Below, piece by piece: positions 1-64,000 of a DNA stretch of 64,000 bases; the stretch's first letter is position 1; the number at the start of each line of letters is the position of its first letter. The DNA is from Microlunatus panaciterrae (GTDB lineage Bacteria > Actinomycetota > Actinomycetes > Propionibacteriales > Propionibacteriaceae). The position numbers were made by a program, and so were the translations under genes. The notes under the pieces are model-generated. The model was not told the origin of the DNA and did not search any database. It worked only from the letters and a program-made list of their open reading frames with translations. Location of the stretch: NCBI RefSeq assembly GCF_016907535.1, contig NZ_JAFBCF010000001.1:1798001-1862000 (forward strand), written 5' to 3'.

Positions 1-48
1 GAGGTCCTGGACCGACGGCTCTCCCACGCCTGGCGCACCCGACTCTAG
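1..48 (+). CDS. C-terminal end of an upstream gene (partial)
   Basis: The first frame is open from base 1 and ends with TAG at 46-48, giving the last 15 residues, EVLDRRLSHAWRTRL. The codons are GC-rich in the third position, like the neighbouring genes, so this is probably the tail of a real plus-strand gene entering the window. The product cannot be recognised from so short a piece. Confidence 0.45.
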   Translation, partial: EVLDRRLSHAWRTRL

Positions 49-90
49 CCGCCGGCTGCTGGCCAGCCCTCACGATTCGGTAACCCTTCC

Positions 91-139
91 TTGTCTTGGT
101 TACCGGCCGGTAGCATAATTGAAGTTACTGACCAGTAAC
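91..139 (+). promoter_or_regulatory. Promoter with two palindromic operators for the acyl-CoA dehydrogenase gene
   Basis: A -35-like TTGTCT (91-96) and a -10-like CATAAT (114-119) are 17 bases apart. The spacer holds GTTACCGGCCGGTAGC (99-114), a palindrome with one mismatch. Just past the -10, GTTACTGACCAGTAAC (124-139) has perfect 7-base arms around AC. The two sites share the frame GTTAC-N6-GTA(A/G)C and are centred 25 bases apart, which fits a dimeric TetR-type repressor covering both the core promoter and the start point. The regulator is not identified in the window. Confidence 0.6.
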
Positions 140-167
140 AAAGCCGGTTCGCTATCAGAGGTGCGAG

Positions 168-2030
168 ATGAGCCACTACAAGTCCAACCTGCGTGACATC
201 ACGTTCAACCTGTTCGAGGTGCTCGGGGTGGACCGGGTGCTCGGTCGCGGTCCCTACGAGGACCTCGATGCCGAGACGGCTCAGGCCCTGCTCGACGAGG
301 TCGACCACCTCGCCCGGACCACACTGGCCGAGTCCTTCGCCGAGGGCGACCAGCACCCGCCCGTCTTCGATCCGCGCAGCCATGCGGTGACCATGCCCGA
401 GGGCTTCAAGAGGTCATACCGCGCCTGGATGGATGCCGGTTTCTACAACCTCGAGCTGCCGCCCGCGCTCGGCGGTCAGCAGTCGCCGCCCTCTCTGCAG
501 TGGAGCATCGCCGAGCTGGCGCTCGGTGCGAACCCGGCCCTCTACATCTACGCCTCCGGCCCGCGGTTCGCCTACGTACTGTGGGCCAACGGAACGGAAC
601 GGGACAAGAAGATCGCGCAGCACATGGTGCAGCGCGGCTGGGGGGCGACCATGGTGCTGACCGAGCCGGACGCCGGCTCCGATGTGGGCTCCGGCCGGAC
701 CAAGGCCACCCTGCAGCCGGACGGCAGCTGGCACATCGAGGGCGTCAAGCGCTTCATCACCTCCGGAGAGCACGACCTGACCGAGAACATCGTCCACCTC
801 GTCCTGGCCCGGCCTCAGGGGATTGAGGGCGTCGGCGGACCGGGAACCAAGGGGCTGTCGCTGTTCATCGTGCCCAAGTACGACTTCGACCTCGAGACCG
901 GAGAGCTCACCGGTGGACGCAACGGCGTCTACGCGACCGGCGTGGAGAAGAAGATGGGCATCAAGGCGTCGACCACCTGTGAGCTCACCTTCGGTGACGG
1001 CACGCCGGCCAAGGGCTGGCTGCTGGGCGAGGTGCACAACGGCATCGCCCAGATGTTCCAGGTGATCGAGTATGCCCGGATGATGGTCGGCACCAAGGCG
1101 ATCGCCACCCTGTCCACGGGCTACCTCAACGCCCTGGAGTACGCCAAGACCAGGGTGCAGGGACCCGACCTGACCCGCGCGTCGGACAAGACCGCGCCTC
1201 GGGTGACCATCACCCATCACGCGGACGTACGGCGCTCGCTGCTGACGCAGAAGGCGGCGGTCGAGGGCATGCGGTCCCTGGTGCTCTATGCCGCCACCAT
1301 GCAGGACCGGCTCGCGCTGGCCCGGTTGAACGGCACCGTCGACGACGAGGCGGCCAGGGTCAACGACCTGCTGCTGCCGATCGTCAAGGGCTACGGCTCC
1401 GAACGCTCCTGGACCCTGCTGGGCACCGAGTCCCTGCAGACGCTGGGGGGCTCCGGCTTCCTCAGCGACTATCCCTTGGAGCAGTACGTCCGGGACGCCA
1501 AGATCGACACCCTCTACGAAGGCACCACCGCCATTCAGGGGCAGGACCTGTTCTTACGCAAGATCGTCCGGGACCGCGGCCAGGCGCTGGGCTACCTGTC
1601 CGGGCAGATCGCGCAGTTCGTCGCCAGTGAAGCCGGCAACGGACAGCTGAAGGATGAGCGTGAGCTGCTGCAGAAGGGTCTGGAGGATGCCGGCAGCATC
1701 GTCGGCGCCATGATCAACCAACTCCAGTCCGCCGCTCCGGAGGCGCCCGAGGGAGATGTCCGGAACGTCTACAAGGTCGGGCTCAACACCAGCCGGCTGC
1801 TGATGGCGCTCGGTGACGTGATCTGCGCCTGGCTGCTGCTGCGTGGTGCCGAGGTGGCGCTGCGGGCGCTGAACGGGGAGCTGTCAGAGGCGGACAAGCA
1901 CTTCTATGAGGGCAAGGTCGCCTCGGCCCGCTGGTTTGCGCGGACCGTGCTACCCAAGATCACGGCGGAACGGGTGATCGCGGAGCGGACCGACCTCGCC
2001 GTCATGGATCTGCCCGAAGGAGCTTTCTAG
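168..2030 (+). CDS. Acyl-CoA dehydrogenase, FadE5-like long form
   Basis: A 620-residue flavoprotein for the first step of fatty-acid beta-oxidation: alpha,beta-dehydrogenation of an acyl-CoA, passing electrons through FAD. The length is that of the two-lobed actinobacterial FadE5/AcdB class rather than the ~380-residue short forms. Visible marks are the flavin-contact stretch [19 protein letters not shown], the catalytic-base motif [13 protein letters not shown] with Glu near residue 451, and the extended C-terminal helical domain (roughly 470-620). The ATG is preceded by AGAGGTG at 157-163. It stands alone between its operator-rich promoter and a strong hairpin, so it is probably monocistronic and controlled by a fatty-acid-responsive repressor. 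The chain-length preference cannot be read from the sequence. Confidence 0.93.
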
Positions 2031-2073
2031 ACCCTCGAGGGCGCCAGACCCTCGAGTACCTCAGACCCTCGAG
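2029..2073. repeat. Three phased copies of an 11-mer right after the stop codon
   Basis: AGACCCTCGAG occurs at 2029-2039, 2046-2056 and 2063-2073, exactly every 17 bases. The first copy overlaps the TAG stop of the acyl-CoA dehydrogenase gene. The 6-base spacers differ in sequence, so this is an iterated motif rather than simple slippage. CCTCGAGG-like cores are partly self-complementary. Its function is unknown; it lies between the gene and its hairpin. Confidence 0.7.
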
Positions 2074-2080
2074 TGGAGAC

Positions 2081-2114
2081 GTCATGCCCAGGTCGTCCCC
2101 GGCCTGGGCATGAC
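2081..2114 (+). terminator. Perfect 12-bp stem hairpin after the acyl-CoA dehydrogenase gene
   Basis: GTCATGCCCAGG (2081-2092) and CCTGGGCATGAC (2103-2114) are perfectly complementary around a 10-base loop. A short CTCTTGTG follows instead of a U-run, which is common for actinobacterial intrinsic terminators. It separates this gene from the LacI regulator. Confidence 0.7.
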
Positions 2115-2193
2115 CTCTTGTGCGTGCAGGCCTGCTGCGGTCACGGGCTGGTCACGAAATGTTCCCTGCATTGACAAATGCCCCAGCGGCGCG

Positions 2194-2209
2194 TTGACTA
2201 CGTAGTCAA
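2194..2209. promoter_or_regulatory. Perfect 16-bp palindrome, LacI-type operator
   Basis: TTGACTACGTAGTCAA is a perfect palindrome centred on ACGT, 44 bases before the ATG chosen for the LacI regulator. A TTGACA at 2171-2176 is a possible -35, and a degenerate second half-site (GTTGACCGCGTAC) starts at 2227. LacI regulators of sugar operons usually repress their own gene through such a site. Confidence 0.6.
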
Positions 2210-2252
2210 GACGCCCACAGCAGGCGTTGACCGCGTACTTACGGGGGTGTCG

Positions 2253-3296
2253 ATGGGGACAGGCAGGGGCGCAGGCCGCGGCGTCGTCATGGTCGACGTC
2301 GCCCGCACCGTGGGCGTCTCCCAGAAGACCGTCTCCCGCGTCATCAACGGTGCCCCGCATGTCAGGCCCGAGATCCGAGCCCGGGTTCTGGCCGCGATCG
2401 AGGAGCTCGGCTACCGACCCAACGTCGCCGCCCGCGCACTCGTCATGCAGCGCACCCACGTGATCGGCGTGCTGGCTGTGGCCACCTCGCTGTTCGGACC
2501 GGCCTCGCGGGTGTTCTCACTGGAGCATGCTGCCCGCCAGCGCGGCTACGAGCTGGCCCTCGCGTCCCTGCCCGAGGTGTCGCCCGACGAGCTGCGCCGG
2601 GCGATCCACGGCCTGCTGGCACGAGGTGTCGAGGGCATCGTGTTCGAGGTCCCGAACCACCTGATCGAGGTTGACGACGCGCTGCTCGGCGGCGTCCCGG
2701 TGGCTACCAGCGTCGGACAGATTCCCCATGTCGCCCGCCAGGCGGTGATCGACTCGAGCCAGGCCGAAGGGGGCCGCCTGGCCACCCAGCACCTCCTCGA
2801 CCTCGGCCACCAGACGGTCTGGCACCTCGCCGGCCCGCCGGAGTGGGACGCGGCTCGGGAACGCTGCGAAGGCTGGGCGAGCACCCTCGCCAAGGCCGGT
2901 CGACAGCGGCCGCCCGTGCTGTACGGCGACTGGTCGGCCCGGTCCGGCTACCAGCTCGGCCGCCAGCTGGCCGAGCGCGACGACGCCACGGCCGTCTTCG
3001 CAGCCAACGACCACCAGGCGATGGGGCTGATGTGCGCTCTGGCGGAGGCCGGCCGGTCCATCCCCGGTGACGTGTCGGTGGTCGGCTTCGACGACGTGCC
3101 TGAGGCCGAGTTCCAGATGGTGCCGTTGACCACGATCCGCACCGACGAGGCGATCATCTCGCACGCCGTACTGTCCACGCTGGTGGCGCTGATCGAGGGA
3201 CGGGAACCGGCACTCGAGCAGGTCGAGGTGCATCGGGAGCTGGTCGTCCGGAGATCCAGCGGACCCCCGCGGCCCACGCCGTCAGGCCCTCCGTAG
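2253..3296 (+). CDS. LacI-family transcriptional regulator of the beta-galactoside cluster
   Basis: A 347-residue LacI/GalR repressor. The N-terminal helix-turn-helix reads VDVARTVGVSQKTVSRVING, with the hinge-helix region (RPNVAARALV) following, then a periplasmic-binding-protein-like effector domain (about 70-335) ending in a typical GDVSVVGFDDVPEAE segment. I prefer ATG 2253, with GGGGG just upstream, over an in-frame ATG at 2178, because the longer version would translate through the perfect palindrome at 2194-2209. It sits directly before a CUT1 transporter and a GH42 enzyme on the same strand, so the effector is probably a beta-galactoside or its product. Confidence 0.88.
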   Translation: MGTGRGAGRGVVMVDVARTVGVSQKTVSRVINGAPHVRPEIRARVLAAIEELGYRPNVAARALVMQRTHVIGVLAVATSLFGPASRVFSLEHAARQRGYELALASLPEVSPDELRRAIHGLLARGVEGIVFEVPNHLIEVDDALLGGVPVATSVGQIPHVARQAVIDSSQAEGGRLATQHLLDLGHQTVWHLAGPPEWDAARERCEGWASTLAKAGRQRPPVLYGDWSARSGYQLGRQLAERDDATAVFAANDHQAMGLMCALAEAGRSIPGDVSVVGFDDVPEAEFQMVPLTTIRTDEAIISHAVLSTLVALIEGREPALEQVEVHRELVVRRSSGPPRPTPSGPP

Positions 3297-3310
3297 GTGC
3301 AGACACCGCT

Positions 3311-3328
3311 CGCCTGCCTGTGCAGGCG
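3311..3328 (+). terminator. Short hairpin after the LacI gene
   Basis: CGCCTGC (3311-3317) pairs with GCAGGCG (3322-3328) around CTGT. It starts 15 bases after the regulator stop and could end or attenuate that transcript before the binding-protein gene. No U-run follows. The remaining gap up to 3475 shows only ACTC tetranucleotide repetition at about 3444-3456. Confidence 0.4.
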
Positions 3329-3475
3329 GCACCACAAGTCAGCCCGGCTCACCGAGCCGGTGCTGTCGCTAGGGCTCGGGGCAGCACACAGCGGTTCCGG
3401 GCCACCATGTCCGATCGGGCAACCGCCCGCCTAGCCACGCATCACTCACTCACTCATCTGGTGGAAGTAGGAACC

Positions 3476-4840
3476 ATGACATCTCCATTCACTCGCCGAC
3501 GTTTCCTGGGCACGGCGCTGGCGGCCTCGAGCGCCGTGGCACTGGCGGCCTGCAGCGGTGGCGGCGGCAAGTCCGGCGGCGGCGCGTCGGCCGCCCCGAA
3601 GGTCACGCAGGCACAGATCGACGAAGCCATGAACAAGGACACCACGCTGACCCTGTGGACCTGGGTGCCCGACATCCAGAAAGAGGTGGACCTGTTCACG
3701 AAGAAGTACCCGAAGATCAAGGTCAAGAACGTCAACGTCGGCGCCGGTGCACCGCACTACACCAAGATGCGGGCCGCCATCCAGTCCGGACAGGGCGCAC
3801 CCGACGTGGCCCAGGTGGAGTTCCAGTACATCCCCTCCTTCACCCTCGGCGGCAACCTGCTCGATCTGTCGCCATACGGCGCCGACAGCATCAAGTCCCA
3901 GTACCCGGAGTGGGTGTGGTCGCAGGTCAGCAAGGGCGAGGTCGTCTACGCGATCCCGCAGGACGTCGGTCCGATGGGGCTGCTCTACCGCGATGACCTA
4001 CTCAAGGCTGCCGGGGTGAAACCGCCGAAGACCTGGGACGAGTTCGCCACTGCGGCGGAGAAGTACCGGTCCGCTAACCCGAAGAGCTATCTGTCCAACC
4101 TCGCACCCAACGACCCCGGCCAGTTCGTCGCGTTCCTGTGGCAGATCGGCGCCCGGCCCTTCTCCTACGACGGCACCAAGAACGTCAAGGTCGATCTGGC
4201 CAGCGATCAGGCCAAGCAGGTGGCGAAGTTCTGGGGCGACATGGTCGCCAAGGGGGTCGTCTCGGTCGATCCGGACTTCACCGACGCCTGGTACCAGGGG
4301 TTCTCCAACGGCAAGTACGCCGCCTGGCCGGCGGCCGCCTGGGGGCCGGTGTTCCTGCAGGGCACCGCGAAGAAGACCTCCGGCAAGTGGCGTGCGACCG
4401 ACCTGCCCCAGTGGGATGCCGCCAAGCCTGCCTCGGGGAACTGGGGTGGCTCGACCGATGCGGTGCTGAAGAGCAGTAAGAACCCCATCGCCGCGTCACA
4501 GTTGGCCCTGTTCATCAACACCGACAAGGAGTCAGCGCTCAAGCTGGCCACCGAGCAGTTCCTCTTCCCGCCCTCGAACACGATCCTCAACGACCCCGCC
4601 TTCGCCGACCAGGCGGCGCCGTTCTACGGCGGTCAGAAGGTCAATGCCAAGTTCACCGACATCTCTGCGACGGTGACCCCGGACTTCCAGTGGCTGCCCT
4701 TCATGGACTTCGTGTACTCCAACTACACCGACACGCTGGGCAAGGCCATGGCCAACAAGACCGACATGGTGGCTGGCCTGCAGGCATGGCAGGACGGTGT
4801 GGCCAAGTACGCCAAGGATCAGGGCTTCAACGTCGCCTGA
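3476..4840 (+). CDS. ABC sugar transporter, extracellular solute-binding lipoprotein
   Basis: A 454-residue family 1 solute-binding protein that captures an oligosaccharide outside the membrane and hands it to the two permeases downstream. The start at ATG 3476 gives an N-terminus with a Tat-like RRRFLG motif, a hydrophobic stretch and a lipobox LAAC whose Cys would be lipid-modified, followed by a Gly/Ser linker. A longer in-frame start at 3320 would bury this signal. The LTLWTWVPDIQKEVDLFTKK segment begins the mature fold and is typical of CUT1 binding proteins. A hairpin at 4847-4880 separates it from the permeases. The ligand is inferred as a beta-galactoside from the neighbouring GH42 enzyme. 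Confidence 0.92.
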   Translation: MTSPFTRRRFLGTALAASSAVALAACSGGGGKSGGGASAAPKVTQAQIDEAMNKDTTLTLWTWVPDIQKEVDLFTKKYPKIKVKNVNVGAGAPHYTKMRAAIQSGQGAPDVAQVEFQYIPSFTLGGNLLDLSPYGADSIKSQYPEWVWSQVSKGEVVYAIPQDVGPMGLLYRDDLLKAAGVKPPKTWDEFATAAEKYRSANPKSYLSNLAPNDPGQFVAFLWQIGARPFSYDGTKNVKVDLASDQAKQVAKFWGDMVAKGVVSVDPDFTDAWYQGFSNGKYAAWPAAAWGPVFLQGTAKKTSGKWRATDLPQWDAAKPASGNWGGSTDAVLKSSKNPIAASQLALFINTDKESALKLATEQFLFPPSNTILNDPAFADQAAPFYGGQKVNAKFTDISATVTPDFQWLPFMDFVYSNYTDTLGKAMANKTDMVAGLQAWQDGVAKYAKDQGFNVA

Positions 4841-4846
4841 GTCCCG

Positions 4847-4880
4847 GCTGCGTCGCCCGTCCCTGGGCGGGCGACGCAGC
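4847..4880 (+). terminator. Perfect 13-bp hairpin between binding protein and permease genes
   Basis: GCTGCGTCGCCCG (4847-4859) pairs perfectly with CGGGCGACGCAGC (4868-4880) around an 8-base loop. It lies 6 bases after the binding-protein stop. In ABC operons such a hairpin often acts as a partial terminator or 3' stabiliser that leaves more binding-protein mRNA than permease mRNA. That role is inferred. Confidence 0.65.
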
Positions 4881-4916
4881 ACCCCTCACCTCTCCGCGTC
4901 CTGAAAGGGGCGAGCC

Positions 4917-5870
4917 ATGGCCACTGTGACCACCACCGCCACCACCTCCGGCAGCCGATCCGCGAAGTCGACACCACGCAAGCCACTGACTGTCGCCAAG
5001 AAGCGCCAGTACCGCGCCGCCTACGTGTTAGTTCTCCCGTTCTTCGTCATCTTCCTGGCGATGATCATCGTCCCGCTGGGCTACGCCGGCTACCTGTCCT
5101 TCTTCCGCAAACAGCTCGTCGGTGGGGTGTCGTTCGCCGGCTTCGACAACTACGCTCGGGCCGTCCAGGACCCGGCCTTCCTTGCCGGCGTCGGCAGGAT
5201 GGGCCTTTTCCTGCTGGTCCAGGTGCCCGTCATGCTGGTGCTGTCCCTCTTCTTCGCGCTGGCCCTGGACAGCGGCATGACTCGGCTGGCCAAGTTCGTC
5301 CGGCTGGGCATCTTCGTCCCGTACGCCGTGCCGTCGGTGGTCGCCACCCTGATGTGGGGCTACCTCTACGGCCCCGACTTCGGCCCGTTCGCCCAGCTGG
5401 CGAACCTGGTCGGGCTGCCCCCACCACCGTTCCTGTCCCCGCACGTCGTGCTGTTCTCCATCGCCAACGTGGTGAACTGGGAGTTCGTCGGCTACAACAT
5501 GATCATCATCTATGCGGCACTCCGGTCGATCCCCAGCGAGCTCTACGAGGCGGCCCGGGTCGACGGCGCCTCCGAGCCGCGGATCGCCTGGTCGATCAAG
5601 ATCCCCGCTGTCCGGCCCGCACTCATCCTCACCATCATCTTCTCGGTGATCGGCACCTTCCAGCTGTTCAACGAGCCCAACCTGCTGCGGATCCTGGCGC
5701 CGAATGCGATCAACAGCTCCTACACCCCCAACCTGTACGCCTACACGTTGGCCTTCGTCAACCAGGACGCCAACTACGCCGCCGCTATCGCCTTCGTGCT
5801 CGGTATCGTGATCATGGCTCTGTCCTACATCGTCCAACTGTGGAACCAGCGTAAGGAGAGCCAGTCATGA
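4917..5870 (+). CDS. ABC sugar transporter permease, MalF-type
   Basis: A 317-residue inner-membrane component of a CUT1 importer. After a basic Thr/Ser-rich N-terminus there are about six hydrophobic helices, the first near residues 38-62. The cytoplasmic EAA loop that docks the ATPase is clear: YEAARVDGASEPRIAWSIKI at about 215-235. AAAGGGG lies just upstream of ATG 4917. The stop overlaps the start of the next permease by ATGA, so the two are translationally coupled. It pairs with the MalG-type subunit to form the membrane channel. Confidence 0.92.
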   Translation: MATVTTTATTSGSRSAKSTPRKPLTVAKKRQYRAAYVLVLPFFVIFLAMIIVPLGYAGYLSFFRKQLVGGVSFAGFDNYARAVQDPAFLAGVGRMGLFLLVQVPVMLVLSLFFALALDSGMTRLAKFVRLGIFVPYAVPSVVATLMWGYLYGPDFGPFAQLANLVGLPPPPFLSPHVVLFSIANVVNWEFVGYNMIIIYAALRSIPSELYEAARVDGASEPRIAWSIKIPAVRPALILTIIFSVIGTFQLFNEPNLLRILAPNAINSSYTPNLYAYTLAFVNQDANYAAAIAFVLGIVIMALSYIVQLWNQRKESQS

Positions 5871-6832
5871 GCGCATCGACTCCGGCGGCCCAGCCGACCC
5901 ACCAGGCGGCCGGCACCAGCAGCCTGACCTCGGACGAGCTGGACACCTCCACCGGCAGATCCGCCAGGACGCCGCTGGGCACCGAGCCCAAGCAGCGCAA
6001 GAACATGGTGCTCACCGTGGTCATGATCGCCTGCGTGGCCTACTTCCTGCTCCCCCTGTACTGGCTGGTGGTCGCCTCGACGAAGTCGAACGCCGATCTG
6101 TTCTCGACCTTCGGCCTCTGGTTCGCCGACTTCAACCTGATCGAGAACCTGAAGACGGTCTTCACGTTCCAGAACGGCGTCTTCGGCCGCTGGGCCCTCA
6201 ACTCGCTGATCTACTCGGTGACCAGCGCGGTCGGCGCCTCACTGCTGGCCACCGCCGCCGGGTACGCCTTCGCCAAGTACCAGTTCCCCGGGGGGAAGGC
6301 GCTGTTCTCCATCATCCTCGGCGCGATCATGATCCCGACCACCGCGCTGGCGATACCCACCTACCTGCTGTTCGCTCGCGCCCAGCTGACCGACACCTAC
6401 TGGGCCATCATCCTGCCCTCCCTGGTCAGCCCGTTCGGTGTCTATCTGATGCGGGTGTACGCGGCCGACGCGGTGGACTACTCACTGATCGAGGCTGCAC
6501 GCGTCGACGGGGTCGGTGAGATCAGGATCTTCTTCCAGGTCGCCTTCCGGCTGCTGATGCCCGGCGCGGTCACCGTCCTGCTGTTCTCGCTGGTCGCCAC
6601 CTGGAACAACTACTTCCTTCCGTTGATCATGTTGAACACGCCGGAGAAGTTCCCGCTCCCGGTGGGCCTGGCCCAGTGGCAGTCCACCGCCAGCGCCGGC
6701 TCCGGATCGCAGGCCCTCTTCTCCACGATCATCACCGGTTCACTGGTCTCCATCCTTCCGCTGATCATCGCGTTCCTGTTCCTCCAGCGCTTCTGGCAGT
6801 CGGGCCTCTCGTCCGGCGGCGTCAAGGCCTGA
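5867..6832 (+). CDS. ABC sugar transporter permease, MalG-type
   Basis: A 321-residue second membrane subunit, coupled to the first by an ATGA overlap. A long polar N-terminal tail (residues 1-45) precedes six transmembrane segments. The EAA loop reads IEAARVDGVGEIRIFFQVAF at about 205-225, and the C-terminus FLQRFWQSGLSSGGVKA is characteristic of MalG-like subunits. No ATP-binding gene follows; in actinomycetes CUT1 importers commonly share one MsiK-type ATPase encoded elsewhere, and I assume that here. Confidence 0.92.
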   Translation: MSASTPAAQPTHQAAGTSSLTSDELDTSTGRSARTPLGTEPKQRKNMVLTVVMIACVAYFLLPLYWLVVASTKSNADLFSTFGLWFADFNLIENLKTVFTFQNGVFGRWALNSLIYSVTSAVGASLLATAAGYAFAKYQFPGGKALFSIILGAIMIPTTALAIPTYLLFARAQLTDTYWAIILPSLVSPFGVYLMRVYAADAVDYSLIEAARVDGVGEIRIFFQVAFRLLMPGAVTVLLFSLVATWNNYFLPLIMLNTPEKFPLPVGLAQWQSTASAGSGSQALFSTIITGSLVSILPLIIAFLFLQRFWQSGLSSGGVKA

Positions 6833-6865
6833 CCTCAGCCCTCCCCCCTGTGAAAGGTATTCCCC

Positions 6866-8995
6866 ATGGCTTCTCGCTCTGATCACGTCCTGTTCGGCGC
6901 CGCGTACTACCACGAGTACCAACCGACACCCCGTCTGGACACCGACCTGGACCTGATGGCAGCGGCCGACTTCTCGGTGATCCGGGTCGGAGAATCGGTC
7001 TGGACGACCTGGGAGCCGGAGGACGGGGTCTTCGACCTCGACTGGCTGGCTCCGGTCCTCGACGGCGCCCACGCCCGCGGGATCGACGTGATCCTCGGCA
7101 CGCCGACCTATGCGGCACCACCCTGGCTGGCACGCAAATACCCCGAGATCGCCGGCGAGTCGAGCACTGGGGTTCGGGTGCCGTGGGGCGGGCGTCAGGA
7201 GATCGACTACACCCACCCGGCCTTCCTGTTCCATGCCGAGCGGGTGATCCGCAAGATCGTCGCCCGCTACGCCGACCACCCCGCGGTGATCGGCTTCCAG
7301 GTGGACAACGAGCCCGGCATCATGTTGTTCCACAACCACGCCGTGTTCCAGCGCTTCGTGGACGAGCTGCGGACCCGCTACGGAACGCCGGAGCGACTCA
7401 ACGAGGCGTGGGGCCTCGTCTACTGGTCGCACAAGCTGTCCACCTGGGCCGACCTGTGGACTCCGGACGGCAACTACCAGCCGCAGTACGACCTTGCCTG
7501 GCGGACCTTCCAGGCCAAGCTGACCACGGAGTTCATCGCCTGGCAGGCGGGGATCGTCCGCGAGTACGCCCGCGAGGACCAGTTCGTCACCACCTGCATC
7601 GCCTACGACCGGGCGACGGTGGACGACTCCAACCTCACCCGCGCACTGGACGTGACCGCCGGCAATCCCTACTACGCTATGCAGGATGCGCTGGCCGTGC
7701 CGTACACCGAGTCGAAGCCCCAGGGGTGGACGACCGCGGGGGCCTGGACGCTCTTCCAGAGCGGCGACCGGATGTTCTCCTCCAAACAGGCGCCCTACCT
7801 GATCACCGAGACGAACGCTGGCGCCATCGGTGGTCCCTCGATCAACTTCCCGGCCTACGACGGGCAGTGGCGTCAGGCAGCCTGGGCGTTCATCGCCCGC
7901 GGCGCGGAGATGATCGAGTACTGGCACTGGCACACCAACCACTTCGGCACCGAGACGTACTGGATCGGGATCCTTCCCCATGATCAACAACCGGGTCGGG
8001 TGTATCGGCAGCTGGCCCAGCTGGGGTCCGAGCTGAAGGCCGCCGGGTCGGCGGTCCTGGGTCTGAAGCCGGATGCCCGGGTCGGCATGGTGTACTCATC
8101 GCGCTCGAAGTGGGGGTTGGCGTTCCAGTCGACCTTCACCAAGGCGGACTCGACGTTCGTCAGCTCGTTGAACGAGATGGACGAGCGCTCGTACCAGCGC
8201 ATCTTCGAGGCGTACTACCGGGGCGCTTTCGAGGCCGGCGTGCCGGTCCGGATCATCCACGACGACCAGCTGGTGTCGCCGACTGGCGGGCTGGATCCGG
8301 CAGCGGCCGCCGCCGAGCTGCCGGTGCTGGTGGTCGCTGGGCTGCTGGTGGCCGACGACGAGCTGCTCGACTGGCTGCGGAACTATGCCGCGGCCGGCGG
8401 ACACCTGGTCCTCGGCATCCGGACCGCCTACGGCGACGAGGAGGGACGGGCGCGCATTGAGGTGAAGCCTGCGCTGCTGGCTGACGCCGGCGGGGTCCGC
8501 TACCAGGAGTTCTCGAACCTCAACGACCCGGTCACTGTCCGGGCGGTCAGCGACGAGCTGAAGATCGGCCCGGACAGCCACGCCTCCCGCTGGGTCGACT
8601 GTCTGATCAGTGAAGGGGCCGAGGTGCTGGCCGAGTACGACCATCCGCACTTCGGCCAGTTCCCGGCGATCACCACCACCGGGCACGGCCGCGGCCGCAT
8701 CACCACTGTCGGCACCGTCCCGGACCAGGCGATGGCCAGCGACCTGCTGCGCTGGCTGGTCCCGGATGCCCGCACCGAGTGGGGAGAGCTGCCGGCCTCG
8801 GTGACCGTCTCCTCCGCGACGACGAGTGAGGGTGGCCGGCTCCACGTCGTCCACAACTGGAGCTGGACGCCCCAGGCGGTGACGCCGCCGATGCGGGTCC
8901 GTGACGTCCTGGCGGAGGGCTCGGAGGCGCTGGACAGCCTGCAGCTGGGGCCGTGGGATGTGCGGGTCCTGCTGGAGCTCGCCGACGGCGCCTGA
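6866..8995 (+). CDS. Beta-galactosidase, glycoside hydrolase family 42
   Basis: A 709-residue GH42 enzyme that hydrolyses terminal beta-D-galactosides. The N-terminus (FGAAYYHEYQP) and the early RVGESVWTTWEPEDG segment are GH42 signatures. The proposed acid/base is Glu149 in GFQVDNEPG and the nucleophile Glu315 in YLITETNAG. Domain order is TIM barrel (about 1-385), the trimerisation domain (about 390-610) and a small C-terminal beta domain. There is no signal peptide, so it acts on sugar imported by the CUT1 system just upstream. AAAGG at about 6853 precedes the ATG. It ends the operon; a palindromic repeat begins 5 bases after the stop. Confidence 0.94.
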   Translation: MASRSDHVLFGAAYYHEYQPTPRLDTDLDLMAAADFSVIRVGESVWTTWEPEDGVFDLDWLAPVLDGAHARGIDVILGTPTYAAPPWLARKYPEIAGESSTGVRVPWGGRQEIDYTHPAFLFHAERVIRKIVARYADHPAVIGFQVDNEPGIMLFHNHAVFQRFVDELRTRYGTPERLNEAWGLVYWSHKLSTWADLWTPDGNYQPQYDLAWRTFQAKLTTEFIAWQAGIVREYAREDQFVTTCIAYDRATVDDSNLTRALDVTAGNPYYAMQDALAVPYTESKPQGWTTAGAWTLFQSGDRMFSSKQAPYLITETNAGAIGGPSINFPAYDGQWRQAAWAFIARGAEMIEYWHWHTNHFGTETYWIGILPHDQQPGRVYRQLAQLGSELKAAGSAVLGLKPDARVGMVYSSRSKWGLAFQSTFTKADSTFVSSLNEMDERSYQRIFEAYYRGAFEAGVPVRIIHDDQLVSPTGGLDPAAAAAELPVLVVAGLLVADDELLDWLRNYAAAGGHLVLGIRTAYGDEEGRARIEVKPALLADAGGVRYQEFSNLNDPVTVRAVSDELKIGPDSHASRWVDCLISEGAEVLAEYDHPHFGQFPAITTTGHGRGRITTVGTVPDQAMASDLLRWLVPDARTEWGELPASVTVSSATTSEGGRLHVVHNWSWTPQAVTPPMRVRDVLAEGSEALDSLQLGPWDVRVLLELADGA

Positions 8996-9000
8996 CTCTG

Positions 9001-9040
9001 TGGGCGGGATCCCTACCGTGGTCGGTAGGAATCCCGCCCA
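9001..9040. repeat. Palindromic repeat, copy 1
   Basis: TGGGCGGGAT (9001-9010) pairs with ATCCCGCCCA (9031-9040), then after one mismatch CCTACCG (9012-9018) pairs with CGGTAGG (9023-9029) around TGGT. The same element recurs at 10051-10096, so the two copies bracket the DUF559 gene. It may work as a terminator for the beta-galactosidase transcript. Confidence 0.8.
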
Positions 9041-9110
9041 TACGCACCTTGTCCACACGTTGCGGCGGCGGCGCTTGTCGCGAGCCACCGCAAGTCGCAC
9101 CGTGGGTGCC

Positions 9111-10046
9111 ATGTATCGCCGCGAGCCGCTACCTGAGGCACTCAAGATCATCGCCAGCAGCCAGGCTGGAGTGCTGACCCGACGACAGGCTCGGGAGCAC
9201 GGCCTGGGCGACAGCCAGATCCAACGCCTGCTCCGCCAGCAGAACTGGCACCGGCTGGACTGCGGCCTCTATCTCACCGAGGGTGACCGTCCGTCCTGGA
9301 GCCAGTACGCCTGGGCGGGCGTTCTACTCGGGGGTGAGGGGGCTCGGCTGGCGCGGGAGTCGGCCGGTGCGATGTACGGACTGTGCCAGCGGTCTCTTCC
9401 CATCGTCGTGTCCGTTCCTCACGAACGTGGCGTCGCATCCCGGAGGTGGGCGCAGTTCGTGCGGGAGCGCCCGCACCCGGGCAGTCGCAACTTCACCGGT
9501 CGTCCGCCGAGGACCCCGATCGAGGAAACGGTCCTGGACCTGTGTCAGGACGCGGACGAGCAGTCGCTGGTGGCCCTGGTCACGACGGCAACGCAGCGTT
9601 TGACGACGCCGTTCAAACTGACCAGGGCACTCGACCAGCGCCAACGGATCGCCCAGCGGCGACTGTTGCGCGACATGTTGACCGAGACGGCCGACGGGGT
9701 CCGCAGCCCGCTGGAGTACCGATACCGCAACGGTGTCGAACGGCCTCACCGCCTGCCTCGACCTGCGCGACAGCTCCGCCTCCCCTCGGGACGCGTCGCC
9801 GACTGCGGCTATCCCGCGTTCCGGTTGCTGATCGAGTTGGACGGTATCGCCTGGCACAGCGGAGCTGCCGCCTTCCGCGACTGGCGCCGAGACAACCGGC
9901 ACAGCGAGGACGGCTGGCAGACCCTCCGGTACGGCTGGCGCGACGTGGTCAGCGACCCGTGCGGGGTCGCCGGCAATGTCGGCTCAGTGCTTCAGGTTCG
10001 CGGCTGGACTGGGACCCTGCACCGCTGCCAGCATTGCCCGCGCTGA
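9111..10046 (+). CDS. AbiEi-like winged-helix plus DUF559 nuclease-fold protein
   Basis: A 311-residue protein. Residues 1-75 resemble the AbiEi_4 winged-helix domain of type IV antitoxins (ALKIIASSQAGVLTRRQARE, then a GLYLTE-like turn). The C-terminal quarter matches the DUF559/Vsr-like endonuclease fold: LIELDGIAWHSG, FRDWRRDNRHSEDGWQTLRY, WRDVV. Such fusions are frequent as solitary genes in actinobacteria. No AbiEii nucleotidyltransferase toxin lies beside it, so a toxin-antitoxin role is not supported. ATG 9111 has only a weak GTGGG upstream. It sits between two copies of a palindromic repeat and between operons of unrelated function, as an inserted cassette would. Confidence 0.7.
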   Translation: MYRREPLPEALKIIASSQAGVLTRRQAREHGLGDSQIQRLLRQQNWHRLDCGLYLTEGDRPSWSQYAWAGVLLGGEGARLARESAGAMYGLCQRSLPIVVSVPHERGVASRRWAQFVRERPHPGSRNFTGRPPRTPIEETVLDLCQDADEQSLVALVTTATQRLTTPFKLTRALDQRQRIAQRRLLRDMLTETADGVRSPLEYRYRNGVERPHRLPRPARQLRLPSGRVADCGYPAFRLLIELDGIAWHSGAAAFRDWRRDNRHSEDGWQTLRYGWRDVVSDPCGVAGNVGSVLQVRGWTGTLHRCQHCPR

Positions 10047-10050
10047 AGCC

Positions 10051-10096
10051 CTGTGGGCGGGATTTCTACTGTGGTCGGTAGGGATCCCGCCCACAG
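10051..10096. repeat. Palindromic repeat, copy 2 (inside the 3' end of the paaN-like gene)
   Basis: CTGTGGGCGGGAT (10051-10063) pairs perfectly with ATCCCGCCCACAG (10084-10096), and the inner part continues pairing with G-T wobbles around a TGGT loop. It is nearly identical to the element at 9001-9040. It starts 5 bases after the plus-strand DUF559 stop, and its right half supplies the last codons and the TAG of the minus-strand paaN-like gene. It could act as a bidirectional terminator. Confidence 0.8.
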
Positions 10097-11751
10097 ACGG
10101 TTGGTGGCACGCCGGGACGGCGGCTCTGGACCAGGTGGAACCGGCTCGCCACGTACGCCAGGTCGATGTAGCTGGCGTTGGCGGCGGGGTTGGCCCCAGT
10201 GCCGTGGAAGTCCGAGAAGGCCGCCGACTGGTTGACGTAGACCGAGCCGGTGAGATTCTCGCTCAACGCCACACCCGACTGCAGGGCCACTTCCCGGGCC
10301 GCGGCCAGCACCTCCTCGTCGGTGCTGTAGATACCGGCGGTCATGGCTCCGTGCTCGGTCACGGTCTGGCCGAACCGGGTGAGCGAGTCCTCGGTCGACG
10401 CCGTGCTGATCAGGAACGACACCGGGCCGAAGCACTCCGTCTGGTAGTCGCTCGAGCCTGCATCGACCGCGACCATCAGCGGGGTGCGTACCACCGCATC
10501 GGGATAGCTCGGGTGGGCGATGGCGCGGGAGGCGACGACCACCTTTCCCGACCGCTCGGCCCGTTCCAGCCGCCGCAGCACGGCAGGGCTGACGATCGCC
10601 CCCAGCAACTCGACGCCGCGGGCGTCGTCGCCGAGCAGCCGTTCGATCGCGGCACCGATGCCCAGAGCGACGTCTGCGGGTGAGACCCTGCCATCGTCGG
10701 TGGCGATCCCGTCGGCAGGGATGAAGATGTTCTGCGAGGTCGTGCACATCTGTCCCGAATAGAGGGCGAGGGTGAAGGCCAGGTTCTGGCACATGCCGTT
10801 GAAGTCGTCGGTCGAGTCCAACACGATGGCGTTCACCCCGGACTTCTCGGTGAAGACCCTGGCCTGGTGGGCGTTCTGCTCCAGCCAGTCACCGAAGTCG
10901 TTGCCACCGGTGAAGTCGATCAACCGCACGGCCGGATGCAGGGCCAGCTCCTTGGCCAGCTGATCACCCTCGCCCTCGACCGCCAAGGTCACCAGGTGCG
11001 GATCGAACCCCGCCTCGGCGAGCACCTGCTGGCACACCTGCGCGGTGATCGCCAACGGCAGCACAGCCCGCGGATGCGGCTTGATGATCACCGGGTTGCC
11101 GCAGCTGAGCGAGCTGAACAGACCCGGAAAGGAGTTCCAGGTGGGGAACGTGTTGCAGCCCACCACCAGCGCCACCCCGCAGGGCACCACAGTGAACGTC
11201 TTGTCCATCACCAGCGGACCGCTCCGCCCGGGCTTGGTCCAGGTCGCCGAGGGAGGGTGGAAGCTCATCACCTCGTGCGCGTAGGCCAGCGCCTCCAGAG
11301 CCCGGTCCAGGGCATGGGCGCCGCCCGCCTGGAAGGCCATCACGAAGGCCTGTCCGGTGGTGTGCTGGACCGCGTTCGCGAGTTCGAAGATGCGAGCATG
11401 CAGCGCCTCGAGGACCTGCACGCACACCTCGGTCCGCCGCTCCGGCCCTGCGTCGCGCCAGCCCCTCATGCCCGCCCGGGCCGCGGCCATCAGCTCCTCA
11501 ATGGCCTTCGCGTCAACGCGCGGATAGGACACGTCCAGCGCCAGGCCGTACGGCGAGGTCTCCGTCGCCACGTCGCCGGTCGAGCCCGGCGTCGATACCT
11601 GGAACCGGCTGCCGAGGTGAGCCTCGAACGCGGCCCGACCCTCCCCCGCCGCCGCGTCGCCGTACACCTTCGGGCTCGGTGACTCGGCGAAGGCGGAGTA
11701 GTACTCCCGCGTGCGGATCGCCCGGATGGCCTCCCGCAGCTTCTCGTTCAT
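10066..11751 (-). CDS. paaN: Aldehyde dehydrogenase, PaaN-like
   Basis: A 561-residue member of the PaaN branch of the aldehyde dehydrogenase superfamily. The opening (EAIRTRxYxSAFxESPSPKVYG style) is characteristic of PaaN rather than of classical aldehyde dehydrogenases. FTEKSGVNAIVLD and the nucleophile Cys near residue 336 in YSGQMCTTSQ are visible. PaaN is linked to phenylacetate catabolism, but no other paa gene is present; here it follows the 2-oxoacid dehydrogenase genes, 14 bases after the E2 stop. The last 10 or so residues, including the stop, are encoded by a palindromic repeat, so the original C-terminus has probably been replaced or extended. I chose the ATG at 11749-11751; a longer frame upstream overlaps E2. 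Confidence 0.82.
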   Translation of the reverse strand: MNEKLREAIRAIRTREYYSAFAESPSPKVYGDAAAGEGRAAFEAHLGSRFQVSTPGSTGDVATETSPYGLALDVSYPRVDAKAIEELMAAARAGMRGWRDAGPERRTEVCVQVLEALHARIFELANAVQHTTGQAFVMAFQAGGAHALDRALEALAYAHEVMSFHPPSATWTKPGRSGPLVMDKTFTVVPCGVALVVGCNTFPTWNSFPGLFSSLSCGNPVIIKPHPRAVLPLAITAQVCQQVLAEAGFDPHLVTLAVEGEGDQLAKELALHPAVRLIDFTGGNDFGDWLEQNAHQARVFTEKSGVNAIVLDSTDDFNGMCQNLAFTLALYSGQMCTTSQNIFIPADGIATDDGRVSPADVALGIGAAIERLLGDDARGVELLGAIVSPAVLRRLERAERSGKVVVASRAIAHPSYPDAVVRTPLMVAVDAGSSDYQTECFGPVSFLISTASTEDSLTRFGQTVTEHGAMTAGIYSTDEEVLAAAREVALQSGVALSENLTGSVYVNQSAAFSDFHGTGANPAANASYIDLAYVASRFHLVQSRRPGVPPTVCGRDPYRPQ

Positions 11752-11765
11752 CGGGGCCTCGACCC

Positions 11766-13232
11766 TCAGTAGAGCAGGGCCAAGGCCGGGTCGCTGAGGA
11801 CCGTGCCGACCTCGGCCAGGAACTTCGACCCGTGCTCGCCGTCGACCAGGCGATGGTCGAACGACAGTGCGAGGGTGGTGACCCAGCGCGGCTCGATCCG
11901 CTCCTGCGCACCCGAGCCGACCACCCAGGGTCGGCGCGCGATCGCACCCACGCAGAGGATGCCGGCCTCGCCCGGGTTGAGGATGGGGGTGCCCGCATCG
12001 ACTCCGAAGACGCCGACGTTGGTGATCGTGAAACTGCCCTGGCTGGTCTCCGCCGGCTGGGTACGCCCCTCCTTCGCGGTGCCGACCAGGTCTCCGATGG
12101 CGGCCGCCAGCTCCAGCAGCGACAACGAGCCCGCATCCTTGATGTTCGGGACCAGCAGCCCTCGCGGCGTCGCCGCCGCGATGCCGAGGTTGACCTGGCC
12201 CTTGATCACGATCTCTCCTGCCGCCGCATCCCAGCTGGAGTTGAGCTCCGGGTGCCGCTGCAGGGCCAGACACGCAGCCTTGGCGATGATCACCAACGGC
12301 GACACGCGAACGTCGGCGAACTCCCGGCGGGTTCTCAGCCGGTCGACCAGCTCCATCGTGGCCGAGACGTCCAGAGTGAGCCACTCGGTCACGTGCGGGG
12401 CGGTGAACGCCGAGGAGACCATCGCCTCCGCAGTCATCTTGCGTACGCCCTTGATCGGGATCCTGACATCCGCCTTGCCGGCGGCGCGGGTGCTCTGGGC
12501 TGCTGCCGGCGGCGCGGCCGCTGCCTCGACGTCCTGGCGGGTGATCACCCCACCAGCACCTGAGCCGGCCACACCAGCAAGATCAACACCGAGGTCCTTG
12601 GCCAGCTTGCGCACTGGGGGCTTGGCCAGCACGGGACCGCCGGCGATCACCGGTTCGGCCGGCTGGGAGCCCGGCCCGGGCAGCGGGCCACCCACCGGCT
12701 GCGCCTCGTTGGGTGGCATCGGCGTGCGCACATCCGACTGCCGCGACACGGGTTGCGCTGTGGAGAAGGAGCTGGTCAGCGCGGCGGCGCCATGCGTCCC
12801 GGGCTCCTCGGCGTGGCCCTTGCGCGGGCGCCGCTTGGCGTCAGTGGTCCGCGGCCCATAGCCGACCAGCACCGCGACCCGGCCGCCCGGCGCCGATCCG
12901 CCGATGGTGCCCTCGGCCACCACCTCGTCCTCGGCCGGCGGCAGCTCCGGGACCAGGTCCTCCTGGGGCGAGCCGGCCGGCTCGGTGACCGGGCCGGTGC
13001 CGTCGTCGACGGTGATGATGGGCGTGCCGACGTCGACCATCTGACCCTCTTCGGCCAGCAGTGCCGTCACCGTGCCCGCGTACGGAATGGGCAGCTCCAC
13101 CAGGGACTTGCTGGTCTCCACCTCCACCACGATGTCGTTGACCTTGACCGTGTCGCCCACTCCGACGCGCCAGGACACGATCTCGGCCTCCACGAGGCCC
13201 TCACCCGGGTCGGGCAGTCGGAATTGCTTCAT
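11766..13232 (-). CDS. 2-oxoacid dehydrogenase E2, dihydrolipoamide acyltransferase
   Basis: A 488-residue E2 core subunit. Domain order: one lipoyl domain (1-80) with the lipoylated Lys42 in VEVETSKSLVELP; a long Pro/Ala/Gly-rich linker; the peripheral subunit-binding domain (VRKLAKDLGVDLAGVAGSG, about residues 205-245); and the acyltransferase domain (about 260-488) with the active-site motif SFDHRLVDGEHG. The FRLPDPGEGLVEAEIV start is typical of branched-chain (BkdC-like) E2s of actinomycetes. It follows E1beta after a 19-base gap, completing E1-E2 of the complex. No E3 (lipoamide dehydrogenase) gene is nearby. Confidence 0.92.
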   Translation of the reverse strand: MKQFRLPDPGEGLVEAEIVSWRVGVGDTVKVNDIVVEVETSKSLVELPIPYAGTVTALLAEEGQMVDVGTPIITVDDGTGPVTEPAGSPQEDLVPELPPAEDEVVAEGTIGGSAPGGRVAVLVGYGPRTTDAKRRPRKGHAEEPGTHGAAALTSSFSTAQPVSRQSDVRTPMPPNEAQPVGGPLPGPGSQPAEPVIAGGPVLAKPPVRKLAKDLGVDLAGVAGSGAGGVITRQDVEAAAAPPAAAQSTRAAGKADVRIPIKGVRKMTAEAMVSSAFTAPHVTEWLTLDVSATMELVDRLRTRREFADVRVSPLVIIAKAACLALQRHPELNSSWDAAAGEIVIKGQVNLGIAAATPRGLLVPNIKDAGSLSLLELAAAIGDLVGTAKEGRTQPAETSQGSFTITNVGVFGVDAGTPILNPGEAGILCVGAIARRPWVVGSGAQERIEPRWVTTLALSFDHRLVDGEHGSKFLAEVGTVLSDPALALLY

Positions 13233-13251
13233 GGCGATCCTCTTCCGGAGC

Positions 13252-14226
13252 TCAGTAGGCCAGCGAGCGGTCGACCATGTCGAGGACGCGGTCGAGATCG
13301 GGCAGGTAGTCCTCCTCCAGGCGGCTGGGGGGATAGGGCGTGTCGAAACCGCCGACCCGCAGCACCGGAGCCTCCAGTGAATAGAAGCACTGCTCGGTGA
13401 TCCTCGCTGACAGCTCCGAGCCGAGCCCCAGGTTCACCGGCGCCTCGTGCACGGTGATCACCCGGCCGGTCTTCTGCGCCGACTGTGCCACCACCGCCAT
13501 ATCCAACGGAGACAGCGAGCGCAGGTCGATCACCTCGAGGCTCCGTCCCTCCTCGGCGGCGGCGGTGGCCGCGTCGAGGCAGACCTTCACCATCGGGCCG
13601 TAAGCCAGCAGCGTGACATCACTGCCCGGCTGCACCACCCGGGCGGCGTGCAGCGGGTCGGGGGTGGCCGTGTCGTCCACTTCGGCCTTCTCGTGATAGC
13701 GCCGCTTGGGCTCCAGAAAGATCACCGGGTCGTCGGAGGCGATCGCCTGCTGGATCATCCAGTAGGCGTCCAGCGCGTTCGAGCAGGCGACCACCTTCAG
13801 CCCGGCGGTGTGAGCGAAATACGCCTCGGGCGACTCGCTGTGGTGCTCGACCGCACCGATGCCCCCACCGAACGGAATCCTGATCACCATCGGCATCTTC
13901 AACAGTCCCCGGGACCGGAAGTGCATCTTGGCGACCTGGCTGACGATCTGGTCGTACGCCGGGTAGACGAAGCCGTCGAACTGGATCTCGCAGACCGGTC
14001 GGTAGCCGCGCATGGCCATCCCGACGGCGGTGCCGATGATGCCCGACTCGGCCAGCGGCGAGTCGATCACCCGGTGCTCACCGAAGTCCTTCTGCAGTCC
14101 TTCGGTGACGCGGAAGACACCACCGAGCTTGCCGATGTCCTCACCCGCCAGCACCACCTTCGGATCGGCCTCGAGGGCTCGACGCAGGCCGGCGTTCAGC
14201 GCCTTCGCAATCGTCATCGTGGCCAT
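13252..14226 (-). CDS. 2-oxoacid dehydrogenase E1 component, beta subunit
   Basis: A 324-residue transketolase-like beta subunit that, with E1alpha, decarboxylates a branched-chain 2-oxoacid using thiamine diphosphate. Signature segments are MTIAKALNAGLRRALE, GEDIGKLGGVFRVTEGL, and SPLAESGIIGTAVGMAMRGY. I start it at the ATG 14224-14226, whose A is the last base of the E1alpha TGA, giving tight coupling (TGATG). A longer frame reaching 14376 is antisense-style extension into E1alpha and is not supported. Confidence 0.93.
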   Translation of the reverse strand: MATMTIAKALNAGLRRALEADPKVVLAGEDIGKLGGVFRVTEGLQKDFGEHRVIDSPLAESGIIGTAVGMAMRGYRPVCEIQFDGFVYPAYDQIVSQVAKMHFRSRGLLKMPMVIRIPFGGGIGAVEHHSESPEAYFAHTAGLKVVACSNALDAYWMIQQAIASDDPVIFLEPKRRYHEKAEVDDTATPDPLHAARVVQPGSDVTLLAYGPMVKVCLDAATAAAEEGRSLEVIDLRSLSPLDMAVVAQSAQKTGRVITVHEAPVNLGLGSELSARITEQCFYSLEAPVLRVGGFDTPYPPSRLEEDYLPDLDRVLDMVDRSLAY

Positions 14227-15362
14227 CAGTGGCCTCCCGTCCCGCTGGCCGACTCGGTCTCGAAGGAGGCCTGGTAGGCCGCAAAGGCGGCCTGCTGCTC
14301 CTTCAGGTAGGGCGTGGTCTCGGCGTAGACCCAGTCGAACATCTCGGTCGCGGCGGGGTCTGGCATCTCCAGGCACTGTTGCCGCAGATGGGCCGCCAAC
14401 GCGTCCGACTCGGTCTCCAGATCGGTGAAGAAGGCGTCGTCAACGGCACCATGGCGGACCAGGTAGGCGCGGACCCGCTCGATCGGGTCCTTCAGCCGCC
14501 AGTGCTCGAGCTCATCCGCCAGCCGATACTTGGTCGGGTCGTCCGAGGTGGTGTGTGCCCCCATCCGGTAGGTGTAGGCCTCGATCAGGGTCGGACCGTT
14601 GCCCGACCTTGCCCGCTCCAGCGCTTCCTCGGTCACGGCCTTGACAGCCAGTACGTCGTTGCCGTCCACCCGCACGCCGGGGAAGCCGAAGCCGGCGGCC
14701 CGCTGGTAGAGCGGAATCCGCGACTGGCGCTCGATCGGTTCGGAGATCGCCCACTGGTTGTTCTGGCAGAAGAAGACGATCGGCGCGTTGTAGGAGCTGG
14801 CGAAGACGAAAGCCTCGTTGACGTCGCCCTGGCTGATGGCGCCGTCACCGAAGTAGCCGATCACGGCGGCGTCGCGGGCCGGATCACCGGTGCCGACCAG
14901 GCCGTCGCGCTCCAGTCCCATGGCATACCCGGTGGCATGCAGGGTCTGGGCGCCGATCACGATCGTGTAGAGCGCGAAGCCGGTGGCGATCGGGTCCCAG
15001 CCGCCCATGTCGACGCCGCGGAACAGGCCGAGCAGCCGGACCGGGTCGACACCGAGGCACCAGGCCACACCGTGCTCGCGGTAGGTCGGGAAGACGAAGT
15101 CCTGGTCGGACATGGCCCGGCCCGACCCCACCTGCGCCGCCTCCTGCCCCAGGCAGGAGGCCCAGATGCCGAGCTCGCCCTGGCGCTGCAGCGCCGTCGC
15201 CTCGGTGTCGATCCGTCGGGTCAGGACCATGTCGCGGTAGAAGCCGGCGATGTCGGCGTCTGTGCCGTGGAAGGTGTAGTCCGGATGACTGACGCGTTCG
15301 CCCTCCGGCGTCAGCAGTTGTACGAGCTCGACCTCGGCTCGCGCCCCACTGGCATCACTCAC
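14226..15362 (-). CDS. 2-oxoacid dehydrogenase E1 component, alpha subunit
   Basis: A 378-residue E1alpha. The thiamine diphosphate motif runs from GDGAISQGDVNEAF to FFCQNN, and the phosphorylation-loop region (YRMGAHTTSDDPTKYR) is present, both typical of branched-chain E1alpha. The start is GTG at 15360-15362 with GAGAGGA 8 bases upstream. It is the first gene of a four-gene minus-strand operon (E1alpha, E1beta, E2, paaN-like) that would turn branched-chain 2-oxoacids into acyl-CoAs. The leader contains alternative hairpins. Confidence 0.93.
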   Translation of the reverse strand: MSDASGARAEVELVQLLTPEGERVSHPDYTFHGTDADIAGFYRDMVLTRRIDTEATALQRQGELGIWASCLGQEAAQVGSGRAMSDQDFVFPTYREHGVAWCLGVDPVRLLGLFRGVDMGGWDPIATGFALYTIVIGAQTLHATGYAMGLERDGLVGTGDPARDAAVIGYFGDGAISQGDVNEAFVFASSYNAPIVFFCQNNQWAISEPIERQSRIPLYQRAAGFGFPGVRVDGNDVLAVKAVTEEALERARSGNGPTLIEAYTYRMGAHTTSDDPTKYRLADELEHWRLKDPIERVRAYLVRHGAVDDAFFTDLETESDALAAHLRQQCLEMPDPAATEMFDWVYAETTPYLKEQQAAFAAYQASFETESASGTGGH

Positions 15363-15419
15363 TGGTGCATCCTCTCGTCCGTCTGCGGGATCACCGCAAG
15401 GGTTCCGGTGGTGCTGATC

Positions 15420-15458
15420 GGGCTGTGTCGAGCATGGGTGTGGCCCGGGCCACAGCCC
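15420..15458 (-). promoter_or_regulatory. Leader region of the 2-oxoacid dehydrogenase operon with two competing stems
   Basis: TGTGGCCCGGGCCACA (15439-15454) is a perfect 16-bp palindrome. In addition GGGCTGTG (15420-15427) is complementary to CACAGCCC (15451-15458), whose first bases overlap the palindrome. The two pairings exclude each other. The site lies 58-96 bases upstream of the GTG start of E1alpha, so it could be an operator, an attenuator-like leader, or both. Confidence 0.45.
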
Positions 15459-15587
15459 TTAGCCATAACGTACCCCGAGGTGGCGGACGACGAAAAAACT
15501 AGTTGCCCCTCCTAGTTCCTTGTCGCATCCTTGGAACATTCATCGCCGGTGGCCAGCTGCCCGGCGCCTGAGGAGTAGGAGGTCGAC

Positions 15588-15692
15588 ATGTCTCAGCGTG
15601 TCCCGGGGTTCGCCATGACCCCATCCACCTCTCAGTTCAGGAGCACAACCTCACCATGGGTGAACAGCATGACTTCGACTTCGCTTACATAG
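15588..15692 (+). CDS. Possible 34-codon leader peptide overlapping the RIO kinase start
   Basis: ATG 15588 is preceded at ideal distance by AGGAGG (15577-15582), the best ribosome site in this region, and reads 34 codons (starting MSQRVPGFAMTPS) to TAG at 15690-15692. It overlaps the first 37 bases of the RIO kinase gene in another frame. It has no recognisable domain and could be a regulatory upstream frame or chance. Translation here would compete with or feed the kinase start at 15656. Confidence 0.4.
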   Translation: MSQRVPGFAMTPSTSQFRSTTSPWVNSMTSTSLT

Positions 15693-16471
15693 CACCACAA
15701 GAACCGGGCCCCGGCCAGCGGTGGTCCACCTGGGACGACATCGGCGTACTGGCCGGTCCCGATCCGCTGCCCGACTGGGTGGTGACCGAAGATGCCGCGA
15801 TCGACACCGAACTCGGCATCCTGAAATCCGGCAAGGAGGCGGACGTCTTCCTGCTCGAGCGCGCGACCGAGCAGCGGAGCATCATCCTTGCCGCCAAGCG
15901 CTATCGCCGGCCCGAACAGCGACAGTTCCATCGCAGTGCCGGCTACACCGAGGGACGGCAACTCCGCAACAGCCGGGACCGCCGGGCGGTGGCGCGCAAC
16001 TCCAGCTATGGCCGTTCGGTGCAGGGGACGCAGTGGGCGGCGGCCGAGTTCGCCGTCCTCTGCGACCTGTGGTCGGCCGGCCTGCCGGTGCCCTACCCGG
16101 TGCAGCTGGAAGGTGAGGAGATCCTGATGGAGTTCATCAGCCTTTCCGACGGGTCGGGCGCACCGCGGCTGGCGCAGGCCAGGCCGCGACCAGAGCTGCT
16201 GACGGCGTACTGGGAGCAGCTCACCGAGGCGATGCGCGTGATGGCCCGGCTGGGCCTCGCACACGGCGACCTGTCGGCGTTCAACCTGCTGGCCACCGAG
16301 GACCGCATTGTGATCATCGACCTGCCCCAGGCGGTCGATGTGGTGGCCAACCCACAGGGGATGGACTACCTGGCCCGGGACTGCCGCAACGTGAGCCAGT
16401 GGTTCAAAGCCCGGGGGCTGGACGTGGACGGCGACAGCCTGTTCGCCGAGCTGGTCGCCTACGCCTGGTAG
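15656..16471 (+). CDS. RIO1-family atypical serine kinase
   Basis: A 271-residue RIO-type kinase. The nucleotide loop is LKSGKEADVFLLER, the ATP-binding lysine is in ILAAKRYRR, the catalytic loop is LAHGDLSAFNLL and the metal-binding loop is IIDLPQAVD, all in RIO1-like form with no classical activation segment. Bacterial RIO proteins are widespread but their substrates are unknown. TTCAGGAG at about 15635 precedes ATG 15656. An inverted repeat follows the stop. A short frame with a stronger ribosome site overlaps its start. Confidence 0.88.
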   Translation: MGEQHDFDFAYIAPQEPGPGQRWSTWDDIGVLAGPDPLPDWVVTEDAAIDTELGILKSGKEADVFLLERATEQRSIILAAKRYRRPEQRQFHRSAGYTEGRQLRNSRDRRAVARNSSYGRSVQGTQWAAAEFAVLCDLWSAGLPVPYPVQLEGEEILMEFISLSDGSGAPRLAQARPRPELLTAYWEQLTEAMRVMARLGLAHGDLSAFNLLATEDRIVIIDLPQAVDVVANPQGMDYLARDCRNVSQWFKARGLDVDGDSLFAELVAYAW

Positions 16472-16478
16472 ACGCGGC

Positions 16479-16525
16479 TTGGGAGGTCCGCAGAGGTTCT
16501 GGCCAACTTGCCTGGGACCTCCCAA
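16479..16525. terminator. Inverted repeat after the RIO kinase gene
   Basis: TTGGGAGGTCC (16479-16489) is the exact reverse complement of GGACCTCCCAA (16515-16525), separated by 25 bases. It starts 8 bases after the stop, so it can act as a terminator. Its compact, sharply bounded form also resembles the other intergenic palindromic repeats in this window. Confidence 0.55.
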
Positions 16526-16575
16526 ACCGTCAAGGAAGATCTGGGGTTTCGCCTTCGTCGAGTGCCCGGGTCGGC

Positions 16576-16959
16576 CATACTCGAAGCATGATCGACCATC
16601 TTTCGATCCAGTGCGCAGACCCTGCGGCGAGCGCCACGTTCTACGACCAGGTCCTCGCTCCGCTCGGTGGCAGCCGGGTGATGGACTTCGGCCAGGTGAT
16701 CGGCTACGGCGTCCCGCCGATGCCCGACTTCTGGATCGGGCCGCAGTCCACCGGGGAGGGCTTCCGGGAGAGCCATGTGGCCTTCAGCGCCCCGAACCGC
16801 GCAGCCGTCGACGCCTTCCAACAGGCGGCGGTCGCTGCCGGCGCCGAGGTGCTGCACCCGGTCCGGCTGTGGCCGGAGTACCACCCCACCTACTACGCCT
16901 CGTTCGTCCGCGACCCGGACGGCAACAACGTTGAGGCGGTCTGCCACCAGCCGGAGTGA
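16576..16959 (+). CDS. VOC/glyoxalase-like protein (leaderless; coding from 16588)
   Basis: A 123-residue vicinal-oxygen-chelate protein, coding from ATG 16588, with the span given from its candidate -10 (CATACT, 16576-16581), 6 bases before the ATG, so the mRNA is probably leaderless. MIDHLSIQCADPAASATFYD and the C-terminal YASFVRDPDGNNVEAVCH are standard VOC end motifs. His4 and the second-half Glu (NVEAV) are the likely metal ligands. The fold covers bleomycin-resistance proteins, glyoxalases and dioxygenases, so the reaction cannot be assigned. Confidence 0.8.
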   Translation, partial: HTRSMIDHLSIQCADPAASATFYDQVLAPLGGSRVMDFGQVIGYGVPPMPDFWIGPQSTGEGFRESHVAFSAPNRAAVDAFQQAAVAAGAEVLHPVRLWPEYHPTYYASFVRDPDGNNVEAVCHQPE

Positions 16960-17011
16960 GCTCTCGACGGGTCTCCCCGGACCGACGTCCCAGCCGCGGA
17001 TCTGCGGCCGA

Positions 17012-17590
17012 TCACGTCCGCGCTGGTCGGTCGGCGCCCTTCTTGCGCGACCGGTAGGCGTAGACGTTGGTGCGGTTGCCGCAGTTGCCGGTGTCGCAGT
17101 AACGCTTCGACCGGTTGCGGGAGAGATCCACCACGACGTCATCGCAGTCGGGTGCGGCGCAGATCCGGAGCCGGGCCAGTTCGTCGCTGCGGATCAGGTC
17201 GGCAAACGCCATCGCCGCCTCGGCCCCCATCCGCTGGGCCAACGGCGCGTCCGGCTCGGTGACGTGCAGATGCCAGTCGTACGCGTCATGACGGGTCAGA
17301 TAGGGCATCGCCTGGGCCTCGCGCAGGATGTCGTTGACGATGACGACGGCCGCGTCGCGGTCGGGGGCCTGCCAGACCCGCCGGAGTCGAGTCCGCAGCG
17401 CGCGGACCTCGTCGAGCTCGGCGTTGGTGCGCAGGTGTCGACCACTGAACGGGAACCGTGCCAGCCAGGCGTCGAAACTCGCTCGGTCGGGCAACAGCTC
17501 GCAGCCGTCACTGAAGGTGTTGACCAGGGCCGCGGCGCTGGCCAGCGCTACCTCCGTGTCATGAGCAAAAAGCACCTTGACCCCTGACAT
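17012..17590 (-). CDS. CGNR zinc-finger transcriptional regulator
   Basis: A 192-residue regulator with an N-terminal ABATE ligand-binding domain and a C-terminal zinc finger: CAAPDCDDVVVDLSRNRSKR followed by YCDTGNCGNRTNV, which contains the defining CGNR. It is divergent from an EamA-type exporter with only 34 bases between the starts, a pairing often seen in actinobacteria. It probably controls that exporter. The ATG at 17588-17590 has no clear ribosome site. Confidence 0.85.
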   Translation of the reverse strand: MSGVKVLFAHDTEVALASAAALVNTFSDGCELLPDRASFDAWLARFPFSGRHLRTNAELDEVRALRTRLRRVWQAPDRDAAVVIVNDILREAQAMPYLTRHDAYDWHLHVTEPDAPLAQRMGAEAAMAFADLIRSDELARLRICAAPDCDDVVVDLSRNRSKRYCDTGNCGNRTNVYAYRSRKKGADRPART

Positions 17591-17625
17591 TACTGTCGCC
17601 TAGAGTCATTAGTGTAATCCCCCTA
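17588..17625. promoter_or_regulatory. Compact divergent promoter between the CGNR regulator and the EamA exporter
   Basis: Only 34 bases separate the two starts. ATTAC (17589-17593) and GTAAT (17614-17618) form an inverted pair. On the plus strand TTACTG (17590-17595) and TGTAAT (17613-17618) are 17 bases apart and would start RNA at about the ATG 17625, giving a leaderless exporter mRNA. Any repressor bound here would affect both genes. Confidence 0.4.
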
Positions 17626-18836
17626 TGGTCATGACAGCGACAGGAGGTGCGGCCATCACCGGCTCCCTGGCAGCGGCGTCGAACCGCACCCGCTCCGGCC
17701 TGGTTCTCGCCCTGACCTCGGCAGCCTCCTTCGGCCTGTCCGGGCCGCTCGCCAAGAGCCTGCTCGAGACCGGCTGGACACCCGGAGCCGTCGTCGCGTT
17801 CCGTATCGGCGGAGCCGGGCTCCTGCTGCTGCTGCCGTGTCTGTTGCTGGTCCGGCGGAGCTGGCGCCCGACGCGCAGGTCGATGGCCGGCATGACGCCC
17901 TACGGCGTGGCCGCGGTGGCCGGCGCGCAACTCTGCTATTTCAGTGCCGTGCAGTATCTGTCGGTCGGGGTCGCGCTGCTGATCGAGTACACCGCGCCGG
18001 TGCTGCTGATCCTCTGGAGCTGGCTGCGAACCAGGCGTCGGCCGAGTCGGACCGTGCTGATCGGAGCGGGGCTGGCGATGCTCGGACTGGTGCTGGTGCT
18101 CAACCTGACCGGCGAACTGGCGCTCGACCCGGTCGGACTGCTCTGGGCCTTCGGTGCAGCGGTCGGCTGCTGCTGTTATTTCCTGCTGGCTGACGGCAAC
18201 GACGATGCCGTACCGCCGATCGTGATGACGACGGCCGGGACAGTGATCGGTGCCCTCGTGCTGGGGTTGGCCGCGGCGGCACAGGTGCTGCCGATGCACG
18301 CCGGCAGCCGACCGACCACGCTCGCCGGGCACGCGACCAGCTGGGTGCTGCCGGCCGCCGGACTGGTGCTGATCACAGCCGTTGCGGCCTATCTCACCGG
18401 GATCGCCGGGATCCGTCGGCTGGGCAGCTCGATGGCGTCCTTCGTCGCCCTGTTCGAGGTGCTGTTCGCGGTCGTGTTCGCGATCATCCTGCTGGCGGAG
18501 GTGCCGACGTGGACCCAGGCCGTCGGCGGCGTCCTCGTCATTGCCGGCATCGTCACCGTGCAGCGGGGTCAGAACGGTCAGAGGCCCTTGGCGCGGCGGC
18601 GCAGGCCTACGGACACCAGCACCCCGCCACTGACCAGCAGGGCACCGGCGGCAACGAGCACCCACAGCGGGACCGCCGATCCGGTACCCGGCAGCTCCTG
18701 GGCCGCTCGCGCAGCCGAGCCCGGGCCCGAGTCGGCCGACGGGCCGGCTGGCGGGGGCGTCGACGACGACGGCGCCGAGGAACTACTGGACGACGGGGAA
18801 CTGCTGGCCGACGGCGAGGCCGCAGGCTCCCGGTAG
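17625..18836 (+). CDS. EamA/DMT-family transporter with an antisense-derived tail
   Basis: Ten predicted membrane helices in two EamA repeats, from LVLALTSAASFGLSGPLAKS to about residue 318 (VGGVLVIAGIVTVQRG), as expected for drug/metabolite exporters. The frame has no stop there and runs about 85 residues further, through low-complexity, acidic and Ser/Pro-rich sequence, to TAG at 18834-18836. That tail is read from the strand opposite the sorting-signal end of the LPXTG gene, a 259-base tail-to-tail overlap. The transported compound is unknown. The divergent CGNR protein is the likely regulator. Confidence 0.82.
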   Translation: MVMTATGGAAITGSLAAASNRTRSGLVLALTSAASFGLSGPLAKSLLETGWTPGAVVAFRIGGAGLLLLLPCLLLVRRSWRPTRRSMAGMTPYGVAAVAGAQLCYFSAVQYLSVGVALLIEYTAPVLLILWSWLRTRRRPSRTVLIGAGLAMLGLVLVLNLTGELALDPVGLLWAFGAAVGCCCYFLLADGNDDAVPPIVMTTAGTVIGALVLGLAAAAQVLPMHAGSRPTTLAGHATSWVLPAAGLVLITAVAAYLTGIAGIRRLGSSMASFVALFEVLFAVVFAIILLAEVPTWTQAVGGVLVIAGIVTVQRGQNGQRPLARRRRPTDTSTPPLTSRAPAATSTHSGTADPVPGSSWAARAAEPGPESADGPAGGGVDDDGAEELLDDGELLADGEAAGSR

Positions 18837-20092
18837 ACCACCCGCGCCTGCCCGGGGAGGTTCAGCCCGCCGACCGCACCGAGGTTGCCCGGACCGTTGA
18901 GATAGCTGCCGATCCTGCTGGCCGCCACGGGTACCTCGATGGTGCAGGACCGGGCGCCGACAGCGAGGGTGCCTGCCCCTACCGTGATCCGGCGCGCCCC
19001 CCGACGCGCGGTGACATCGGCGGCACAGGTGGACTCCACCTCGCTGCCGGCGACCCTCATCCCGGCCGGCAGTCGGTCGGTGAAGGACCAGCCGTCCTTG
19101 GCTCCCAGCTCTGCGGTGTTGGTCACCGTGAACATCAGTAGGGTGACCTGGCCGGGGCGTCGGGTGGCCGAGCTGAAACGCTTGTCCAGCTGCGGTGTCA
19201 CGTCGAGGATCCGCAGGTTGTCGATCACGCCCTTGTTGCCGAACTCGGAGCCGTTGTCGTTCATCAGCCGGACTCGGACGTCGGTGTCCCTGGCCAGCAG
19301 TGCGGCCCTGGCGGACAGCCGAGCGTTGGCCCGGACCCGAGACCCTTCGGTCATGGTGCCGCCGAGTGCCGACCGGGCATAGCTGACACTGTGCTCGTCC
19401 CGGCACACGTCCAGGACGCTGACGCCGATCTGAGACGCCCCGGTGAGCAGCCGGCCGTCGGCGTCGAGGAACCGCAGCCGAGACCGCGGTCCCTGGTCGT
19501 TGTCAGCGCCGCAGCTGGTGGCTGCAGCCGAGATCGCGGCGGTGTAGAAGCGGTGAGCGGTGAGCCGGACCGCGGTCTTCGTCTCCAGCTGGGTGGCGTT
19601 GTTGCCCGCGCCCTCCAGCGTGTAGGCCGACAGCACCCGGTTGCCACTCTCGTCGTGATCGCCGCTGACTCTGGCGACCGCGGTCGCCAGCCCCCGAATG
19701 TTGCCGTACGCCGAGCCGGGGCAGTCGTAGGCATTGTCGGGCTCCGTGACGCCGGCCGACGTGCTCGAAGCGAGGATGATCCCGTTGCAGGAGCCGTCAC
19801 TCAGCCAGGGCTCGGCGACGACGTAGCGCTGACCCGCATTGTTGATGTCGGCCGAGGGGGTGTTCTGTCGTGGCTCACCACCCTTGGTCGCTCCGGTGTA
19901 GTCGGTGACCAGCGAGACCCGGTCGCGGGGAGCCGCTGAGAACCCCTCGGAGAAGATCGTCACCGGCTGCGCCGGCTGACCGGGCTTTCGTGGGACGGCC
20001 GAGGCCGGGGCGGAGAACGAACCGGAGCCGATCAGCAGGGCGGCGACTGCGGTGGTGAGCAGGGGGCGCAGCAGCCGACGGTTCAGTGTCAC
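18578..20092 (-). CDS. LPXTG cell-wall-anchored surface protein with DUF11-like domain
   Basis: A 504-residue exported protein. The GTG start at 20090-20092 has GAGGAGG 8 bases upstream and gives a signal peptide (LLRPLLTTAVAALLIGSGSF) cleaved near SAPASA. The body has paired Cys residues and a region like DUF11/isopeptide-type surface domains (about residues 300-430: VTLLMFTVTNTAELGAKDGW). A Ser/Pro-rich wall-spanning stretch precedes LPGTG at about 467, a hydrophobic helix and RRRAKGL, a class-typical sortase signal. The ligand is unknown. Its 3' end overlaps the EamA gene on the other strand. Confidence 0.87.
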   Translation of the reverse strand: MTLNRRLLRPLLTTAVAALLIGSGSFSAPASAVPRKPGQPAQPVTIFSEGFSAAPRDRVSLVTDYTGATKGGEPRQNTPSADINNAGQRYVVAEPWLSDGSCNGIILASSTSAGVTEPDNAYDCPGSAYGNIRGLATAVARVSGDHDESGNRVLSAYTLEGAGNNATQLETKTAVRLTAHRFYTAAISAAATSCGADNDQGPRSRLRFLDADGRLLTGASQIGVSVLDVCRDEHSVSYARSALGGTMTEGSRVRANARLSARAALLARDTDVRVRLMNDNGSEFGNKGVIDNLRILDVTPQLDKRFSSATRRPGQVTLLMFTVTNTAELGAKDGWSFTDRLPAGMRVAGSEVESTCAADVTARRGARRITVGAGTLAVGARSCTIEVPVAASRIGSYLNGPGNLGAVGGLNLPGQARVVYREPAASPSASSSPSSSSSSAPSSSTPPPAGPSADSGPGSAARAAQELPGTGSAVPLWVLVAAGALLVSGGVLVSVGLRRRAKGL

Positions 20093-20236
20093 TGTTCGCC
20101 CTCCTCGGCTCTCAGCCTGCGGTCGCGTCGGACCCGGCTCTCCTCGGGCTGCCAGCGAGCGTACCGAACCAGGCGCCGCGGACCCCACCCTCGTCTCAGC
20201 CTGTGGTGTTGCCTCCTACGGGCGGGGCCTCGGAGC

Positions 20237-20713
20237 TCAGGCGTGTCCGTCCGGAGGTTGCTGGGCCGGCTGGACCGACCAGCTCGGCGGTTCGTCGGTG
20301 CCTGACTGCTCGTCGTGCTGCGCATCGGACGCGGTGGCTTGCACCTTGCCGGACGCGTGGTGCACCGGGGCGTAGACGGTGTAGAGCCGCAGGGGCTCGT
20401 CACCGATGTTGGTGACGTTGTGCCAGGTGCCGGCGGGCACCAGGATCGCCCAGCCGTCCTCCACCTCCTGGTCGACGTGGAGCTGGTCCTTGGTGGGGCC
20501 CATCTGCACGCGGCCACGACCTGCGTCGAGCCGGAGGAACTGGTCGGTCTCCGGGTGTGCCTCCAGGCCGATGTCCTCCCCCACGGGGATCGACATGAGG
20601 GTCAGCTGGAGGTATCTCCCGGACCACGCGACCGCGCGGTAGTTCGTGTTCTCAAGGGTCGCACTCTCCAGGTCGAAGCTCTGAGGCTCCGGTCCGATGT
20701 CTTTGACGGTCAA
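20237..20713 (-). CDS. Cupin-domain protein
   Basis: A 158-residue single cupin barrel. Motif 1 (EDIGLEAHPETDQFLRLDAGRG) and motif 2 (AILVPAGTWHNVTNIGDEPL) carry the usual His/Glu metal ligands, and the tail is Gln/Pro-rich. I start it at TTG 20711-20713 because GGGGGAGAG sits at ribosome-site distance just upstream; the longer frame to 20797 begins with unrelated sequence. Small cupins of this form bind metals and small molecules and are often called mannose-6-phosphate-isomerase-like, but no substrate is indicated here. Confidence 0.72.
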   Translation of the reverse strand: MTVKDIGPEPQSFDLESATLENTNYRAVAWSGRYLQLTLMSIPVGEDIGLEAHPETDQFLRLDAGRGRVQMGPTKDQLHVDQEVEDGWAILVPAGTWHNVTNIGDEPLRLYTVYAPVHHASGKVQATASDAQHDEQSGTDEPPSWSVQPAQQPPDGHA

Positions 20714-20909
20714 CGTCTCTCCCCCTTCAGCGATGGTCGCCCGAGGTGGACGACCTGGACTCTCTCCGGCCCTGCACCCACTCTCAGACCGGCACACGCC
20801 CAGGTCAACACCTTCCCGGCGGGCGGCTGTTCAGAGGTCGGACGAACCCCGTCATCCAGGGTGGCCTTCGGCCCTATCGACCTGGCCCAGGGCGCGCGAC
20901 CATCACCGT

Positions 20910-21263
20910 ATGAAGAAGGTTCTGCTCATCCTCAACCAACCTGCCTACGGGGCGGACGAGACGTTCAACGCGATGCGGCTGGCAACCGCCCTCACCCGGC
21001 GTGACGACGCCGACGTGACCGTCTTCCTGATGGGCGACGCCGTGACCTGCGCGATCGCCGGGCAGAAGACGGCCGACGGCTACTACACCCTTGACCGGAT
21101 GCTGAAGACCTTCGCCCGACACGGGGGCAAGATCGCCTGTTGCGGAACCTGCCTGGACGCGCGCGGTCTCACCGAGGAGCACCTCATCGCCGAAGCGCCC
21201 CGGTCCACCATGGAGGAGCTCGCGGCATGGACCGTGGAGGTCGACCAGGTCCTCACGTTCTGA
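20910..21263 (+). CDS. DsrE/DsrF-like sulfur-relay fold protein
   Basis: A 117-residue DsrE-fold protein (MKKVLLILNQPAYGADETFN ... VTVFLMGDAVTCAIAG). Cysteines in IACCGTCLDARG are placed where DsrE/YchN proteins carry their sulfur-accepting Cys. Proteins of this type move sulfane sulfur or sit in small multimers; no partner genes for sulfur oxidation are nearby. I start at ATG 20910, where the domain begins, rather than at an upstream ATG that would add 71 unrelated residues. Its last 11 bases overlap the minus-strand gene. Confidence 0.82.
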   Translation: MKKVLLILNQPAYGADETFNAMRLATALTRRDDADVTVFLMGDAVTCAIAGQKTADGYYTLDRMLKTFARHGGKIACCGTCLDARGLTEEHLIAEAPRSTMEELAAWTVEVDQVLTF

Positions 21264-21681
21264 CGTCACCGGGATTACCCTCACGGCAGGTCAGCGCGGA
21301 GTTGACCGGCGTGAGTGGCCCGGTGAGGTGCAGCCGGCTTTCCGGGCGATCGGCACGCTGGGACCGATGCAGGCGCCGACGCCTGATCAACTGGCGGAGT
21401 AGCCAAAGGTTTGCGGTGGCGATGCCGGTGAACATCAGGGTGTACACGACGGTGACCGGCCACATCGGGCCCCCGCTGTCGGCATCGGTGATGCTCCAGA
21501 TCCCTGCGCCGATGACATACATGATCGGCAGGGCCGGCACGAGGGTGGGAAGCGTCAGCAGCAGAGCTGCACCCTCGCTCCCGGTGAAGGTGGCGTTTCG
21601 GTCGGAGAAGGCGCTCGCCGCTAGCGCTGCGACCCCACCGATGTACAGCGTGCCTGCCACCCGCCACACCCAGGGAGTCAT
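21253..21681 (-). CDS. Small integral membrane protein of unknown function
   Basis: A 142-residue protein with four hydrophobic segments (around residues 5-25, 35-55, 52-70 and 72-95) and a basic cluster RRRRLHRSQR, then a polar tail. I do not recognise the family. TCTAGC just upstream of the ATG on the minus strand is a possible -10, so it may be leaderless. It is convergent with the DsrE gene and overlaps it by 11 bases. Confidence 0.65.
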   Translation of the reverse strand: MTPWVWRVAGTLYIGGVAALAASAFSDRNATFTGSEGAALLLTLPTLVPALPIMYVIGAGIWSITDADSGGPMWPVTVVYTLMFTGIATANLWLLRQLIRRRRLHRSQRADRPESRLHLTGPLTPVNSALTCREGNPGDVRT

Positions 21682-21732
21682 GCCAGCACGCTAGACCTGT
21701 CGAGTGCGCAACGCTGGGCGTAGCCTCATGAG

Positions 21733-22083
21733 GTGATCAATGGCAGCCATGTCATCGTGTTCAGCCGTGATCCGGAAGCGGATCGCGCCTTCTTCGCTGA
21801 CGTCCTGGGACGGCCACAGGTGGATGCTGGCGGCGGGTGGCCGATCTTCACACTGCCTGCCGGGGAACTGGCCGTGCATCCCTCCGACGGTCCAACCGGA
21901 CACGAGCTGTACTTCATGTGTGACGACGTAGTGACAACCATGCAAGAGCTTCGCGCCAAGGGCGTCGAGTTCACCCAGGACATCTCCGAGGAGCGGTGGG
22001 GCCGGCTCACCCGCTTCCGTCTGCCCGGCGGTGGCGAGGTCGGGATGTACGAGCCGCGCCATCCGCGCGCGATTGATCTCTGA
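21733..22083 (+). CDS. VOC-family protein
   Basis: A 116-residue VOC-fold protein: HVIVFSRDPEADRAFFADVL at the start, LYFMCDDVVTTMQELRAKGV in the middle, RFRLPGGGEVGMYEPRHP at the end. The start is GTG 21733; TAGCCT at 21721-21726 could be its -10, giving a leaderless message. It lies 6 bases before the RibD-like reductase gene on the same strand and is probably co-transcribed. The substrate is unknown. Confidence 0.8.
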   Translation: MINGSHVIVFSRDPEADRAFFADVLGRPQVDAGGGWPIFTLPAGELAVHPSDGPTGHELYFMCDDVVTTMQELRAKGVEFTQDISEERWGRLTRFRLPGGGEVGMYEPRHPRAIDL

Positions 22084-22089
22084 GCCGGC

Positions 22090-22674
22090 ATGCGTTCGGT
22101 CAGGGTCACGCTGTGGATCACTCTCGACGGTGTGGTGCAGGGACCCGGTCGGGCGGACGAGGACACCCGCGGCGGCTTCACGTACGGCGGCTGGGGCGAG
22201 CGCTACAACGACGAGGTGATGGGCCGCGAGATGGCCAAGGGAATGGCCGAGCCTGGGGACATGCTCTTGGGCCGCCGCACCTGGCAGGACTTCATCACCG
22301 CCTGGGGAAGGCGGACCGACGACAATTCGGTCACCGCACACATGAATGCGGCGACCAAGTACGTCGTCTCGATGACCCTGGACGATGCGAACGCCTGGCA
22401 GAACTCGGTCCTGCTGCGCGGTGATGCGGCCGACAACGTGGCCGCGCTGAAAGCCGAGTCGGGCAGGGACCTGTCGATCATCGGAAGTGCGTCACTCGTA
22501 CGAAGCCTGCACGCCGCCAGCCTGATCGACCGCTACACGCTGTTGATCTGCCCGGTCACCCTGGGCACCGGTGCGCGGCTTTTCGAGGGACCAGCGCCGC
22601 TGACCGAGTTCGAGCTGGTAGCCAGCGTTGCGACCACGAGGGGGGTGATCATCGCCCACTACGATCGCCGGTGA
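22090..22674 (+). CDS. Dihydrofolate-reductase-like protein of the RibD C-terminal family
   Basis: A 194-residue NADPH-dependent reductase fold. VRVTLWITLDGVVQGPGR at the N-terminus, the LLGRRTWQDF nucleotide-site segment, IIGSASLVRSLHAASLIDRY, and GTGARLFEGP are all typical of the RibD_C family of stand-alone actinobacterial proteins annotated as dihydrofolate reductase family. True DHFR or riboflavin activity is unlikely. It follows the VOC gene by 6 bases and is followed by the 19-bp tandem repeat. Confidence 0.85.
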   Translation: MRSVRVTLWITLDGVVQGPGRADEDTRGGFTYGGWGERYNDEVMGREMAKGMAEPGDMLLGRRTWQDFITAWGRRTDDNSVTAHMNAATKYVVSMTLDDANAWQNSVLLRGDAADNVAALKAESGRDLSIIGSASLVRSLHAASLIDRYTLLICPVTLGTGARLFEGPAPLTEFELVASVATTRGVIIAHYDRR

Positions 22675-22692
22675 CCGAAGGTGGGCCCGCGT

Positions 22693-22832
22693 CCCTGAGC
22701 ACCACTCCGTACCCTGAGGACCATTCCCTACCCTGAGCACCACTTTGTGCCCCGAGCAACCCTCCGTGCCCTGAGCACCACTCCGTAACCCTGAGCAACC
22801 CTCCGTGCCCTGAACCTGTCGAAGGGCACCAC
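22693..22832. repeat. Degenerate 19-bp tandem repeat ending in a CCCTTCGACAGG-type palindrome
   Basis: Six units of about 19 bases follow one another at 22693, 22712, 22731, 22750, 22769 (20 bases) and 22789, each like CCCTGAGCACCACTCCGTG. The array runs into GTGCCCTGAACCTGTCGAAG (from 22804) continuing to GGGCAC, a palindrome of the widespread actinobacterial type CCCTTCGACAGG(C/T)TCAGGG. There are no unique spacers, so it is not CRISPR. It lies between the RibD-like gene and the arr homologue, and no gene is supported inside it. Confidence 0.8.
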
Positions 22833-22902
22833 CCACGTTCGGCTCGGGATGCAGCACCAACCTCCACGCAGCGTGCGACCAGGATCTCCGCTGCTCGGTG
22901 GC

Positions 22903-23331
22903 TCACTCGTTGATGGCCTCGACACCCAGCCGCTTGAGCTCCTCCAGGTGGTCCCGCATGTGCTGGAGCACCTCCGGCGGATGTGGCTCCCAGTCTGAGA
23001 CTTCGGCGATGACCCGCAGCGGCTCACGGGTGCGGTAGGACCTGGTCGGGTTGCCCGGGAACCTCTTGTCCGTCAGGTTGGGATCATCCTCGAAGAAGCC
23101 CGTGGGTTCCACGCGGTAGATCCTGCCCGGTCCCTCGCCCAACGCAAGTTCTGCGCCCCAGGTGGCCGCATCCAGGGTGGCGGTCAGGTAGATGAAATTC
23201 GCCGTCCCTCGCTGGCCGAAGTTGGAGCTGTACCCGGGGTAGAGCAGATCTCCCGGCTGCAGATCGGCCTTCGTGCCGTGGTAGAACGGCCCGACGTCCT
23301 TCGGCTCGGACGGCATCGGTTCGTTGTCCAT
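22903..23331 (-). CDS. arr: Rifampin ADP-ribosyltransferase homologue (Arr)
   Basis: A 142-residue protein very close in layout to Arr, which inactivates rifamycins by ADP-ribosylation of the C23 hydroxyl. GPFYHGTKADLQPGDLL, IYLTATLDAATWGAELA, YRVEPTGFFEDDPNLTDKRF and PGNPTRSYRTREPLRV match the family in order; His18, Tyr48 and the Asp pair at 82-83 occupy the catalytic positions. The ATG at 23329-23331 has GCGAGGTG upstream. There is no integron recombination site, so it looks like an ordinary chromosomal or island copy. Resistance is expected from the family but not shown. Confidence 0.9.
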   Translation of the reverse strand: MDNEPMPSEPKDVGPFYHGTKADLQPGDLLYPGYSSNFGQRGTANFIYLTATLDAATWGAELALGEGPGRIYRVEPTGFFEDDPNLTDKRFPGNPTRSYRTREPLRVIAEVSDWEPHPPEVLQHMRDHLEELKRLGVEAINE

Positions 23332-23383
23332 ACACACCTCGCAATCGTGGCAGGCTCTGACGTGGTCGTCGGGCCCTTGCTTT

Positions 23384-23683
23384 TCAGTCCTCTTTGAGGA
23401 AACCAGTGAGCGGGTCAATCTCAGCCAGGAACCCACGGATGTTCTCCCGATGCTCATCGAGAGCCATCTGCGGTGTCGGGCTCAGGCTGAACCCGTAGCC
23501 CGGGTTCGGCCCGCTCAGCCAGCTGTAGTCGGTGCCGCCATGTTGACCCGGGCGGACCTCGAACACTTCGCCCTCGACTTGCAGCGCGAAGGACGTGACG
23601 CCGGTCCCCCTCTCGATTTCGGGACGGACGCCTGGCACGGCCATGGGGTCGCCAGGACCGCCCCCTGGGTAGACCTCCTTCAT
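23384..23683 (-). CDS. Hypothetical protein, 99 residues
   Basis: A short soluble, Gly/Pro-rich protein (MKEVYPGGGPGDPMAVPGV) with an aromatic, charged centre (FALQVEGEVFEVRPGQHG) and C-terminus FLAEIDPLTGFLKED. I do not recognise it. It reads in the same direction as arr, 52 bases upstream of it, and could be co-transcribed. Codon use is GC-rich in third positions, which supports coding. Confidence 0.6.
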   Translation of the reverse strand: MKEVYPGGGPGDPMAVPGVRPEIERGTGVTSFALQVEGEVFEVRPGQHGGTDYSWLSGPNPGYGFSLSPTPQMALDEHRENIRGFLAEIDPLTGFLKED

Positions 23684-23818
23684 GTCACCATCATGGCCGC
23701 CGCGCCTCGTCGACCGCACCCCGTCAGCCGCTCGCGGGGGGATCGGGTCCGGGTTGCGCGGCGTTGAGATCGAAAAAGGACATTGACCTGCGGGCACGCC
23801 GCACCCTCCACTGGTGAC

Positions 23819-24379
23819 ATGACCATGCTGCGGTCCGTCGTGTTGGTCGAGGGCAACAGTGACCGGGTGGCGCTGCGCACCCTGGCGGAGCGTCAGGGCC
23901 GGGACCTCGCCGACGAGGGCATCGAGGTCGTCGCGATGGGCGGGATCACCAACACGCGGGCCTTCGCGTCGCGATACGGGCCACGCGGGCTCGGCGTCCG
24001 GCTTGCGGGCCTCTACGACGCAGCAGAGGAGCCGCAGCTTCGGCGCGGGCTGGCGGCGGCGGGGCTGAGCGCCGCCCTCGCGCCCGACGGACCGTCGGAT
24101 CTGGGCTTCTACGGGTGTGCGGCCGATCTGGAGGACGAGCTCATCCGTGCGCTCGGTGTCGAGGCTGTCGAGGCCGTCATCGAAGCGGCGGGTGAGGCTC
24201 GCTCGCTGCGGCTCCTGGCGGGCATGCCTGCCCAGCGCGACTGGCCGCGGGAGGCAGTGCTCCGGCGTTTTCTCGGGGTCCGGTCCGGGCGGAAGGCGCG
24301 CTACGCGGCCCTGCTGGTCGAGGCGATGGATCACCGCCACGTACCCCAGCCGTTGGCCGCAGTGCTGGGCCGGGTCTGA
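23819..24379 (+). CDS. Stand-alone TOPRIM-domain protein (OLD-like)
   Basis: A 186-residue protein opening with LRSVVLVEGNSDRVALRTLA, the TOPRIM signature Glu, then VVAMGGITNTRAFASRYG and GLYDAAEE as the acidic second motif. This resembles the C-terminal TOPRIM of OLD-family nucleases, but the ABC-type ATPase half is absent here and in the flanks. I start at ATG 23819, close to the domain. It may be a nucleotidyl-transfer or nuclease-like enzyme; a defence role is not supported without a partner. Confidence 0.7.
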   Translation: MTMLRSVVLVEGNSDRVALRTLAERQGRDLADEGIEVVAMGGITNTRAFASRYGPRGLGVRLAGLYDAAEEPQLRRGLAAAGLSAALAPDGPSDLGFYGCAADLEDELIRALGVEAVEAVIEAAGEARSLRLLAGMPAQRDWPREAVLRRFLGVRSGRKARYAALLVEAMDHRHVPQPLAAVLGRV

Positions 24380-24466
24380 GCATCGGCGGCCATCGTCTGA
24401 CGGGCCCGCGCTCGACCCTGCCGGGAGATGCCGCTGATGACTATCGTGGTGGCACGAGGAGGAACC

Positions 24467-25036
24467 ATGACTGCTCACAACCAATCCGTCGCCGTCCTCT
24501 GCCGCGCGCTGGACCAGGCGGGCGACGTGCTCGCCGCGGTCCGCGCGGACCAGCTCGCGCAACCGACGCCCTGTGACGACTGGGATGTCGCGCAGTTGAT
24601 CGGTCATCTCGTGAGCGCGCCGGCCCGCTTCCTGGAGAGGGCTCGGGGCGCGGACACCGACTGGTCGGCGGCGCCGCAGCCGGCTGCCAGCAACTGGGTG
24701 GCCGACTTTAGGTCCAACGCCGACGAACTGATCCACCATTGGCGACAGCCGGGTGACGCGGTGGACGCCAGGCAGGTGGACTGGCAGACCGCAGAGATCG
24801 CTGTGCACACCTGGGACCTCGCCCGCGCGACCGGCCAGTCGCCACCGCTGCAGCCGGAGGTGGCGGAGCGCGGGCTGGCGTTCATGTCCGCGATGATGAC
24901 GCCGGAGAATCGCGGGAAGGCATTCGCGCCCGCGGTGCGGGTGCCCGACGATGCACCGATCTACGACCGTCTGGCGGCGTTCGCCGGGCGGGCCCTCGAT
25001 GCTCGCACCGAGGCATCAGGACCGTCATCGGCATGA
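24467..25036 (+). CDS. TIGR03086/DinB-like mycothiol-dependent enzyme family protein
   Basis: A 189-residue protein of the maleylpyruvate-isomerase-N / TIGR03086 family. TPCDDWDVAQLIGHLV carries the first metal-binding His, and AEIAVHTWDLARATGQ the others, the typical H-x3-D/H pattern of DinB-like proteins. Members are thought to use mycothiol or a related thiol. AGGAGGAACC immediately precedes ATG 24467, which decides the start over ATG 24428. The gene is followed closely by the DUF1801 gene. Confidence 0.83.
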   Translation: MTAHNQSVAVLCRALDQAGDVLAAVRADQLAQPTPCDDWDVAQLIGHLVSAPARFLERARGADTDWSAAPQPAASNWVADFRSNADELIHHWRQPGDAVDARQVDWQTAEIAVHTWDLARATGQSPPLQPEVAERGLAFMSAMMTPENRGKAFAPAVRVPDDAPIYDRLAAFAGRALDARTEASGPSSA

Positions 25037-25075
25037 CGACACCGGCGGGGTGCGGTTCGGACGGAAGGGCTCTGT

Positions 25076-25435
25076 ATGGCGACCGCGTTCGCAACCGTCG
25101 ATGAGTACATCGCCTCGTTCTCCGGGGAGATCGGGGAACGGCTCAGGCGCATCCGACAGATCACCCGCGAGGTGGTGCCGCAGTCCGGTGAGAGGATCAG
25201 CTACGCGATGCCGACGGTGACGTTGGGCGGCCAGGACCTCCTCTTCTACTCCGGTTGGAAGAGGCACGTGGGGCTCTACCCGGTGCCGTCCGGCGACGAG
25301 GCGCTGGCCCGTGACCTCGGCAGCTACCGTTCAGGCAAGGGCACTCTGCAGTTCCGGCTCGACCAGCCGTTCCCCGACGACCTCGTACGCCGAGTGGTGG
25401 CCGCCCTGGCCAGCGAGCGGACCGGCAGCATCTGA
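25076..25435 (+). CDS. DUF1801 (YdhG-like) protein
   Basis: A 119-residue protein with the DUF1801 pattern: TVDEYIASFSGEIGERLRRI, ERISYAMPTVTLGGQDLLFY, KRHVGLYPVP and GTLQFRLDQPFPDDLVRRVV. The fold resembles frataxin-like iron chaperones, but the biochemical role in actinobacteria is not established. It lies 39 bases after the DinB-like gene on the same strand. The next 160 bases (25436-25597) hold nothing I can support. Confidence 0.85.
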   Translation: MATAFATVDEYIASFSGEIGERLRRIRQITREVVPQSGERISYAMPTVTLGGQDLLFYSGWKRHVGLYPVPSGDEALARDLGSYRSGKGTLQFRLDQPFPDDLVRRVVAALASERTGSI

Positions 25436-25597
25436 CCCACGTCGCCGCCTCCCAAGTGACGCCTGCAATGACGCCTCCGTGACCTGGGGATCGGGCAGGG
25501 ATCCTTGTAGTCGCGGCAATACGAAGGATGGTCCACAACATCGACCCATGACTCGAGCCCCTCCCAGGGACAACTCAGTCTCTGCAGAGCAACGGAA

Positions 25598-26302
25598 CTA
25601 GTGATCGAGGGCGATCTTGAGCTCGGCGCGGAGGCCGGTGAACAGCACGGCCAGCCCCTGGTCGAGCTCAGCCTCACCGTCGTAGTGGGCCAGCTCGCTG
25701 GCCAATCCCCGGGTGAGCGGGAACTCCTTCGCGGGCAACCGATGCAATCCGAGCCGGAGCAGGTCGTTGGTCTCTTCTGGGTCGGCGACGAGCTCTTGAA
25801 GCTCGGTGAGCATGTGCCCGTAGAGGAACCCGATGTAGAGCCGGTACACCCGCAGCGCCAGCGGCGGGGGGAACCCGGCGTCGGTAAGCACCCGCAGCAA
25901 CCGCTCCAACGGCCGCAGCGTGCCCAAGGGCCGAAGCCCCAGCGGGGTCGACAACGGCCGGGTGACGATCAGGCTGACGACGTGCGGGTGCGCCAGCCCG
26001 AGCCGTCGGAAGTCATGCGCCGTCCGGGAGAGCTGGGTCTGCCAGTCCTGTCCTCCGTCAGGGATGTCAAGCTCATTGAGCACGAGTTCGACGATGCCGT
26101 CGAGCAGCGCAGCGCGGTCAGGGGCATGGCGGTACAGAGCCATCGCATTCCGCCCGAACTCCTGGCCCAGCCGGCGACGGGTGAGTGCGTCCAGGCCCTC
26201 GTCGTCGACGAGCCGCAGGGCAGCAGCCATCACCCGATCCCGGGTCAACGGGGTTCGAGGGCCGGTCTTGTGGGCGTCGGGGGGATCAATCGGAACGTTC
26301 AT
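25598..26302 (-). CDS. TetR-family transcriptional regulator
   Basis: A 234-residue TetR-type repressor. The DNA-binding part is LTRDRVMAAALRLVDDEGLD followed by LTRRRLGQEFGRNAMALYRH, with a TetR_C-type ligand domain after residue 85 (long helices, LRPLERLLRVLTDAGFPPPL). I use ATG 26300-26302, where the family usually begins, but GTG 26363-26365 is possible and would add a Pro-rich 21-residue extension. A large palindrome lies just upstream and is probably its own operator, shared with the divergent small membrane-protein gene. Confidence 0.82.
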   Translation of the reverse strand: MNVPIDPPDAHKTGPRTPLTRDRVMAAALRLVDDEGLDALTRRRLGQEFGRNAMALYRHAPDRAALLDGIVELVLNELDIPDGGQDWQTQLSRTAHDFRRLGLAHPHVVSLIVTRPLSTPLGLRPLGTLRPLERLLRVLTDAGFPPPLALRVYRLYIGFLYGHMLTELQELVADPEETNDLLRLGLHRLPAKEFPLTRGLASELAHYDGEAELDQGLAVLFTGLRAELKIALDH

Positions 26303-26370
26303 CACACGGGCGCCAGCTTCTTCTGGAGGATGGGGTGGCCTGGGGTCGAATTGGACATCCCCCACTCTAC

Positions 26371-26403
26371 CTGTAGTGTCTACAACATAGACCTACAGTG
26401 TAG
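26371..26403. promoter_or_regulatory. Nested palindromic operator between TetR and the small membrane-protein gene
   Basis: CTGTAG (26371-26376) pairs with CTACAG (26393-26398), and inside it GTCTA (26378-26382) pairs with TAGAC (26388-26392) around CAACA, making a 28-bp near-perfect palindrome with one bulged base. Overlapping smaller palindromes, TGTAGTGTCTACA (26372-26384) and CTACAGTGTAG (26393-26403), suggest two adjacent half-overlapping sites. The position fits TetR autoregulation. Confidence 0.65.
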
Positions 26404-26490
26404 ATATCACTTGTAGGGATTGGCGAAGATGCCGAAATCGGCGCCGCCGACCGCGTGACCACAGGTCCGCACCTAGCAGAGAGCACCCCC

Positions 26491-26775
26491 ATGAGCACCT
26501 CCACCAGTACCCGCAGCAGCGACCTCGACCACGACAACCAGCGCCGCCGGCTGACAACCGAGACAAAGAACGCCACGAAGACCACCGAGTTCTTCGCTTT
26601 CGTCGCCATGGTCCTCGCAGTCGTCATCACTGCGAATCTCTACGACGGCAACGGCACTGACGGCGACCCGTTCGGCGCCACCACCGCCATGCGTTACGTC
26701 GTCTACCTCACCGTCGCCTACATGATCGCGCGCGGCCTCGCCAAGTCGGGCAGCCGCGAGGTCTACGACGCCTGA
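26491..26775 (+). CDS. Small membrane protein, possibly controlled by the divergent TetR
   Basis: A 94-residue protein with a polar Ser/Thr/Asp-rich N-terminus and two hydrophobic helices (about 35-55, FFAFVAMVLAVVITANLY, and 65-83, AMRYVVYLTVAYMIARGL). I do not recognise the family. ATG 26491 is preceded by AGAGAG; GTG 26455 is a weaker alternative. A perfect terminator hairpin follows 14 bases after the stop, so it is probably not part of the kinase/phosphatase operon downstream. Confidence 0.65.
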   Translation: MSTSTSTRSSDLDHDNQRRRLTTETKNATKTTEFFAFVAMVLAVVITANLYDGNGTDGDPFGATTAMRYVVYLTVAYMIARGLAKSGSREVYDA

Positions 26776-26789
26776 CAGCCGGCTCTCGT

Positions 26790-26820
26790 CCGTGTCGACC
26801 CTGGCCAAGGGTCGACACGG
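26790..26820 (+). terminator. Perfect 13-bp hairpin before the TerY-P-like operon
   Basis: CCGTGTCGACCCT (26790-26802) pairs perfectly with AGGGTCGACACGG (26808-26820) around GGCCA. It follows the small membrane-protein gene and insulates the next operon, whose promoter must then lie in 26821-26992; I see no convincing -35/-10 there. Confidence 0.7.
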
Positions 26821-26992
26821 GCGCGAACGGGGCCAAGGCACCTGAGACAGACCTGCTGCGCCGGCTCCGCCGTATCCATCACTTCCCACCGCGAATCCAC
26901 ATCCCGTACCGCCAGCTGGGGCAGAGCCCGGCGCCGCCGCGTCACCCCACCCGCGGGTCGTGGGCCGTCAGTCCACCGCCTCGAGGAGAACC

Positions 26993-27808
26993 ATGACTGA
27001 GAACACCATTGCCGAGGGAACGCCCGCGAACCCCGACGTCCCCGGCGTCGAGAAGGCTGCCGCCGCTCCCGAGGTGACTCCCGCACCCGCCGCGACTCCC
27101 GCGCCACCAGCTGCCACCCAGACGAGCATGGCAGTTCCGCGCGGCCTCAGCTACGCCGTGGACATCGTCTTCTGCATCGACGTCACCGGCAGCATGACCC
27201 CGATCATCGACGCTGTGAAAGCAAACGCGCTCGGCTTCTACGATGACGTGCAGGCCAACCTGACCGAAAAGGGCAAGAACGTCGCCCAATTGCGGGTCCG
27301 GGTGATCGCCTTCCGCGACTTCATCGCGGACGGCCCAGCTGCGCTCGAGGAGTCGCCCTTTTACACCCTGCCCGCCGAGCGCGGCGGCTTCTCAGACTTT
27401 GTCAACGGGCTGATCGCCCAGGGCGGCGGCGATGCGCCGGAATCCGGCCTGGAGGCCGTGGCACTGGCCATCAACTCGCCCTGGACCACCACCGGCGACC
27501 GGCGCCGCCAGGTCATCGTGATCTGGACCGATCAGCCGGCCCACCCGCTGGACCCCTCGAACGTGCCTGCCGACCTGTCCTCGCGAGTGCCGGCTGACTT
27601 CAGCGCCCTCACCGACGTCTGGGAGGACGAGCAGGGCCCCATGGGTTCAAGCTCGAAGCGGCTCATCCTGTTCGCTCCCGACGGCCCCGGTTGGAGCGAC
27701 ATCTCAGCCGTCTGGGAGAACGTCGTGCACAACCCCTCACAGGCCGGCGGCGGCCTCTCCGAGGTCGACTACGGAACCATCATCGACTCCATCGGCAACT
27801 CGGTGTGA
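26993..27808 (+). CDS. TerY-like von Willebrand factor A domain protein
   Basis: A 271-residue cytoplasmic vWA protein. An Ala/Pro-rich N-terminal 50 residues lead into VDIVFCIDVTGSMTPIIDAV, with a metal-ion site of the D-x-T-x-S form at Asp63-Thr65-Ser67. VRVIAFRDF, GGGDAPESGLEAVALAI and RQVIVIWTDQPAHP are the usual later strands and metal-site loops. CGAGGAGAACC precedes ATG 26993. It is the first of four genes joined by 4-base stop/start overlaps with a PP2C-like phosphatase, a kinase and a zinc ribbon, the TerY-P arrangement, in which the vWA protein is thought to be scaffold or target. Confidence 0.88.
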   Translation: MTENTIAEGTPANPDVPGVEKAAAAPEVTPAPAATPAPPAATQTSMAVPRGLSYAVDIVFCIDVTGSMTPIIDAVKANALGFYDDVQANLTEKGKNVAQLRVRVIAFRDFIADGPAALEESPFYTLPAERGGFSDFVNGLIAQGGGDAPESGLEAVALAINSPWTTTGDRRRQVIVIWTDQPAHPLDPSNVPADLSSRVPADFSALTDVWEDEQGPMGSSSKRLILFAPDGPGWSDISAVWENVVHNPSQAGGGLSEVDYGTIIDSIGNSV

Positions 27809-28995
27809 GCCAGACGCGCAGCACCCGCTCCGGCGCCAAGGATCTGGCGCCGGGGCCCACGGTCTCGTTCGGGTTCAACCTGGGGAAGGTGCCCGACCAC
27901 GGTGAGGACTCCGACCCGATCGTGCGGGATGGTCCAGACCTGGGGCTGCTTGCCGTCTTCGATGGCATGGGCGGTGCCGGCGGCACGGTCTACGAGACCG
28001 ACGACGGTCCACGCAGCGGCGCCTACCTGGCTGCTCGGATCGCCCGCGATGTCGTGGAACGACGCATGCTCGACCTCCTGGTACCGGACTGGAACCTCAA
28101 GGGTGAGCAGGTCGCGGCCGACCTCCAACATGCCGTCCGGGCCGCGCTCCAGGACCGGGTGACGGAGCTGAAGGCGCCCAAGAGCGGGCTCCGATCCCGG
28201 CTGTTGCGGGCGCTGCCGACCACGATGGCGATGCTTGCTCTGCAACGGACCCAGCGCGGTGGGTCCACCTGGCTCTGTCACGTGTTCTGGGCCGGGGACT
28301 CCCGCGCGTACGTCTTCGAGCCGGGCGGGGCACGCCAGCTCACCACTGACGACCTGCGTGAGCCCAGCGACGCCATGACGAACCTGCGACGCGATTCCGT
28401 AGTCAGCAACGCCATGTCGGCCGATACCGAGTTCCACGTCAACTACCGGCACGTCGAGATCGAAGCGCCCTTCCTGCTGGTGTGCGCCACCGACGGTTGC
28501 TTCGGCTACCTCCCCTCACCGATGCACTTCGAGCAACTCGTGCTGAGCTCGCTGATCACCGCGCGCAGCGTCGCCGGCTGGTCCCAGACCATCCAGAGCC
28601 AGGTAGCTGCGGTGACCGGTGACGACGCCGCCATGTCGGTGATGGCGGTGGGAGCAGACCTCGCGGAGCTCCAGAGCCTTTTCGCCTCCCGGGTCGACGA
28701 GCTCGAGCAGCAGTTCACCACACCCATCGACGATCTGGGCCGATCCGTACAGCGAGCAGAACAGGAGCTGCAGGTGCTCCGCCAACGCCAGCTTGACGAC
28801 ACACAGCAACTGTGGGCCCGCTACCAGCCGGACTACGAGCGATACCTGCACACTCCAGTCGAACCGGAGCTCGAGGTCGAGAACCGTGACCCCGCGGAGG
28901 TCCACGCGGCGACCAGCGAGGCACGGCCCACCGCCGTCGAAGTCGTCGACGATCCGCCTGACGACGAGCCGGCGCGGGACGAGGCGACCTCGTGA
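27805..28995 (+). CDS. PP2C-like protein phosphatase of the TerY-P-type operon
   Basis: A 396-residue PPM/PP2C-fold protein. Metal-binding motifs are visible: LLAVFDGMGGAGG (Asp53), FWAGDSRAYVF, LVCATDGCFGY and TGDDAAMSVM. The domain ends near residue 285; a coiled-coil-like, Gln/Glu/Leu-rich stretch (about 290-345) and an acidic tail follow. The start is GTG 27805, overlapping the vWA stop as GTGA; a longer frame from 27691 is antisense-like and rejected. The DG(M)GG pair and TDG motif are intact, so it should be catalytically active and could reverse the action of the kinase encoded next. Confidence 0.88.
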   Translation: MSQTRSTRSGAKDLAPGPTVSFGFNLGKVPDHGEDSDPIVRDGPDLGLLAVFDGMGGAGGTVYETDDGPRSGAYLAARIARDVVERRMLDLLVPDWNLKGEQVAADLQHAVRAALQDRVTELKAPKSGLRSRLLRALPTTMAMLALQRTQRGGSTWLCHVFWAGDSRAYVFEPGGARQLTTDDLREPSDAMTNLRRDSVVSNAMSADTEFHVNYRHVEIEAPFLLVCATDGCFGYLPSPMHFEQLVLSSLITARSVAGWSQTIQSQVAAVTGDDAAMSVMAVGADLAELQSLFASRVDELEQQFTTPIDDLGRSVQRAEQELQVLRQRQLDDTQQLWARYQPDYERYLHTPVEPELEVENRDPAEVHAATSEARPTAVEVVDDPPDDEPARDEATS

Positions 28996-30092
28996 AGGCC
29001 GGCGACGTCATCAACGGCTACCTGATCCTGCAAGACTTCAAGGTCGTCGGCGCCGGACTCAGCAAGTGGACCTACGCCGAACGGGGTGGCCGGCAGTTCT
29101 TCATCAAGGAGTTCCTCAGCCCCACCTACCCCGACGAGAACGCGCCGGGCAGCGACAAGACCAAAGCCAAGAAGCGCGCCAGGTGTGCCGCCTTCGAAGC
29201 CCAGCACCGTGGCATGCAAAAGGCGTTAGCGCCCTTGTCGGCCTACGGCGGCAACCTCATCGTGACGCTCGACTTCTTCCGCTGGGGGGCCAAGTACTAC
29301 AAGATCACCGAGAAGGTCGAGGCCGAGGACCTCGGCCCGGCCGGGATTGCAGGGCTCGAGCTTCGCCTGCAGCTGGTGTTGATGAAGTCAGTCGCGCACA
29401 GCCTGAAGATCCTTCACGACCTGCGGATCGTGCACGGCGACCTGAAGCCAAGCAACATCCTGGTCAAGCGCACCGAGCTCGGTTACACCAGCAAGCTGAT
29501 CGACTTCGACAGCTCATACATCGCCGGCAACCCCCCGCCCTTCGAAGAGATCGTCGGCACCATCAACTACTACTCCCCCGAGCTGCTCGGCTACATCCAA
29601 GACGTCGGTGTCCGACCCAGTGAACTGGGGATCGCCTCCGACATCTTCGCGCTCGGCCTCATCTACAGCGAATTCCTCACCGGCGCCGTGCCACCCTTCG
29701 ACGCCACCACGTACCACGAACCCGCAGTCGCTGTCCGTAGCGGTGAGACACTCCGCATCCGTCGCGCCGGTATCGTGCCGGCTCTAGCCGAGCTGGTCGA
29801 CGCCATGCTCCTTGCCGACCCGACCCAGCGACCCACTATTGCCCAGGTCCACGCCACCCTGATGGGTATCCGGCTCACCAGCGACAGCCCCGCTCCGACG
29901 GCTCGGACCACCACGCCGGCCCGAAGGGTGCCGGCACCAGCAACGACGCCGACCGGTGCGCTGCGAGGCAAGGGACTCCGCATCAGCGACGCCGGCAGTC
30001 CGTCCGGCGAGACGATGCCTGCCGGCACCAATCCGGCTCAACGGCTCGTCGGCAAGCTCGTGGGCAAGCTGACAGGCCGGTCACCCCGATGA
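28992..30092 (+). CDS. Ser/Thr protein kinase-like protein of the TerY-P-type operon
   Basis: A 366-residue soluble Hanks-type kinase with variant motifs. The glycine loop is VVGAGLSKWTYAE, the ATP-binding lysine is Lys39 in FFIKEF, the catalytic loop is IVHGDLKPSNIL (HGD for HRD, Asp150, Asn155), the metal loop is DFD at 171-173 instead of DFG, and the activation segment ends in SPELLG. A Pro/Thr-rich linker and basic tail (GKLVGKLTGRSPR) replace any membrane anchor. It starts at GTG 28992 overlapping the phosphatase stop, and its own stop overlaps the next start. All residues needed for phosphate transfer are present. Confidence 0.9.
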   Translation: MKAGDVINGYLILQDFKVVGAGLSKWTYAERGGRQFFIKEFLSPTYPDENAPGSDKTKAKKRARCAAFEAQHRGMQKALAPLSAYGGNLIVTLDFFRWGAKYYKITEKVEAEDLGPAGIAGLELRLQLVLMKSVAHSLKILHDLRIVHGDLKPSNILVKRTELGYTSKLIDFDSSYIAGNPPPFEEIVGTINYYSPELLGYIQDVGVRPSELGIASDIFALGLIYSEFLTGAVPPFDATTYHEPAVAVRSGETLRIRRAGIVPALAELVDAMLLADPTQRPTIAQVHATLMGIRLTSDSPAPTARTTTPARRVPAPATTPTGALRGKGLRISDAGSPSGETMPAGTNPAQRLVGKLVGKLTGRSPR

Positions 30093-30418
30093 ACCCCCTC
30101 CGACCCGTGTGGCGCTGCCGCGTGTGCGAGGGCGTCAACCGCAACGGCCGAGTGTGCGCCACCTGCGGAGCCGAAGTGCCTGTAGGTGAACCGCTGCGCG
30201 CTGCCGTCCGCACCGTCACACCCGGCAGCACCCGCCCCACGGCACCACCGCCGGTGCCACCTGATCCCACCCGACACGAGTTGCGGACGTACCCGGTGCC
30301 GGAAGAGATCCACCCGGTGGATTCCGATGACCGACTCGACTTCGACAGCGGCTTCGAGATCCGGCCGCTGCCTGGCGGCTGCATGATCAACTTCGGGCCC
30401 CGCAACCGCTCCTACTGA
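30089..30418 (+). CDS. Small zinc-ribbon protein closing the TerY-P-type operon
   Basis: A 109-residue protein with one zinc ribbon at the N-terminus (Cys10, Cys13, Cys23, Cys26: CRVC ... CATC), a Thr/Pro-rich linker rich in possible phospho-acceptors, and a conserved-looking acidic and aromatic end (DFDSGFEIRPLPGG, then CMINFGPRNRSY). It is coupled to the kinase by an ATGA overlap. Kinases of TerY-P-type modules are associated with zinc ribbons, so this may be the separated ribbon, an adaptor, or the substrate. I know no name for it. Confidence 0.8.
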   Translation: MNPLRPVWRCRVCEGVNRNGRVCATCGAEVPVGEPLRAAVRTVTPGSTRPTAPPPVPPDPTRHELRTYPVPEEIHPVDSDDRLDFDSGFEIRPLPGGCMINFGPRNRSY

Positions 30419-30490
30419 GCCGGGACTCGAAACCGCACCGACCTGGTCGACACGTCGCTTTGAAACCGGGTACGACGAGTCAGCCCACGC

Positions 30491-31960
30491 TCAGGGCTGG
30501 GCTACGACGACAGCCATCATCCCGCGGTCTTCGTGGTCGAGGATGTGGCAGTGGTAGACGGTCTGCCCCCCGAAGTCGCTGATGGGGACACGCACTCGGA
30601 CCTGCCCACGAGCGGGCACGATGACGACGTCCCGCCAGTCAGGTGGGCCGGAAGGGTCGTGGTCCGGCGCGTCAACGACCTGCATGGGCCACACGTGGAG
30701 GTGGAAGGGATGATCCATAGGCGTGTCGTTGCCGATCGTCCACTCCTCGACGGTGCCGAGCTGCAGCTTCTGGTCAGTGCGCGCTGGGTCGAACTCCTGC
30801 CCATCGAATCCGAACGACGCGCCTCCCATGCTCATCTGCATGGTGAACGTGATGGTTCGGCGGCGGTCCAAGGCGGCACCTCGCAGGTCGGCCGCAGGCC
30901 GGAAGGTGAACTCGGCTGAACCAGGGCTCGCAGTAGTCGCGGAGGGACGGCCGCCCACCTCGACGGTGGCCAGCTCCGCTGCGCGCGACGTGCTACCCGA
31001 GCCGCCGGACATCATGCCCATGCCGCCGCGGTCGACGTCGAGGGTACGGAGGCGGAACGAGCCGGCACGCTCAAGTCGGACCAGAAAGTCGGTACGGTTC
31101 CCAGGCGCCAAGACGACGCTGTCCCGGTCGCGCGGTGCGCTCAGCGCCTGCCCGTCGTACCCGAGCAGACCGAGGGTGTGGCCATCCAGGCGCAGCCGCA
31201 GGAAGCGCGATGTGCAGGCGTTCAGGACCCGCCAACGCTCGACCGTGCCGGGCGCCGTGGTGATAGTGGGGCGAAGCTGCCCGTTGACGAGGACCAGCTC
31301 ACCCTCGCGACCGGCCATGATCTGCGGGCCGCTCACCGGGATGACCCGGCCGTCGCCGGAGAGGGTGATGTCGCTGACCACGAGGACTCGCTCGCGGTCG
31401 ACCGACGGCTCCCCGGCCCCGACGACGACGATGGTGCCGTAGAGACCGCCGAACACCTGGTCGGCAACACTGCCATGCATGTGCGGGTGATACCAGAAGG
31501 TTCCCGGCGGGTGGTCGTCGGGGATGGCGTACTCATAGCGCATCGTCTTGCCCGCCCCGACGTGCCGGAAGACGTTGTCGCTGCGTCCCTCCGGCGAGAC
31601 GTGCAGACCGTGCGTGTGCAGGTTGGTCGCGCTGTCGAGGTCGTTGACGAACTCGACGCGGAGCCGGTCTCCCGGGCGCACCCGGAGCGTGGGCCCCGGC
31701 ACGGTGCCGTTGTAGCCGAGAGCGCGGGTACGTCGACCCGCAACCGTCACGCCGGGCGCTGCCCGCAGTCGCACGTCGAGCGACCCGCCACGGCTGCTCA
31801 GAACGCGCGGCTGCAGCAACTCCTGACCGGGCCGTTCGGGGAGCGCCTCCGACGCGGGGGTGAGGAAGGACCGCCACGTGCCGACCGCGCCGGTGATCGC
31901 GCCGACAGCGCCGAGCGCCGCGATCTGCAGAGCGCGGCGTCGACTGACCTCACCGCTCAT
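30491..31960 (-). CDS. Tat-exported multicopper oxidase
   Basis: A 489-residue three-domain cupredoxin oxidase. All four copper motifs are present in order: NLHTHGLHVS, TFWYHPHMHG, DHPFHLHVWPM and VYHCHILDHEDRGMM, the last with an axial Met for the type 1 copper. A Met-rich patch (GGMGMMSGGS) resembles copper-binding loops of CueO-type enzymes. The start at 31958-31960 gives a Tat signal (SRRRALQIAALGAVGAITGA). It overlaps the SHOCT gene stop by 11 bases, so the two are co-transcribed. It is probably a periplasmic-side cuprous or phenol oxidase; copper tolerance is an inference. Confidence 0.9.
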   Translation of the reverse strand: MSGEVSRRRALQIAALGAVGAITGAVGTWRSFLTPASEALPERPGQELLQPRVLSSRGGSLDVRLRAAPGVTVAGRRTRALGYNGTVPGPTLRVRPGDRLRVEFVNDLDSATNLHTHGLHVSPEGRSDNVFRHVGAGKTMRYEYAIPDDHPPGTFWYHPHMHGSVADQVFGGLYGTIVVVGAGEPSVDRERVLVVSDITLSGDGRVIPVSGPQIMAGREGELVLVNGQLRPTITTAPGTVERWRVLNACTSRFLRLRLDGHTLGLLGYDGQALSAPRDRDSVVLAPGNRTDFLVRLERAGSFRLRTLDVDRGGMGMMSGGSGSTSRAAELATVEVGGRPSATTASPGSAEFTFRPAADLRGAALDRRRTITFTMQMSMGGASFGFDGQEFDPARTDQKLQLGTVEEWTIGNDTPMDHPFHLHVWPMQVVDAPDHDPSGPPDWRDVVIVPARGQVRVRVPISDFGGQTVYHCHILDHEDRGMMAVVVAQP

Positions 31961-32204
31961 CCAACGCCCGCATCCGCTCTCGCATCTCCTCTTCGGAGAT
32001 CTCCCCCCGGGCGTACCGCTCTCGAAGGATCTCCCGCGAGCGGTCGTGACTTGTGTCCTGTGGTCGGTCGGCGCCGTCCTCGCTGCCGCGGTCTCTCGCC
32101 GATGAGCGCAGCCGTACCAGCGCCCAAGCCACGGTGACCAGCCCCAGCACAAGGAGCACCGGCCAGATCCAGGCTCAGTCGATGCCGCCGTATCCGCCCA
32201 TCAT
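31950..32204 (-). pseudogene. SHOCT-domain small membrane protein gene with in-frame TGA at codon 10
   Basis: ATG ATG at 32199-32204, preceded by AAGGAAGG, opens MMGGYGGID and then meets TGA (32175-32177), after which the frame continues as AWIWPVLLVLGLVTVAWALV and ends in a SHOCT motif (ILRERYARGEISEEEMRERM). Family members have aromatic residues, often Trp, at the position of the TGA, so this is best explained as TGG to TGA. A downstream GTG (32157-32159) could restart a 69-residue version lacking part of the helix. It precedes and overlaps the multicopper oxidase. Confidence 0.7.
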
Positions 32205-32356
32205 CAGGCGCACCACCTTCCTTCAGGCCAGGTTACCCGTATGCCGGTGGGGGTATCCGCGGATAGGCCTGCGCTCGACAACCAGCAGAGCGCCTCGACG
32301 GCGGCGCGGAAAGTCAAAGCAGCGTTCGCATGGGTACCGTGAGCCGAGGCACACCC

Positions 32357-32378
32357 CTTGACAAGAGTTATTGTCAAG
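32357..32378. promoter_or_regulatory. ArsR-type operator overlapping the promoter
   Basis: CTTGACAA (32357-32364) and TTGTCAAG (32371-32378) are perfect inverted 8-mers with a 6-base spacer. TTGACA inside the left arm is a consensus -35, so the bound repressor would block RNA polymerase. The start codon of the ArsR regulator is 15 bases further on. This is a clear autoregulation site. Confidence 0.75.
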
Positions 32379-32392
32379 AGCAGGGTGGCGAT

Positions 32393-32971
32393 ATGCAAGA
32401 CGTCGAAGTCATCGAAAGCGCGGAGGCAGCCGCCGCCGCGCTGGATCCGGTCCGGGCCCGGCTGCTCGGCGAGCTGGCCCGACCGGCCTCCGCCGCCGGC
32501 CTCGCCGCCCGAGTCGGCATCGCGCGCCAGAAGGTCAACTATCACCTCAAGGCGCTCGAGGCGCACGGCCTGGTGGCGCTGTCCGAGGAGCGCCGGCACG
32601 GAGGCATCACCGAGCGGGTACTGCAGGCATCAGCGGCGTCCTACGTCGTATCGCCGGCGGCCCTCAGCGCGTCCGCGGCCGACCCGGACGCCAACGCCGA
32701 CCACCTGTCGGCAAGCTACCTCGTCGCGCTGGCCGGCCGGCTGGTGCGCGAGGTCGGCGCCCTGGCGCGCCGTGCCGACGCGTCCGGCAAGCGTCTGCCG
32801 ACCCTGACCATCGACACGCAGATCGGCTTCCAGTCGGCCGCCGACCGGGCTGCCTTCGCCGACGACCTGACCGCCGCGGTGCTCGACCTGGCCGCTCGCT
32901 ACCACCACGACGACGGGCGCCCGCACCGGCTCCTCGTCGCCGCCCACCCCCTTCCTGAGGAGAACCCATGA
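32393..32971 (+). CDS. ArsR-family transcriptional regulator
   Basis: A 192-residue winged-helix regulator: LDPVRARLLGELARPASAAG, then ARVGIARQKVNYHLKALEAH as recognition helix region, then the wing LVALSEERRHGGITERVL. The C-terminal half is longer than in metal-sensing ArsR proteins and has no Cys metal site, as in those paired with SRPBCC proteins. ATG 32393 has AGGGTGGCGAT upstream; the earlier ATG at 32330 would place the operator in the coding region. ATGA overlap with the SRPBCC gene indicates an operon. Confidence 0.87.
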   Translation: MQDVEVIESAEAAAAALDPVRARLLGELARPASAAGLAARVGIARQKVNYHLKALEAHGLVALSEERRHGGITERVLQASAASYVVSPAALSASAADPDANADHLSASYLVALAGRLVREVGALARRADASGKRLPTLTIDTQIGFQSAADRAAFADDLTAAVLDLAARYHHDDGRPHRLLVAAHPLPEENP

Positions 32972-33759
32972 GCACCACCCCGAACGTCCCCTACCGCCTG
33001 GAGTTCAGTGTCGAGGTCCCCGGCACCCCGGAGCAGGTCTGGCAAGCCATCGCCACCGCCAAGGGCATGAGCGCCTGGTTCACGCCCACCCAGATGGAGG
33101 AGCGCGAAGGCGGCTCCCTGCACTTCACCATGGGCCCAGAGATGGGCTCGGACGGCCAGGTCACCGCATGGGAGCCGCCGCGCCGCCTCGTCTACCAGGA
33201 GGACTGGGCCGCCCTCATGGGCAAGGACCCCGATGCGCTCAGCCCGCTCACGTCGGAGTTCCTCGTCGAGGCACAGTCCGGCGGAACCTGCATCGTGCGC
33301 GTCACCAGCAGCGGTTTCGGGACCGGCGCCGCCTGGGAGTCGGAGTTCTGGGCCACCATGGGCCCAGGCTGGATGCCGTTCTTCGACAACCTGCGCCTCT
33401 ACCTGTCCCACTTCCCCGGACAGGAGGCCACACACCTGGAGGCCACCGCCTCCCACCCCGGCGACGCGGAGACGCTCTGGTCGACCCTGCACGACGCACT
33501 CGGACTGGGCGACGAGGGCGCGACGGTCGAGGTGCGCGGCGCTACCGGCACGGTCGAGCGCGTCGGTGAGCGGCAGACGCTGGTCCGGCTCAGCGCGCCG
33601 GTGCCAGGAATGCTCAGCATCTTCGCGTGGGACGAGGGCGGCGGCAAGGCGACGGCGGGCATACGGGCGTACCTGTTCTCCGCAGAGGCTGCCGACTACG
33701 TACGGCGCGAAGAGCCGGCCTGGCAGGCCTGGCTGCAGGGAATCTCCGTCCCTGCCTGA
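32968..33759 (+). CDS. SRPBCC/AHSA1-like protein
   Basis: A 263-residue START-like fold protein: LEFSVEVPGTPEQVWQAIAT, then SAWFTPTQMEEREGGSLHFT and WEPPRRLVYQEDW are AHSA1-family signatures, with a second, more divergent half from about residue 155. Such proteins bind hydrophobic ligands in a helix-grip cavity. Coupling to the ArsR gene by ATGA is a common arrangement in actinobacteria; the ligand is unknown. Confidence 0.87.
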   Translation: MSTTPNVPYRLEFSVEVPGTPEQVWQAIATAKGMSAWFTPTQMEEREGGSLHFTMGPEMGSDGQVTAWEPPRRLVYQEDWAALMGKDPDALSPLTSEFLVEAQSGGTCIVRVTSSGFGTGAAWESEFWATMGPGWMPFFDNLRLYLSHFPGQEATHLEATASHPGDAETLWSTLHDALGLGDEGATVEVRGATGTVERVGERQTLVRLSAPVPGMLSIFAWDEGGGKATAGIRAYLFSAEAADYVRREEPAWQAWLQGISVPA

Positions 33760-33784
33760 TCTTCTACCGTTCCCGAGAGCAGCC

Positions 33785-34147
33785 ATGTCGATGCCTTCTA
33801 CGCTCCAATACATGGCCAAGCACCCCTTGCAGCCTGCACTCGACCGAAATTGCGCCGGTGTGCTGAAGACGGCGACCGGCCTCCCTAGAGATCGCGAAGG
33901 CGACGAAATCGCCCACAAGTTCACCACGCTCTTCACCAAAGTCGACACCGAGATCGCCGACGTCATAGAGGCCGACATCAAACGCAACGCCTGCTGCACC
34001 CGGGTGAAGAGGCCGCGCATCGTCGAGAACAGCAGCCAGATGATCGCGCCACCCAGGGAGCGCTACCTCCCGCTCGGCGAGACCGACCACCCCGCCATCG
34101 TCGAACTGATCCGCGACCGACTCCACCCGGCACCCCTCTCGATGTGA
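33785..34147 (+). CDS. Hypothetical protein in a degraded region
   Basis: A 120-residue frame (MSMPSTLQYMAKHPLQPALD) with Cys-Cys (NACCTRVKRPR) and a C-terminus ETDHPAIVELIRDRLHP. Third-position GC is high, supporting present or past coding. I do not recognise it. It lies between the SRPBCC gene and integrase/excisionase debris, and may be a fragment of a larger gene. Confidence 0.4.
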   Translation: MSMPSTLQYMAKHPLQPALDRNCAGVLKTATGLPRDREGDEIAHKFTTLFTKVDTEIADVIEADIKRNACCTRVKRPRIVENSSQMIAPPRERYLPLGETDHPAIVELIRDRLHPAPLSM

Positions 34148-34149
34148 GA

Positions 34150-34322
34150 GAGCACCTTTCTTCAGGTTACGCTCGGCCTCCTTGTTGGTGGCACCGGTGG
34201 CCGAGAAGCGGCGGACCGCGCACAGTTCTCTGCCAGCCAAGTGCCACTCGTACAGCGTCCTGACAGGCACGTTTGGGGTACTCGGAGAGTCCCTCGATGC
34301 TCATCACCGGCTCCAAGCCGCT
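34150..34322 (-). pseudogene. Frameshifted excisionase-like HTH and integrase-like fragment
   Basis: On the minus strand one frame reads LEPVMSIEGLSEYPK and the next frame continues NVPVRTLYEWHLAGRELCAV. Joined across the CCCCAAA at about 34283-34290 they give an excisionase-type helix-turn-helix (MSIEELSEYLxVPVRTLYxW pattern). The second frame goes on to RRFSATGATNKEAERNLKKG, which resembles the N-terminal arm of actinobacterial tyrosine integrases. Neither gene is intact. The reading is by pattern only, but it agrees with the tRNA fragment 130 bases away. Confidence 0.5.
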
Positions 34323-34365
34323 CAAGGTCGGTGTGGTGCTGTCCATGCCGGCTAGGCCAACAGAA

Positions 34366-34391
34366 GGTCCTGGACCCGGTTTATGGACACC
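34366..34391. mobile_element. Possible end of an IS3-type element (remnant)
   Basis: CTGGACCCGGTTTATGGACA at 34370-34389 resembles terminal inverted repeats of IS3-family elements, which commonly carry a GGACCCGGTTTATGGACA-like end. No transposase is readable beside it and no partner repeat was found. The call rests on recall of this motif only. Confidence 0.3.
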
Positions 34392-34453
34392 AAAGGCTGA
34401 GAGATCGTTCGTCTCTTGTTTCGGGATTCGGGCACTGCCTTTGACCAGCGGGT

Positions 34454-34504
34454 TGGTGGAGCTAAGGAGATTCGAACCCCTGACCTTCTCGTTGCGAATG
34501 AGAC
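34454..34504 (-). tRNA. 3' half of a tRNA-Ala gene: candidate attachment-site remnant
   Basis: Read on the minus strand, the segment has an anticodon loop TTCGCAA (anticodon CGC) with 3' stem CGAGA, variable loop AGGTC, T-arm AGGGG-TTCGAAT-CTCCT, acceptor strand TAGCTCC, discriminator A and CCA. Position 70 is T, as expected for the G3-U70 pair of tRNA-Ala. No 5' half exists upstream: there is no D-arm or 5' acceptor strand. A tRNA 3' end alone next to integrase debris is the usual footprint of an integrated element. Confidence 0.65.
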
Positions 34505-34573
34505 ACCCCCGAGAGCGGGCCCGGTTTGGTCGAGAATGGCAGCCTCCCTGAATGCCACCGACCAGGAGATGCC

Positions 34574-35686
34574 ATGAGTTTCACCGCTGACCTCGACCTC
34601 GCCGGTCGCCGGGTCGCAGTCGTCGGGGGGCACGAGGTCGCGCTGAGCAAGATCACCGGCCTGCTGGAGTCGCAGGCCCTGGTCACTGTCATCGCTCCGG
34701 AGGTGGCGACGGCGATCCGCGACCTGGCCGAGCGGGAACTGCTCATTTGGCACCAACGTGAGCTCGCCGAAGATGATCTTGCCGAGGTGGCCCTGGTGAT
34801 CACGGCCAGCGGTTCGGGGCCGGTAGACCGGACCACGGCCGCGCTGGCCCGCAAGCTCGGCCGGCCGTGCGCTTCGGCCCGACCCGCCGGATCGGTCGGT
34901 GGGGCGGATGGCGCGTCGGTCGAAACCGGCAGGGTCATCCTGATCGGCGGCGGTCCGGGTGATCCGGGGCTGCTGACCATTGACGGGCTGACAGCGATCC
35001 GGACGGCGGATGTGATCGTCTGCGACCGGCTCGCCCCGCTGACGGTGCTGGACCAGGCACGACCGGACGCGGTGATCATCGACGTCGGCAAGATCCCTCG
35101 AGGGAGGACCACGCCGCAGGACGAGATCAACCGGTTGTTGGTCGAGCACGCCCGAGCCGGCAAGGTGGTCGCGCGGTTCAAGGGTGGTGACAACTTCGTC
35201 TTTGGTCGCGGCGGCGAGGAGTGGCAGGCCTGCACCGCCGAGGGGATCGCGGTGTCCGTCATCCCCGGCGTCACCTCGGCGGTGGCCGTACCCGCACTGG
35301 CTGGCATCCCGCTGACACACCGCACCCTGACCCACGGCTTCACCGTGGTGACGGGCCACCTGGCCCCCGGCGATCCGGGCTCCAAGCTCGACTGGGGAGC
35401 GCTGGCCCGGTCCGGCACCACGCTGGTGGTCCTGATGGGTGTCGCCCAGCTGCCGGCCATCAGCGCCGAGCTCCTCCGGCAGGGAATGGGTCCGGACACA
35501 CCGGCCGCCACCATCGCCGACGGCGGCCTGCCGAGCATGCGGACCGTCCGTGGCACGTTGTCCGACATCGCCGAGCGGTCCGCCGCGGCGGCGGTCAAGT
35601 CACCGGCGGTCGTGGTCATCGGCGCGGTGGCGGCGTTCGACCCGGCCGTCGCCGACCGCCCCACAGCTCAGTCCGTCTCGGACTGA
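34574..35686 (+). CDS. Uroporphyrinogen-III C-methyltransferase with N-terminal SirC-like domain
   Basis: A 370-residue CobA/CysG-type protein. Residues 1-105 form a Rossmann domain like precorrin-2 dehydrogenase (VAVVGGHEVALSKITGLLE); the region 115-360 is the SAM-dependent methyltransferase: VILIGGGPGDPGLLTIDGL, DVIVCDRLAP, FKGGDNFVFGRGGEE and GVTSAVAVPALAGIPLTHR. It makes precorrin-2 for siroheme or cobalamin. The glycine loop GGHEVAL is poorer than the usual GGG, so the dehydrogenase half may be weak. CAGGAGATGCC precedes ATG 34574. Its end overlaps the channel gene by 19 bases. Confidence 0.88.
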   Translation: MSFTADLDLAGRRVAVVGGHEVALSKITGLLESQALVTVIAPEVATAIRDLAERELLIWHQRELAEDDLAEVALVITASGSGPVDRTTAALARKLGRPCASARPAGSVGGADGASVETGRVILIGGGPGDPGLLTIDGLTAIRTADVIVCDRLAPLTVLDQARPDAVIIDVGKIPRGRTTPQDEINRLLVEHARAGKVVARFKGGDNFVFGRGGEEWQACTAEGIAVSVIPGVTSAVAVPALAGIPLTHRTLTHGFTVVTGHLAPGDPGSKLDWGALARSGTTLVVLMGVAQLPAISAELLRQGMGPDTPAATIADGGLPSMRTVRGTLSDIAERSAAAAVKSPAVVVIGAVAAFDPAVADRPTAQSVSD

Positions 35687-36387
35687 GCGACCTCGGCAGC
35701 GTCGTCTGAGGCCGCCGGCTCCACCCGTCGGGTCATCGTCAGGCCCACCAACCTGGACACCACCAGCGCGACATAGCCCAGCCCGGCCAGCTGCTCCATC
35801 ATCACGACCGAACGGGCGTGCGGGGTCACCGGAACCACGTCGGACAGCCCGGTGCTGGACAGGTTGGTGAAGCTCAGGAACAGCAGCTCCATCCAACTGC
35901 GGGCGGCCTGCGGATCGACGGCGGCAATGAAGCAGCCCGGCTGAAGGATCTGCAGAGCTACGAAGACGTAGGCGAAGCCCCAGGCGAACAGCGTGAACGT
36001 CGCCCCGACCGCGAAGAGCTCGTCGAAGGTGACGGTCCGGTCCCGCAGCATGTAGATCAGCAGGCTGCCGGCCGCCCAGAAGTAGAACATGGCGTGCACC
36101 CCGGCCGAAACGGCCTGCAGGGCCGAACCGCCCAGCAGCACGGACGCGACGGCCAGGGCGGCGGCGATGACGCCGATCGCCAAGGCGATCCAGGTCGGCC
36201 CGGCCGAGTCCCGGACCGACCAGATGGCCAGCGCCAGCACGAACAGCCCGAACGTCTCGAAGATCACCCGTCCCGCCGGGGACTCCTCCATGAACGGGTA
36301 GATCAGCACCCCGATCAACTGGACCACCAGCAGGACCGCCGACGGGTGATCGAGCACGCTCCGCAGAACCCGACTCATGCCAGCCAT
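35668..36387 (-). CDS. Ion-channel (two-TM potassium-channel-like) membrane protein
   Basis: A 239-residue protein with about six hydrophobic helices; the last pair flanks a pore-like loop, LLFLSFTNLSSTGLSDVVPV, in the place where potassium channels have TVGYGD. The sequence STGLSD keeps the Gly and Asp but not the Tyr-Gly of the filter, so potassium selectivity cannot be assumed. LGYVALVVSRLVGL is the following inner helix. It is convergent with the cobA-like gene. Confidence 0.75.
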   Translation of the reverse strand: MAGMSRVLRSVLDHPSAVLLVVQLIGVLIYPFMEESPAGRVIFETFGLFVLALAIWSVRDSAGPTWIALAIGVIAAALAVASVLLGGSALQAVSAGVHAMFYFWAAGSLLIYMLRDRTVTFDELFAVGATFTLFAWGFAYVFVALQILQPGCFIAAVDPQAARSWMELLFLSFTNLSSTGLSDVVPVTPHARSVVMMEQLAGLGYVALVVSRLVGLTMTRRVEPAASDDAAEVAQSETD

Positions 36388-36543
36388 GCCCCAGACCCTA
36401 CCGACCAGGAGGCGTCAGCTGATGACGTAGCCGGATGGGCCTCACGGTGGGACGGGGCCAACCGGCGGGACACGCGTCCTGACGTGGCCCGGGAGGCACA
36501 CCTCGGGGGCGGGGCGAGACGGACCTCCCCGAGGGTGGGCCAC

Positions 36544-36710
36544 TTTCGGGCGTGTGCTGCGGGCTTCGTCAGGGCGTGGTCGGGCGTTCCGAGCTAACGG
36601 AGCGAGCGAGGTGGGCGAGACGAAGCCCGCAGCACACTCCCGAAACCCCCAACCACCGCCCGAAAGCCCAACCCCCGCCCGAAACCCGCGCCACCCGCGC
36701 GCGCCACTGA
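36544..36710. repeat. Large inverted repeat (27-base arms) with adjoining TTTCGGG-type repeats
   Basis: The arm at 36544-36570 (TTTCGGGCGTGTGCTGCGGG onward) and the arm at 36619-36645 are reverse complements with one mismatch and a 48-base loop. From 36639 to about 36700, CCCGAAA recurs about every 19-20 bases within C-rich sequence. The 323-base gap 36388-36710 between the channel gene and the ABC gene contains nothing else; minus-strand open frames over it are low-complexity shadows. Confidence 0.8.
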
Positions 36711-38606
36711 CTACGCCAGCGAGTCCACCCATGCCTGGTGCAGCGCCGCGTACCGTCCACCGTCGGTGGTCATCAGCTGCTCCGGGCTGCCGTCCTCGAG
36801 GATCTGGCCGTGCTCCAGGACCAGCACCCGGTCCGCGATCTCCACCGTGCTGAGCCGGTGCGCGATGATCACCGCGGTCCGATTCTTCAGGATGGTCTGC
36901 AGTGCCCGCTGGACCAGCCGCTCGCTGGGAACGTCCAGGCTGGACGTCGCCTCGTCGAGGATCAGCACCGCCGGGTCGGCCAGGAACGCCCGGGCGAACG
37001 CGACCAGCTGACGCTGGCCCGCGGACAACCGTCCACCGCGCTTGGCGACGTCGGTGTCGTAGCCTTGCGGCAGCTCGGTGATGAACTCGTGCGCACCGAC
37101 GGCCTGGGCGGCCTCGATGATCTCGATCCGGCTGGCGTCCGGTCGACCGAAGGCGATGTTGTCGGCCACCGACCCGTCGAACATGAAGTTCTCCTGGGTC
37201 ACCATCACGACGGCCCGGCGCAGGTCGACATCGGACAGCTGCCGCAGGTCGATGCCGTCCAGCGTCACCCGGCCAGCGGTCGGGTCGTAGAACCGGGACA
37301 TCAGCTTGGCGATGGTCGTCTTGCCCGCACCGGTGGTGCCCACCAGGGCGACCGTCTGACCCTCGGGGATGGTCAGCTCCAGCCCAGGCAGCACCGGCCG
37401 CTCGGGCACGTAGGCGAACTTCACCTTCTCGAAGTGCAGCTCACCCCGTGCACTCGGCAGCGGAGTCGGGTTCCGCGGTTCGACCACCGTCGGCTCCTCC
37501 TCCAGCACGCCTGACAGCTTCTCCAGGGCTGAGGTGGCCGACTGGAACGTGTTGTAGAACTGGCTGATCTCCTGCATCGGCTCGAAGAACATCCGCAGAT
37601 AGAGCAGGAAGGCGGCCAGCACACCGACAGTGATCTCATCGCCGATGACCAGGTAGCCGCCGTACAGCAGCACGACACCAATGGTGATGTTGCCGATCAG
37701 CTTGATGCCCGGCATGAAGATCGCGACCAGCTTGAACGACTTGACGTTGGCGTCCTGGTAGCGGGTGGACAGGTCCTCGAAGATCTGCTGGTTGCGCGGT
37801 TCGCGACGGTAGGCCTGGACGGCCCGCATGCCGGTCATCGTCTCGACGAAGTGCACGATCACCATCGCCGAGGTCTCGCGGACCCGGCGGTAGGTCAACC
37901 CCGACTGCTTGGAGAACCAGCGCACCAGCACCATCAGGATCGGGAAGCAGATCAGGCAGATCGCCCCCAGCTTGAGGTCCAGGGTGAGGAGCAGCACGCC
38001 GACGCCGACCATCGTCAGGACAGCGGTGATCAGGCCGTCGAAGCCGTTCGCCAGCAGCTCCATGATCGCGTCGATGTCGTTGGTCAACCGCGACACCACC
38101 CGGCCGGAGGTGTAGCGGTCATGGAACTTCACGTCGAGCTTCTGGAAGTGCCGGAAGAGCCGGCGGCGGATCTCCAGCAGGATCTCCTGGCCGATCCGCC
38201 CCGACGACCGCAGGAACGAGATCCGGCTCACCGCCTGCAGCACCACGGCCACCAGCATCAGTCCGACCGTCTCGTACAGGACCTTGCCACTGCCGCCCTG
38301 GAGCAGTGGCGGCACCCCGAAGTCGATGCCCCGGCGTACCAGCCAGGGCACACTCAGCCGGGCGGCGTTCTCCACCAGCACGATGAAGGTCAGCAGGAAG
38401 ACGAACTTCTTGTAGGGCCGCAGGAGATCGCCCAGCAAACGACGGCTGCGGTGCTTGAGGAACAGGGTGCCCTTGTCGGAGATGTCGTCGGCGTGCTCGG
38501 CGCCGACACCACGCCACGCGTCCAGGGTCGAGTCGCGGACCTCGTCGCTCTTGGCGTCGCGGTCACGGTCCTGCTTCGAGCGGGTCTCCTTGGTGCTGGT
38601 GCTCAT
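36711..38606 (-). CDS. Heterodimeric ABC exporter, subunit with the catalytic Walker B
   Basis: A 631-residue half-transporter: N-terminal six-helix domain (about 60-350) and nucleotide-binding domain (about 385-620). Walker A is VGTTGAGKTTIAKL, the signature is the non-canonical LSAGQRQLVAFARAFL, and Walker B is VLILDEATSSLD with the catalytic Glu. The H-loop is IIAHRLSTVE. It overlaps the upstream partner by ATGA. The reciprocal defects of the two proteins (odd signature here, Asp for Glu in the partner) are the mark of an asymmetric exporter such as TM287/288 or BmrCD. The substrate is unknown. Confidence 0.92.
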   Translation of the reverse strand: MSTSTKETRSKQDRDRDAKSDEVRDSTLDAWRGVGAEHADDISDKGTLFLKHRSRRLLGDLLRPYKKFVFLLTFIVLVENAARLSVPWLVRRGIDFGVPPLLQGGSGKVLYETVGLMLVAVVLQAVSRISFLRSSGRIGQEILLEIRRRLFRHFQKLDVKFHDRYTSGRVVSRLTNDIDAIMELLANGFDGLITAVLTMVGVGVLLLTLDLKLGAICLICFPILMVLVRWFSKQSGLTYRRVRETSAMVIVHFVETMTGMRAVQAYRREPRNQQIFEDLSTRYQDANVKSFKLVAIFMPGIKLIGNITIGVVLLYGGYLVIGDEITVGVLAAFLLYLRMFFEPMQEISQFYNTFQSATSALEKLSGVLEEEPTVVEPRNPTPLPSARGELHFEKVKFAYVPERPVLPGLELTIPEGQTVALVGTTGAGKTTIAKLMSRFYDPTAGRVTLDGIDLRQLSDVDLRRAVVMVTQENFMFDGSVADNIAFGRPDASRIEIIEAAQAVGAHEFITELPQGYDTDVAKRGGRLSAGQRQLVAFARAFLADPAVLILDEATSSLDVPSERLVQRALQTILKNRTAVIIAHRLSTVEIADRVLVLEHGQILEDGSPEQLMTTDGGRYAALHQAWVDSLA

Positions 38607-40519
38607 CGGGTCACCTCCTCAAACTCTGCGATCTCATCCAGTGCGCTGGCCTCCTGCTCGAGGTCGAACTCCGCCGACAGCAGGGCGCGGTATTCGGGCA
38701 CCGTGTCCAGCAGCTCGCTGTGGGTGCCGACGTGGCTGATGGTGCCGCCGGACAGCATCGCCACCCGGTCTGCCAACAGGACGGTCGAGGCCCGGTGCGC
38801 GACGACCACACCGGTGACCCCGACCAGCACCCACTTGAGCGCCTCCTCCACCAGTGCCTCGGTGTGGATGTCGAGCGCCGACAAGGTGTCATCGAGCACC
38901 AGCACAGCCGGCTTCGCCAACACGGCTCGGGCCAGGGCCAGGCGCTGGCGCTGACCGCCGGACAGGCTCATCCCCTGCTCCCCGATCCGGGTGTCCAGCC
39001 CCCACGGCAGGTCGTGGACGAAGTGTGCCTGGGCGACGTCGATCGCCTCAGCGATGTCCTCGTCACTCGCCCCGGGACGACCGAGGGTGAGGTTCTCCCG
39101 CGCCGACATGGAGAACAGGGTGGGGTCCTCGAAGGCGGTGGCCACCACGGTCCGCAGCTGTTCGAGCCTGAGGTCGCGGATGTCGACGCCGTCAATGGTG
39201 ATCCGGCCTGCGGTGACGTCGTCCAGGCGCGGCACCAGCGAGGTGAACACGGTCTTCCCGGAGCCGGTCGCCCCCACCAGCGCGATCGTCTCGCCGGGGG
39301 CGATGTCGAGGTTCACGTCGTGCAGCACGTCGTGCTCACCGTCGACGAAGCGGAAGCCGACGTTCTCCAGCCGGACGGCACCGCGGACCTCGGTCAGCTC
39401 GGCCTCGCCGTCGGTGATGGTGTTCTCGGCGTCGAAGATCTCCGCGATCCGGTCGGCCGCGGTCATCGCCTCCTGGGCCTGCGACAGCAGGAAGCCGAGC
39501 GCGGCCACCGGCCAGACCAGGGACAGCATCAAGGTGATGAAAGCGACCAGGGTGCCCAGCGTGAGCCGCCCCTGACCTGCGGCCACCGCACCGAAGCCGA
39601 GCACGATGATCAAGGTGACGCTGGGGATCACCTCGAGGAAGGTCCAGAACTTCGACACCAGCCGGACGCGTTCCATCGAGGTGTCGAACAGCTGGGTGCT
39701 GCGGGCGTCAAACTTCGCGAAGACGTGCCCACCGCGACCGAAGGCCTTGATCACCCGCAGTCCGTGCGCTCCCTCCTCGACCGAGGAGGCGACGTCACCG
39801 GTCTCGTCCTGAATCTTGCGGGACAGCCGGGTGTACTCCCGCTCGTTGCGGCGGCAGAGCAGCACGACGGGCACGGAGGAGACCAGGACGACCAGCCCCA
39901 GCGGCCAGTACATGTTGAGCAGCAGCGCGGTCACGACCACGATCTGAGCGATGCTCATCAGGATGAACAGCAGCCCGAAGCCGAGGAACCGGCGCACGGT
40001 TGACAGGTCGTTCATGATCCGCGACAGCAACTGACCCGACTGCCACTGCCCGTGGAAGGACATCGGCAGCCGCTGCAGCTTCGCATACAGGTCGGTACGC
40101 AACCCGTACTCGGTGCCCAACGTCGCCTTGGCGACCACCCATCGTCGGCCGAACATCAGCAACGCCTCGACGATGCCCAGGCTCAGGGCGAACAGGCCCA
40201 GCGCGTACAGGCCGCGTCGGTCGCTGTCCGCGATCGGGCCGTCGATCACGGCCTTGGTGACCAGGGGTACGACGATGCTCGCCCCGACGCCGATGCTGGC
40301 GAAGACGAACATCGAGATGAAGCGGGCCCGAAAGGGGTAGAGATAGGTCCGGAACCGCCACAGGGACGTGCTGGGTCGCCGCTTCCCGGTCGGCGGCGGC
40401 GCGATCGTAGCCGGGTGGTCAAGGGCCGTCGGCGACGCAACGCCGGGCCGTGGTTCGGTGCTGGAGGCTGGATTTCTCTGGGGCGTCGTCGACGCCGGGG
40501 CCGATAGATCGGCTGACAT
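38603..40519 (-). CDS. Heterodimeric ABC exporter, subunit with degenerate Walker B
   Basis: A 638-residue half-transporter, first gene of the pair. The membrane domain covers about residues 60-350. Walker A is VGATGSGKTVFTSL, the signature is canonical LSGGQRQRLALARAV, and Walker B reads VLVLDDTLSALD, with Asp in place of the catalytic Glu. So this NBD supplies the good signature and the degenerate hydrolysis site. A Pro/Arg-rich N-terminal tail precedes the first helix. GAAAACGTTTC, a LacI-like operator, lies 74 bases before the start. Confidence 0.92.
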   Translation of the reverse strand: MSADLSAPASTTPQRNPASSTEPRPGVASPTALDHPATIAPPPTGKRRPSTSLWRFRTYLYPFRARFISMFVFASIGVGASIVVPLVTKAVIDGPIADSDRRGLYALGLFALSLGIVEALLMFGRRWVVAKATLGTEYGLRTDLYAKLQRLPMSFHGQWQSGQLLSRIMNDLSTVRRFLGFGLLFILMSIAQIVVVTALLLNMYWPLGLVVLVSSVPVVLLCRRNEREYTRLSRKIQDETGDVASSVEEGAHGLRVIKAFGRGGHVFAKFDARSTQLFDTSMERVRLVSKFWTFLEVIPSVTLIIVLGFGAVAAGQGRLTLGTLVAFITLMLSLVWPVAALGFLLSQAQEAMTAADRIAEIFDAENTITDGEAELTEVRGAVRLENVGFRFVDGEHDVLHDVNLDIAPGETIALVGATGSGKTVFTSLVPRLDDVTAGRITIDGVDIRDLRLEQLRTVVATAFEDPTLFSMSARENLTLGRPGASDEDIAEAIDVAQAHFVHDLPWGLDTRIGEQGMSLSGGQRQRLALARAVLAKPAVLVLDDTLSALDIHTEALVEEALKWVLVGVTGVVVAHRASTVLLADRVAMLSGGTISHVGTHSELLDTVPEYRALLSAEFDLEQEASALDEIAEFEEVTR

Positions 40520-40583
40520 GATGAGGGTTCCTCAGGGCAGTTCCGGGTAGGGCAGGCTTCTGTTCTAGCGGGCGGCTGTGACA

Positions 40584-40642
40584 GAAACGTGTGAAACGTT
40601 TTCCTTGGTCCACTATGCAACCTCAAGACAGGTCGAGGTCAA
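40584..40642 (-). promoter_or_regulatory. Candidate promoter and LacI-type operator of the ABC exporter
   Basis: On the minus strand TTGACC (40642-40637) and GCATAG (40618-40613) are spaced 18 bases. Downstream of them, GAAAACGTTTC (40603-40593) matches the GAAA-CG-TTTC form of LacI-family operators, and a second GAAACGT direct repeat lies at 40584-40590 on the plus strand. A repressor bound here would sit at about +5 to +20. Confidence 0.45.
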
Positions 40643-40714
40643 GTCATTATTGCCATCACCGATGACGGCGTTGAGACAGCGAGAGGAGGACAAGGGCCGA
40701 CCGGCTGTCACTTC

Positions 40715-40902
40715 GTTTTGAGCCGTGGGCGATCCGGTCGACCGTTGCATCATACCGCGTCGGCGATGAGCCTGACTATGCTCATCGCCGTCCGCCGCTG
40801 AGCATCCACAGCGGCTCCGGCACCGCTGTCCGAGGACCCCATTAGGATGCAGGCGAGACGGCTTCCCGAGGCCCGACCGGACCTTTCGGACCGGACCTTT
40901 CG
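40715..40902 (+). promoter_or_regulatory. Upstream region of the formaldehyde dehydrogenase gene
   Basis: The 424-base gap 40520-40943 has no supported gene. On the mscR side it contains GTTTTGAGC (40715-40723), a perfect 10-bp stem GGCGATGAGC/GCTCATCGCC (40762-40771, 40780-40789) whose loop and right arm hold a possible -10 (GACTAT), and two exact tandem copies of GACCGGACCTTTCG (40875-40888, 40889-40902). The hairpin and tandem repeat could bind regulators or form a leader structure. Confidence 0.5.
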
Positions 40903-40943
40903 CGGGCAGCCCGACATCGGCCGACACCTGAGGAGAATGCGCA

Positions 40944-42074
40944 ATGCCGCAGCAAGTCAAGGGCGTCATCGCCCGCAGCAAGGACGCCCCGACCGAGCTC
41001 GTCACGATCAACGTCCCGGATCCCGGTCCAGGTGAGGCAGTGGTCAAGGTCCAGGCCTGCGGCGTGTGCTTCACCGACCTGCACTACGTCCAGGGCGCCA
41101 TCGGTGACGACTTCCCCTACCTGCTCGGGCACGAGGCGGCCGGAATCGTCGAGTCGGTGGGCGAAGGGGTCCGCGACCTCGAACCGGGGGACTATGTGAT
41201 CTTGAACTGGCGCGCCGTCTGCGGCACCTGCCGCGCCTGCCGCCGCGGCCGACCCTGGTACTGCTTCAGCACCTTCAACGCGACCCAGAAGATGACGCTG
41301 ACCGACGGGACCGAGCTGTCCCCGGCGCTGGGCATCGGCGCCTTCATCGAGAAGACCCTGGTCGCCGCTGGCCAGTGCACCAAGGTGGACCCGGCCGCGC
41401 GCCCGGCCGCTGCCGGCCTGCTCGGTTGCGGTGTGATGGCCGGGCTTGGCGCCGCCATCAACACCGGCAATGTCGGTCGCGGTGACTCGGTCGCGGTGAT
41501 CGGCTGCGGCGGAGTCGGTTCGGCGGCGATCGCCGGGTCGCGGTTGGCGGGGGCCTCCAAGATCATCGCCATCGATCTCGAGGATCGGAAGCTGGAGACG
41601 GCCAAGTCCCTCGGCGCGACCCACACGGTGAACTCCACCTCGGTGGATCCCGTTGAGGCGATGCGGGAGCTGACCGGCGGCTTCGGTCCCGATGTGGTGA
41701 TCGACGCCGTAGGCCGGCCGGAGACCTGGAAGCAGGCCTTCTATGGCCGCGACCTGGCCGGCACTGTCGTCCTGGTGGGCGTACCGACGCCGCAGATGAC
41801 CGTCGAGCTCCCCCTGCTGGACGTCTTCGGTCGGGGCGGATCCCTCAAGTCCAGCTGGTACGGCGACTGCCTGCCGGAGCGGGACTTCCCGATGCTGATC
41901 GACCTGTACCTCCAGGGCCGGCTGCCGCTGGACGCGTTCGTCACCGAGGAGATCGGCATCGACGCGGTCGACGCCGCGTTCGAGAAGATCCGTGGCGGAC
42001 TGGTGCTGCGCTCCGTGGTGGTGCTCGACGAGTCAGCCGCGCGCCCTGACGCTGTCGAAGGGCAGCACGCATGA
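40944..42074 (+). CDS. mscR: S-(hydroxymethyl)mycothiol dehydrogenase (formaldehyde detoxification)
   Basis: A 376-residue zinc alcohol dehydrogenase of the mycothiol-dependent formaldehyde dehydrogenase type (also reported as S-nitrosomycothiol reductase). The catalytic zinc site is [11 protein letters not shown] and LGHEAAGIV; the structural zinc Cys set is [15 protein letters not shown]; the NAD-binding loop is [25 protein letters not shown] precedes ATG 40944. It is coupled by ATGA to an MBL-fold gene, the same order as Rv2259-Rv2260 in mycobacteria. The last ten residues ([10 protein letters not shown]) are encoded within a CCCTTCGACAG-type palindrome. Confidence 0.92.
42043..42063. repeat. 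Intergenic-type palindrome inside the 3' end of mscR
   Basis: GCCCTGACGC followed by TGTCGAAGGGC is a 21-base imperfect palindrome of the same class as the one at 22807-22832. It lies inside the coding sequence, just before the stop codon, and so sets the C-terminus of the protein. Confidence 0.6.
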
Positions 42075-42676
42075 CGGCCCGGATCGACCACACCGTGACC
42101 TCGGGCACGTTCTCGCTGGACGGCGAGACCTTCGACGTCGACAACAACGTGTGGGTGGTCGGTGACGACGACGAGTGTGTGGTCATCGACGCCCCGCACG
42201 ATGTCGGAGCCATCACCGGGCTGGTGGCGGGTCGGCGGGTGCTGGCGGTGCTGTGCACCCACGGGCACGACGACCATGTCCGCTATGCGCCGGACCTCGG
42301 CGCTGCCGTGGGCGCACCCGTACTGCTGCACCCCGACGACGCTCCGGTCTGGGCCCTGACCCATGACACGCCGCCGGATGGCGCGCTGTCCGACGGTCAG
42401 GAGATCCCGGTCGCCGGCACCACCCTGCGGGTGCTCCACACTCCCGGCCACGCCCCCGGAGCAGTCTGCTTCTACGCCGACGAGCTGGGCGTCGTCTTCA
42501 CCGGCGACACCCTGTTCCAGGGTGGACCGGGCGCCACCGGACGCAGCTTCAGCGACCACGACACCATCCTGACCAGCATCCGCACCAAGCTGCTGACCCT
42601 GCCCGACGAGACAGTGGTCAAGACCGGCCACGGCGACGACACCACCATCGGCGCCGAACGGGCCGGGCTCGGCTGA
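42071..42676 (+). CDS. MBL-fold hydrolase partnered with mscR
   Basis: A 201-residue metallo-beta-lactamase-fold protein. The metal motif is [13 protein letters not shown] (H-x-H-x-D-H), with further ligands in [10 protein letters not shown] and [13 protein letters not shown], and a final His in [11 protein letters not shown]. The conserved linkage to mycothiol-dependent formaldehyde dehydrogenase suggests that it acts on the thioester product (a formyl-mycothiol hydrolase-like step), by analogy with glyoxalase II. That step is inferred. Confidence 0.87.
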
Positions 42677-42746
42677 GCGCACCTCCCCGGACCCACTCGC
42701 AGCGTCGGCAGTCGCCTCAGTTGCCGCGGCATGGAACGATCGGAGC

Positions 42747-43145
42747 ATGAGACTGCTTCTCCGACTGCTCGCCAACGCGGCCGCGTTAGCCGTGGCGACC
42801 GCCCTGCTCAGCGGCATCAGCCTGAGCGGCGACACCACTGGCCAGAAGGTGCTGACCCTGCTGGTGGTGGCATTGATCTTCGGCGTCCTGAACGCGGTGG
42901 TCAAGCCGCTGTTCGCCTTCTTCACCGCGCCGCTGGTGCTGCTCACACTGGGACTGTTCCTGCTGGTGATCAACGCCTGCATCATGCTGCTGACCTCCTG
43001 GGTCTCGGACAAGCTCGACCTTGGTTGGCACGTGGACGGGTTTTGGACGGCATTGTTCGGTGCGCTGATCGTGTCGGTCGTCAGCTTCGTGCTGAACGCG
43101 TTCCTGCCCGACAAGGACAAGGACAGGGACCGGCGGCGTGGCTGA
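42747..43145 (+). CDS. Phage-holin-4-superfamily membrane protein
   Basis: A 132-residue protein with four transmembrane helices (LLRLLANAAALAVATALLSG, VLTLLVVALIFGVLNAVVKP, and two more) and a charged C-terminus [11 protein letters not shown]. This is the common PF04020-type four-helix family of bacterial membrane proteins; despite the name it is not evidence of a prophage. Its last 8 bases overlap the phosphatase gene. Confidence 0.85.
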   Translation: MRLLLRLLANAAALAVATALLSGISLSGDTTGQKVLTLLVVALIFGVLNAVVKPLFAFFTAPLVLLTLGLFLLVINACIMLLTSWVSDKLDLGWHVDGFWTALFGALIVSVVSFVLNAFLPDKDKDRDRRRG

Positions 43146-43641
43146 GGTGCAGACCCACCGACCGACCTCGGTCCGGGTCGTTTTCGTCTGCTGGGGCAAC
43201 ATCTGCCGGTCGCCGATGGCTGAGCGGGTTGCAAGACGGGCCGCGCAGGAGGCGGGGCTGACCGGCGTGGACTTCAGCAGCGCCGCCACCAGTAGTGACG
43301 AGCTCGGGGCGCCGATGGACCCGCGGGCGGCAGCGATGCTGCGCCGGCACGGCTACCATCCGGATGGCCACGTCGCCCACCGGATCTCCCCCGACGAGAT
43401 CAGCTCGGCGAGCCTGGTGATCGCGATGGAGGATCTGCATCTGCGCAAGCTCCGGGCTCTCGCCGACGTCGACCACCTCAGGCTGTTGAGCGACTTCGAT
43501 CCCGACGCCGAGCCGGGATCAGGCGTCCCGGATCCCTGGTACGGCAGCGACGAGGGGTTCGCCGACACGTTGGCGATGATCGAGGCCGCCACCCCCGGCG
43601 TACTGGCCCACGTCAGCGAGCTGCAACGGGCCCGAGTCTGA
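43138..43641 (+). CDS. Low-molecular-weight protein-tyrosine phosphatase
   Basis: A 167-residue phosphatase. The P-loop [15 protein letters not shown] has Cys and Arg in the C-x5-R-S form, and the general-acid Asp is in [18 protein letters not shown]. PtpA-like enzymes remove phosphate from tyrosine residues. The start is GTG 43138, overlapping the preceding membrane-protein gene by 8 bases. No tyrosine kinase gene is nearby. Confidence 0.9.
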
Positions 43642-43678
43642 CCCGGTGCCGGTGCCCGGCGTCTGGCACCCTTGGGTC

Positions 43679-44374
43679 ATGCACATCCTCGTTGTCGATG
43701 ATGATCAAGCCGTCCGGGACTCACTGAAGCGCTCGCTGGAGTACAACGGGTACGAGGTGAGCACCGCCGCCGACGGGGTTGAGGCGCTGGCCAGGTTGGC
43801 CGCGGTCCGCCCCGACGCGGTGATCATGGACGTGATGATGCCCAGGTTGGACGGCCTGGAGGCGACCCGGATGCTGCGCTCGGCCGGCAACGACGTGCCC
43901 ATCCTGGTGCTGACCGCGCGTGACGCTGTCAACGACCGGGTGGACGGGCTGGATGCCGGCGGCGACGACTACCTGGCCAAGCCGTTCGCCCTGGACGAGC
44001 TGCTGGCCCGGCTGCGGGCACTCGTCCGCCGTGCCGGCACGGTGGCGGACTCCTCCGATCCCTCCACCCAGCACCTGTCGTTCAGCGACCTGGCATTGAA
44101 CACCCACACCCGCGAGGTGTTGCGCGGGTCCCGATCGATCACCCTGACCAGGACGGAGTTCGCCCTGCTGCAGGCGTTCATGGAGCATCCGCGCCGGGTA
44201 CTGGACCGCAGCTGGCTGCTGAACGAGGTGTGGGGCTTCGACTTCCCCACCACCGCGAACTCGCTCGAGGTCTACATCGGCTACCTGCGACGCAAGACCG
44301 AGGCCGAGGGTGAGCCGCGGCTGCTGCACACGGTCCGCGGAGTCGGCTACGTGCTCCGTGAGACGCCGCCGTGA
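43679..44374 (+). CDS. OmpR-family response regulator, MprA-like
   Basis: A 231-residue regulator. The receiver domain has MHILVVDDD, phospho-acceptor Asp51 in [12 protein letters not shown] and the conserved Lys in LAKPF. The C-terminal winged helix (about 135-230: [32 protein letters not shown]) is of OmpR type. I start at ATG 43679, where the receiver begins. It overlaps the sensor kinase gene by GTGA. MprA of mycobacteria controls envelope-stress genes, and the same role is possible here. Confidence 0.9.
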
Positions 44375-45819
44375 GCTGGAGGCTCCTGGCCCTGCCCGGC
44401 ACCCTGGTCGCTCGACTGACGCGGCTGTTCCACAGCCCGCCGCTGCACCGCCGAGTGGCGTTCCTGACCGGCATCGCGGTCGCGCTGGCCGTCGCCGCCA
44501 CCGGTGTGGCCGCTTATGTGACACTGCGCGTCTCGCTGTTCAACGCCCTCGACACCGAGCTCATCGACACGGCGAGCTCGGTCGCCTTTCCGGTCGCCCA
44601 GGACATCCGCAACATCGGCGGCCTGACCGGGCAGGCGCTGCGGGCCGGCAATGTCAGCGTCGCGGTGATCCGCTCCGACGGCGCGGTGTACTACGTGCCC
44701 GACGAGCGGGTGCACCTGGTGCTCGGCGCCGAGGAGCTCAGCATCGCCCGCCTGCAGCAGGGGGCCTCGGCCCGCACCGGGCGCACCGGGGACGGCCAGG
44801 AGTACCGCATTGTGGCGGTCCCGATCACCGAGCTCGGCAACTATGCGTTGGTGCTCGGCCGGCCGCTGCAGCCGACGAAGGACATCCTCTCCTCGCTCTG
44901 GGTCGTGCTGATCATCTTCGGCGTCTCCGGTGTGGTCGTCGCGGCTGCGGCCGGCGCAACCGTGGCCCGGTCCAGCCTGCGTCCGGTCCGCACCCTGACC
45001 CGCGCGGTGGAGCACGTGACCGAGACGGATGATCTTGCGCCGATCGCGGTCACCGGGGACGACGAGCTGTCCCGGCTGGCGGAGGCGTTCAACCTGATGC
45101 TGCGCTCGCTCGCCTCCTCCCGGGAGCGCCAGCGGCAGCTGATCGCCGACGCGGGGCACGAGCTGCGGACGCCGCTGACCAGCCTGCGGACCAACATCGA
45201 GCTGCTGGTCGCCGACGCGGACAGCGGCATGCTCAAGGCCGTCGACCGGGCCGAGATCCTGCGTGACGTCTCGGCCCAGCTGGTCGAGTTCACCACCCTG
45301 ATCGGCGACCTGGTGCAACTGGCCCGCGATGACAGCGTGGCTCCGTCACCTGAGCCGATCGATCTCCGGACCGTCGTCACGGCCGCCCTCGACCGGGTCC
45401 GGCGGCGCGGGCCAGGGCTGCGCTTCGACGTCGAGCTCAACCCGCTGTATGTGATCGGGGAGGCGGACACCCTGGAGAGGGCGATCACCAACCTGCTCGA
45501 CAACGCGGTGAAGTGGAGCCCGCCGGGCGGCACGATCCGCGTCCAGCTCGACGGCGACCGGCTCCGGGTGGCCGACCAGGGTCCGGGCATCGATGACGCC
45601 GACCTGCCGTACGTCTTCGATCGCTTCTTCCGCTCCGAGAAGGCCCGCAACACCCCGGGCACCGGGCTGGGGCTGTCGATCGTGGCGCAGACCATCGCCC
45701 GGCACGGCGGCTGGGTCAAGGCCGGCCACTCGGCTCAGGGTGGTGCCGAGTTCACCATCCGGCTTCCGGGTTCGACCACCTTCGAGGGGCTGACCGATCA
45801 CGAACCGTCGCTGGACTAG
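44371..45819 (+). CDS. Sensor histidine kinase, MprB-like
   Basis: A 482-residue membrane kinase. Two helices (about 28-52 and 178-200) frame an extracytoplasmic sensor of about 125 residues; then a HAMP domain, the phospho-acceptor helix [16 protein letters not shown], and an ATPase domain with [34 protein letters not shown] and GTGLGLSIV. The GTG start overlaps the regulator gene stop, so the pair is co-translated. It is the cognate sensor for the MprA-like regulator. Confidence 0.9.
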
Positions 45820-45908
45820 TCTCACGCGCCACTGGGCAGACGCTCGTCACCTGGTGCAGACCTCCGGAGGCATGCACGGCAGGCCAGCGGTCTGCACGGA
45901 CGCGGGCC

Positions 45909-46856
45909 TCAGGAGCGGCCCCGGGTCGCGTACGGGGTGTGGCCCGGCAGGGTCCGGCGAGGACCACGGCGGGGTGGCCGGCCGGCACCATTGGCGAGCA
46001 GCATCTGCACCCGGTAGCGGTGGCCCCGATAGGGCTCCAGCACCTCCAGACAGGCGTCGTCGTCCAGCGCCTCGCCGAGCAGGGCGTACGTGATCCAGCC
46101 GCCCACGTGGTAATCGCCGATGCTCCACGCGTCGGCGTCGCCATGGGCCCGCTGCCGCACTTCGGCCGACGTCCAGGCGCCGACACCGGGCAGGCTGCGC
46201 AACGCCCGGTCGGCCTGGCCCGGCTGCTCGAGGGTGCGTTCGAGCGCGATCGCCCGCCGGGCGGAGGTGACCAGCGTCCGGCTGCGGCGCTCCTCCACGC
46301 CGGCGGCCAGGAACCGCCAGCTGGGTACCCTGGCCCAGACCTCGGGTGTCGGCGGCACGCGCATCCCGTACGCCGGCGACTCCGGCTGCCGCGCCGGTCC
46401 CGGGGCCGGTTCGCCGTACTCGGTGACCAGCAGCCGCCAGGCCCGGTAGGCCTCCAGGCCGGTGACCACCTGCTCGATGCAGGCCGGGGCGAGCGCCTCG
46501 AAGACCGCCTCGGTGCGTCCGACCCGGTAGTGCGGGGAACGGTGCAACGCCGACGCCAGCGCGGGGTGTTCCGGCCGGGGTAAGAAGCCGGCCGGCTCGT
46601 CCAGGTCGCCCAGCAGCGCCGGCAGCCGGTCCAGGACCAGCTCGGCCCCATCGCCCCAGGCGCTGGCCTGGACCCGGTCGCCGACGGCGTCGACCATCAG
46701 CAGAGCCGGGCCCTGGGACGTCCGGGTGGCGCGAAACCACCGATCACCCAGCCGACGGTGCGTCGGGTCGCCCGGGCCGCGGCGCAGCGGCCCGAGGATG
46801 GCGTTCAGCGGCACCGGCCGTCCCGGCGACCAGCTCCTGGTCTGCGGCGCCGTCAT
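45909..46856 (-). CDS. DNA-3-methyladenine glycosylase II, AlkA-like
   Basis: A 315-residue HhH-GPD base-excision glycosylase. The helix-hairpin-helix is LRSLPGVGAWTSAEVRQRAH and the catalytic Asp follows in WSIGDYHVGGW. The N-terminal third is the AlkA-type beta domain. It lacks the Cys cluster of MutY/Nth, consistent with an alkyl-base glycosylase. It is the last gene of a minus-strand run (DUF3152, YaaA, GNAT, AlkA) linked by 1-4-base overlaps. Confidence 0.85.
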   Translation of the reverse strand: MTAPQTRSWSPGRPVPLNAILGPLRRGPGDPTHRRLGDRWFRATRTSQGPALLMVDAVGDRVQASAWGDGAELVLDRLPALLGDLDEPAGFLPRPEHPALASALHRSPHYRVGRTEAVFEALAPACIEQVVTGLEAYRAWRLLVTEYGEPAPGPARQPESPAYGMRVPPTPEVWARVPSWRFLAAGVEERRSRTLVTSARRAIALERTLEQPGQADRALRSLPGVGAWTSAEVRQRAHGDADAWSIGDYHVGGWITYALLGEALDDDACLEVLEPYRGHRYRVQMLLANGAGRPPRRGPRRTLPGHTPYATRGRS

Positions 46857-47395
46857 GGCCGTCCGATTGTGAACACCAACCGGTCGGTAGCCCGCTCAGC
46901 CGGCCCGCCAGCCCGATCCGGCACGCCCACCGCCTCCGGCCCGGACAGGCGCAGACCGGCTTTGGCGAGCACCCGCTGGGAGGCCACGTTCTCGGCCGTC
47001 GTCTCCGCGACGACCCCGGCCGCGCCGTACTGCCAGGCGAGCTGCACCAGCTGCCGACAGGCGGCTGTCGCGATCCCGCGCCGGCGCAGCGACGGCACCA
47101 CGTTGTAGCCGAGCTCCACCACCCCGCCCGGCCCGGGTGGGCCGTGGAAGCCGGCGTCGCCGACCACCAGCACGCCCAGGCAGATCTGGTACAGCCCCCA
47201 CGGAGCGGGGTCGCCTTCGTCGGACCGGTTGAGCGTCAGCTGACCCGCGACGAAGGTCTCCGCCATCGGGTACTCGGCGTGCCACTGCAGCGAGAGGTCG
47301 CGTCGGCCGGCCAGCAGTCGACCGAGCGCCGGCAGATCGACCGGATGCAGGCGGACCGGCGGCACGGTCGGGGACACGGCGGAGACCATCGTCAC
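46853..47395 (-). CDS. GNAT N-acetyltransferase
   Basis: A 180-residue acetyl-CoA-dependent transferase of the RimJ-like type. The acetyl-CoA loop is VVPSLRRRGIATAACRQLVQ and AENVASQRVLAKAGLRLSG is the usual later motif. The GTG start at 47393-47395 overlaps the YaaA stop, and its stop overlaps the AlkA start by ATGA. The substrate is unknown. Confidence 0.85.
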   Translation of the reverse strand: MTMVSAVSPTVPPVRLHPVDLPALGRLLAGRRDLSLQWHAEYPMAETFVAGQLTLNRSDEGDPAPWGLYQICLGVLVVGDAGFHGPPGPGGVVELGYNVVPSLRRRGIATAACRQLVQLAWQYGAAGVVAETTAENVASQRVLAKAGLRLSGPEAVGVPDRAGGPAERATDRLVFTIGRP

Positions 47396-48162
47396 GTCCC
47401 CTCGAGCACGTCGAGTGCGAACCCTCGCCGACCCTGGTCGACCAGCTCGCAGCGGAGTCGGCCGCCGACCAGCTCGGCCACCTGGGCCGGGGTCCTGGCC
47501 AGATCCGGCGCCTCCAGCAGCCAGCGGGCCACCAGCCCGCGGGTGTGCTTGGCCTGATGCGAGACGACCGTCCGGCGTCCGTCCCGCTCGGTGAACACGC
47601 GCACCGCAACCGTGCGCCGGGCCAGCTCCCCGGCCGGTTGCCAGGCGGCGGCATAGCTCGATGAGCGGCAGTCCACCAGCACCCCGGTGCCGGCCGCTCG
47701 GCTCAGCGGCTGCTGCAGCACCTGCCGCCAGAGCGCGGCCAGCGGACCCATCCCCGGCAGCGTGCTGCCGATGGCCAGCCGGTACGGCGCGATCCGGTCC
47801 CGTGGCCCGACCAGCCCCCAGAGGGCGCTCTGCACCAAGAGGGAACGACCCGCCCGCCGCCGAGCCGCCGATGACAACGTGGCGTAGTCCAGCGCGTCGT
47901 AGAGCACCCCGGTGTAGACCTCGAGCACCGGCGCCGCCGGTAGCCGCTCCAGCAGGGTGTTGCGGCGGACCTCGTCGGCGAGGCTGGGGCCGAAGCCCAG
48001 CAGCAGCGCCGCATCGGGCTCGGCACTCAGCCGCACCAGGCTGTCGATCAGCTTGTCCCGGGTGGAGGCCAGCTCGGGGAAGGACAGGGCGCCGACCTCG
48101 GTCGGTCGGCCGCGCCTTCTCGGCGCAGCCTTGCCCTCCGACGGTGGCAGCAGGACGAGCAT
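47392..48162 (-). CDS. yaaA: YaaA-family peroxide stress protein (UPF0246)
   Basis: A 256-residue member of the YaaA/UPF0246 family, which in E. coli limits intracellular iron during hydrogen peroxide stress. LVLLPPSEGKAAPRRRG, VYTGVLYDALDYATL, VDCRSSSYAAAWQP and SHQAKHTRGLVARWLL are family landmarks. Its start shares one base with the stop of the DUF3152 gene. Its operon position beside AlkA suggests a damage-response grouping, which is inference. Confidence 0.9.
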   Translation of the reverse strand: MLVLLPPSEGKAAPRRRGRPTEVGALSFPELASTRDKLIDSLVRLSAEPDAALLLGFGPSLADEVRRNTLLERLPAAPVLEVYTGVLYDALDYATLSSAARRRAGRSLLVQSALWGLVGPRDRIAPYRLAIGSTLPGMGPLAALWRQVLQQPLSRAAGTGVLVDCRSSSYAAAWQPAGELARRTVAVRVFTERDGRRTVVSHQAKHTRGLVARWLLEAPDLARTPAQVAELVGGRLRCELVDQGRRGFALDVLEGT

Positions 48163-49091
48163 CAGCGGCGCTTCGGGTCGGGCCAGGGGTTCGGGCGACA
48201 GCCTCCCAACCCCTTGGTCTGTTGCATCATCACCGGTGCCGGTCTGCCCTTGCGCTTGCAGTTCACGTGCTCGTAGCCGATCGCGTGCCCGAACTCGTGG
48301 TTGACCAGATAGCGCCGGTAGTTCGCCACGTCCTTGCCGTACGACGGCGCCCCCCGCACCCAGCGAGCCGCGTTCAGCACCACCTTGCTGCCGTTCCGGC
48401 AGGAGACCTTGCCCTCGGTACGCAGCGGCGCGCAGAGCCGGTCAGTGGTTCTGGGGCTGGCGATGTAGGCATGCAGGTCGGCCTTGCGCCCGGGCGCGAC
48501 GAGCTGGAACCGGGCCTCGCCGCCGCCGCTCCAGCTGCGGGGGTCATTGAGCACCTGGTGGATCAGGATCGCCGCCGCCGCGGGGTCGACCGGCATGCCC
48601 TTCTCCACCCGGACATCGAAGCGGATCAGCCGACCCTTCCTGGTCTTGGCTCGGGCCGACACCTTCGCCCGCAGGAAGGTTCCGGCGCCCCGCTCCGGCA
48701 CCCGGACCTTCGTCGGGTCCGGCTGAGCCGGCCTGGTCGCGGCCGCGCCAGGGGTGCGCTTCGGGGACGCAGGGGTGGCCGGAGTGGTGGTCGGCGCCGA
48801 CGGTGACGCTGCCGGAGTAGCGTCCTGCGGCGTCGCCGTACCGCCGATCGGCAGCACCTGCTGCAGTCCCTGGGACTCGGTCAGCACTGCCGGCGCTCCG
48901 CGGATCGCCGCGGCACCCAGCAGGACGACGGATGCGACCGCCACCGGCAGCCACAGGATTCGGCGCCGGGACTGCCGCCCGCGAGCCACCCGATTCACCG
49001 GTGCCGGTGAGGCGGCGGGGCCATCCGCCCGAGGAGACGCAGTGCCGCTGGCGCGGGTACCGTTCCCTTGTCCGTTCGACCCATGGCTCAC
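48162..49091 (-). CDS. DUF3152 metalloprotease-like exported protein
   Basis: A 309-residue protein with a basic N-terminus, one hydrophobic segment (ILWLPVAVASVVLLGAAAI), a Thr/Pro/Ala-rich linker and a C-terminal DUF3152 domain from about residue 140. The domain contains NHEFGHAIGYEH, the H-E-x-x-H-x-x-G-x-x-H zinc signature of metzincin-type peptidases, plus two likely disulfide Cys pairs. I use GTG 49089-49091; the open frame to 49880 is antisense to YibE/F. It is divergent from YibE/F with 21 bases between starts. Confidence 0.8.
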   Translation of the reverse strand: MSHGSNGQGNGTRASGTASPRADGPAASPAPVNRVARGRQSRRRILWLPVAVASVVLLGAAAIRGAPAVLTESQGLQQVLPIGGTATPQDATPAASPSAPTTTPATPASPKRTPGAAATRPAQPDPTKVRVPERGAGTFLRAKVSARAKTRKGRLIRFDVRVEKGMPVDPAAAAILIHQVLNDPRSWSGGGEARFQLVAPGRKADLHAYIASPRTTDRLCAPLRTEGKVSCRNGSKVVLNAARWVRGAPSYGKDVANYRRYLVNHEFGHAIGYEHVNCKRKGRPAPVMMQQTKGLGGCRPNPWPDPKRR

Positions 49092-49112
49092 GAGGAACAA
49101 CACTAGGCGGAG

Positions 49113-50573
49113 ATGGTGGCGCACACACATTCGCACGAAGTACCGACGACGCCGGAAGGTATCGATCGGCACCGCAAGGCGCTGCGCATGATGGTGGTCG
49201 TCCTGATCCCGCTGGCCATCTGGACCCTGGCTGGCCTGATCGTGCTGTGGCCGGGCAACATCGACAGCCATATCCAGAAGGACCTGTCCCAGTACACGGT
49301 GAGCGGCGTGACCTACCCCACCGGGACGATCACCGCCATCGAGGAGATCTCCTGTGAGGGTGTGGTTGGCTCCACCCAGGGGGCCACCAAGCAGGTGTGC
49401 GCCAACATCAGCGTCAAACTCAAGGATGGGCCGGAGACCGGGCAGACGATCCAGACCCAGCTGAGCAACGCGATCTACGCCTCGGGGGCCGAGGTCGGCC
49501 AGACGGTCAAGCTGATCCGGCTGCCGATCGAGGGGGCGCCGGCGGCCTACCAGTTCTCCGACTTCGAGCGCCGGGCGCCGCTGGTCGTGCTCAGCCTGCT
49601 GTTCGCGGCGGCCGTCATCATCGTGGCCAGGTGGCGCGGCCTCGCCTCCCTGCTGGGACTGGCGTTCGCCGGCTTCATCCTGGTCAAGTTCATGTTCCCG
49701 GCACTGATCGCGGGCTCCAGTCCGGTGCTGGTGGGGCTGATCGGGTCCTCGGCGATCATGTTTGTGGTGCTCTATGCCGCCCACGGGTTCAGTGCGCGGA
49801 CGACGACGGCACTGATCGGCACTCTGTTCGGTCTGATCCTCAGCGCAACCTTGGGCTGGGCCGCCACCCGGTGGGCGCACCTGACGGGGGTCACCTCGGA
49901 CGACGACTACGTTCTGGCCGCTACCGCACCGGACCTGAATCTGACGTCGGTGGTGATCTGCGGGATCATCGTTGCCGGCCTTGGTGTGCTCAACGACGTG
50001 ACCATCACCCAGGCGTCGGCGGTCTGGGAACTCGCCGATTCCGATCCCGACCAGTCCAAGCTGTTCTCACGGGCGATGCGGATCGGCCGCGACCACATCG
50101 CCTCCACCGTCTACACCATCGCCTTCGCCACCGCGGGCGCGGTGCTGCCGGTGCTGCTGCTGATCGCCATCTACGACCGGCCGATGCTCGAGGTGCTTCA
50201 GACGGAGATGTTCTCCAGCGAGATCATCCGTACCGTCGTCGGATCGATCGGCCTGGTGCTGGCGGTGCCGCTGACGACCGCCATCGGCGTCGCGGTGGTG
50301 CGCGCAAGTGGCCGCGGACTGCCCCGCGGTGGCGCGCCGACCGAGGTGTCACCACCACGGTCGTTCGAACCGGAGGGGTCGGTCCTGGCCGGGTTGGCCG
50401 CCCGGCTGCGCGGGTCCCGCAGGAACCTGGACGCGGATCGACCACAGAAGCGACGCCGTCGGCGCGATGACGACGACTTCGCCGGTTTCGACTACCTGAA
50501 GGATGACGAGACCCCCAAGGGTGGCGACACGTCGGGATCGACTCGCGGCCGTACCGATCGACCGCGCAGCTAG
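49113..50573 (+). CDS. YibE/F-family membrane protein
   Basis: A 486-residue protein with an N-terminal helix (VVVLIPLAIWTLAGLIVLW), an extracytoplasmic domain of about 125 residues with a Cys pair (SCEGV, VCANI), then seven or so helices in the YibE/F core (residues 175-405: SSAIMFVVLYAAHGFSARTT, LGVLNDVTITQASAVWELA) and a basic, disordered tail. The function of this family is unknown. It lies head-to-head with the DUF3152 gene. Confidence 0.85.
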   Translation: MVAHTHSHEVPTTPEGIDRHRKALRMMVVVLIPLAIWTLAGLIVLWPGNIDSHIQKDLSQYTVSGVTYPTGTITAIEEISCEGVVGSTQGATKQVCANISVKLKDGPETGQTIQTQLSNAIYASGAEVGQTVKLIRLPIEGAPAAYQFSDFERRAPLVVLSLLFAAAVIIVARWRGLASLLGLAFAGFILVKFMFPALIAGSSPVLVGLIGSSAIMFVVLYAAHGFSARTTTALIGTLFGLILSATLGWAATRWAHLTGVTSDDDYVLAATAPDLNLTSVVICGIIVAGLGVLNDVTITQASAVWELADSDPDQSKLFSRAMRIGRDHIASTVYTIAFATAGAVLPVLLLIAIYDRPMLEVLQTEMFSSEIIRTVVGSIGLVLAVPLTTAIGVAVVRASGRGLPRGGAPTEVSPPRSFEPEGSVLAGLAARLRGSRRNLDADRPQKRRRRRDDDDFAGFDYLKDDETPKGGDTSGSTRGRTDRPRS

Positions 50574-50589
50574 ATCGGAGCTGGGCGCA

Positions 50590-50633
50590 GGAAAACGCTT
50601 GCATCCCTCTGTTCCTGCGGGTTTCGCATGCAA
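50590..50633. promoter_or_regulatory. LacI-type operator upstream of the second LacI regulator
   Basis: GGAAAACGCTTGCA (50590-50603) matches the GAAA-CG-TT-C pattern of LacI-family sites. TTGCAT (50599-50604) is also mirrored by ATGCAA (50628-50633), 24 bases away. The regulator start is 42 bases beyond, so autoregulation is likely. Confidence 0.5.
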
Positions 50634-50674
50634 CAATGAGCACCCGACCCGGGCTCACAGACAGGAGGTGTCGG

Positions 50675-51736
50675 ATGCCACGACTCGGCGGACCGACCCC
50701 GGTCACCTTGCATGATGTGGCGCGGGAAGCGGGCGTTTCGCTGGCGACCGCCTCACGCGCGATCAACGGCAGTGACCGCAAGGTCAAGGAGGAGTACCGC
50801 AGCCGGGTTCTGGCCGCCGCCGCCAAGCTGCACTACAAGCCGAACCGGGCGGCGCAGGCCGTCGCCCGCGGATCCACCCTGACCGTCGGACTGCTGGTGG
50901 GCGACATCTCCGACCCGTACTTCTCAACCATTGCCGCAGGCGTGGTCAACGGCGCCGAGCAGGCCGGCCTGATCGTGACCATGGCCGCCACCGAACGTGA
51001 CACCACCCGCGAGCTCGACCTGGTCCGGGCCATGACCGGTCAGCGACCGAAGGTGCTGATCATCGCCGGCAGCCGCTTCACCGACGATCCGCACCGGGAA
51101 GAGCTGGTGGCCGAGCTGACCGACTTCGAGGCGACCGGCGGGCGGGTGGTGATGATCAGCCAGGCCGAGATGCCGTTCGACACCGTGCTGCTGGACAACC
51201 GCGACGGCGCCCGGCGGCTGGCCGAGGAACTGGTCGCCCTGGGTTACCGGCGGTTCGCCATCCTGACCTCGCAGCCGACGCTGCTCACCTCCAGAGACCG
51301 GCTCGACGGATTCCTGGCGGGTCTGGCGGCCCACGGCCTCACGGTAGCGCCGGAACGGATCGTGGAGACCGAGTTCACCCGGGACGGCGGCTACACCGCG
51401 GCCAGTCGGTTGGCCGCCGAGGGCTTGGATGACGTCGAGCTGATCTTCGCCGTCAACGACGTGATGGCCGTCGGCGCACTGTCCGCCCTGCGTGAGTCCG
51501 GCCTGGTTCCCGGCACCGGGATCGCCGTGGCCGGCTACGACGACATCCCCACCGTCCGCGACGTCACTCCGGCGCTGAGCACCGTGCACATCCCGCTCTA
51601 CGACGTCGGGCTACGCGCGATCGAGCTGGCCACCAGCCCGCGGGACTCGGCGGAGCCGGTGCACAGCACTGTGCAGTCCACCGTCGTACTGCGCGGCAGC
51701 ACCCCGGTCAGAACGCTGGCCCCGCAGCCCGGCTAG
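50675..51736 (+). CDS. LacI-family transcriptional regulator
   Basis: A 353-residue repressor: VTLHDVAREAGVSLATASRA for the helix-turn-helix, YKPNRAAQAVARG for the hinge and a periplasmic-binding-type effector domain. AGGAGGTG at ideal distance selects ATG 50675 over ATG 50636. No sugar genes follow, so it may act elsewhere; its upstream operator resembles the one in front of the ABC exporter at 40593-40603. Confidence 0.88.
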   Translation: MPRLGGPTPVTLHDVAREAGVSLATASRAINGSDRKVKEEYRSRVLAAAAKLHYKPNRAAQAVARGSTLTVGLLVGDISDPYFSTIAAGVVNGAEQAGLIVTMAATERDTTRELDLVRAMTGQRPKVLIIAGSRFTDDPHREELVAELTDFEATGGRVVMISQAEMPFDTVLLDNRDGARRLAEELVALGYRRFAILTSQPTLLTSRDRLDGFLAGLAAHGLTVAPERIVETEFTRDGGYTAASRLAAEGLDDVELIFAVNDVMAVGALSALRESGLVPGTGIAVAGYDDIPTVRDVTPALSTVHIPLYDVGLRAIELATSPRDSAEPVHSTVQSTVVLRGSTPVRTLAPQPG

Positions 51737-51774
51737 CAGCTCCGTTTCCCTGCAAGGATTCCTGCTCCGTCGTC

Positions 51775-51805
51775 TTGAGTTCAAGTTCACTTGAAGTTGA
51801 ATACT
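51775..51805 (+). promoter_or_regulatory. SoxR/MerR-type promoter with 19-base spacer
   Basis: TTGAGT (51775-51780) and AATACT (51800-51805) are separated by 19 bases, the over-long spacing typical of MerR-family targets. The spacer begins with TCAAGTTCACTTGA (51781-51794), one base different from the core of the SoxR box (TCAAGTTAACTTGA). With flanking T and A it is a 16-bp palindrome (51780-51795). It should be activated by an oxidised SoxR-like protein. Confidence 0.7.
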
Positions 51806-51838
51806 TGCTCCCAGGTCGTCACGACAGGAGGAAGTCAG

Positions 51839-52570
51839 ATGCCCATTGCACTCATCACCGGTGGATCTGCCGGCCTGGGCCGGGCCCTGGCCGAGGCGCT
51901 CGGTCGTCAGGGCTGGACCCTGGTCCTGGACGGCCGTCGTCCGGACCGGCTCGAGGCCGTGGTCGCCCAGCTGACCCCCATCACCACCGTCGCAGAGGTC
52001 ACCGGCGACGTCAGCGACCCGCTGCACCGACGCCGGCTGGTAGAGGCGGTCAACGCCCTCGGCCCTCTCGATCTGCTGGTCAACAACGCCAGCGAGCTGG
52101 GCGGCAGCCCTCAACCGTCGCTGGCCGAGCTGGACGAGGCCACGCTCACCCGACTGCTCGCGGTCAACGTCGCAGCCCCGTTGGCCTTGATCCGCGCGCT
52201 GCTTCCCTCGCTGTCACCGACCGGTGCCGTCGTCAACATCTCCTCCGACGCTGCTGTCGAGCACTACCCAGGCTGGGGAGGTTACGGTGCCAGCAAGGCC
52301 GCCCTCGACCACCTGACTCTGACGCTGGCCGTCGAATCGCCGGAGCATCGCTTCTACGCCGTCGACCCGGGCGACATGAGGACCCAGATGCACCAGGACG
52401 CCTTCCCCGGTGAGGACATCAGCGACCGCCCGGACCCGGAGACTGTGGTACCGACCCTGCTCGGCCTGCTGGCTTCGGGGCGCGCCAGCGGCCGGTTCCG
52501 GCTGACCGAACTGGCCGAGCAGCTCGGCGCCAGCACGGCGGTGCCCGCGCTGACGGAGGCGGCGTCATGA
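51839..52570 (+). CDS. Short-chain dehydrogenase/reductase under a SoxR-type promoter
   Basis: A 243-residue SDR. The cofactor loop is ITGGSAGLGRALAEAL, the NNAS motif is in LLVNNASELGG, and the catalytic Tyr and Lys are in WGGYGASKAALD. ACAGGAGGAAGTCAG precedes ATG 51839. The substrate is unknown, but a promoter like those recognised by SoxR suggests reduction of quinones or other redox-active compounds. Its stop overlaps the QueA-like gene by ATGA. Confidence 0.87.
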   Translation: MPIALITGGSAGLGRALAEALGRQGWTLVLDGRRPDRLEAVVAQLTPITTVAEVTGDVSDPLHRRRLVEAVNALGPLDLLVNNASELGGSPQPSLAELDEATLTRLLAVNVAAPLALIRALLPSLSPTGAVVNISSDAAVEHYPGWGGYGASKAALDHLTLTLAVESPEHRFYAVDPGDMRTQMHQDAFPGEDISDRPDPETVVPTLLGLLASGRASGRFRLTELAEQLGASTAVPALTEAAS

Positions 52571-53631
52571 CTCTGCTCAGCACCACCCCGACCACCGTCT
52601 TCACCGCGCCAGACGACCGCACCGCCCCCGAGCCAGCGGAGCTCCGTGGGCTGGCCCGCGACGGCGTGCGCCTGCTGGTCGCCGGCCCCAGCCTCGTCGA
52701 CACGACCTTCACCCATCTGGGCGACCACCTCCGGCCCGGGGACGTGCTGGTGGTGAACACCTCCGCCACTGTGCCAGGACAGGTGGACGCCGACAGTTCC
52801 GTGCGGGGGCGGGTGGTCGTGCACATCGCCAACCGGCTGAACGACGGCACCCGCGTGGTCGAGCTGCGGACCCGGCCCAATGCCGCCTCGCCCATCCTCG
52901 ACGCCGTGGCCGGGGAGCGGCTGCGGCTGCCCGAGGGCGCCGAGGTCGAGCTGCTCGACCCGTACCCGGTCGCCTCGTCCTCCCCCACTGGCGCCGGCAA
53001 TCGGCTCTGGCGCGCCCGGGTGCAGGTGCCGGGCCGACTGGACGACTACCTCCAGCGGCGGGCCCGGCCGATCAGCTACGGCTACCTGAGCCGGACGTTT
53101 TCGTTGGCGTACTACCAGACGGTGTTCGCGCTGCATCCGGGCTCGGCCGAGATGCCCAGTGCCGGGCGCCCGTTCACCCCCGACCTGGTCACCAGGCTGG
53201 TCGCCCGCGGGATCCTGTTCGCACCGATCACCCTGCACACCGGTGTCTCGTCGCAGGAGTCGCACGAGGCCCCGCAGTCGGAGTGGTTCGAGGTGAGCGC
53301 GTCGACGGCACGGCTCGTCAACGGCGCCCGCGCCAACGGTGGGCGGGTGGTCGCGGTCGGGACCACCGCCACCCGGGCGTTGGAGTCGGCGACCGACGAC
53401 TCCGGTACGTTGCACGCATCGTGCGGCTGGACCGACCTGGTCATCTCCACCGAACGGCCCGTCCGGCTGGTCGACGGGCTGGTCACCGGCTGGCACAACC
53501 CGGACGCCTCGCACCTGCTGCTGGTCGAGTCCGTGGTCGGCGCCGAGCTGACCCAGGCCGCCTACGATGCCGCCGTACGGCAGGGGTACCTCTGGCACGA
53601 GTTCGGCGACTCGTGTCTGCTGCTGCCCTGA
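52567..53631 (+). CDS. QueA-family S-adenosylmethionine:tRNA ribosyltransferase-isomerase-like protein
   Basis: A 354-residue QueA-fold protein: LRPGDVLVVNTSATVPGQV, GYLSRTFSLAYYQTVFA, PSAGRPFTPDLVTRLVARG and ITLHTGVSS follow QueA in order. True QueA makes epoxyqueuosine, but no other queuosine gene (queC-F, tgt) is in the window, and here it is co-translated with an SDR behind a redox-type promoter. It may be a paralogue with another role. Confidence 0.83.
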   Translation: MTLLSTTPTTVFTAPDDRTAPEPAELRGLARDGVRLLVAGPSLVDTTFTHLGDHLRPGDVLVVNTSATVPGQVDADSSVRGRVVVHIANRLNDGTRVVELRTRPNAASPILDAVAGERLRLPEGAEVELLDPYPVASSSPTGAGNRLWRARVQVPGRLDDYLQRRARPISYGYLSRTFSLAYYQTVFALHPGSAEMPSAGRPFTPDLVTRLVARGILFAPITLHTGVSSQESHEAPQSEWFEVSASTARLVNGARANGGRVVAVGTTATRALESATDDSGTLHASCGWTDLVISTERPVRLVDGLVTGWHNPDASHLLLVESVVGAELTQAAYDAAVRQGYLWHEFGDSCLLLP

Positions 53632-53666
53632 GGTCGCCGGCCATGGGCTGGTCGGCGCGGGAGATT

Positions 53667-54794
53667 ATGCTTCGCTCTGTGACCGGTCCGCGCGAGTTCG
53701 AGGCCCCGCCGCGCACCGTGGTGGAGCGTCGGACCCGCCGACTGACCCTCCGCCGACCTGCAGTCAGCGACCTCGATCTCATCCATGAGCTGCACAGTGA
53801 CGAACGGACCCACCAGTACGCGCCTGGGCTGCGGCACACTTCCGGTGAGCAGAGCAGGGAGATGCTGGCGTCCTGGCTGGCCCACTGGGAGGAGTTCGGC
53901 TTCGGCTACTGGATCGCGGTGGAGCGTGGCTCGTCTCGGTCGGTCGGTTGTGTCGGAGTCAAGTTCGCGGAGGTGGCCGGTACGAAGGGCCTGGACGACC
54001 GTCCGGTGCTGAACCTGTACTACCGGTTGCTGCACCACTTTCAAGGTGCTGGCCTCGGCCGGGAAGGTGCCCGCGAGACGGTGGCCTTCGCCGCCGAGTG
54101 GCTCCCGGGGTGGGCCTGCACGGCGCTCATCCCGCCGGCGAACCAACCGTCCATCCGTACCGCCGAGGCCGCCGGCCTGATCGGGAACGGGACCGCTCGT
54201 CGGCTCGACGACCTTGAGCAGGGGGACGCCTCGTTGCTGTTCGAGGCACCCCGGTTCGCTCAGGTGACAGATCCGGGCGAGCGACGCGCAGCCCTGGTCG
54301 CCCTCTGGCAGCGGGTCAACGCCGCCGGCGGCGCCGTCGGTTTCATGGGCCCCAGCACCGAGGCGGAGGTGCGGGACCGGTTGGACCCGCATCTGGCGGC
54401 CGTCGCGCGCGGCGAGGCGCTGCTGGGCACGATCAGCCGACCCGACGACGGCACGCTGCTGGGATTCGGGTTCTGGCGGCTCAGCGACCAGCCGCAGAAG
54501 GCCCACGTCGCCTGGCTCGAGCGGCTGATGGTCGAGCCGCAGGCCAACGGCCACAACCTGGGCCGGATCCTGCTGGCCGGGCTGCATGCCCTGGGTCGTC
54601 ACAACGGGATCGAGATCGCCCGGCTCAACTACCGTGGCGGCACCAGCCTCGGTGAGTTCTACGCCCGCTGCGGCTACACCGAGGTGGGCCGGGTCCCGGG
54701 CGCACTGCGGTTCGGCACCGACCACCGCGACGACGTCGAGGTCGCCACCCGCCTCGACGGCCGCCCGCTGAGCCGTGTCGGTTTCCCTGGTTGA
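53667..54794 (+). CDS. Tandem GNAT-domain acetyltransferase
   Basis: A 375-residue protein with two acetyltransferase-like halves. The first (about 20-175) begins LTLRRPAVSDLDLIHELHSD and has GAGLGREGARETVAFA; the second (about 200-370) has LERLMVEPQANGHNLGRILL and SLGEFYARCGYTEVGRV. Only the second has a clear acetyl-CoA-type loop of stand-alone GNAT form. CGGGAGATT precedes ATG 53667; ATG 53643 and GTG 53679 are alternatives. Its final codons (GFPG) and stop fall inside the first copy of a palindromic repeat. Confidence 0.83.
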   Translation: MLRSVTGPREFEAPPRTVVERRTRRLTLRRPAVSDLDLIHELHSDERTHQYAPGLRHTSGEQSREMLASWLAHWEEFGFGYWIAVERGSSRSVGCVGVKFAEVAGTKGLDDRPVLNLYYRLLHHFQGAGLGREGARETVAFAAEWLPGWACTALIPPANQPSIRTAEAAGLIGNGTARRLDDLEQGDASLLFEAPRFAQVTDPGERRAALVALWQRVNAAGGAVGFMGPSTEAEVRDRLDPHLAAVARGEALLGTISRPDDGTLLGFGFWRLSDQPQKAHVAWLERLMVEPQANGHNLGRILLAGLHALGRHNGIEIARLNYRGGTSLGEFYARCGYTEVGRVPGALRFGTDHRDDVEVATRLDGRPLSRVGFPG

Positions 54795-54866
54795 CTTGGG
54801 AAACTCGTACGCAGCCAGGGAAATCTGCCTGGTCGAGTGACAGTTTCCCTAGTCGACTTGGGAAAC
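54781..54866. repeat. Two direct copies of a 24-bp palindrome
   Basis: GTTTCCC-10-GGGAAAC occurs at 54781-54804 and 54843-54866, 62 bases apart. The second copy is palindromic throughout apart from one mismatched pair, with AGTCGACT at its core. Between them CCAGGGAAAT and CCTGGTCGAGT echo pieces of the same element. The first copy contains the stop codon of the GNAT gene. Function unknown; a terminator or protein-binding site is possible. Confidence 0.75.
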
Positions 54867-54923
54867 GGACAGAGGGGCGGACGGATGGGCGCAGGCGCCG
54901 GCGAGGCGGGCTAACCTGAGGGG

Positions 54924-55196
54924 ATGATCCGGAGACGGGTGATCGTCCGCGGCCGCGTTCAGGGGGTGTTCTTCCGCGACTCCTGTCGCCGGGAGGCGCG
55001 CAAGGCCGGAGTGGCGGGCTGGGTTCGCAACCGGCCGGACGGCACAGTGGAGGCGGTCTTCGAGGGTGAGGCCGCCTCGGTCGAGTCGATGTGCCGCTGG
55101 TGCGAGTCCGGCCCGCCGTACGCCCACGTCAGCCGGGTGGACATCGTCGAGGAGAGCCCCACCAGCCAGGTGGACTTCACCATCCTCAGGTCCTGA
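54924..55196 (+). CDS. acyP: Acylphosphatase
   Basis: A 90-residue acylphosphatase that hydrolyses carboxyl-phosphate bonds. VRGRVQGVFFRDSCRREARK holds the phosphate-binding loop with its Arg, and GWVRNRPDGTVEAVFEG holds the catalytic Asn. The usual second motif is complete and the length is normal. It converges on lysS with a 9-base gap. Confidence 0.93.
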   Translation: MIRRRVIVRGRVQGVFFRDSCRREARKAGVAGWVRNRPDGTVEAVFEGEAASVESMCRWCESGPPYAHVSRVDIVEESPTSQVDFTILRS

Positions 55197-55205
55197 GCGG
55201 GCCCT

Positions 55206-56714
55206 TCAGCCGCCGGGCTTCAGCAGCGGGAACAGGATCGTCTCCCTGATCCCGACGCCGGTCAGCAGCATCACCAGCCGGTCGATGCCGAGACCGAGGC
55301 CGCCCATCGGGGGCGCACCGAACTCCAGCGCCGCCAGGAAGTCCTCGTCGAGCTGCATCGCCTCCACGTCGCCGGCCGCGGCCTTGAGCGACTGGGCCAC
55401 CAGCCGCTCCCGCTGGATCACCGGGTCGACCAGCTCGGAGAACCCGGTGCCCCGCTCCATCCCGCCGATGATCAGGTCCCAGGCCTCGATCAGGTTCGGG
55501 TCGCTGCGGTGTGGCCGGGCCAGCGGCTGCGCCGCCGGCGGGTAGTCACAGACGAAGGTCGGCTGGATCAGCTGCGGTTCGACCAGCTCCCCGAACAGCT
55601 CCACCACCAGCTTCTGGGCATCCCAGCCCGGGTCCACCTGGAGCTGGTGCCGGGCCGCCACCGCTCGCAGGGTCTCGACACTGGTCTCGGGGGTGACCTC
55701 CTCGCCGAGCTCGGCCGACAGTCCCGGATACACCGACAGCCAGGTCCACTCGCCGTCCAGGTTGACCTCACCCTTGGGTGTGTCCAGCTGCCGCGAACCG
55801 ACCGCGTCGGCGGCGTCGACGATGATCTGCTGGATCAACGCGGCGATGCTCCGCTGGTCTCCCCACGCCTCGTAGACCTCGAGCATGGTGAACTCGGCGC
55901 TGTGGGTCGAGTCGATCCCCTCGTTGCGGAAGATCCGTCCCATCTCGTACACCCGCTCGACGCCACCGACCGCTGCGCGCTTGAGGAAGAGCTCGAGCGC
56001 GATCCGCAGCGTCATGTGGGTGTCGAACGCGTTCAGGTGGGTGTTGAACGGTCGGGCCGTCGCACCGCCGTGGATCAGCTGCAGGATCGGCGTCTCGATC
56101 TCCACGAACCCGCCGCGGTGCAGCGTCTCGCGGATGCTGCGGGTGATCTTCGCCCGGGTACGCACCATGTCCCGGGCGGCCTCCCGTACGGCGAGGTCGG
56201 CGTAACGCTGGCGCACTCGCATCTCGGGCGACAGCTCCTTGTGCATGGTCGGCATCGGCCGCAGCGCCTTGGAGGCCATCTCCCAGCGGCTGGCCATCAC
56301 CGACAGCTCGCCCCGCCTGGACCAGATCACCCGGCCCTCGACGAAGACGAAGTCACCGAGGTCGACCTCCGCCTTCCAGGACGTCAGCGCCTCCTCGCCC
56401 ACCTCGGCCAGCGACAGCATCACCTGCAGCCGGACGCCGGAGTGCTCCTGGGTCAGTCCCTGCTGCAAGGTGGCGAAACACAGCTTGCCGGTATTGCGGA
56501 TGAAGACCACCCGGCCGGCGACACCGACCACGTCCTGGGTCTCCTCACCGGTCTGCAGATGTCCCCACTTGGCCCGGACCTCGTCCAGGTCATGGGTCCT
56601 GGGCACACTGACGGGGTACGGCTGCCGCCCGTCGGCCAGCAACCGGTCCCGCTTCTCCCGGCGGACCCGCATCTGCTCGGGGGCGTCGGGGTCCAGCTCG
56701 TCGTGTGCACTCAC
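55206..56714 (-). CDS. lysS: Lysyl-tRNA synthetase, class II
   Basis: A 502-residue class II lysyl-tRNA synthetase. The N-terminal OB-fold anticodon-binding domain covers about 50-165 (DVVGVAGRVVFIRNTGKLCF). Motif 1 is EIETPILQLIHGGATARPF, motif 2 is RIFRNEGIDSTHSAEFTMLE and motif 3 is GLGLGIDRLVMLL. The GTG start is at 56712-56714. No T-box or other leader structure is seen upstream. Confidence 0.93.
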   Translation of the reverse strand: MSAHDELDPDAPEQMRVRREKRDRLLADGRQPYPVSVPRTHDLDEVRAKWGHLQTGEETQDVVGVAGRVVFIRNTGKLCFATLQQGLTQEHSGVRLQVMLSLAEVGEEALTSWKAEVDLGDFVFVEGRVIWSRRGELSVMASRWEMASKALRPMPTMHKELSPEMRVRQRYADLAVREAARDMVRTRAKITRSIRETLHRGGFVEIETPILQLIHGGATARPFNTHLNAFDTHMTLRIALELFLKRAAVGGVERVYEMGRIFRNEGIDSTHSAEFTMLEVYEAWGDQRSIAALIQQIIVDAADAVGSRQLDTPKGEVNLDGEWTWLSVYPGLSAELGEEVTPETSVETLRAVAARHQLQVDPGWDAQKLVVELFGELVEPQLIQPTFVCDYPPAAQPLARPHRSDPNLIEAWDLIIGGMERGTGFSELVDPVIQRERLVAQSLKAAAGDVEAMQLDEDFLAALEFGAPPMGGLGLGIDRLVMLLTGVGIRETILFPLLKPGG

Positions 56715-56779
56715 CCGCCAAGCCTATCGAGCCCGCGCACCGCACCGCCCCCAGCCGGGCAGCCGTCAGCGGGGAGCCG

Positions 56780-57382
56780 TCAACTCAGCGCCGCCAGCAC
56801 GAACTCGGTCACCCGGTCGGCCGCCTCATCCGGGTCGTGCTGGCCCTGCCCGACCGGCACCCGCTCGGAGCCGACCAGGGCGGAGATCATCGGAGTGACC
56901 CCCACCGGGTCCAGGCCGGCGCGGAACTCACCGGAGTCGATGCCTTCCGAGACGATCTCGGCGATCAGGGTGTGCAGCGGCTTGAACCGGACCTGCATCG
57001 CCAGATGGGTCGCCGGTCCGAACTCGTGGCCCTCCAGCAGGCCCTTGCCCGGCCCGGACCCGGGCTCCACGACGAACTGGTGCATCTGGCGTCGGATCAG
57101 CGCCTCCATCCTGGTCCGGGCGTCGCTCAGGTCGGCCAGCTCCGAGCGCATCCGGTGCACGAACTGCTCCACCGACCGCTCGATGAAGGCCATCATCAGG
57201 GCCTCCTTGTCCGGCACGTAGTTGTAGATCGTGTTGCGTGCCATCCCGGCCCGCGCGGCGACGTCGGCCAGAGTGAGGTCGGGATAGCCGACCTCGGCCA
57301 TCGCGTCGGCGAACGCATCGAGCAGCCGGGTCCACATCAGCTCTCGATGTGCCGCCAGGGTGTCGGCTCGGATCCGTGGCAT
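56780..57382 (-). CDS. TetR-family regulator of the divergent efflux operon
   Basis: A 200-residue TetR repressor: YPDLTLADVAARAGMARNTI and YNYVPDKEALMMAFIERSVE form the DNA-binding and following helices; the ligand domain starts near residue 80. I use ATG 57380-57382. It is divergent from a three-component ABC transporter and an MFS pump, with palindromic sites in the 102-base gap, the classic layout of a drug-responsive local repressor. Confidence 0.88.
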   Translation of the reverse strand: MPRIRADTLAAHRELMWTRLLDAFADAMAEVGYPDLTLADVAARAGMARNTIYNYVPDKEALMMAFIERSVEQFVHRMRSELADLSDARTRMEALIRRQMHQFVVEPGSGPGKGLLEGHEFGPATHLAMQVRFKPLHTLIAEIVSEGIDSGEFRAGLDPVGVTPMISALVGSERVPVGQGQHDPDEAADRVTEFVLAALS

Positions 57383-57433
57383 AGGGCCAGTGAAGCACAC
57401 GGGTGGACGGTTCGCGACCAGGCGTCCCGATGA

Positions 57434-57477
57434 TTGCGACGCTTCGTCTTGAACGTTGCGACGTTGTGTCGTAAAGT
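57434..57477 (+). promoter_or_regulatory. Leaderless promoter of the efflux operon with two TetR-type sites
   Basis: TTGAAC (57449-57454) and TAAAGT (57472-57477) are exactly 17 bases apart and point to an RNA start at or next to the GTG at 57485. The spacer contains TTGCGAC-5-GTCGTAA (57456-57474), an inverted repeat with one mismatch. A second TTGCGACG lies 22 bases upstream at 57434-57441. A repressor bound to these would cover the whole promoter. Confidence 0.7.
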
Positions 57478-57484
57478 TTCGGAC

Positions 57485-58606
57485 GTGTATCTAGCCCTCC
57501 GCGAGATGCGCCGTGCCAGGGTCCGCTTCGGACTTCTGATCGTGGCCGTCAGCCTGCTCGTCGTCCTCATCCTGGCTCAGCAGGCCATCCAGAACAGCCT
57601 GATCACCTCGTTCATCGGAGCCATCCAACGGCAGTCCGCGCCCATCCTCGTCTTCAGCACCGATGCGCAGCGCTCCCCGCTGGGCAGCGTCATCTCCACC
57701 GAGCTGCAGCACAGCGTTGAGGCGGTGGAGGGCGTCGCCGACAGCGCCGCGATCGGCATCCGCTCTCTGAGCGTGGCGGTGGATGGCCAGCAGGAAACCA
57801 CCGCGACCTTGTTCGGCTACCAGAGCGCGACGCTGGGCGGTCCGGACCGGCTCTCCGCCGGGCGGCTGCCGCGGCGACCCACCGAGGCTGTCGGCAGCGA
57901 CCGAGACTTCGCGCTGGGTCAGCAGGTGGAGGTCGTTCCGGTCGGGGGGGCGGCGCCGGTGCGGCTGACGGTCGTCGGGCTCGCCGCCGACGCCCAGCTG
58001 CTGGTCACTCCGACCCTCTTCCTCCCCTACGCCGGGTACGAACAGGCCCTGCGTGCGGTCAACCCGGCCCTGACGGCTGTCGCCCCCACCCTGCTCGCCG
58101 TCCGGCCGGCGGCGTCGGTGAGTGACCCGGAGCTGGTGACGAAGATCAACGGCACCTCCGCCGACGTGGAGGCGCTGACCCGCGCCGGCGCCGCTGACGG
58201 TGCCCCCGGGGTGGCCCAGGTCCGACAGTCGTTCAAGATCATCTTCGCCCTGTACGCGATGGTGGTGCCATTGGTCACCGGTCTGTTCTTCCTGATCATC
58301 ACGCTGCAGAAGGCGAGCTCGCTCACCCTGCTCCGGGCGATCGGCTCCCGTTCGTCGGTGCTCGTCCGCTCGCTGCTGGTCCAGGTGCTGATCGTGGTCG
58401 GCGGCGGCGTGCTCCTCGGCGCCGCGCTCTACGCTCCGCTCACCCTGGTCAGCCTCGGCACCCTGTCGCTGCGCTTCGACTGGTCGGCCGTGGCCTTCTG
58501 GGCCGCGCTGCTGGTCGGGCTGGGGTTGCTGAGCGCTCTGGTCTCGGCCCGACGGGTGCTGGCGATCGACCCCATCGAGGCGACCACCGGGGCAGGACAG
58601 CGATGA
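57485..58606 (+). CDS. ABC transporter permease, FtsX/MacB-like (first)
   Basis: A 373-residue MacB-type permease: one N-terminal helix (FGLLIVAVSLLVVLILAQQA), an extracytoplasmic domain of about 190 residues, then three helices (LYAMVVPLVTGLFFLIITLQ, VQVLIVVGGGVLLGAALYAP and the last at about 340-360). The start is GTG 57485, which matches the predicted transcript start; an upstream in-frame start would run through the promoter. It overlaps the second permease by ATGA. It forms an exporter or membrane-extraction system with the next two genes. Confidence 0.88.
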   Translation: MYLALREMRRARVRFGLLIVAVSLLVVLILAQQAIQNSLITSFIGAIQRQSAPILVFSTDAQRSPLGSVISTELQHSVEAVEGVADSAAIGIRSLSVAVDGQQETTATLFGYQSATLGGPDRLSAGRLPRRPTEAVGSDRDFALGQQVEVVPVGGAAPVRLTVVGLAADAQLLVTPTLFLPYAGYEQALRAVNPALTAVAPTLLAVRPAASVSDPELVTKINGTSADVEALTRAGAADGAPGVAQVRQSFKIIFALYAMVVPLVTGLFFLIITLQKASSLTLLRAIGSRSSVLVRSLLVQVLIVVGGGVLLGAALYAPLTLVSLGTLSLRFDWSAVAFWAALLVGLGLLSALVSARRVLAIDPIEATTGAGQR

Positions 58607-59718
58607 GACTCGCCTGGCGGGAGCTCCGCCGACAGCCCAGCAGGTTCGCGATCGCCGCGGCCATCCTGTCCCTGATCGCGATCCTGTTGATGTTCCTCGG
58701 CGGTTTGCTGGACGGCCTGGTCGGCGACGCCACCGGCCCGTTGCAGGCGCAGCGTGCCGACCTCGTCGTCTACTCGGCGAAGTCTGAGGACACGCTCGGC
58801 CGGAGCCGGATCGGCAGCGCCACCCGGAGCCAGGTCGAGCGGTCCGCCGGACCCGCCGCGGTCGGCGGACTCGGCACGGTGTCGCTCGGTGCCCGGCTCG
58901 ACGGCCGGGGCCCCCGGGACCTGGTGTCGATCAGCCTTTACGGCTACGAGCTGGCGCCCCAGGGCCTGCCGGTGGTCCCGCCGGCCACCGGGGAGGTCAT
59001 CGCCGACGACTCGCTGAGGGCCGAGGGCATCCGGGCCGGTGACACCATCTGGCTCGGGCCGGACCGCACCCCGGTGACGGTCATCGGCTTCGACGGCACC
59101 GACACCAGCTATGGCTCCGGGACCGTCTGGGGATCCCTGCGGACCTGGCGCCAGGTGCTCGCCGCCAACCAGCCGGGGCTGCCGTTCGGCGCCGACGACA
59201 CCCAGGCGTTGGTCATCCGGCTCGACCCGACCCAGACCGGCGACCTGGCGGCGAGCATCGACGCCGCCACCGGCGGCGACACCCACACCCTCAGCATCGC
59301 CGCCGCCGCCGACGCCATTCCGGGGGTGCAGGCGCAGCGCAGCACCTTCAACCAGATCATCGGCGTCACCGTCGCCATCGCCATCGTCGTGGTCGCCCTG
59401 TTCTTCGCCCTGTTGACCGTTGAGCGCACCGGCAGGTACGGCGTGCTCAAGGCCATCGGCGCCGGCACCGGCACGTTGTTCGCCGGCGTCGCGCTGCAGG
59501 CGGTCCTGGTCACCGTGGTCGCCTCCATCATCGGCGTCGCCACCACGCTGATGTTCGGCGCCCTCATCCCACCCGGGTCCATCCCGTTCAGGATCCGCCC
59601 GACCCGGCTGGCCGGCAGCGTCGCGGTGTTGCTGGTGGCCGCCGTCGTCGGCTCCGCCTTCTCCCTGCGCAGAGTGCTGCGCATCGACCCCGCCGCCGCC
59701 ATTGGAGGAACGCAGTAG
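58603..59718 (+). CDS. ABC transporter permease, FtsX/MacB-like (second)
   Basis: A 371-residue partner permease with the same plan: helix 1 (FAIAAAILSLIAILLMFLGG), an outer domain, then three helices (IGVTVAIAIVVVALFFALLT, ALQAVLVTVVASIIGVATTL and VAVLLVAAVVGSAFSL). It starts with an ATGA overlap and is followed after 2 bases by the ATPase gene. Confidence 0.88.
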   Translation: MRLAWRELRRQPSRFAIAAAILSLIAILLMFLGGLLDGLVGDATGPLQAQRADLVVYSAKSEDTLGRSRIGSATRSQVERSAGPAAVGGLGTVSLGARLDGRGPRDLVSISLYGYELAPQGLPVVPPATGEVIADDSLRAEGIRAGDTIWLGPDRTPVTVIGFDGTDTSYGSGTVWGSLRTWRQVLAANQPGLPFGADDTQALVIRLDPTQTGDLAASIDAATGGDTHTLSIAAAADAIPGVQAQRSTFNQIIGVTVAIAIVVVALFFALLTVERTGRYGVLKAIGAGTGTLFAGVALQAVLVTVVASIIGVATTLMFGALIPPGSIPFRIRPTRLAGSVAVLLVAAVVGSAFSLRRVLRIDPAAAIGGTQ

Positions 59719-59720
59719 AA

Positions 59721-60476
59721 ATGACAGCACACGCACTGGTGATGGAACAGGTCCGCAAGACCTACCAGATGGGCGACAGCGAGGTGGTGGCCCTGGACTC
59801 GGCAGATCTCGTCCTGGGCAGTGACGAGATCATCGCCCTGGTGGGGCCGTCGGGCTCGGGAAAGACCACCCTCTGCTCGATCGCCGGGGGCATCCTGTCG
59901 CCCACCGACGGCACAATCGTCGTCGGCGGCGAGGACATCAGCCGGCACTCGGGTCGGGCGCTGACGGAGTTCCGGCGCACCTCGGTCGGCTTCGTCTTCC
60001 AGGCCGTCAACCTGGTCCCCTTCCTGACCGCGCGGGAGAATCTGCTGGTGGTCGACGAGCTGGGCGGGGGGTCACGGCGGGGGGGGTCACGCCGCGGTGG
60101 GCGCCGCCGGGCCCGGCAGCGCGCCGACACGCTGCTGGACGAACTCGGGCTGGCCGACCGTGCCGACAACCTGCCCGGCCAGCTCTCCGGCGGCCAGAAG
60201 CAGCGGGTGGCCATCGGCCGGGCGCTGATGAACGAACCGCGCCTGGTGCTGTTCGACGAGCCGACCTCCGCCCTGGACAGCAAGCTGGGCGACCAGGTGG
60301 TCCGGCTGATCCGGGATGAGATGAAGTCTCGTGGAACCGCAGCGATCATCGTCACCCACGACGACCGGATCACCCACTACGCGGACCGGACCGTACACAT
60401 CAGCGACGGCAGCATCATGAACCCGGCGGAGTCGGCGGACCGCCAGCCGCTACCCACCGGACAGGCCCTGCGATGA
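59721..60476 (+). CDS. ABC transporter ATP-binding protein, LolD/MacB-like, with Arg/Gly-rich insert
   Basis: A 251-residue ATPase. Walker A is VGPSGSGKTTLCSI, the signature is LSGGQKQRVAIGRALM, Walker B is LVLFDEPTSALD and the switch His is in IIVTHDDRITHYAD. Between the Q-loop region and the signature there is an unusual insert, GGGSRRGGSRRGGRRRARQR (residues about 115-134), encoded by a G-rich stretch with a near-exact 15-base duplication. ATGA overlap links it to the MFS gene. Confidence 0.9.
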   Translation: MTAHALVMEQVRKTYQMGDSEVVALDSADLVLGSDEIIALVGPSGSGKTTLCSIAGGILSPTDGTIVVGGEDISRHSGRALTEFRRTSVGFVFQAVNLVPFLTARENLLVVDELGGGSRRGGSRRGGRRRARQRADTLLDELGLADRADNLPGQLSGGQKQRVAIGRALMNEPRLVLFDEPTSALDSKLGDQVVRLIRDEMKSRGTAAIIVTHDDRITHYADRTVHISDGSIMNPAESADRQPLPTGQALR

Positions 60477-62131
60477 GCAGCGGGGCGGCGGTGACCGCCA
60501 CCGGATCGCGGCGCTGGGTCGGCCTGTTCTTCATCAGTCTCGGTGTGGCCCTGATCATCGTCGACTCCACCATCGTCAACGTCGCCATCCCGTCGATCAT
60601 CTCCGATCTCGGCATCGACTCCACCCAGGCCCAGTGGGTGCAGGAGATCTATACCCTGATCTTCGCCTCCCTGCTGTTGATGTGGGGACGGCTGGCCGAC
60701 CAGTGGGGGCGGCGTCGGCTCTTCGTCATCGGCGTCCTCGTTTTCATGGTGGCCAGTCTGCTGGCCGCCCGCTCAGCCGACGGCAACCTGCTGATCCTGG
60801 CCCGCGCCCTGCAGGGCGTCGGTGGGGCGATGATGCTGCCGACGTCCCTCTCGCTGCTCAATGCCGGTTTCCGCGGACGCGACCGCGGCATCGCGTTCGG
60901 CATCTGGGGCGCCACCATCGGCGGCACCGCCGCACTGGGACCGCTGCTGGGTGGGTGGCTGACCACGTCGTTCTCCTGGCGTTGGGCGTTCGGCATCAAC
61001 CTCCCGCTCGGAGTGGCCGTGGTGATCGGTCTGCTGCTGCTGGTCCCCGAGTCGAAGGACGACGACGCCGACCGCGGGCTGGACTGGATCGGCGCCCTGC
61101 TGTCCGCGGTCGGCTTCGGTGGAGTGGTGTTCGGGCTGATCGAGGGCCGCAACCTGGGCTGGTGGCGGGCCAAGGACGACCTCTCCTTCTTCGGAGCCGG
61201 CTGGCCGTGGCGGATCTCGCCGGTCGTCGTCGCCTTCGTGCTGGGCGTCGCCGCGCTGGCGGTGTTCGTGGCCTTCGAGCGCGGCCGAAACCGGCGGCAC
61301 CGGGTGGCGATGCTCGACCTGAGCCTGTTCGGCATCCGCTCGTTCCGCAACGGCAACATCGCCGCCGCCATCGTCAGCCTCGGGGAGTTCGGCATCATCT
61401 TCGCCTTGCCGCTGTGGTTCCAGAACGTCGCCGGCTACTCCGCCTTCCAGACCGGCCTGGCGCTGTTGCCGCTGGCCGCCGGCAGCTTCGTCGCCAGCGG
61501 GCTCGGTGCGGCGCTCGGCCAGCGACGCGGCGCCATCTTCGTCGTCCGGGTCGGGATCCTGCTCGAGCTTGTCGGGGTCGCCGGGCTGGGCATCTTCATC
61601 CGGCCGGACAGTACCTGGCTGACCACGTCGCCACTGCTGTTCGTCTACGGGATCGGCGTCGGCTTCGCCACCGCCCAGCTGACCGGGGTGGTGCTGGCCG
61701 ATGTGCCACTCGCCCGCAGCGGCCAGGGGTCGGGCACCCAGAGCACCGCACGCCAGGTCGGCTCCGCGTTGGGGATCGCCATCCTCGGTACGGTGCTGTT
61801 CGCCAGTCTCGGCAGCCGCCTCGACGACACCCTGACCGGCTTCGCGCAGCTCGGCGCGGAGCAGCGCACCGCTCTGGTGGCGGCGGTCAAGGACAGCGCC
61901 GGATCGATCATCCCCTCGCTGAACGCCGACCCGCGCACCGCGCCGATCGGCGCTGCGGCCGAGACCGCCTTCTCCGATGCCACCCGCTACTCCGCGCTGA
62001 CCGCTGCCGCGTTCCTGCTGATCGGCCTGCTGGCCAGCCGGTCGCTCGGCAGCGGACGCGCGAAGTCGATCAAGGGCGAGGCTTCGCCCGACGGCTATGG
62101 TGTTGGTGCCATCAGCCGATCAGAGGAGTAG
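60473..62131 (+). CDS. MFS efflux pump, DHA2 (EmrB/QacA-like)
   Basis: A 552-residue 14-helix major facilitator. Signature pieces are the motif-C-like GIWGATIGGTAALGPLLGGW, the loop motif WGRLADQWGRRRLFVIG, and IVDSTIVNVAIPSIISDLGI in helix 1, all typical of proton-driven drug exporters. It is coupled to the ABC ATPase by ATGA, so one TetR-controlled operon carries both an ATP-driven and a proton-driven export system. Substrates are unknown. Confidence 0.92.
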   Translation: MSSGAAVTATGSRRWVGLFFISLGVALIIVDSTIVNVAIPSIISDLGIDSTQAQWVQEIYTLIFASLLLMWGRLADQWGRRRLFVIGVLVFMVASLLAARSADGNLLILARALQGVGGAMMLPTSLSLLNAGFRGRDRGIAFGIWGATIGGTAALGPLLGGWLTTSFSWRWAFGINLPLGVAVVIGLLLLVPESKDDDADRGLDWIGALLSAVGFGGVVFGLIEGRNLGWWRAKDDLSFFGAGWPWRISPVVVAFVLGVAALAVFVAFERGRNRRHRVAMLDLSLFGIRSFRNGNIAAAIVSLGEFGIIFALPLWFQNVAGYSAFQTGLALLPLAAGSFVASGLGAALGQRRGAIFVVRVGILLELVGVAGLGIFIRPDSTWLTTSPLLFVYGIGVGFATAQLTGVVLADVPLARSGQGSGTQSTARQVGSALGIAILGTVLFASLGSRLDDTLTGFAQLGAEQRTALVAAVKDSAGSIIPSLNADPRTAPIGAAAETAFSDATRYSALTAAAFLLIGLLASRSLGSGRAKSIKGEASPDGYGVGAISRSEE

Positions 62132-62134
62132 CCC

Positions 62135-63034
62135 ATGCCCCGCCGAGTCCTGATCGCCGGCGCCACCGGCTTCATCGGATCGCACCTGGCCCGCGCCCTG
62201 GCCGAGGAGGGCCACCAGGTGCGCGCGATGACCCGCCACCCGGAGACGTACGACGGCGCCGGGGAGCCGTTCGAAGCCGACGTCACCGACCCTGAACGGC
62301 TGCGGCAGGCGATGGAGGGCATCGAGGTCGCCTACTACCTGGTCCACTCGCTCGGTTCGGACGACTTCGAGAAGAAGGACGCGGCGGCGGCGCGTGCCTT
62401 CTCCGCAGCCGCCAAGGAGACCGGAGTTGAGCGGATCATCTACCTCGGCGGGCTCGGCCGCGACGACGACGGCGCCCTGTCGGCCCACCTGCGGTCCCGC
62501 CGTGAGGTGGAGAGCCTGCTCGGTGCTGACGGTGTGCCCGTCACCGTCCTCCGGGCAGCGGTGGTCATCGGCCACGGCAGCATCGCCTGGGAGATCACCC
62601 GGCAGCTGGTCGACCACCTGCCACTGATGGTGGCGCCCAACTGGGTGTCCACCCGCACCCAGCCGATCGCGCTGGCCGACGTGATCCGTTATCTGGTCGG
62701 GGTGCTGGAGGCCCCCGAGACCGCCGGCCAGATCTACGAGATCGGCGGCCGGGACGTCCTCCGCTACCAGGACATGCTCCGCCGGGCGGCCCGGATCCAG
62801 AACCACCGTCCGCTGCCGCTGGTGGCCCTGCCGCTGTTTACGCCGAGGTTGTCGTCCTACTGGCTCGCCCTGGTCACCGACGTCGACGTACCGACCGGCC
62901 GCAACCTCATCGACTCGATGACCACCGAGGTGATCGTCAGCGACGACTCCATCACCAAGATCATCCCCGGCGAGACGATGGGCTACGACGACGCCGTACG
63001 GGCGGCGCTGGCCGATCGCGCTGCAGCGGTGTGA
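62135..63034 (+). CDS. NAD(P)-binding oxidoreductase, YbjT/NmrA-like
   Basis: A 299-residue atypical SDR: RVLIAGATGFIGSHLARALA is the cofactor loop, VAYYLVHSLGSDDFEKKDAA and ERIIYLGGLGRD are typical of the YbjT branch, and the C-terminal part lacks a clear YxxxK catalytic pair. It follows the MFS gene by 3 bases and overlaps the CPBP gene by GTGA, so it belongs to the efflux operon transcript. Confidence 0.87.
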   Translation: MPRRVLIAGATGFIGSHLARALAEEGHQVRAMTRHPETYDGAGEPFEADVTDPERLRQAMEGIEVAYYLVHSLGSDDFEKKDAAAARAFSAAAKETGVERIIYLGGLGRDDDGALSAHLRSRREVESLLGADGVPVTVLRAAVVIGHGSIAWEITRQLVDHLPLMVAPNWVSTRTQPIALADVIRYLVGVLEAPETAGQIYEIGGRDVLRYQDMLRRAARIQNHRPLPLVALPLFTPRLSSYWLALVTDVDVPTGRNLIDSMTTEVIVSDDSITKIIPGETMGYDDAVRAALADRAAAV

Positions 63035-63759
63035 GAGCGGAGCGTCGGCGCTGGCCGAGCATCGCTCCGGTCATTCGGCCGGTGCTGGTCGACAAGGTGC
63101 CGCGGGACCATCTGCAGTCCGATGCCGCCTTCCGCCGCCGTCGGATCGTTGTGGTGATCGTGCTGGTCGCCGGCGCGGCGCTGCTCGGCGTCTCGCTGTC
63201 GGTGCCTCCCGGCGCGACCGCCTTCTATCCGCTCACCTTCGGGCTGGCGGCGCTGTGGGCCGTCGGCGCATTCGCTTCCGGCCGACTGCATCTCGGCCGG
63301 ATCCCGTTCCGTGGCAGCCTGCGGAGACCGATCATCTCCCCCGTCATTCTGGGCCTGGTGGCGGCCGCCGTGTTCGTCGCCGGTGCGCTGGTGATCCGGG
63401 AGATCCCGCTGCTGCGGGACTTCACCGACAGCGTCCTCGACCACGCCCGCTCCGGGTCGCTGCCGCTCGTCCTGGCCGTCACCGTCGTCAACGGGGTGGC
63501 GGAGGAGCTGTTCTTCCGGGGCGCACTGTTCGCCGCGATCGGTGTCCGCCACCCGGTTCTGATCTCCACCCTGGTCTACGCCCTGGCGACGCTGGCCACC
63601 GGCAACCCCATGCTGGTGTTCGCCGCACTGCTGCTCGGGCTGGTGCTGGGGCTGCAACGCCGCGCCTCCGGCGGAATCCTGGGGCCGATCATCACCCATG
63701 TCACCTGGTCCACGACCATGCTGCTACTGCTGCCGCTGCTGATTCGCTCGGGCGGCTGA
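63031..63759 (+). CDS. CPBP-family intramembrane glutamic protease
   Basis: A 242-residue membrane protein with six or more helices. The catalytic pattern is NGVAEELFFRGALFAA (EExxxR) and a later His in IITHVTWSTTML, as in the Abi/CAAX protease family. The start is GTG 63031, overlapping the preceding gene. Members of this family process prenylated proteins in eukaryotes and serve in bacteriocin self-immunity or regulated proteolysis in bacteria; the role here is unknown. Confidence 0.85.
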   Translation: MRAERRRWPSIAPVIRPVLVDKVPRDHLQSDAAFRRRRIVVVIVLVAGAALLGVSLSVPPGATAFYPLTFGLAALWAVGAFASGRLHLGRIPFRGSLRRPIISPVILGLVAAAVFVAGALVIREIPLLRDFTDSVLDHARSGSLPLVLAVTVVNGVAEELFFRGALFAAIGVRHPVLISTLVYALATLATGNPMLVFAALLLGLVLGLQRRASGGILGPIITHVTWSTTMLLLLPLLIRSGG

Positions 63760-63776
63760 GCCGGGGTGGCGCCGTC

Positions 63777-63803
63777 GTTTTGAGCCCGTGCGGATCGGGG
63801 TAC
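63777..63803 (+). promoter_or_regulatory. SigB/SigF-type promoter of the hemerythrin gene
   Basis: GTTTT at 63777-63781 and GGGTAC at 63798-63803 match the actinobacterial general-stress promoter (GTTT, about 15-17 bases, GGGTAT). The ATG lies 10 bases after the -10, so the message would be almost leaderless. Confidence 0.5.
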
Positions 63804-63812
63804 CGTGTGGCC

Positions 63813-64000
63813 ATGTCCACAGACGCCATCGTCATCCTCAGAGATGATCACAAGGAGATCCGCCGGCTGTTCCGCGAGTTCGAGTCGGCCGGCGACAACG
63901 CGCACGCGACCAAGGACGCCCTGGCGACCAAGATCATCGAGGCACTGACGGTGCACACCTACATCGAGAACGAGACGATGTATCCCGAGGTGCGCCGGCT
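63813..64000 (+). CDS. Hemerythrin-domain protein (5' part; cut by window end)
   Basis: The first 62 residues of a hemerythrin HHE protein: MSTDAIVILRDDHKEIRRLF gives the first iron-ligand His in DDHKEIR, and LTVHTYIENETMYPEVRR gives the second His and Glu. The rest lies beyond 64000. Such non-haem di-iron proteins sense or bind oxygen, nitric oxide or peroxide, in keeping with the stress-type promoter. Confidence 0.85.
   Translation, partial: MSTDAIVILRDDHKEIRRLFREFESAGDNAHATKDALATKIIEALTVHTYIENETMYPEVRR

Follow-up and report, generated by a model that had tools for sequence, protein, structure and literature searches.

A four-gene vWA-PP2C-kinase-finger operon

The window, a 64,000-nucleotide stretch of the Microlunatus panaciterrae genome, contains a 3.4-kb operon that encodes a writer (kinase), an eraser (PP2C phosphatase), a vWA protein and a small finger protein (Table 1). 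Successive genes of 26993-30418 (+ strand) share four bases each (GTGA, GTGA and ATGA), so the open reading frame (ORF) coordinates bear out the overlaps of the original prediction. These four genes, whose products retain their catalytic and metal residues, are the entire conserved unit, and they lie in unrelated genomic surroundings.

Table 1. Genes and motifs of the operon, in window coordinates
Feature	Position	Strand	Description
vWA gene	26993-27808	+	271 aa, ATG start; ORF call
Q43-T44-S45-M46 motif (Q[ST]S[LM])	27119-27130	+	Conserved stretch shortly N-terminal to the vWA domain; rest of the tail variable
PP2C gene	27805-28995	+	396 aa, GTG start; ORF call
Ser/Thr kinase gene	28992-30092	+	366 aa, GTG start; ORF call
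Fourth-subunit finger gene	30089-30418	+	109 aa, ATG start; ORF call
RanBP2-type zinc finger, W-x-C-x2-C-x3-N-x5-C-x2-C	30110-30166	+	N-terminal part of the fourth subunit

The vWA protein matches Pfam VWA_4 (34 bits, cut-off 27), and its score against Pfam VWA (12.6 bits) is below the 23.8 cut-off. A disordered Ala/Pro-rich tail (residues 1-52) precedes an integrin-beta-I-like vWA domain with the metal-site residues D63-x-T65-x-S67, D147-x-P149-E150 and D180. All of these residues, including the predicted D-x-T-x-S site, are invariant in 21/21 related systems, in each of which the vWA, PP2C and kinase genes occur together. In our reading of the alignments, D-x-P-E occupies the place of the MIDAS Thr of YegL. 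The tail motif Q[ST]S[LM] was found in 104 of the 106 vWA relatives with a recognised junction (120 examined, 14 without such a junction set aside) and is a candidate phospho-acceptor or docking site; it is restricted to the close clade, the vWA proteins listed being mostly near relatives, and is absent from loci L082 and L083. At E ≤ 0.001 there are 1876 vWA relatives, the best 120 of which are 77-100% identical. A single-sequence search returned no related solved structure up to E 1, no Arn structure was among the profile matches up to E 0.1, and the 50 fold matches listed included nothing from TerY or Arn, which excludes neither.

The phosphatase matches Pfam PP2C_2 (33.1 bits, cut-off 24) and the kinase matches Pfam Pkinase (88.3 bits, cut-off 31.7). 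The PP2C metal motifs are intact, as predicted, with D53/D165/D230/D273 present in 21/21 related systems and D274 in 20/21; the Herpetosiphon PP2C, which Pfam does not recognise at E ≤ 0.01, was assigned by similarity to the window protein. The C-terminal part of the PP2C protein gave a weak coiled-coil match under the cut-off (E 0.019). The predicted kinase residues held equally well, K39 and D150, together with D171/D173, being present in 21/21 systems and N155 in 20/21. The kinase carries the motifs HGD...N and DFD, and its low-complexity C-terminal tail contains LRGKGLR.

The fourth subunit is best described as a RanBP2-type finger protein

RanBP2-type fingers follow the consensus W-x-C-x(2,4)-C-x3-N-x6-C-x2-C. 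The fourth protein shows this pattern with x5 instead of x6 in the window and with x6 in L046, L047 and L067, and its profile matches (E 8.9e-10) a chain that the PDB names as a RanBP2-type zinc finger. The genes in the finger role at L046 and L047 exceed the PF00641 cut-off, and the window protein and its counterparts in L045, L067 and L082 fall short of that family. The L041 finger has Ser for Asn; the L045 finger lacks the Trp, was missed by the strict pattern and was found by eye. Against Pfam the window protein gave nothing above cut-off (DZR_2, E 0.009) and no FHA match at E ≤ 1, and structure prediction gave a poor model (pTM 0.30) without PDB matches at E ≤ 0.001. Of the original description as a 109-residue zinc-ribbon protein, the length and the zinc-finger motif stand, but the RanBP2-type finger fits better than a ribbon. 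The C-terminus has a conserved RPLPGGC. Of 17 fourth proteins, 7 have a transmembrane-like segment and are apparently membrane-anchored. The protein is not unique to this genome, as its family comprises 94 related proteins, its own included.

The finger gene is linked to the triad across three phyla

Among 20 complete cassettes (the cut loci L035 and L069 left out), 19 have the finger gene: 17 from Actinomycetota, including the window, one on a Chloroflexota plasmid and one from Lachnospiraceae. The one complete cassette without it is on a cyanobacterial (Calothrix) plasmid, L068. In 16/19 the finger gene lies directly 3' of the kinase gene, starting -7 to 21 bases from the kinase 3' end; it follows the vWA gene in L046 and L047 and precedes the PP2C gene in L041. 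Both L082 and L083, from a later draw of 396 genomes, have the finger gene. The strict finger motif occurred in 0/5 vWA-only loci and nowhere in 129,908 bases of other loci. The linkage that the original prediction had proposed to check is thus borne out. In the gene table of plasmid pHAU01, the finger gene sits between the consecutive locus tags Haur_5140 and Haur_5141.

The distribution is patchy: counting the window, 4/20 genomes of the genus carry the cassette, and most of the relatives sampled lack it. Draws at class and phylum level, in which six candidates were scored per genome so that presence counts are lower bounds, gave matches, mostly weak, in at least 19/393 genomes at E ≤ 0.001, and matches in at least 2/396 genomes besides the window at E ≤ 1e-30. 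These data support a vWA-PP2C-kinase module that stands alone and has a fourth subunit, encoded separately but consistently linked. The set stays together as one unit across distant bacteria and is probably a phosphorylation-controlled on/off switch.

The cassette is apparently mobile

Close-clade loci have almost nothing in common beyond the four genes, the cassette tree conflicts with genus membership (the genus as one clade is rejected with p-AU 8.8e-7 for 19 rows and 1e-72 for 13 rows), and relatives are found on plasmids or near integrases; the cassette therefore appears to be a mobile unit that moves horizontally. The inference of transfer leans on draft assemblies: L044 is a contig of 6.75 kb from a genome in 610 contigs, and the Acidimicrobiia loci come from metagenome bins. 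A tblastn search of a phage collection with the vWA protein gave two records, one of which (MT836186, L069) has an integrase gene some 0.9 kb away from its PP2C-kinase-vWA genes. No relative turned up when viral contigs were scanned once with the kinase, at settings tuned to close relatives.

The original prediction had placed the operon beside integrative-element debris. None was found: the 9 phage-integrase and 7 rve matches of the genome are all outside the window, Pfam detected no mobile-element domain in ten window neighbours, and three odd frames near the operon had no PHROG match. The same ten neighbours contain no Ter domain, restriction gene or defence gene, in agreement with the predicted stand-alone form lacking TerC/TerD, and no GTPase or GAP1 gene.

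To survey defence genes near homologous loci, 108 of the 123 predicted genes flanking 12 close relatives were scanned (the other 15 being 12 genes at L045 and three short genes). Hits at E ≤ 1e-10 were scattered, with three genes for the mad2 model and single genes for SoFic, AbiEi, AbiEii, DinG, PDC and others; they span 34 families, of which 25 were listed in detail. A defence-island context of the close clade was rejected on these data, whereas the distant relative L047 adjoins a PD-T4-6-like kinase, a NERD/UvrD helicase and an HEC-05-like gene. A CHAT-domain gene is about 3 kb from the Herpetosiphon copy, and the surroundings of L045 are chromosomal, with a DNA ligase gene. The gene before PP2C in L047 has a weak Band_7/SPFH match (E 0.0019); the HEAT and Band_7 matches in L046/L047 are all below cut-off.

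Comparison with known kinase-phosphatase-vWA systems

The TerY-P triad is described as a TerY vWA protein, a PP2C and a Ser/Thr kinase with a C-terminal zinc ribbon (PMC11090510). The operon resembles it in co-encoding the three enzyme types, which lie together in the window and in all 21 systems, in having a zinc-binding module tied to the kinase gene and in its accessory distribution. It differs in that the vWA protein is VWA_4/integrin-like and not TerY/YegL-like, a separate protein, with a membrane segment in several relatives, carries the zinc module, a RanBP2-type finger, and the ten neighbours include no Ter or restriction genes. CxxC is found in 0/21 kinases, and Pfam gave no OB-fold match in the window kinase, so neither a zinc ribbon nor an OB fold was seen on the kinase C-terminus. 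A YegL control scored 39.8 bits against Pfam VWA (PF00092) and did not match VWA_4. In plasmid records, YegL had 2328 matches, one listed as TerY-C, and the window vWA protein had seven, none enterobacterial. TerY proper is rejected by these profiles and searches: the vWA-PP2C-kinase set of the original prediction stands, with PP2C and kinase confirmed by Pfam, but not the strict TerY-P assignment. With PADLOC the window kinase matched 35 families, mostly kinase models (best mad6, 1.6e-27), and the vWA, PP2C and finger proteins matched none at E ≤ 1.

In E. coli, the YegL, PphC and YegI genes likewise place a vWA protein, a PP2C and a putative kinase close together, but YegL matches PF00092 and not VWA_4, YegI gives only a weak helix-hairpin-helix match and no Pkinase at E ≤ 0.01, and no finger gene is annotated beside the three. 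An actinobacterial set in GAP1-N2 GTPase-centred conflict systems, as outlined in PMC7159879, has an active kinase, an active PP2C and a stand-alone vWA protein in adjacent genes, with a zinc ribbon or transmembrane helices as part of the set. In that set the kinase itself carries the ribbon or helices as a fusion and GTPase genes lie alongside, whereas here the finger has its own gene and the ten neighbours include no GTPase.

The Sulfolobus ArnA-ArnB pair (with ArnC/ArnD and PP2A) likewise combines a RanBP2-type finger and a vWA partner under kinase and phosphatase control (PMC6509490, PMC12852372). The ArnA finger alone is reported to bind unphosphorylated ArnB (PMC12852372), with ArnC phosphorylating and PP2A dephosphorylating (PMC12852372, PMC6509490). 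The Arn proteins are archaeal, ArnA has an FHA domain and ArnB has extra domains. The analogy may be partial, because the operon has none of these domains and no Arn structure was among the vWA profile matches. We found no literature describing a vWA-PP2C-kinase set in which a RanBP2-type finger has its own gene, and an earlier description may exist.

Proposed mechanism and alternative readings

We lean towards a self-contained, horizontally moving four-subunit phosphorylation switch, in which kinase and phosphatase would act on a vWA-finger pair as in ArnA-ArnB. The kinase would phosphorylate the vWA protein, most likely in the disordered tail at or near Q[ST]S[LM], and perhaps the finger protein too, and the PP2C phosphatase would undo this. 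The RanBP2-type finger would dock on the vWA protein in one of its phosphorylation states and, in several relatives, could tether it to the membrane via its C-terminal segment. A signal would then flip the pair between held and released states, and the released integrin-like vWA protein could use its metal site to bind a target, either cellular or from an invader. By analogy, the working mode would be like that of archaeal ArnA-ArnB/ArnC/PP2A and of TerY-P modules, with the subunits differently arranged.

Phage defence by the four-gene operon is possible. TerY-P and TerY-P-like modules are reported to protect against phages (PMC11090510, PMC10889362, PMC7699616), and a stand-alone system of this kind, whose kinase would sense infection and phosphorylate host or phage targets, with the phosphatase silencing it and the vWA and finger proteins as sensors or adaptors, is consistent with the patchy presence within the genus, the apparent transfer, the plasmid- and integrase-linked relatives, the defence-like neighbours of L047 and the CHAT-domain gene near the Herpetosiphon copy. 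We nevertheless regard it as tentative, given the PADLOC result (the kinase matches are of the kind that any kinase may give), the lack of defence genes among the ten window neighbours, the scattered flanking hits in close relatives and the viral-contig scan. The transmembrane-like segments, the sub-threshold Band_7/SPFH match in L047 and chromosomal surroundings such as those of L045 would instead suit an envelope or stress signalling module, in which a membrane-anchored finger localises a switch that tunes a housekeeping process. This, too, we hold to be doubtful, as patchiness, absence from most sampled relatives and apparent transfer fit an accessory trait better.

A true TerY-P triad in which the C-terminal zinc ribbon has simply moved from the kinase to a gene of its own is an unlikely reading of the operon. 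The enzyme types agree, and the usual place of the finger 3' of the kinase gene recalls the C-terminal ribbon of the TerY-P kinase (PMC11090510), but the vWA protein belongs to another lineage (VWA_4, with an integrin-beta-I-like D-x-P-E), the finger often has its own membrane segment, and its position after the vWA gene or before PP2C in L046, L047 and L041 suggests an independent partner. Returning to the four-subunit switch, its fullest form, an undescribed, operon-encoded and mobile bacterial family in which an often membrane-anchored RanBP2-type finger holds an integrin-beta-I-like vWA protein under kinase and phosphatase control, as a counterpart of ArnAB and a stand-alone anti-invader system, is speculative and rather unlikely.

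The analysis sets a four-part phosphorylation switch apart from the broad TerY-P label and names its small, easily missed partner. Should the finger-vWA pair prove to be the switch, a mechanism known from archaea could be tested in bacteria; should the module prove defensive, it would be one more, new type of phospho-signalling defence.

The operon and its conserved unit

The four genes at 26993–30418 (+) overlap successively by four bases (GTGA, GTGA and ATGA), as the original prediction had stated, and AGGAG precedes the first of them. The host genome is one 4.07-Mb contig, in which a vWA search found a single copy, the window's own. At E ≤ 1e-60, the multicopper oxidase gene that converges on the operon was found in one further member of the genus (G015), the best identity being 54%.

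Features of the window and of related loci
Feature	Position	Strand	Remarks
Rifampin ADP-ribosyltransferase domain	window 22903–23457	-	Pfam Arr-ms, E 8e-49; relative of drug-resistance gene
TetR regulator/small membrane protein pair	window 25598–26775	divergent	adjoins cassette in window and L032
Gene 1, vWA protein	window 26993–27808	+	Pfam VWA_4 above cut-off
Gene 2, PP2C phosphatase	window 27805–28995	+	Pfam PP2C_2 above cut-off
Gene 3, Ser/Thr kinase	window 28992–30092	+	Pfam Pkinase above cut-off
Gene 4, finger	window 30089–30418	+	no Pfam match above cut-off
Multicopper oxidase	window 30491–32152	-	converges on operon
Distant cassette	L045		vWA–PP2C–kinase–finger
Distant cassettes	L046 and L047		PP2C–kinase–vWA–double finger; two further common genes precede
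Two common genes upstream of PP2C	L046:3284–7149, L047:11972–15428		weak HEAT and Band_7 matches below cut-off
Herpetosiphon plasmid pHAU01 finger	L067:11851–12099		82-codon frame, absent from gene table seen
Finger protein, Lachnospiraceae	L041		membrane segments and C-terminal finger (Ser for Asn), before PP2C
Leucine-rich-repeat (DUF285/BspA-like) protein	L041:7593–9026		between kinase and two tandem vWA genes

A vWA scan of named genomes yielded 10 loci, to which further loci from other genomes were added. In the close clade (the window, L032–L040 and L042–L044; 13 loci), the same four genes occur in the same order in all 12 loci long enough, L035 ending at a contig edge. Frames outside the cassette have little in common across loci. 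The TetR regulator (70%) and small membrane protein (78–86%) of the window recur in L032, which is from the window's genus; a 45% match to the small protein lies near the L036 cassette, and L034 has distant TetR and ABC-transporter matches. With no cassette adjoining it, this pair occurs in L070, L073 and L074, from three further members of the genus, one of which (G010) has the cassette elsewhere; the small protein is present in 7 of the 20 genomes of the genus, counting the window's. Given how little is common outside the cassette, and the occurrence of the pair without it, the conserved unit is the four genes.

Kinase and phosphatase

Across 21 related systems, kinase residues K39, E69, H148, D150, K152 and D171-F172-D173 are kept in all and N155 in 20, and the PP2C aspartates D53, D165, D230 and D273 are kept in all and D274 in 20. 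Because these catalytic and metal residues are kept, both enzymes look active, and the Lys39/Asp150/Asn155 and PP2C metal motifs originally predicted hold in at least 20 of the 21 systems. The kinases have HGD (HSD in some) for HRD and DFD for DFG. The operon had been labelled a TerY-P-type module, and in TerY-P the kinase carries a C-terminal zinc ribbon; CxxC was found in 0/21 kinases, and the cassette is not TerY-P in the strict sense.

Linkage and type of the fourth protein

Gene order varies in distant relatives, with the finger gene still present. The expected linkage of the fourth gene to the triad was confirmed, as 19 of the 20 complete cassettes, the window's among them, have a finger gene (L035 and L069, both cut, were left out), which starts −7 to 21 bases from the kinase 3′ end in 16 of the 19. 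Two loci from a later draw of 396 genomes of the phylum (L082 and L083) both have it after the kinase. On the Calothrix plasmid (L068) the vWA, kinase and PP2C genes are present, and no finger lies in 18.6 kb. The strict finger motif, which misses the finger without Trp in L045, occurs once in the 64-kb window; it is absent from five vWA-only loci (L048–L052) and from 129,908 bases taken from other loci.

The pHAU01 frame, fourth gene of a plasmid-borne cassette, encodes a RanBP2-type finger and a C-terminal membrane segment, and L041 has a second zinc-ribbon frame between the finger protein gene and PP2C. The two genes upstream of PP2C in L046 and L047 could encode an effector or membrane platform. 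Solitary vWA relatives (L048–L051) adjoin a conserved gene for a CoA-transferase, tested with Pfam in L048 and L049. A large Ser/Thr kinase gene, also tested with Pfam, lies nearby in L048, and the other three have similar frames; neither a match to the PP2C of the window nor the finger motif was found in these four loci.

In 23 aligned fourth proteins, the Chloroflexota one included, C10, C13, E14, N17, C23 and C26 are invariant. Their profile matched a PDB chain named RanBP2-type zinc finger at E 8.9e-10, with a weak match to the NPL4 finger at E 0.13. The predicted zinc ribbon is better regarded as a RanBP2-type finger. The L046 and L047 proteins exceed the Pfam Zn_ribbon_RanBP cut-off (28.5 and 29.3 bits vs 27). 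Evidence against this type is that the proteins of the window, L045, L067 and L082 fall short of that family, and that the spacing of the window's finger, W-x-C-x2-C-x3-N-x5-C-x2-C (x6 in L046, L047 and L067), is one residue shorter than the canonical one. Some RanBP2-type fingers bind ubiquitin. The top 19-residue hydropathy is transmembrane-like (1.98–3.24) in 7 of 17 fourth proteins and 0.74–0.99 in the other ten, the window's included.

Apparent mobility and a possible role in defence

The switch is apparently mobile. The concatenated tree places the cassette of L044, a locus from the window's own genus, with Acidimicrobiia, and a tree that keeps the genus as one clade is rejected (p-AU 8.8e-7 for 19 rows and 1e-72 for 13). 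Misbinning is a caveat, since the L044 contig is 6.75 kb long, in an assembly of 610 contigs, and the Acidimicrobiia genomes are metagenome bins. The distribution is patchy: a kinase search was positive in 4 of the genus's 20 genomes, and a vWA search in 7 of 57 relatives, the 7 including the window and a partial match (53%). Relatives are plasmid-borne on pHAU01 (resolvase gene adjoining) and in Calothrix, and phage-integrase genes lie near L041 (1.2e-25) and L069 (8.6e-18).

This mobility lends indirect support to the family being a defence system, as do one relative adjoining PD-T4-6-like, NERD/UvrD and HEC-05-like genes and a CHAT-domain gene near another. In Pseudomonas PAO1, TerY-P is described as protecting from phages, most cells surviving and some dying (PMC10889362), and related modules are classed as defence systems (PMC11090510, PMC7699616). 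However, there is no defence gene among the ten window neighbours, the vWA, PP2C and finger proteins match no PADLOC model at E ≤ 1, and the kinase matches mostly kinase models, as any kinase may. In 12 close relatives, defence-model matches at E ≤ 1e-10 are scattered over the 108 flanking genes scanned (3 genes for the mad2 model; 1 each for SoFic, AbiEi, AbiEii, DinG and others).

Proposed mechanism

Among tested systems the nearest is the archaellum regulator of Sulfolobus, in which the RanBP2-type finger of ArnA alone is reported to suffice for binding the unphosphorylated vWA protein ArnB, while phosphorylation by ArnC weakens the finger-binding site and PP2A reverses this (PMC12852372; PMC6509490). 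RanBP2-type fingers are described as binding protein and RNA (PMC6509490). The same four functions are encoded side by side in the window operon, where, by analogy, a vWA–finger pair would be under kinase and phosphatase control; the membrane segments of several relatives' fourth proteins suggest that hold and release may take place at the membrane. No prior description of the four-part form was found in the open PMC literature, a scope outside which key subscription papers lie. In summary, the four-gene switch is real, conserved and apparently mobile, and belongs to the vWA–PP2C–kinase type of system, here with a RanBP2-type finger as partner.
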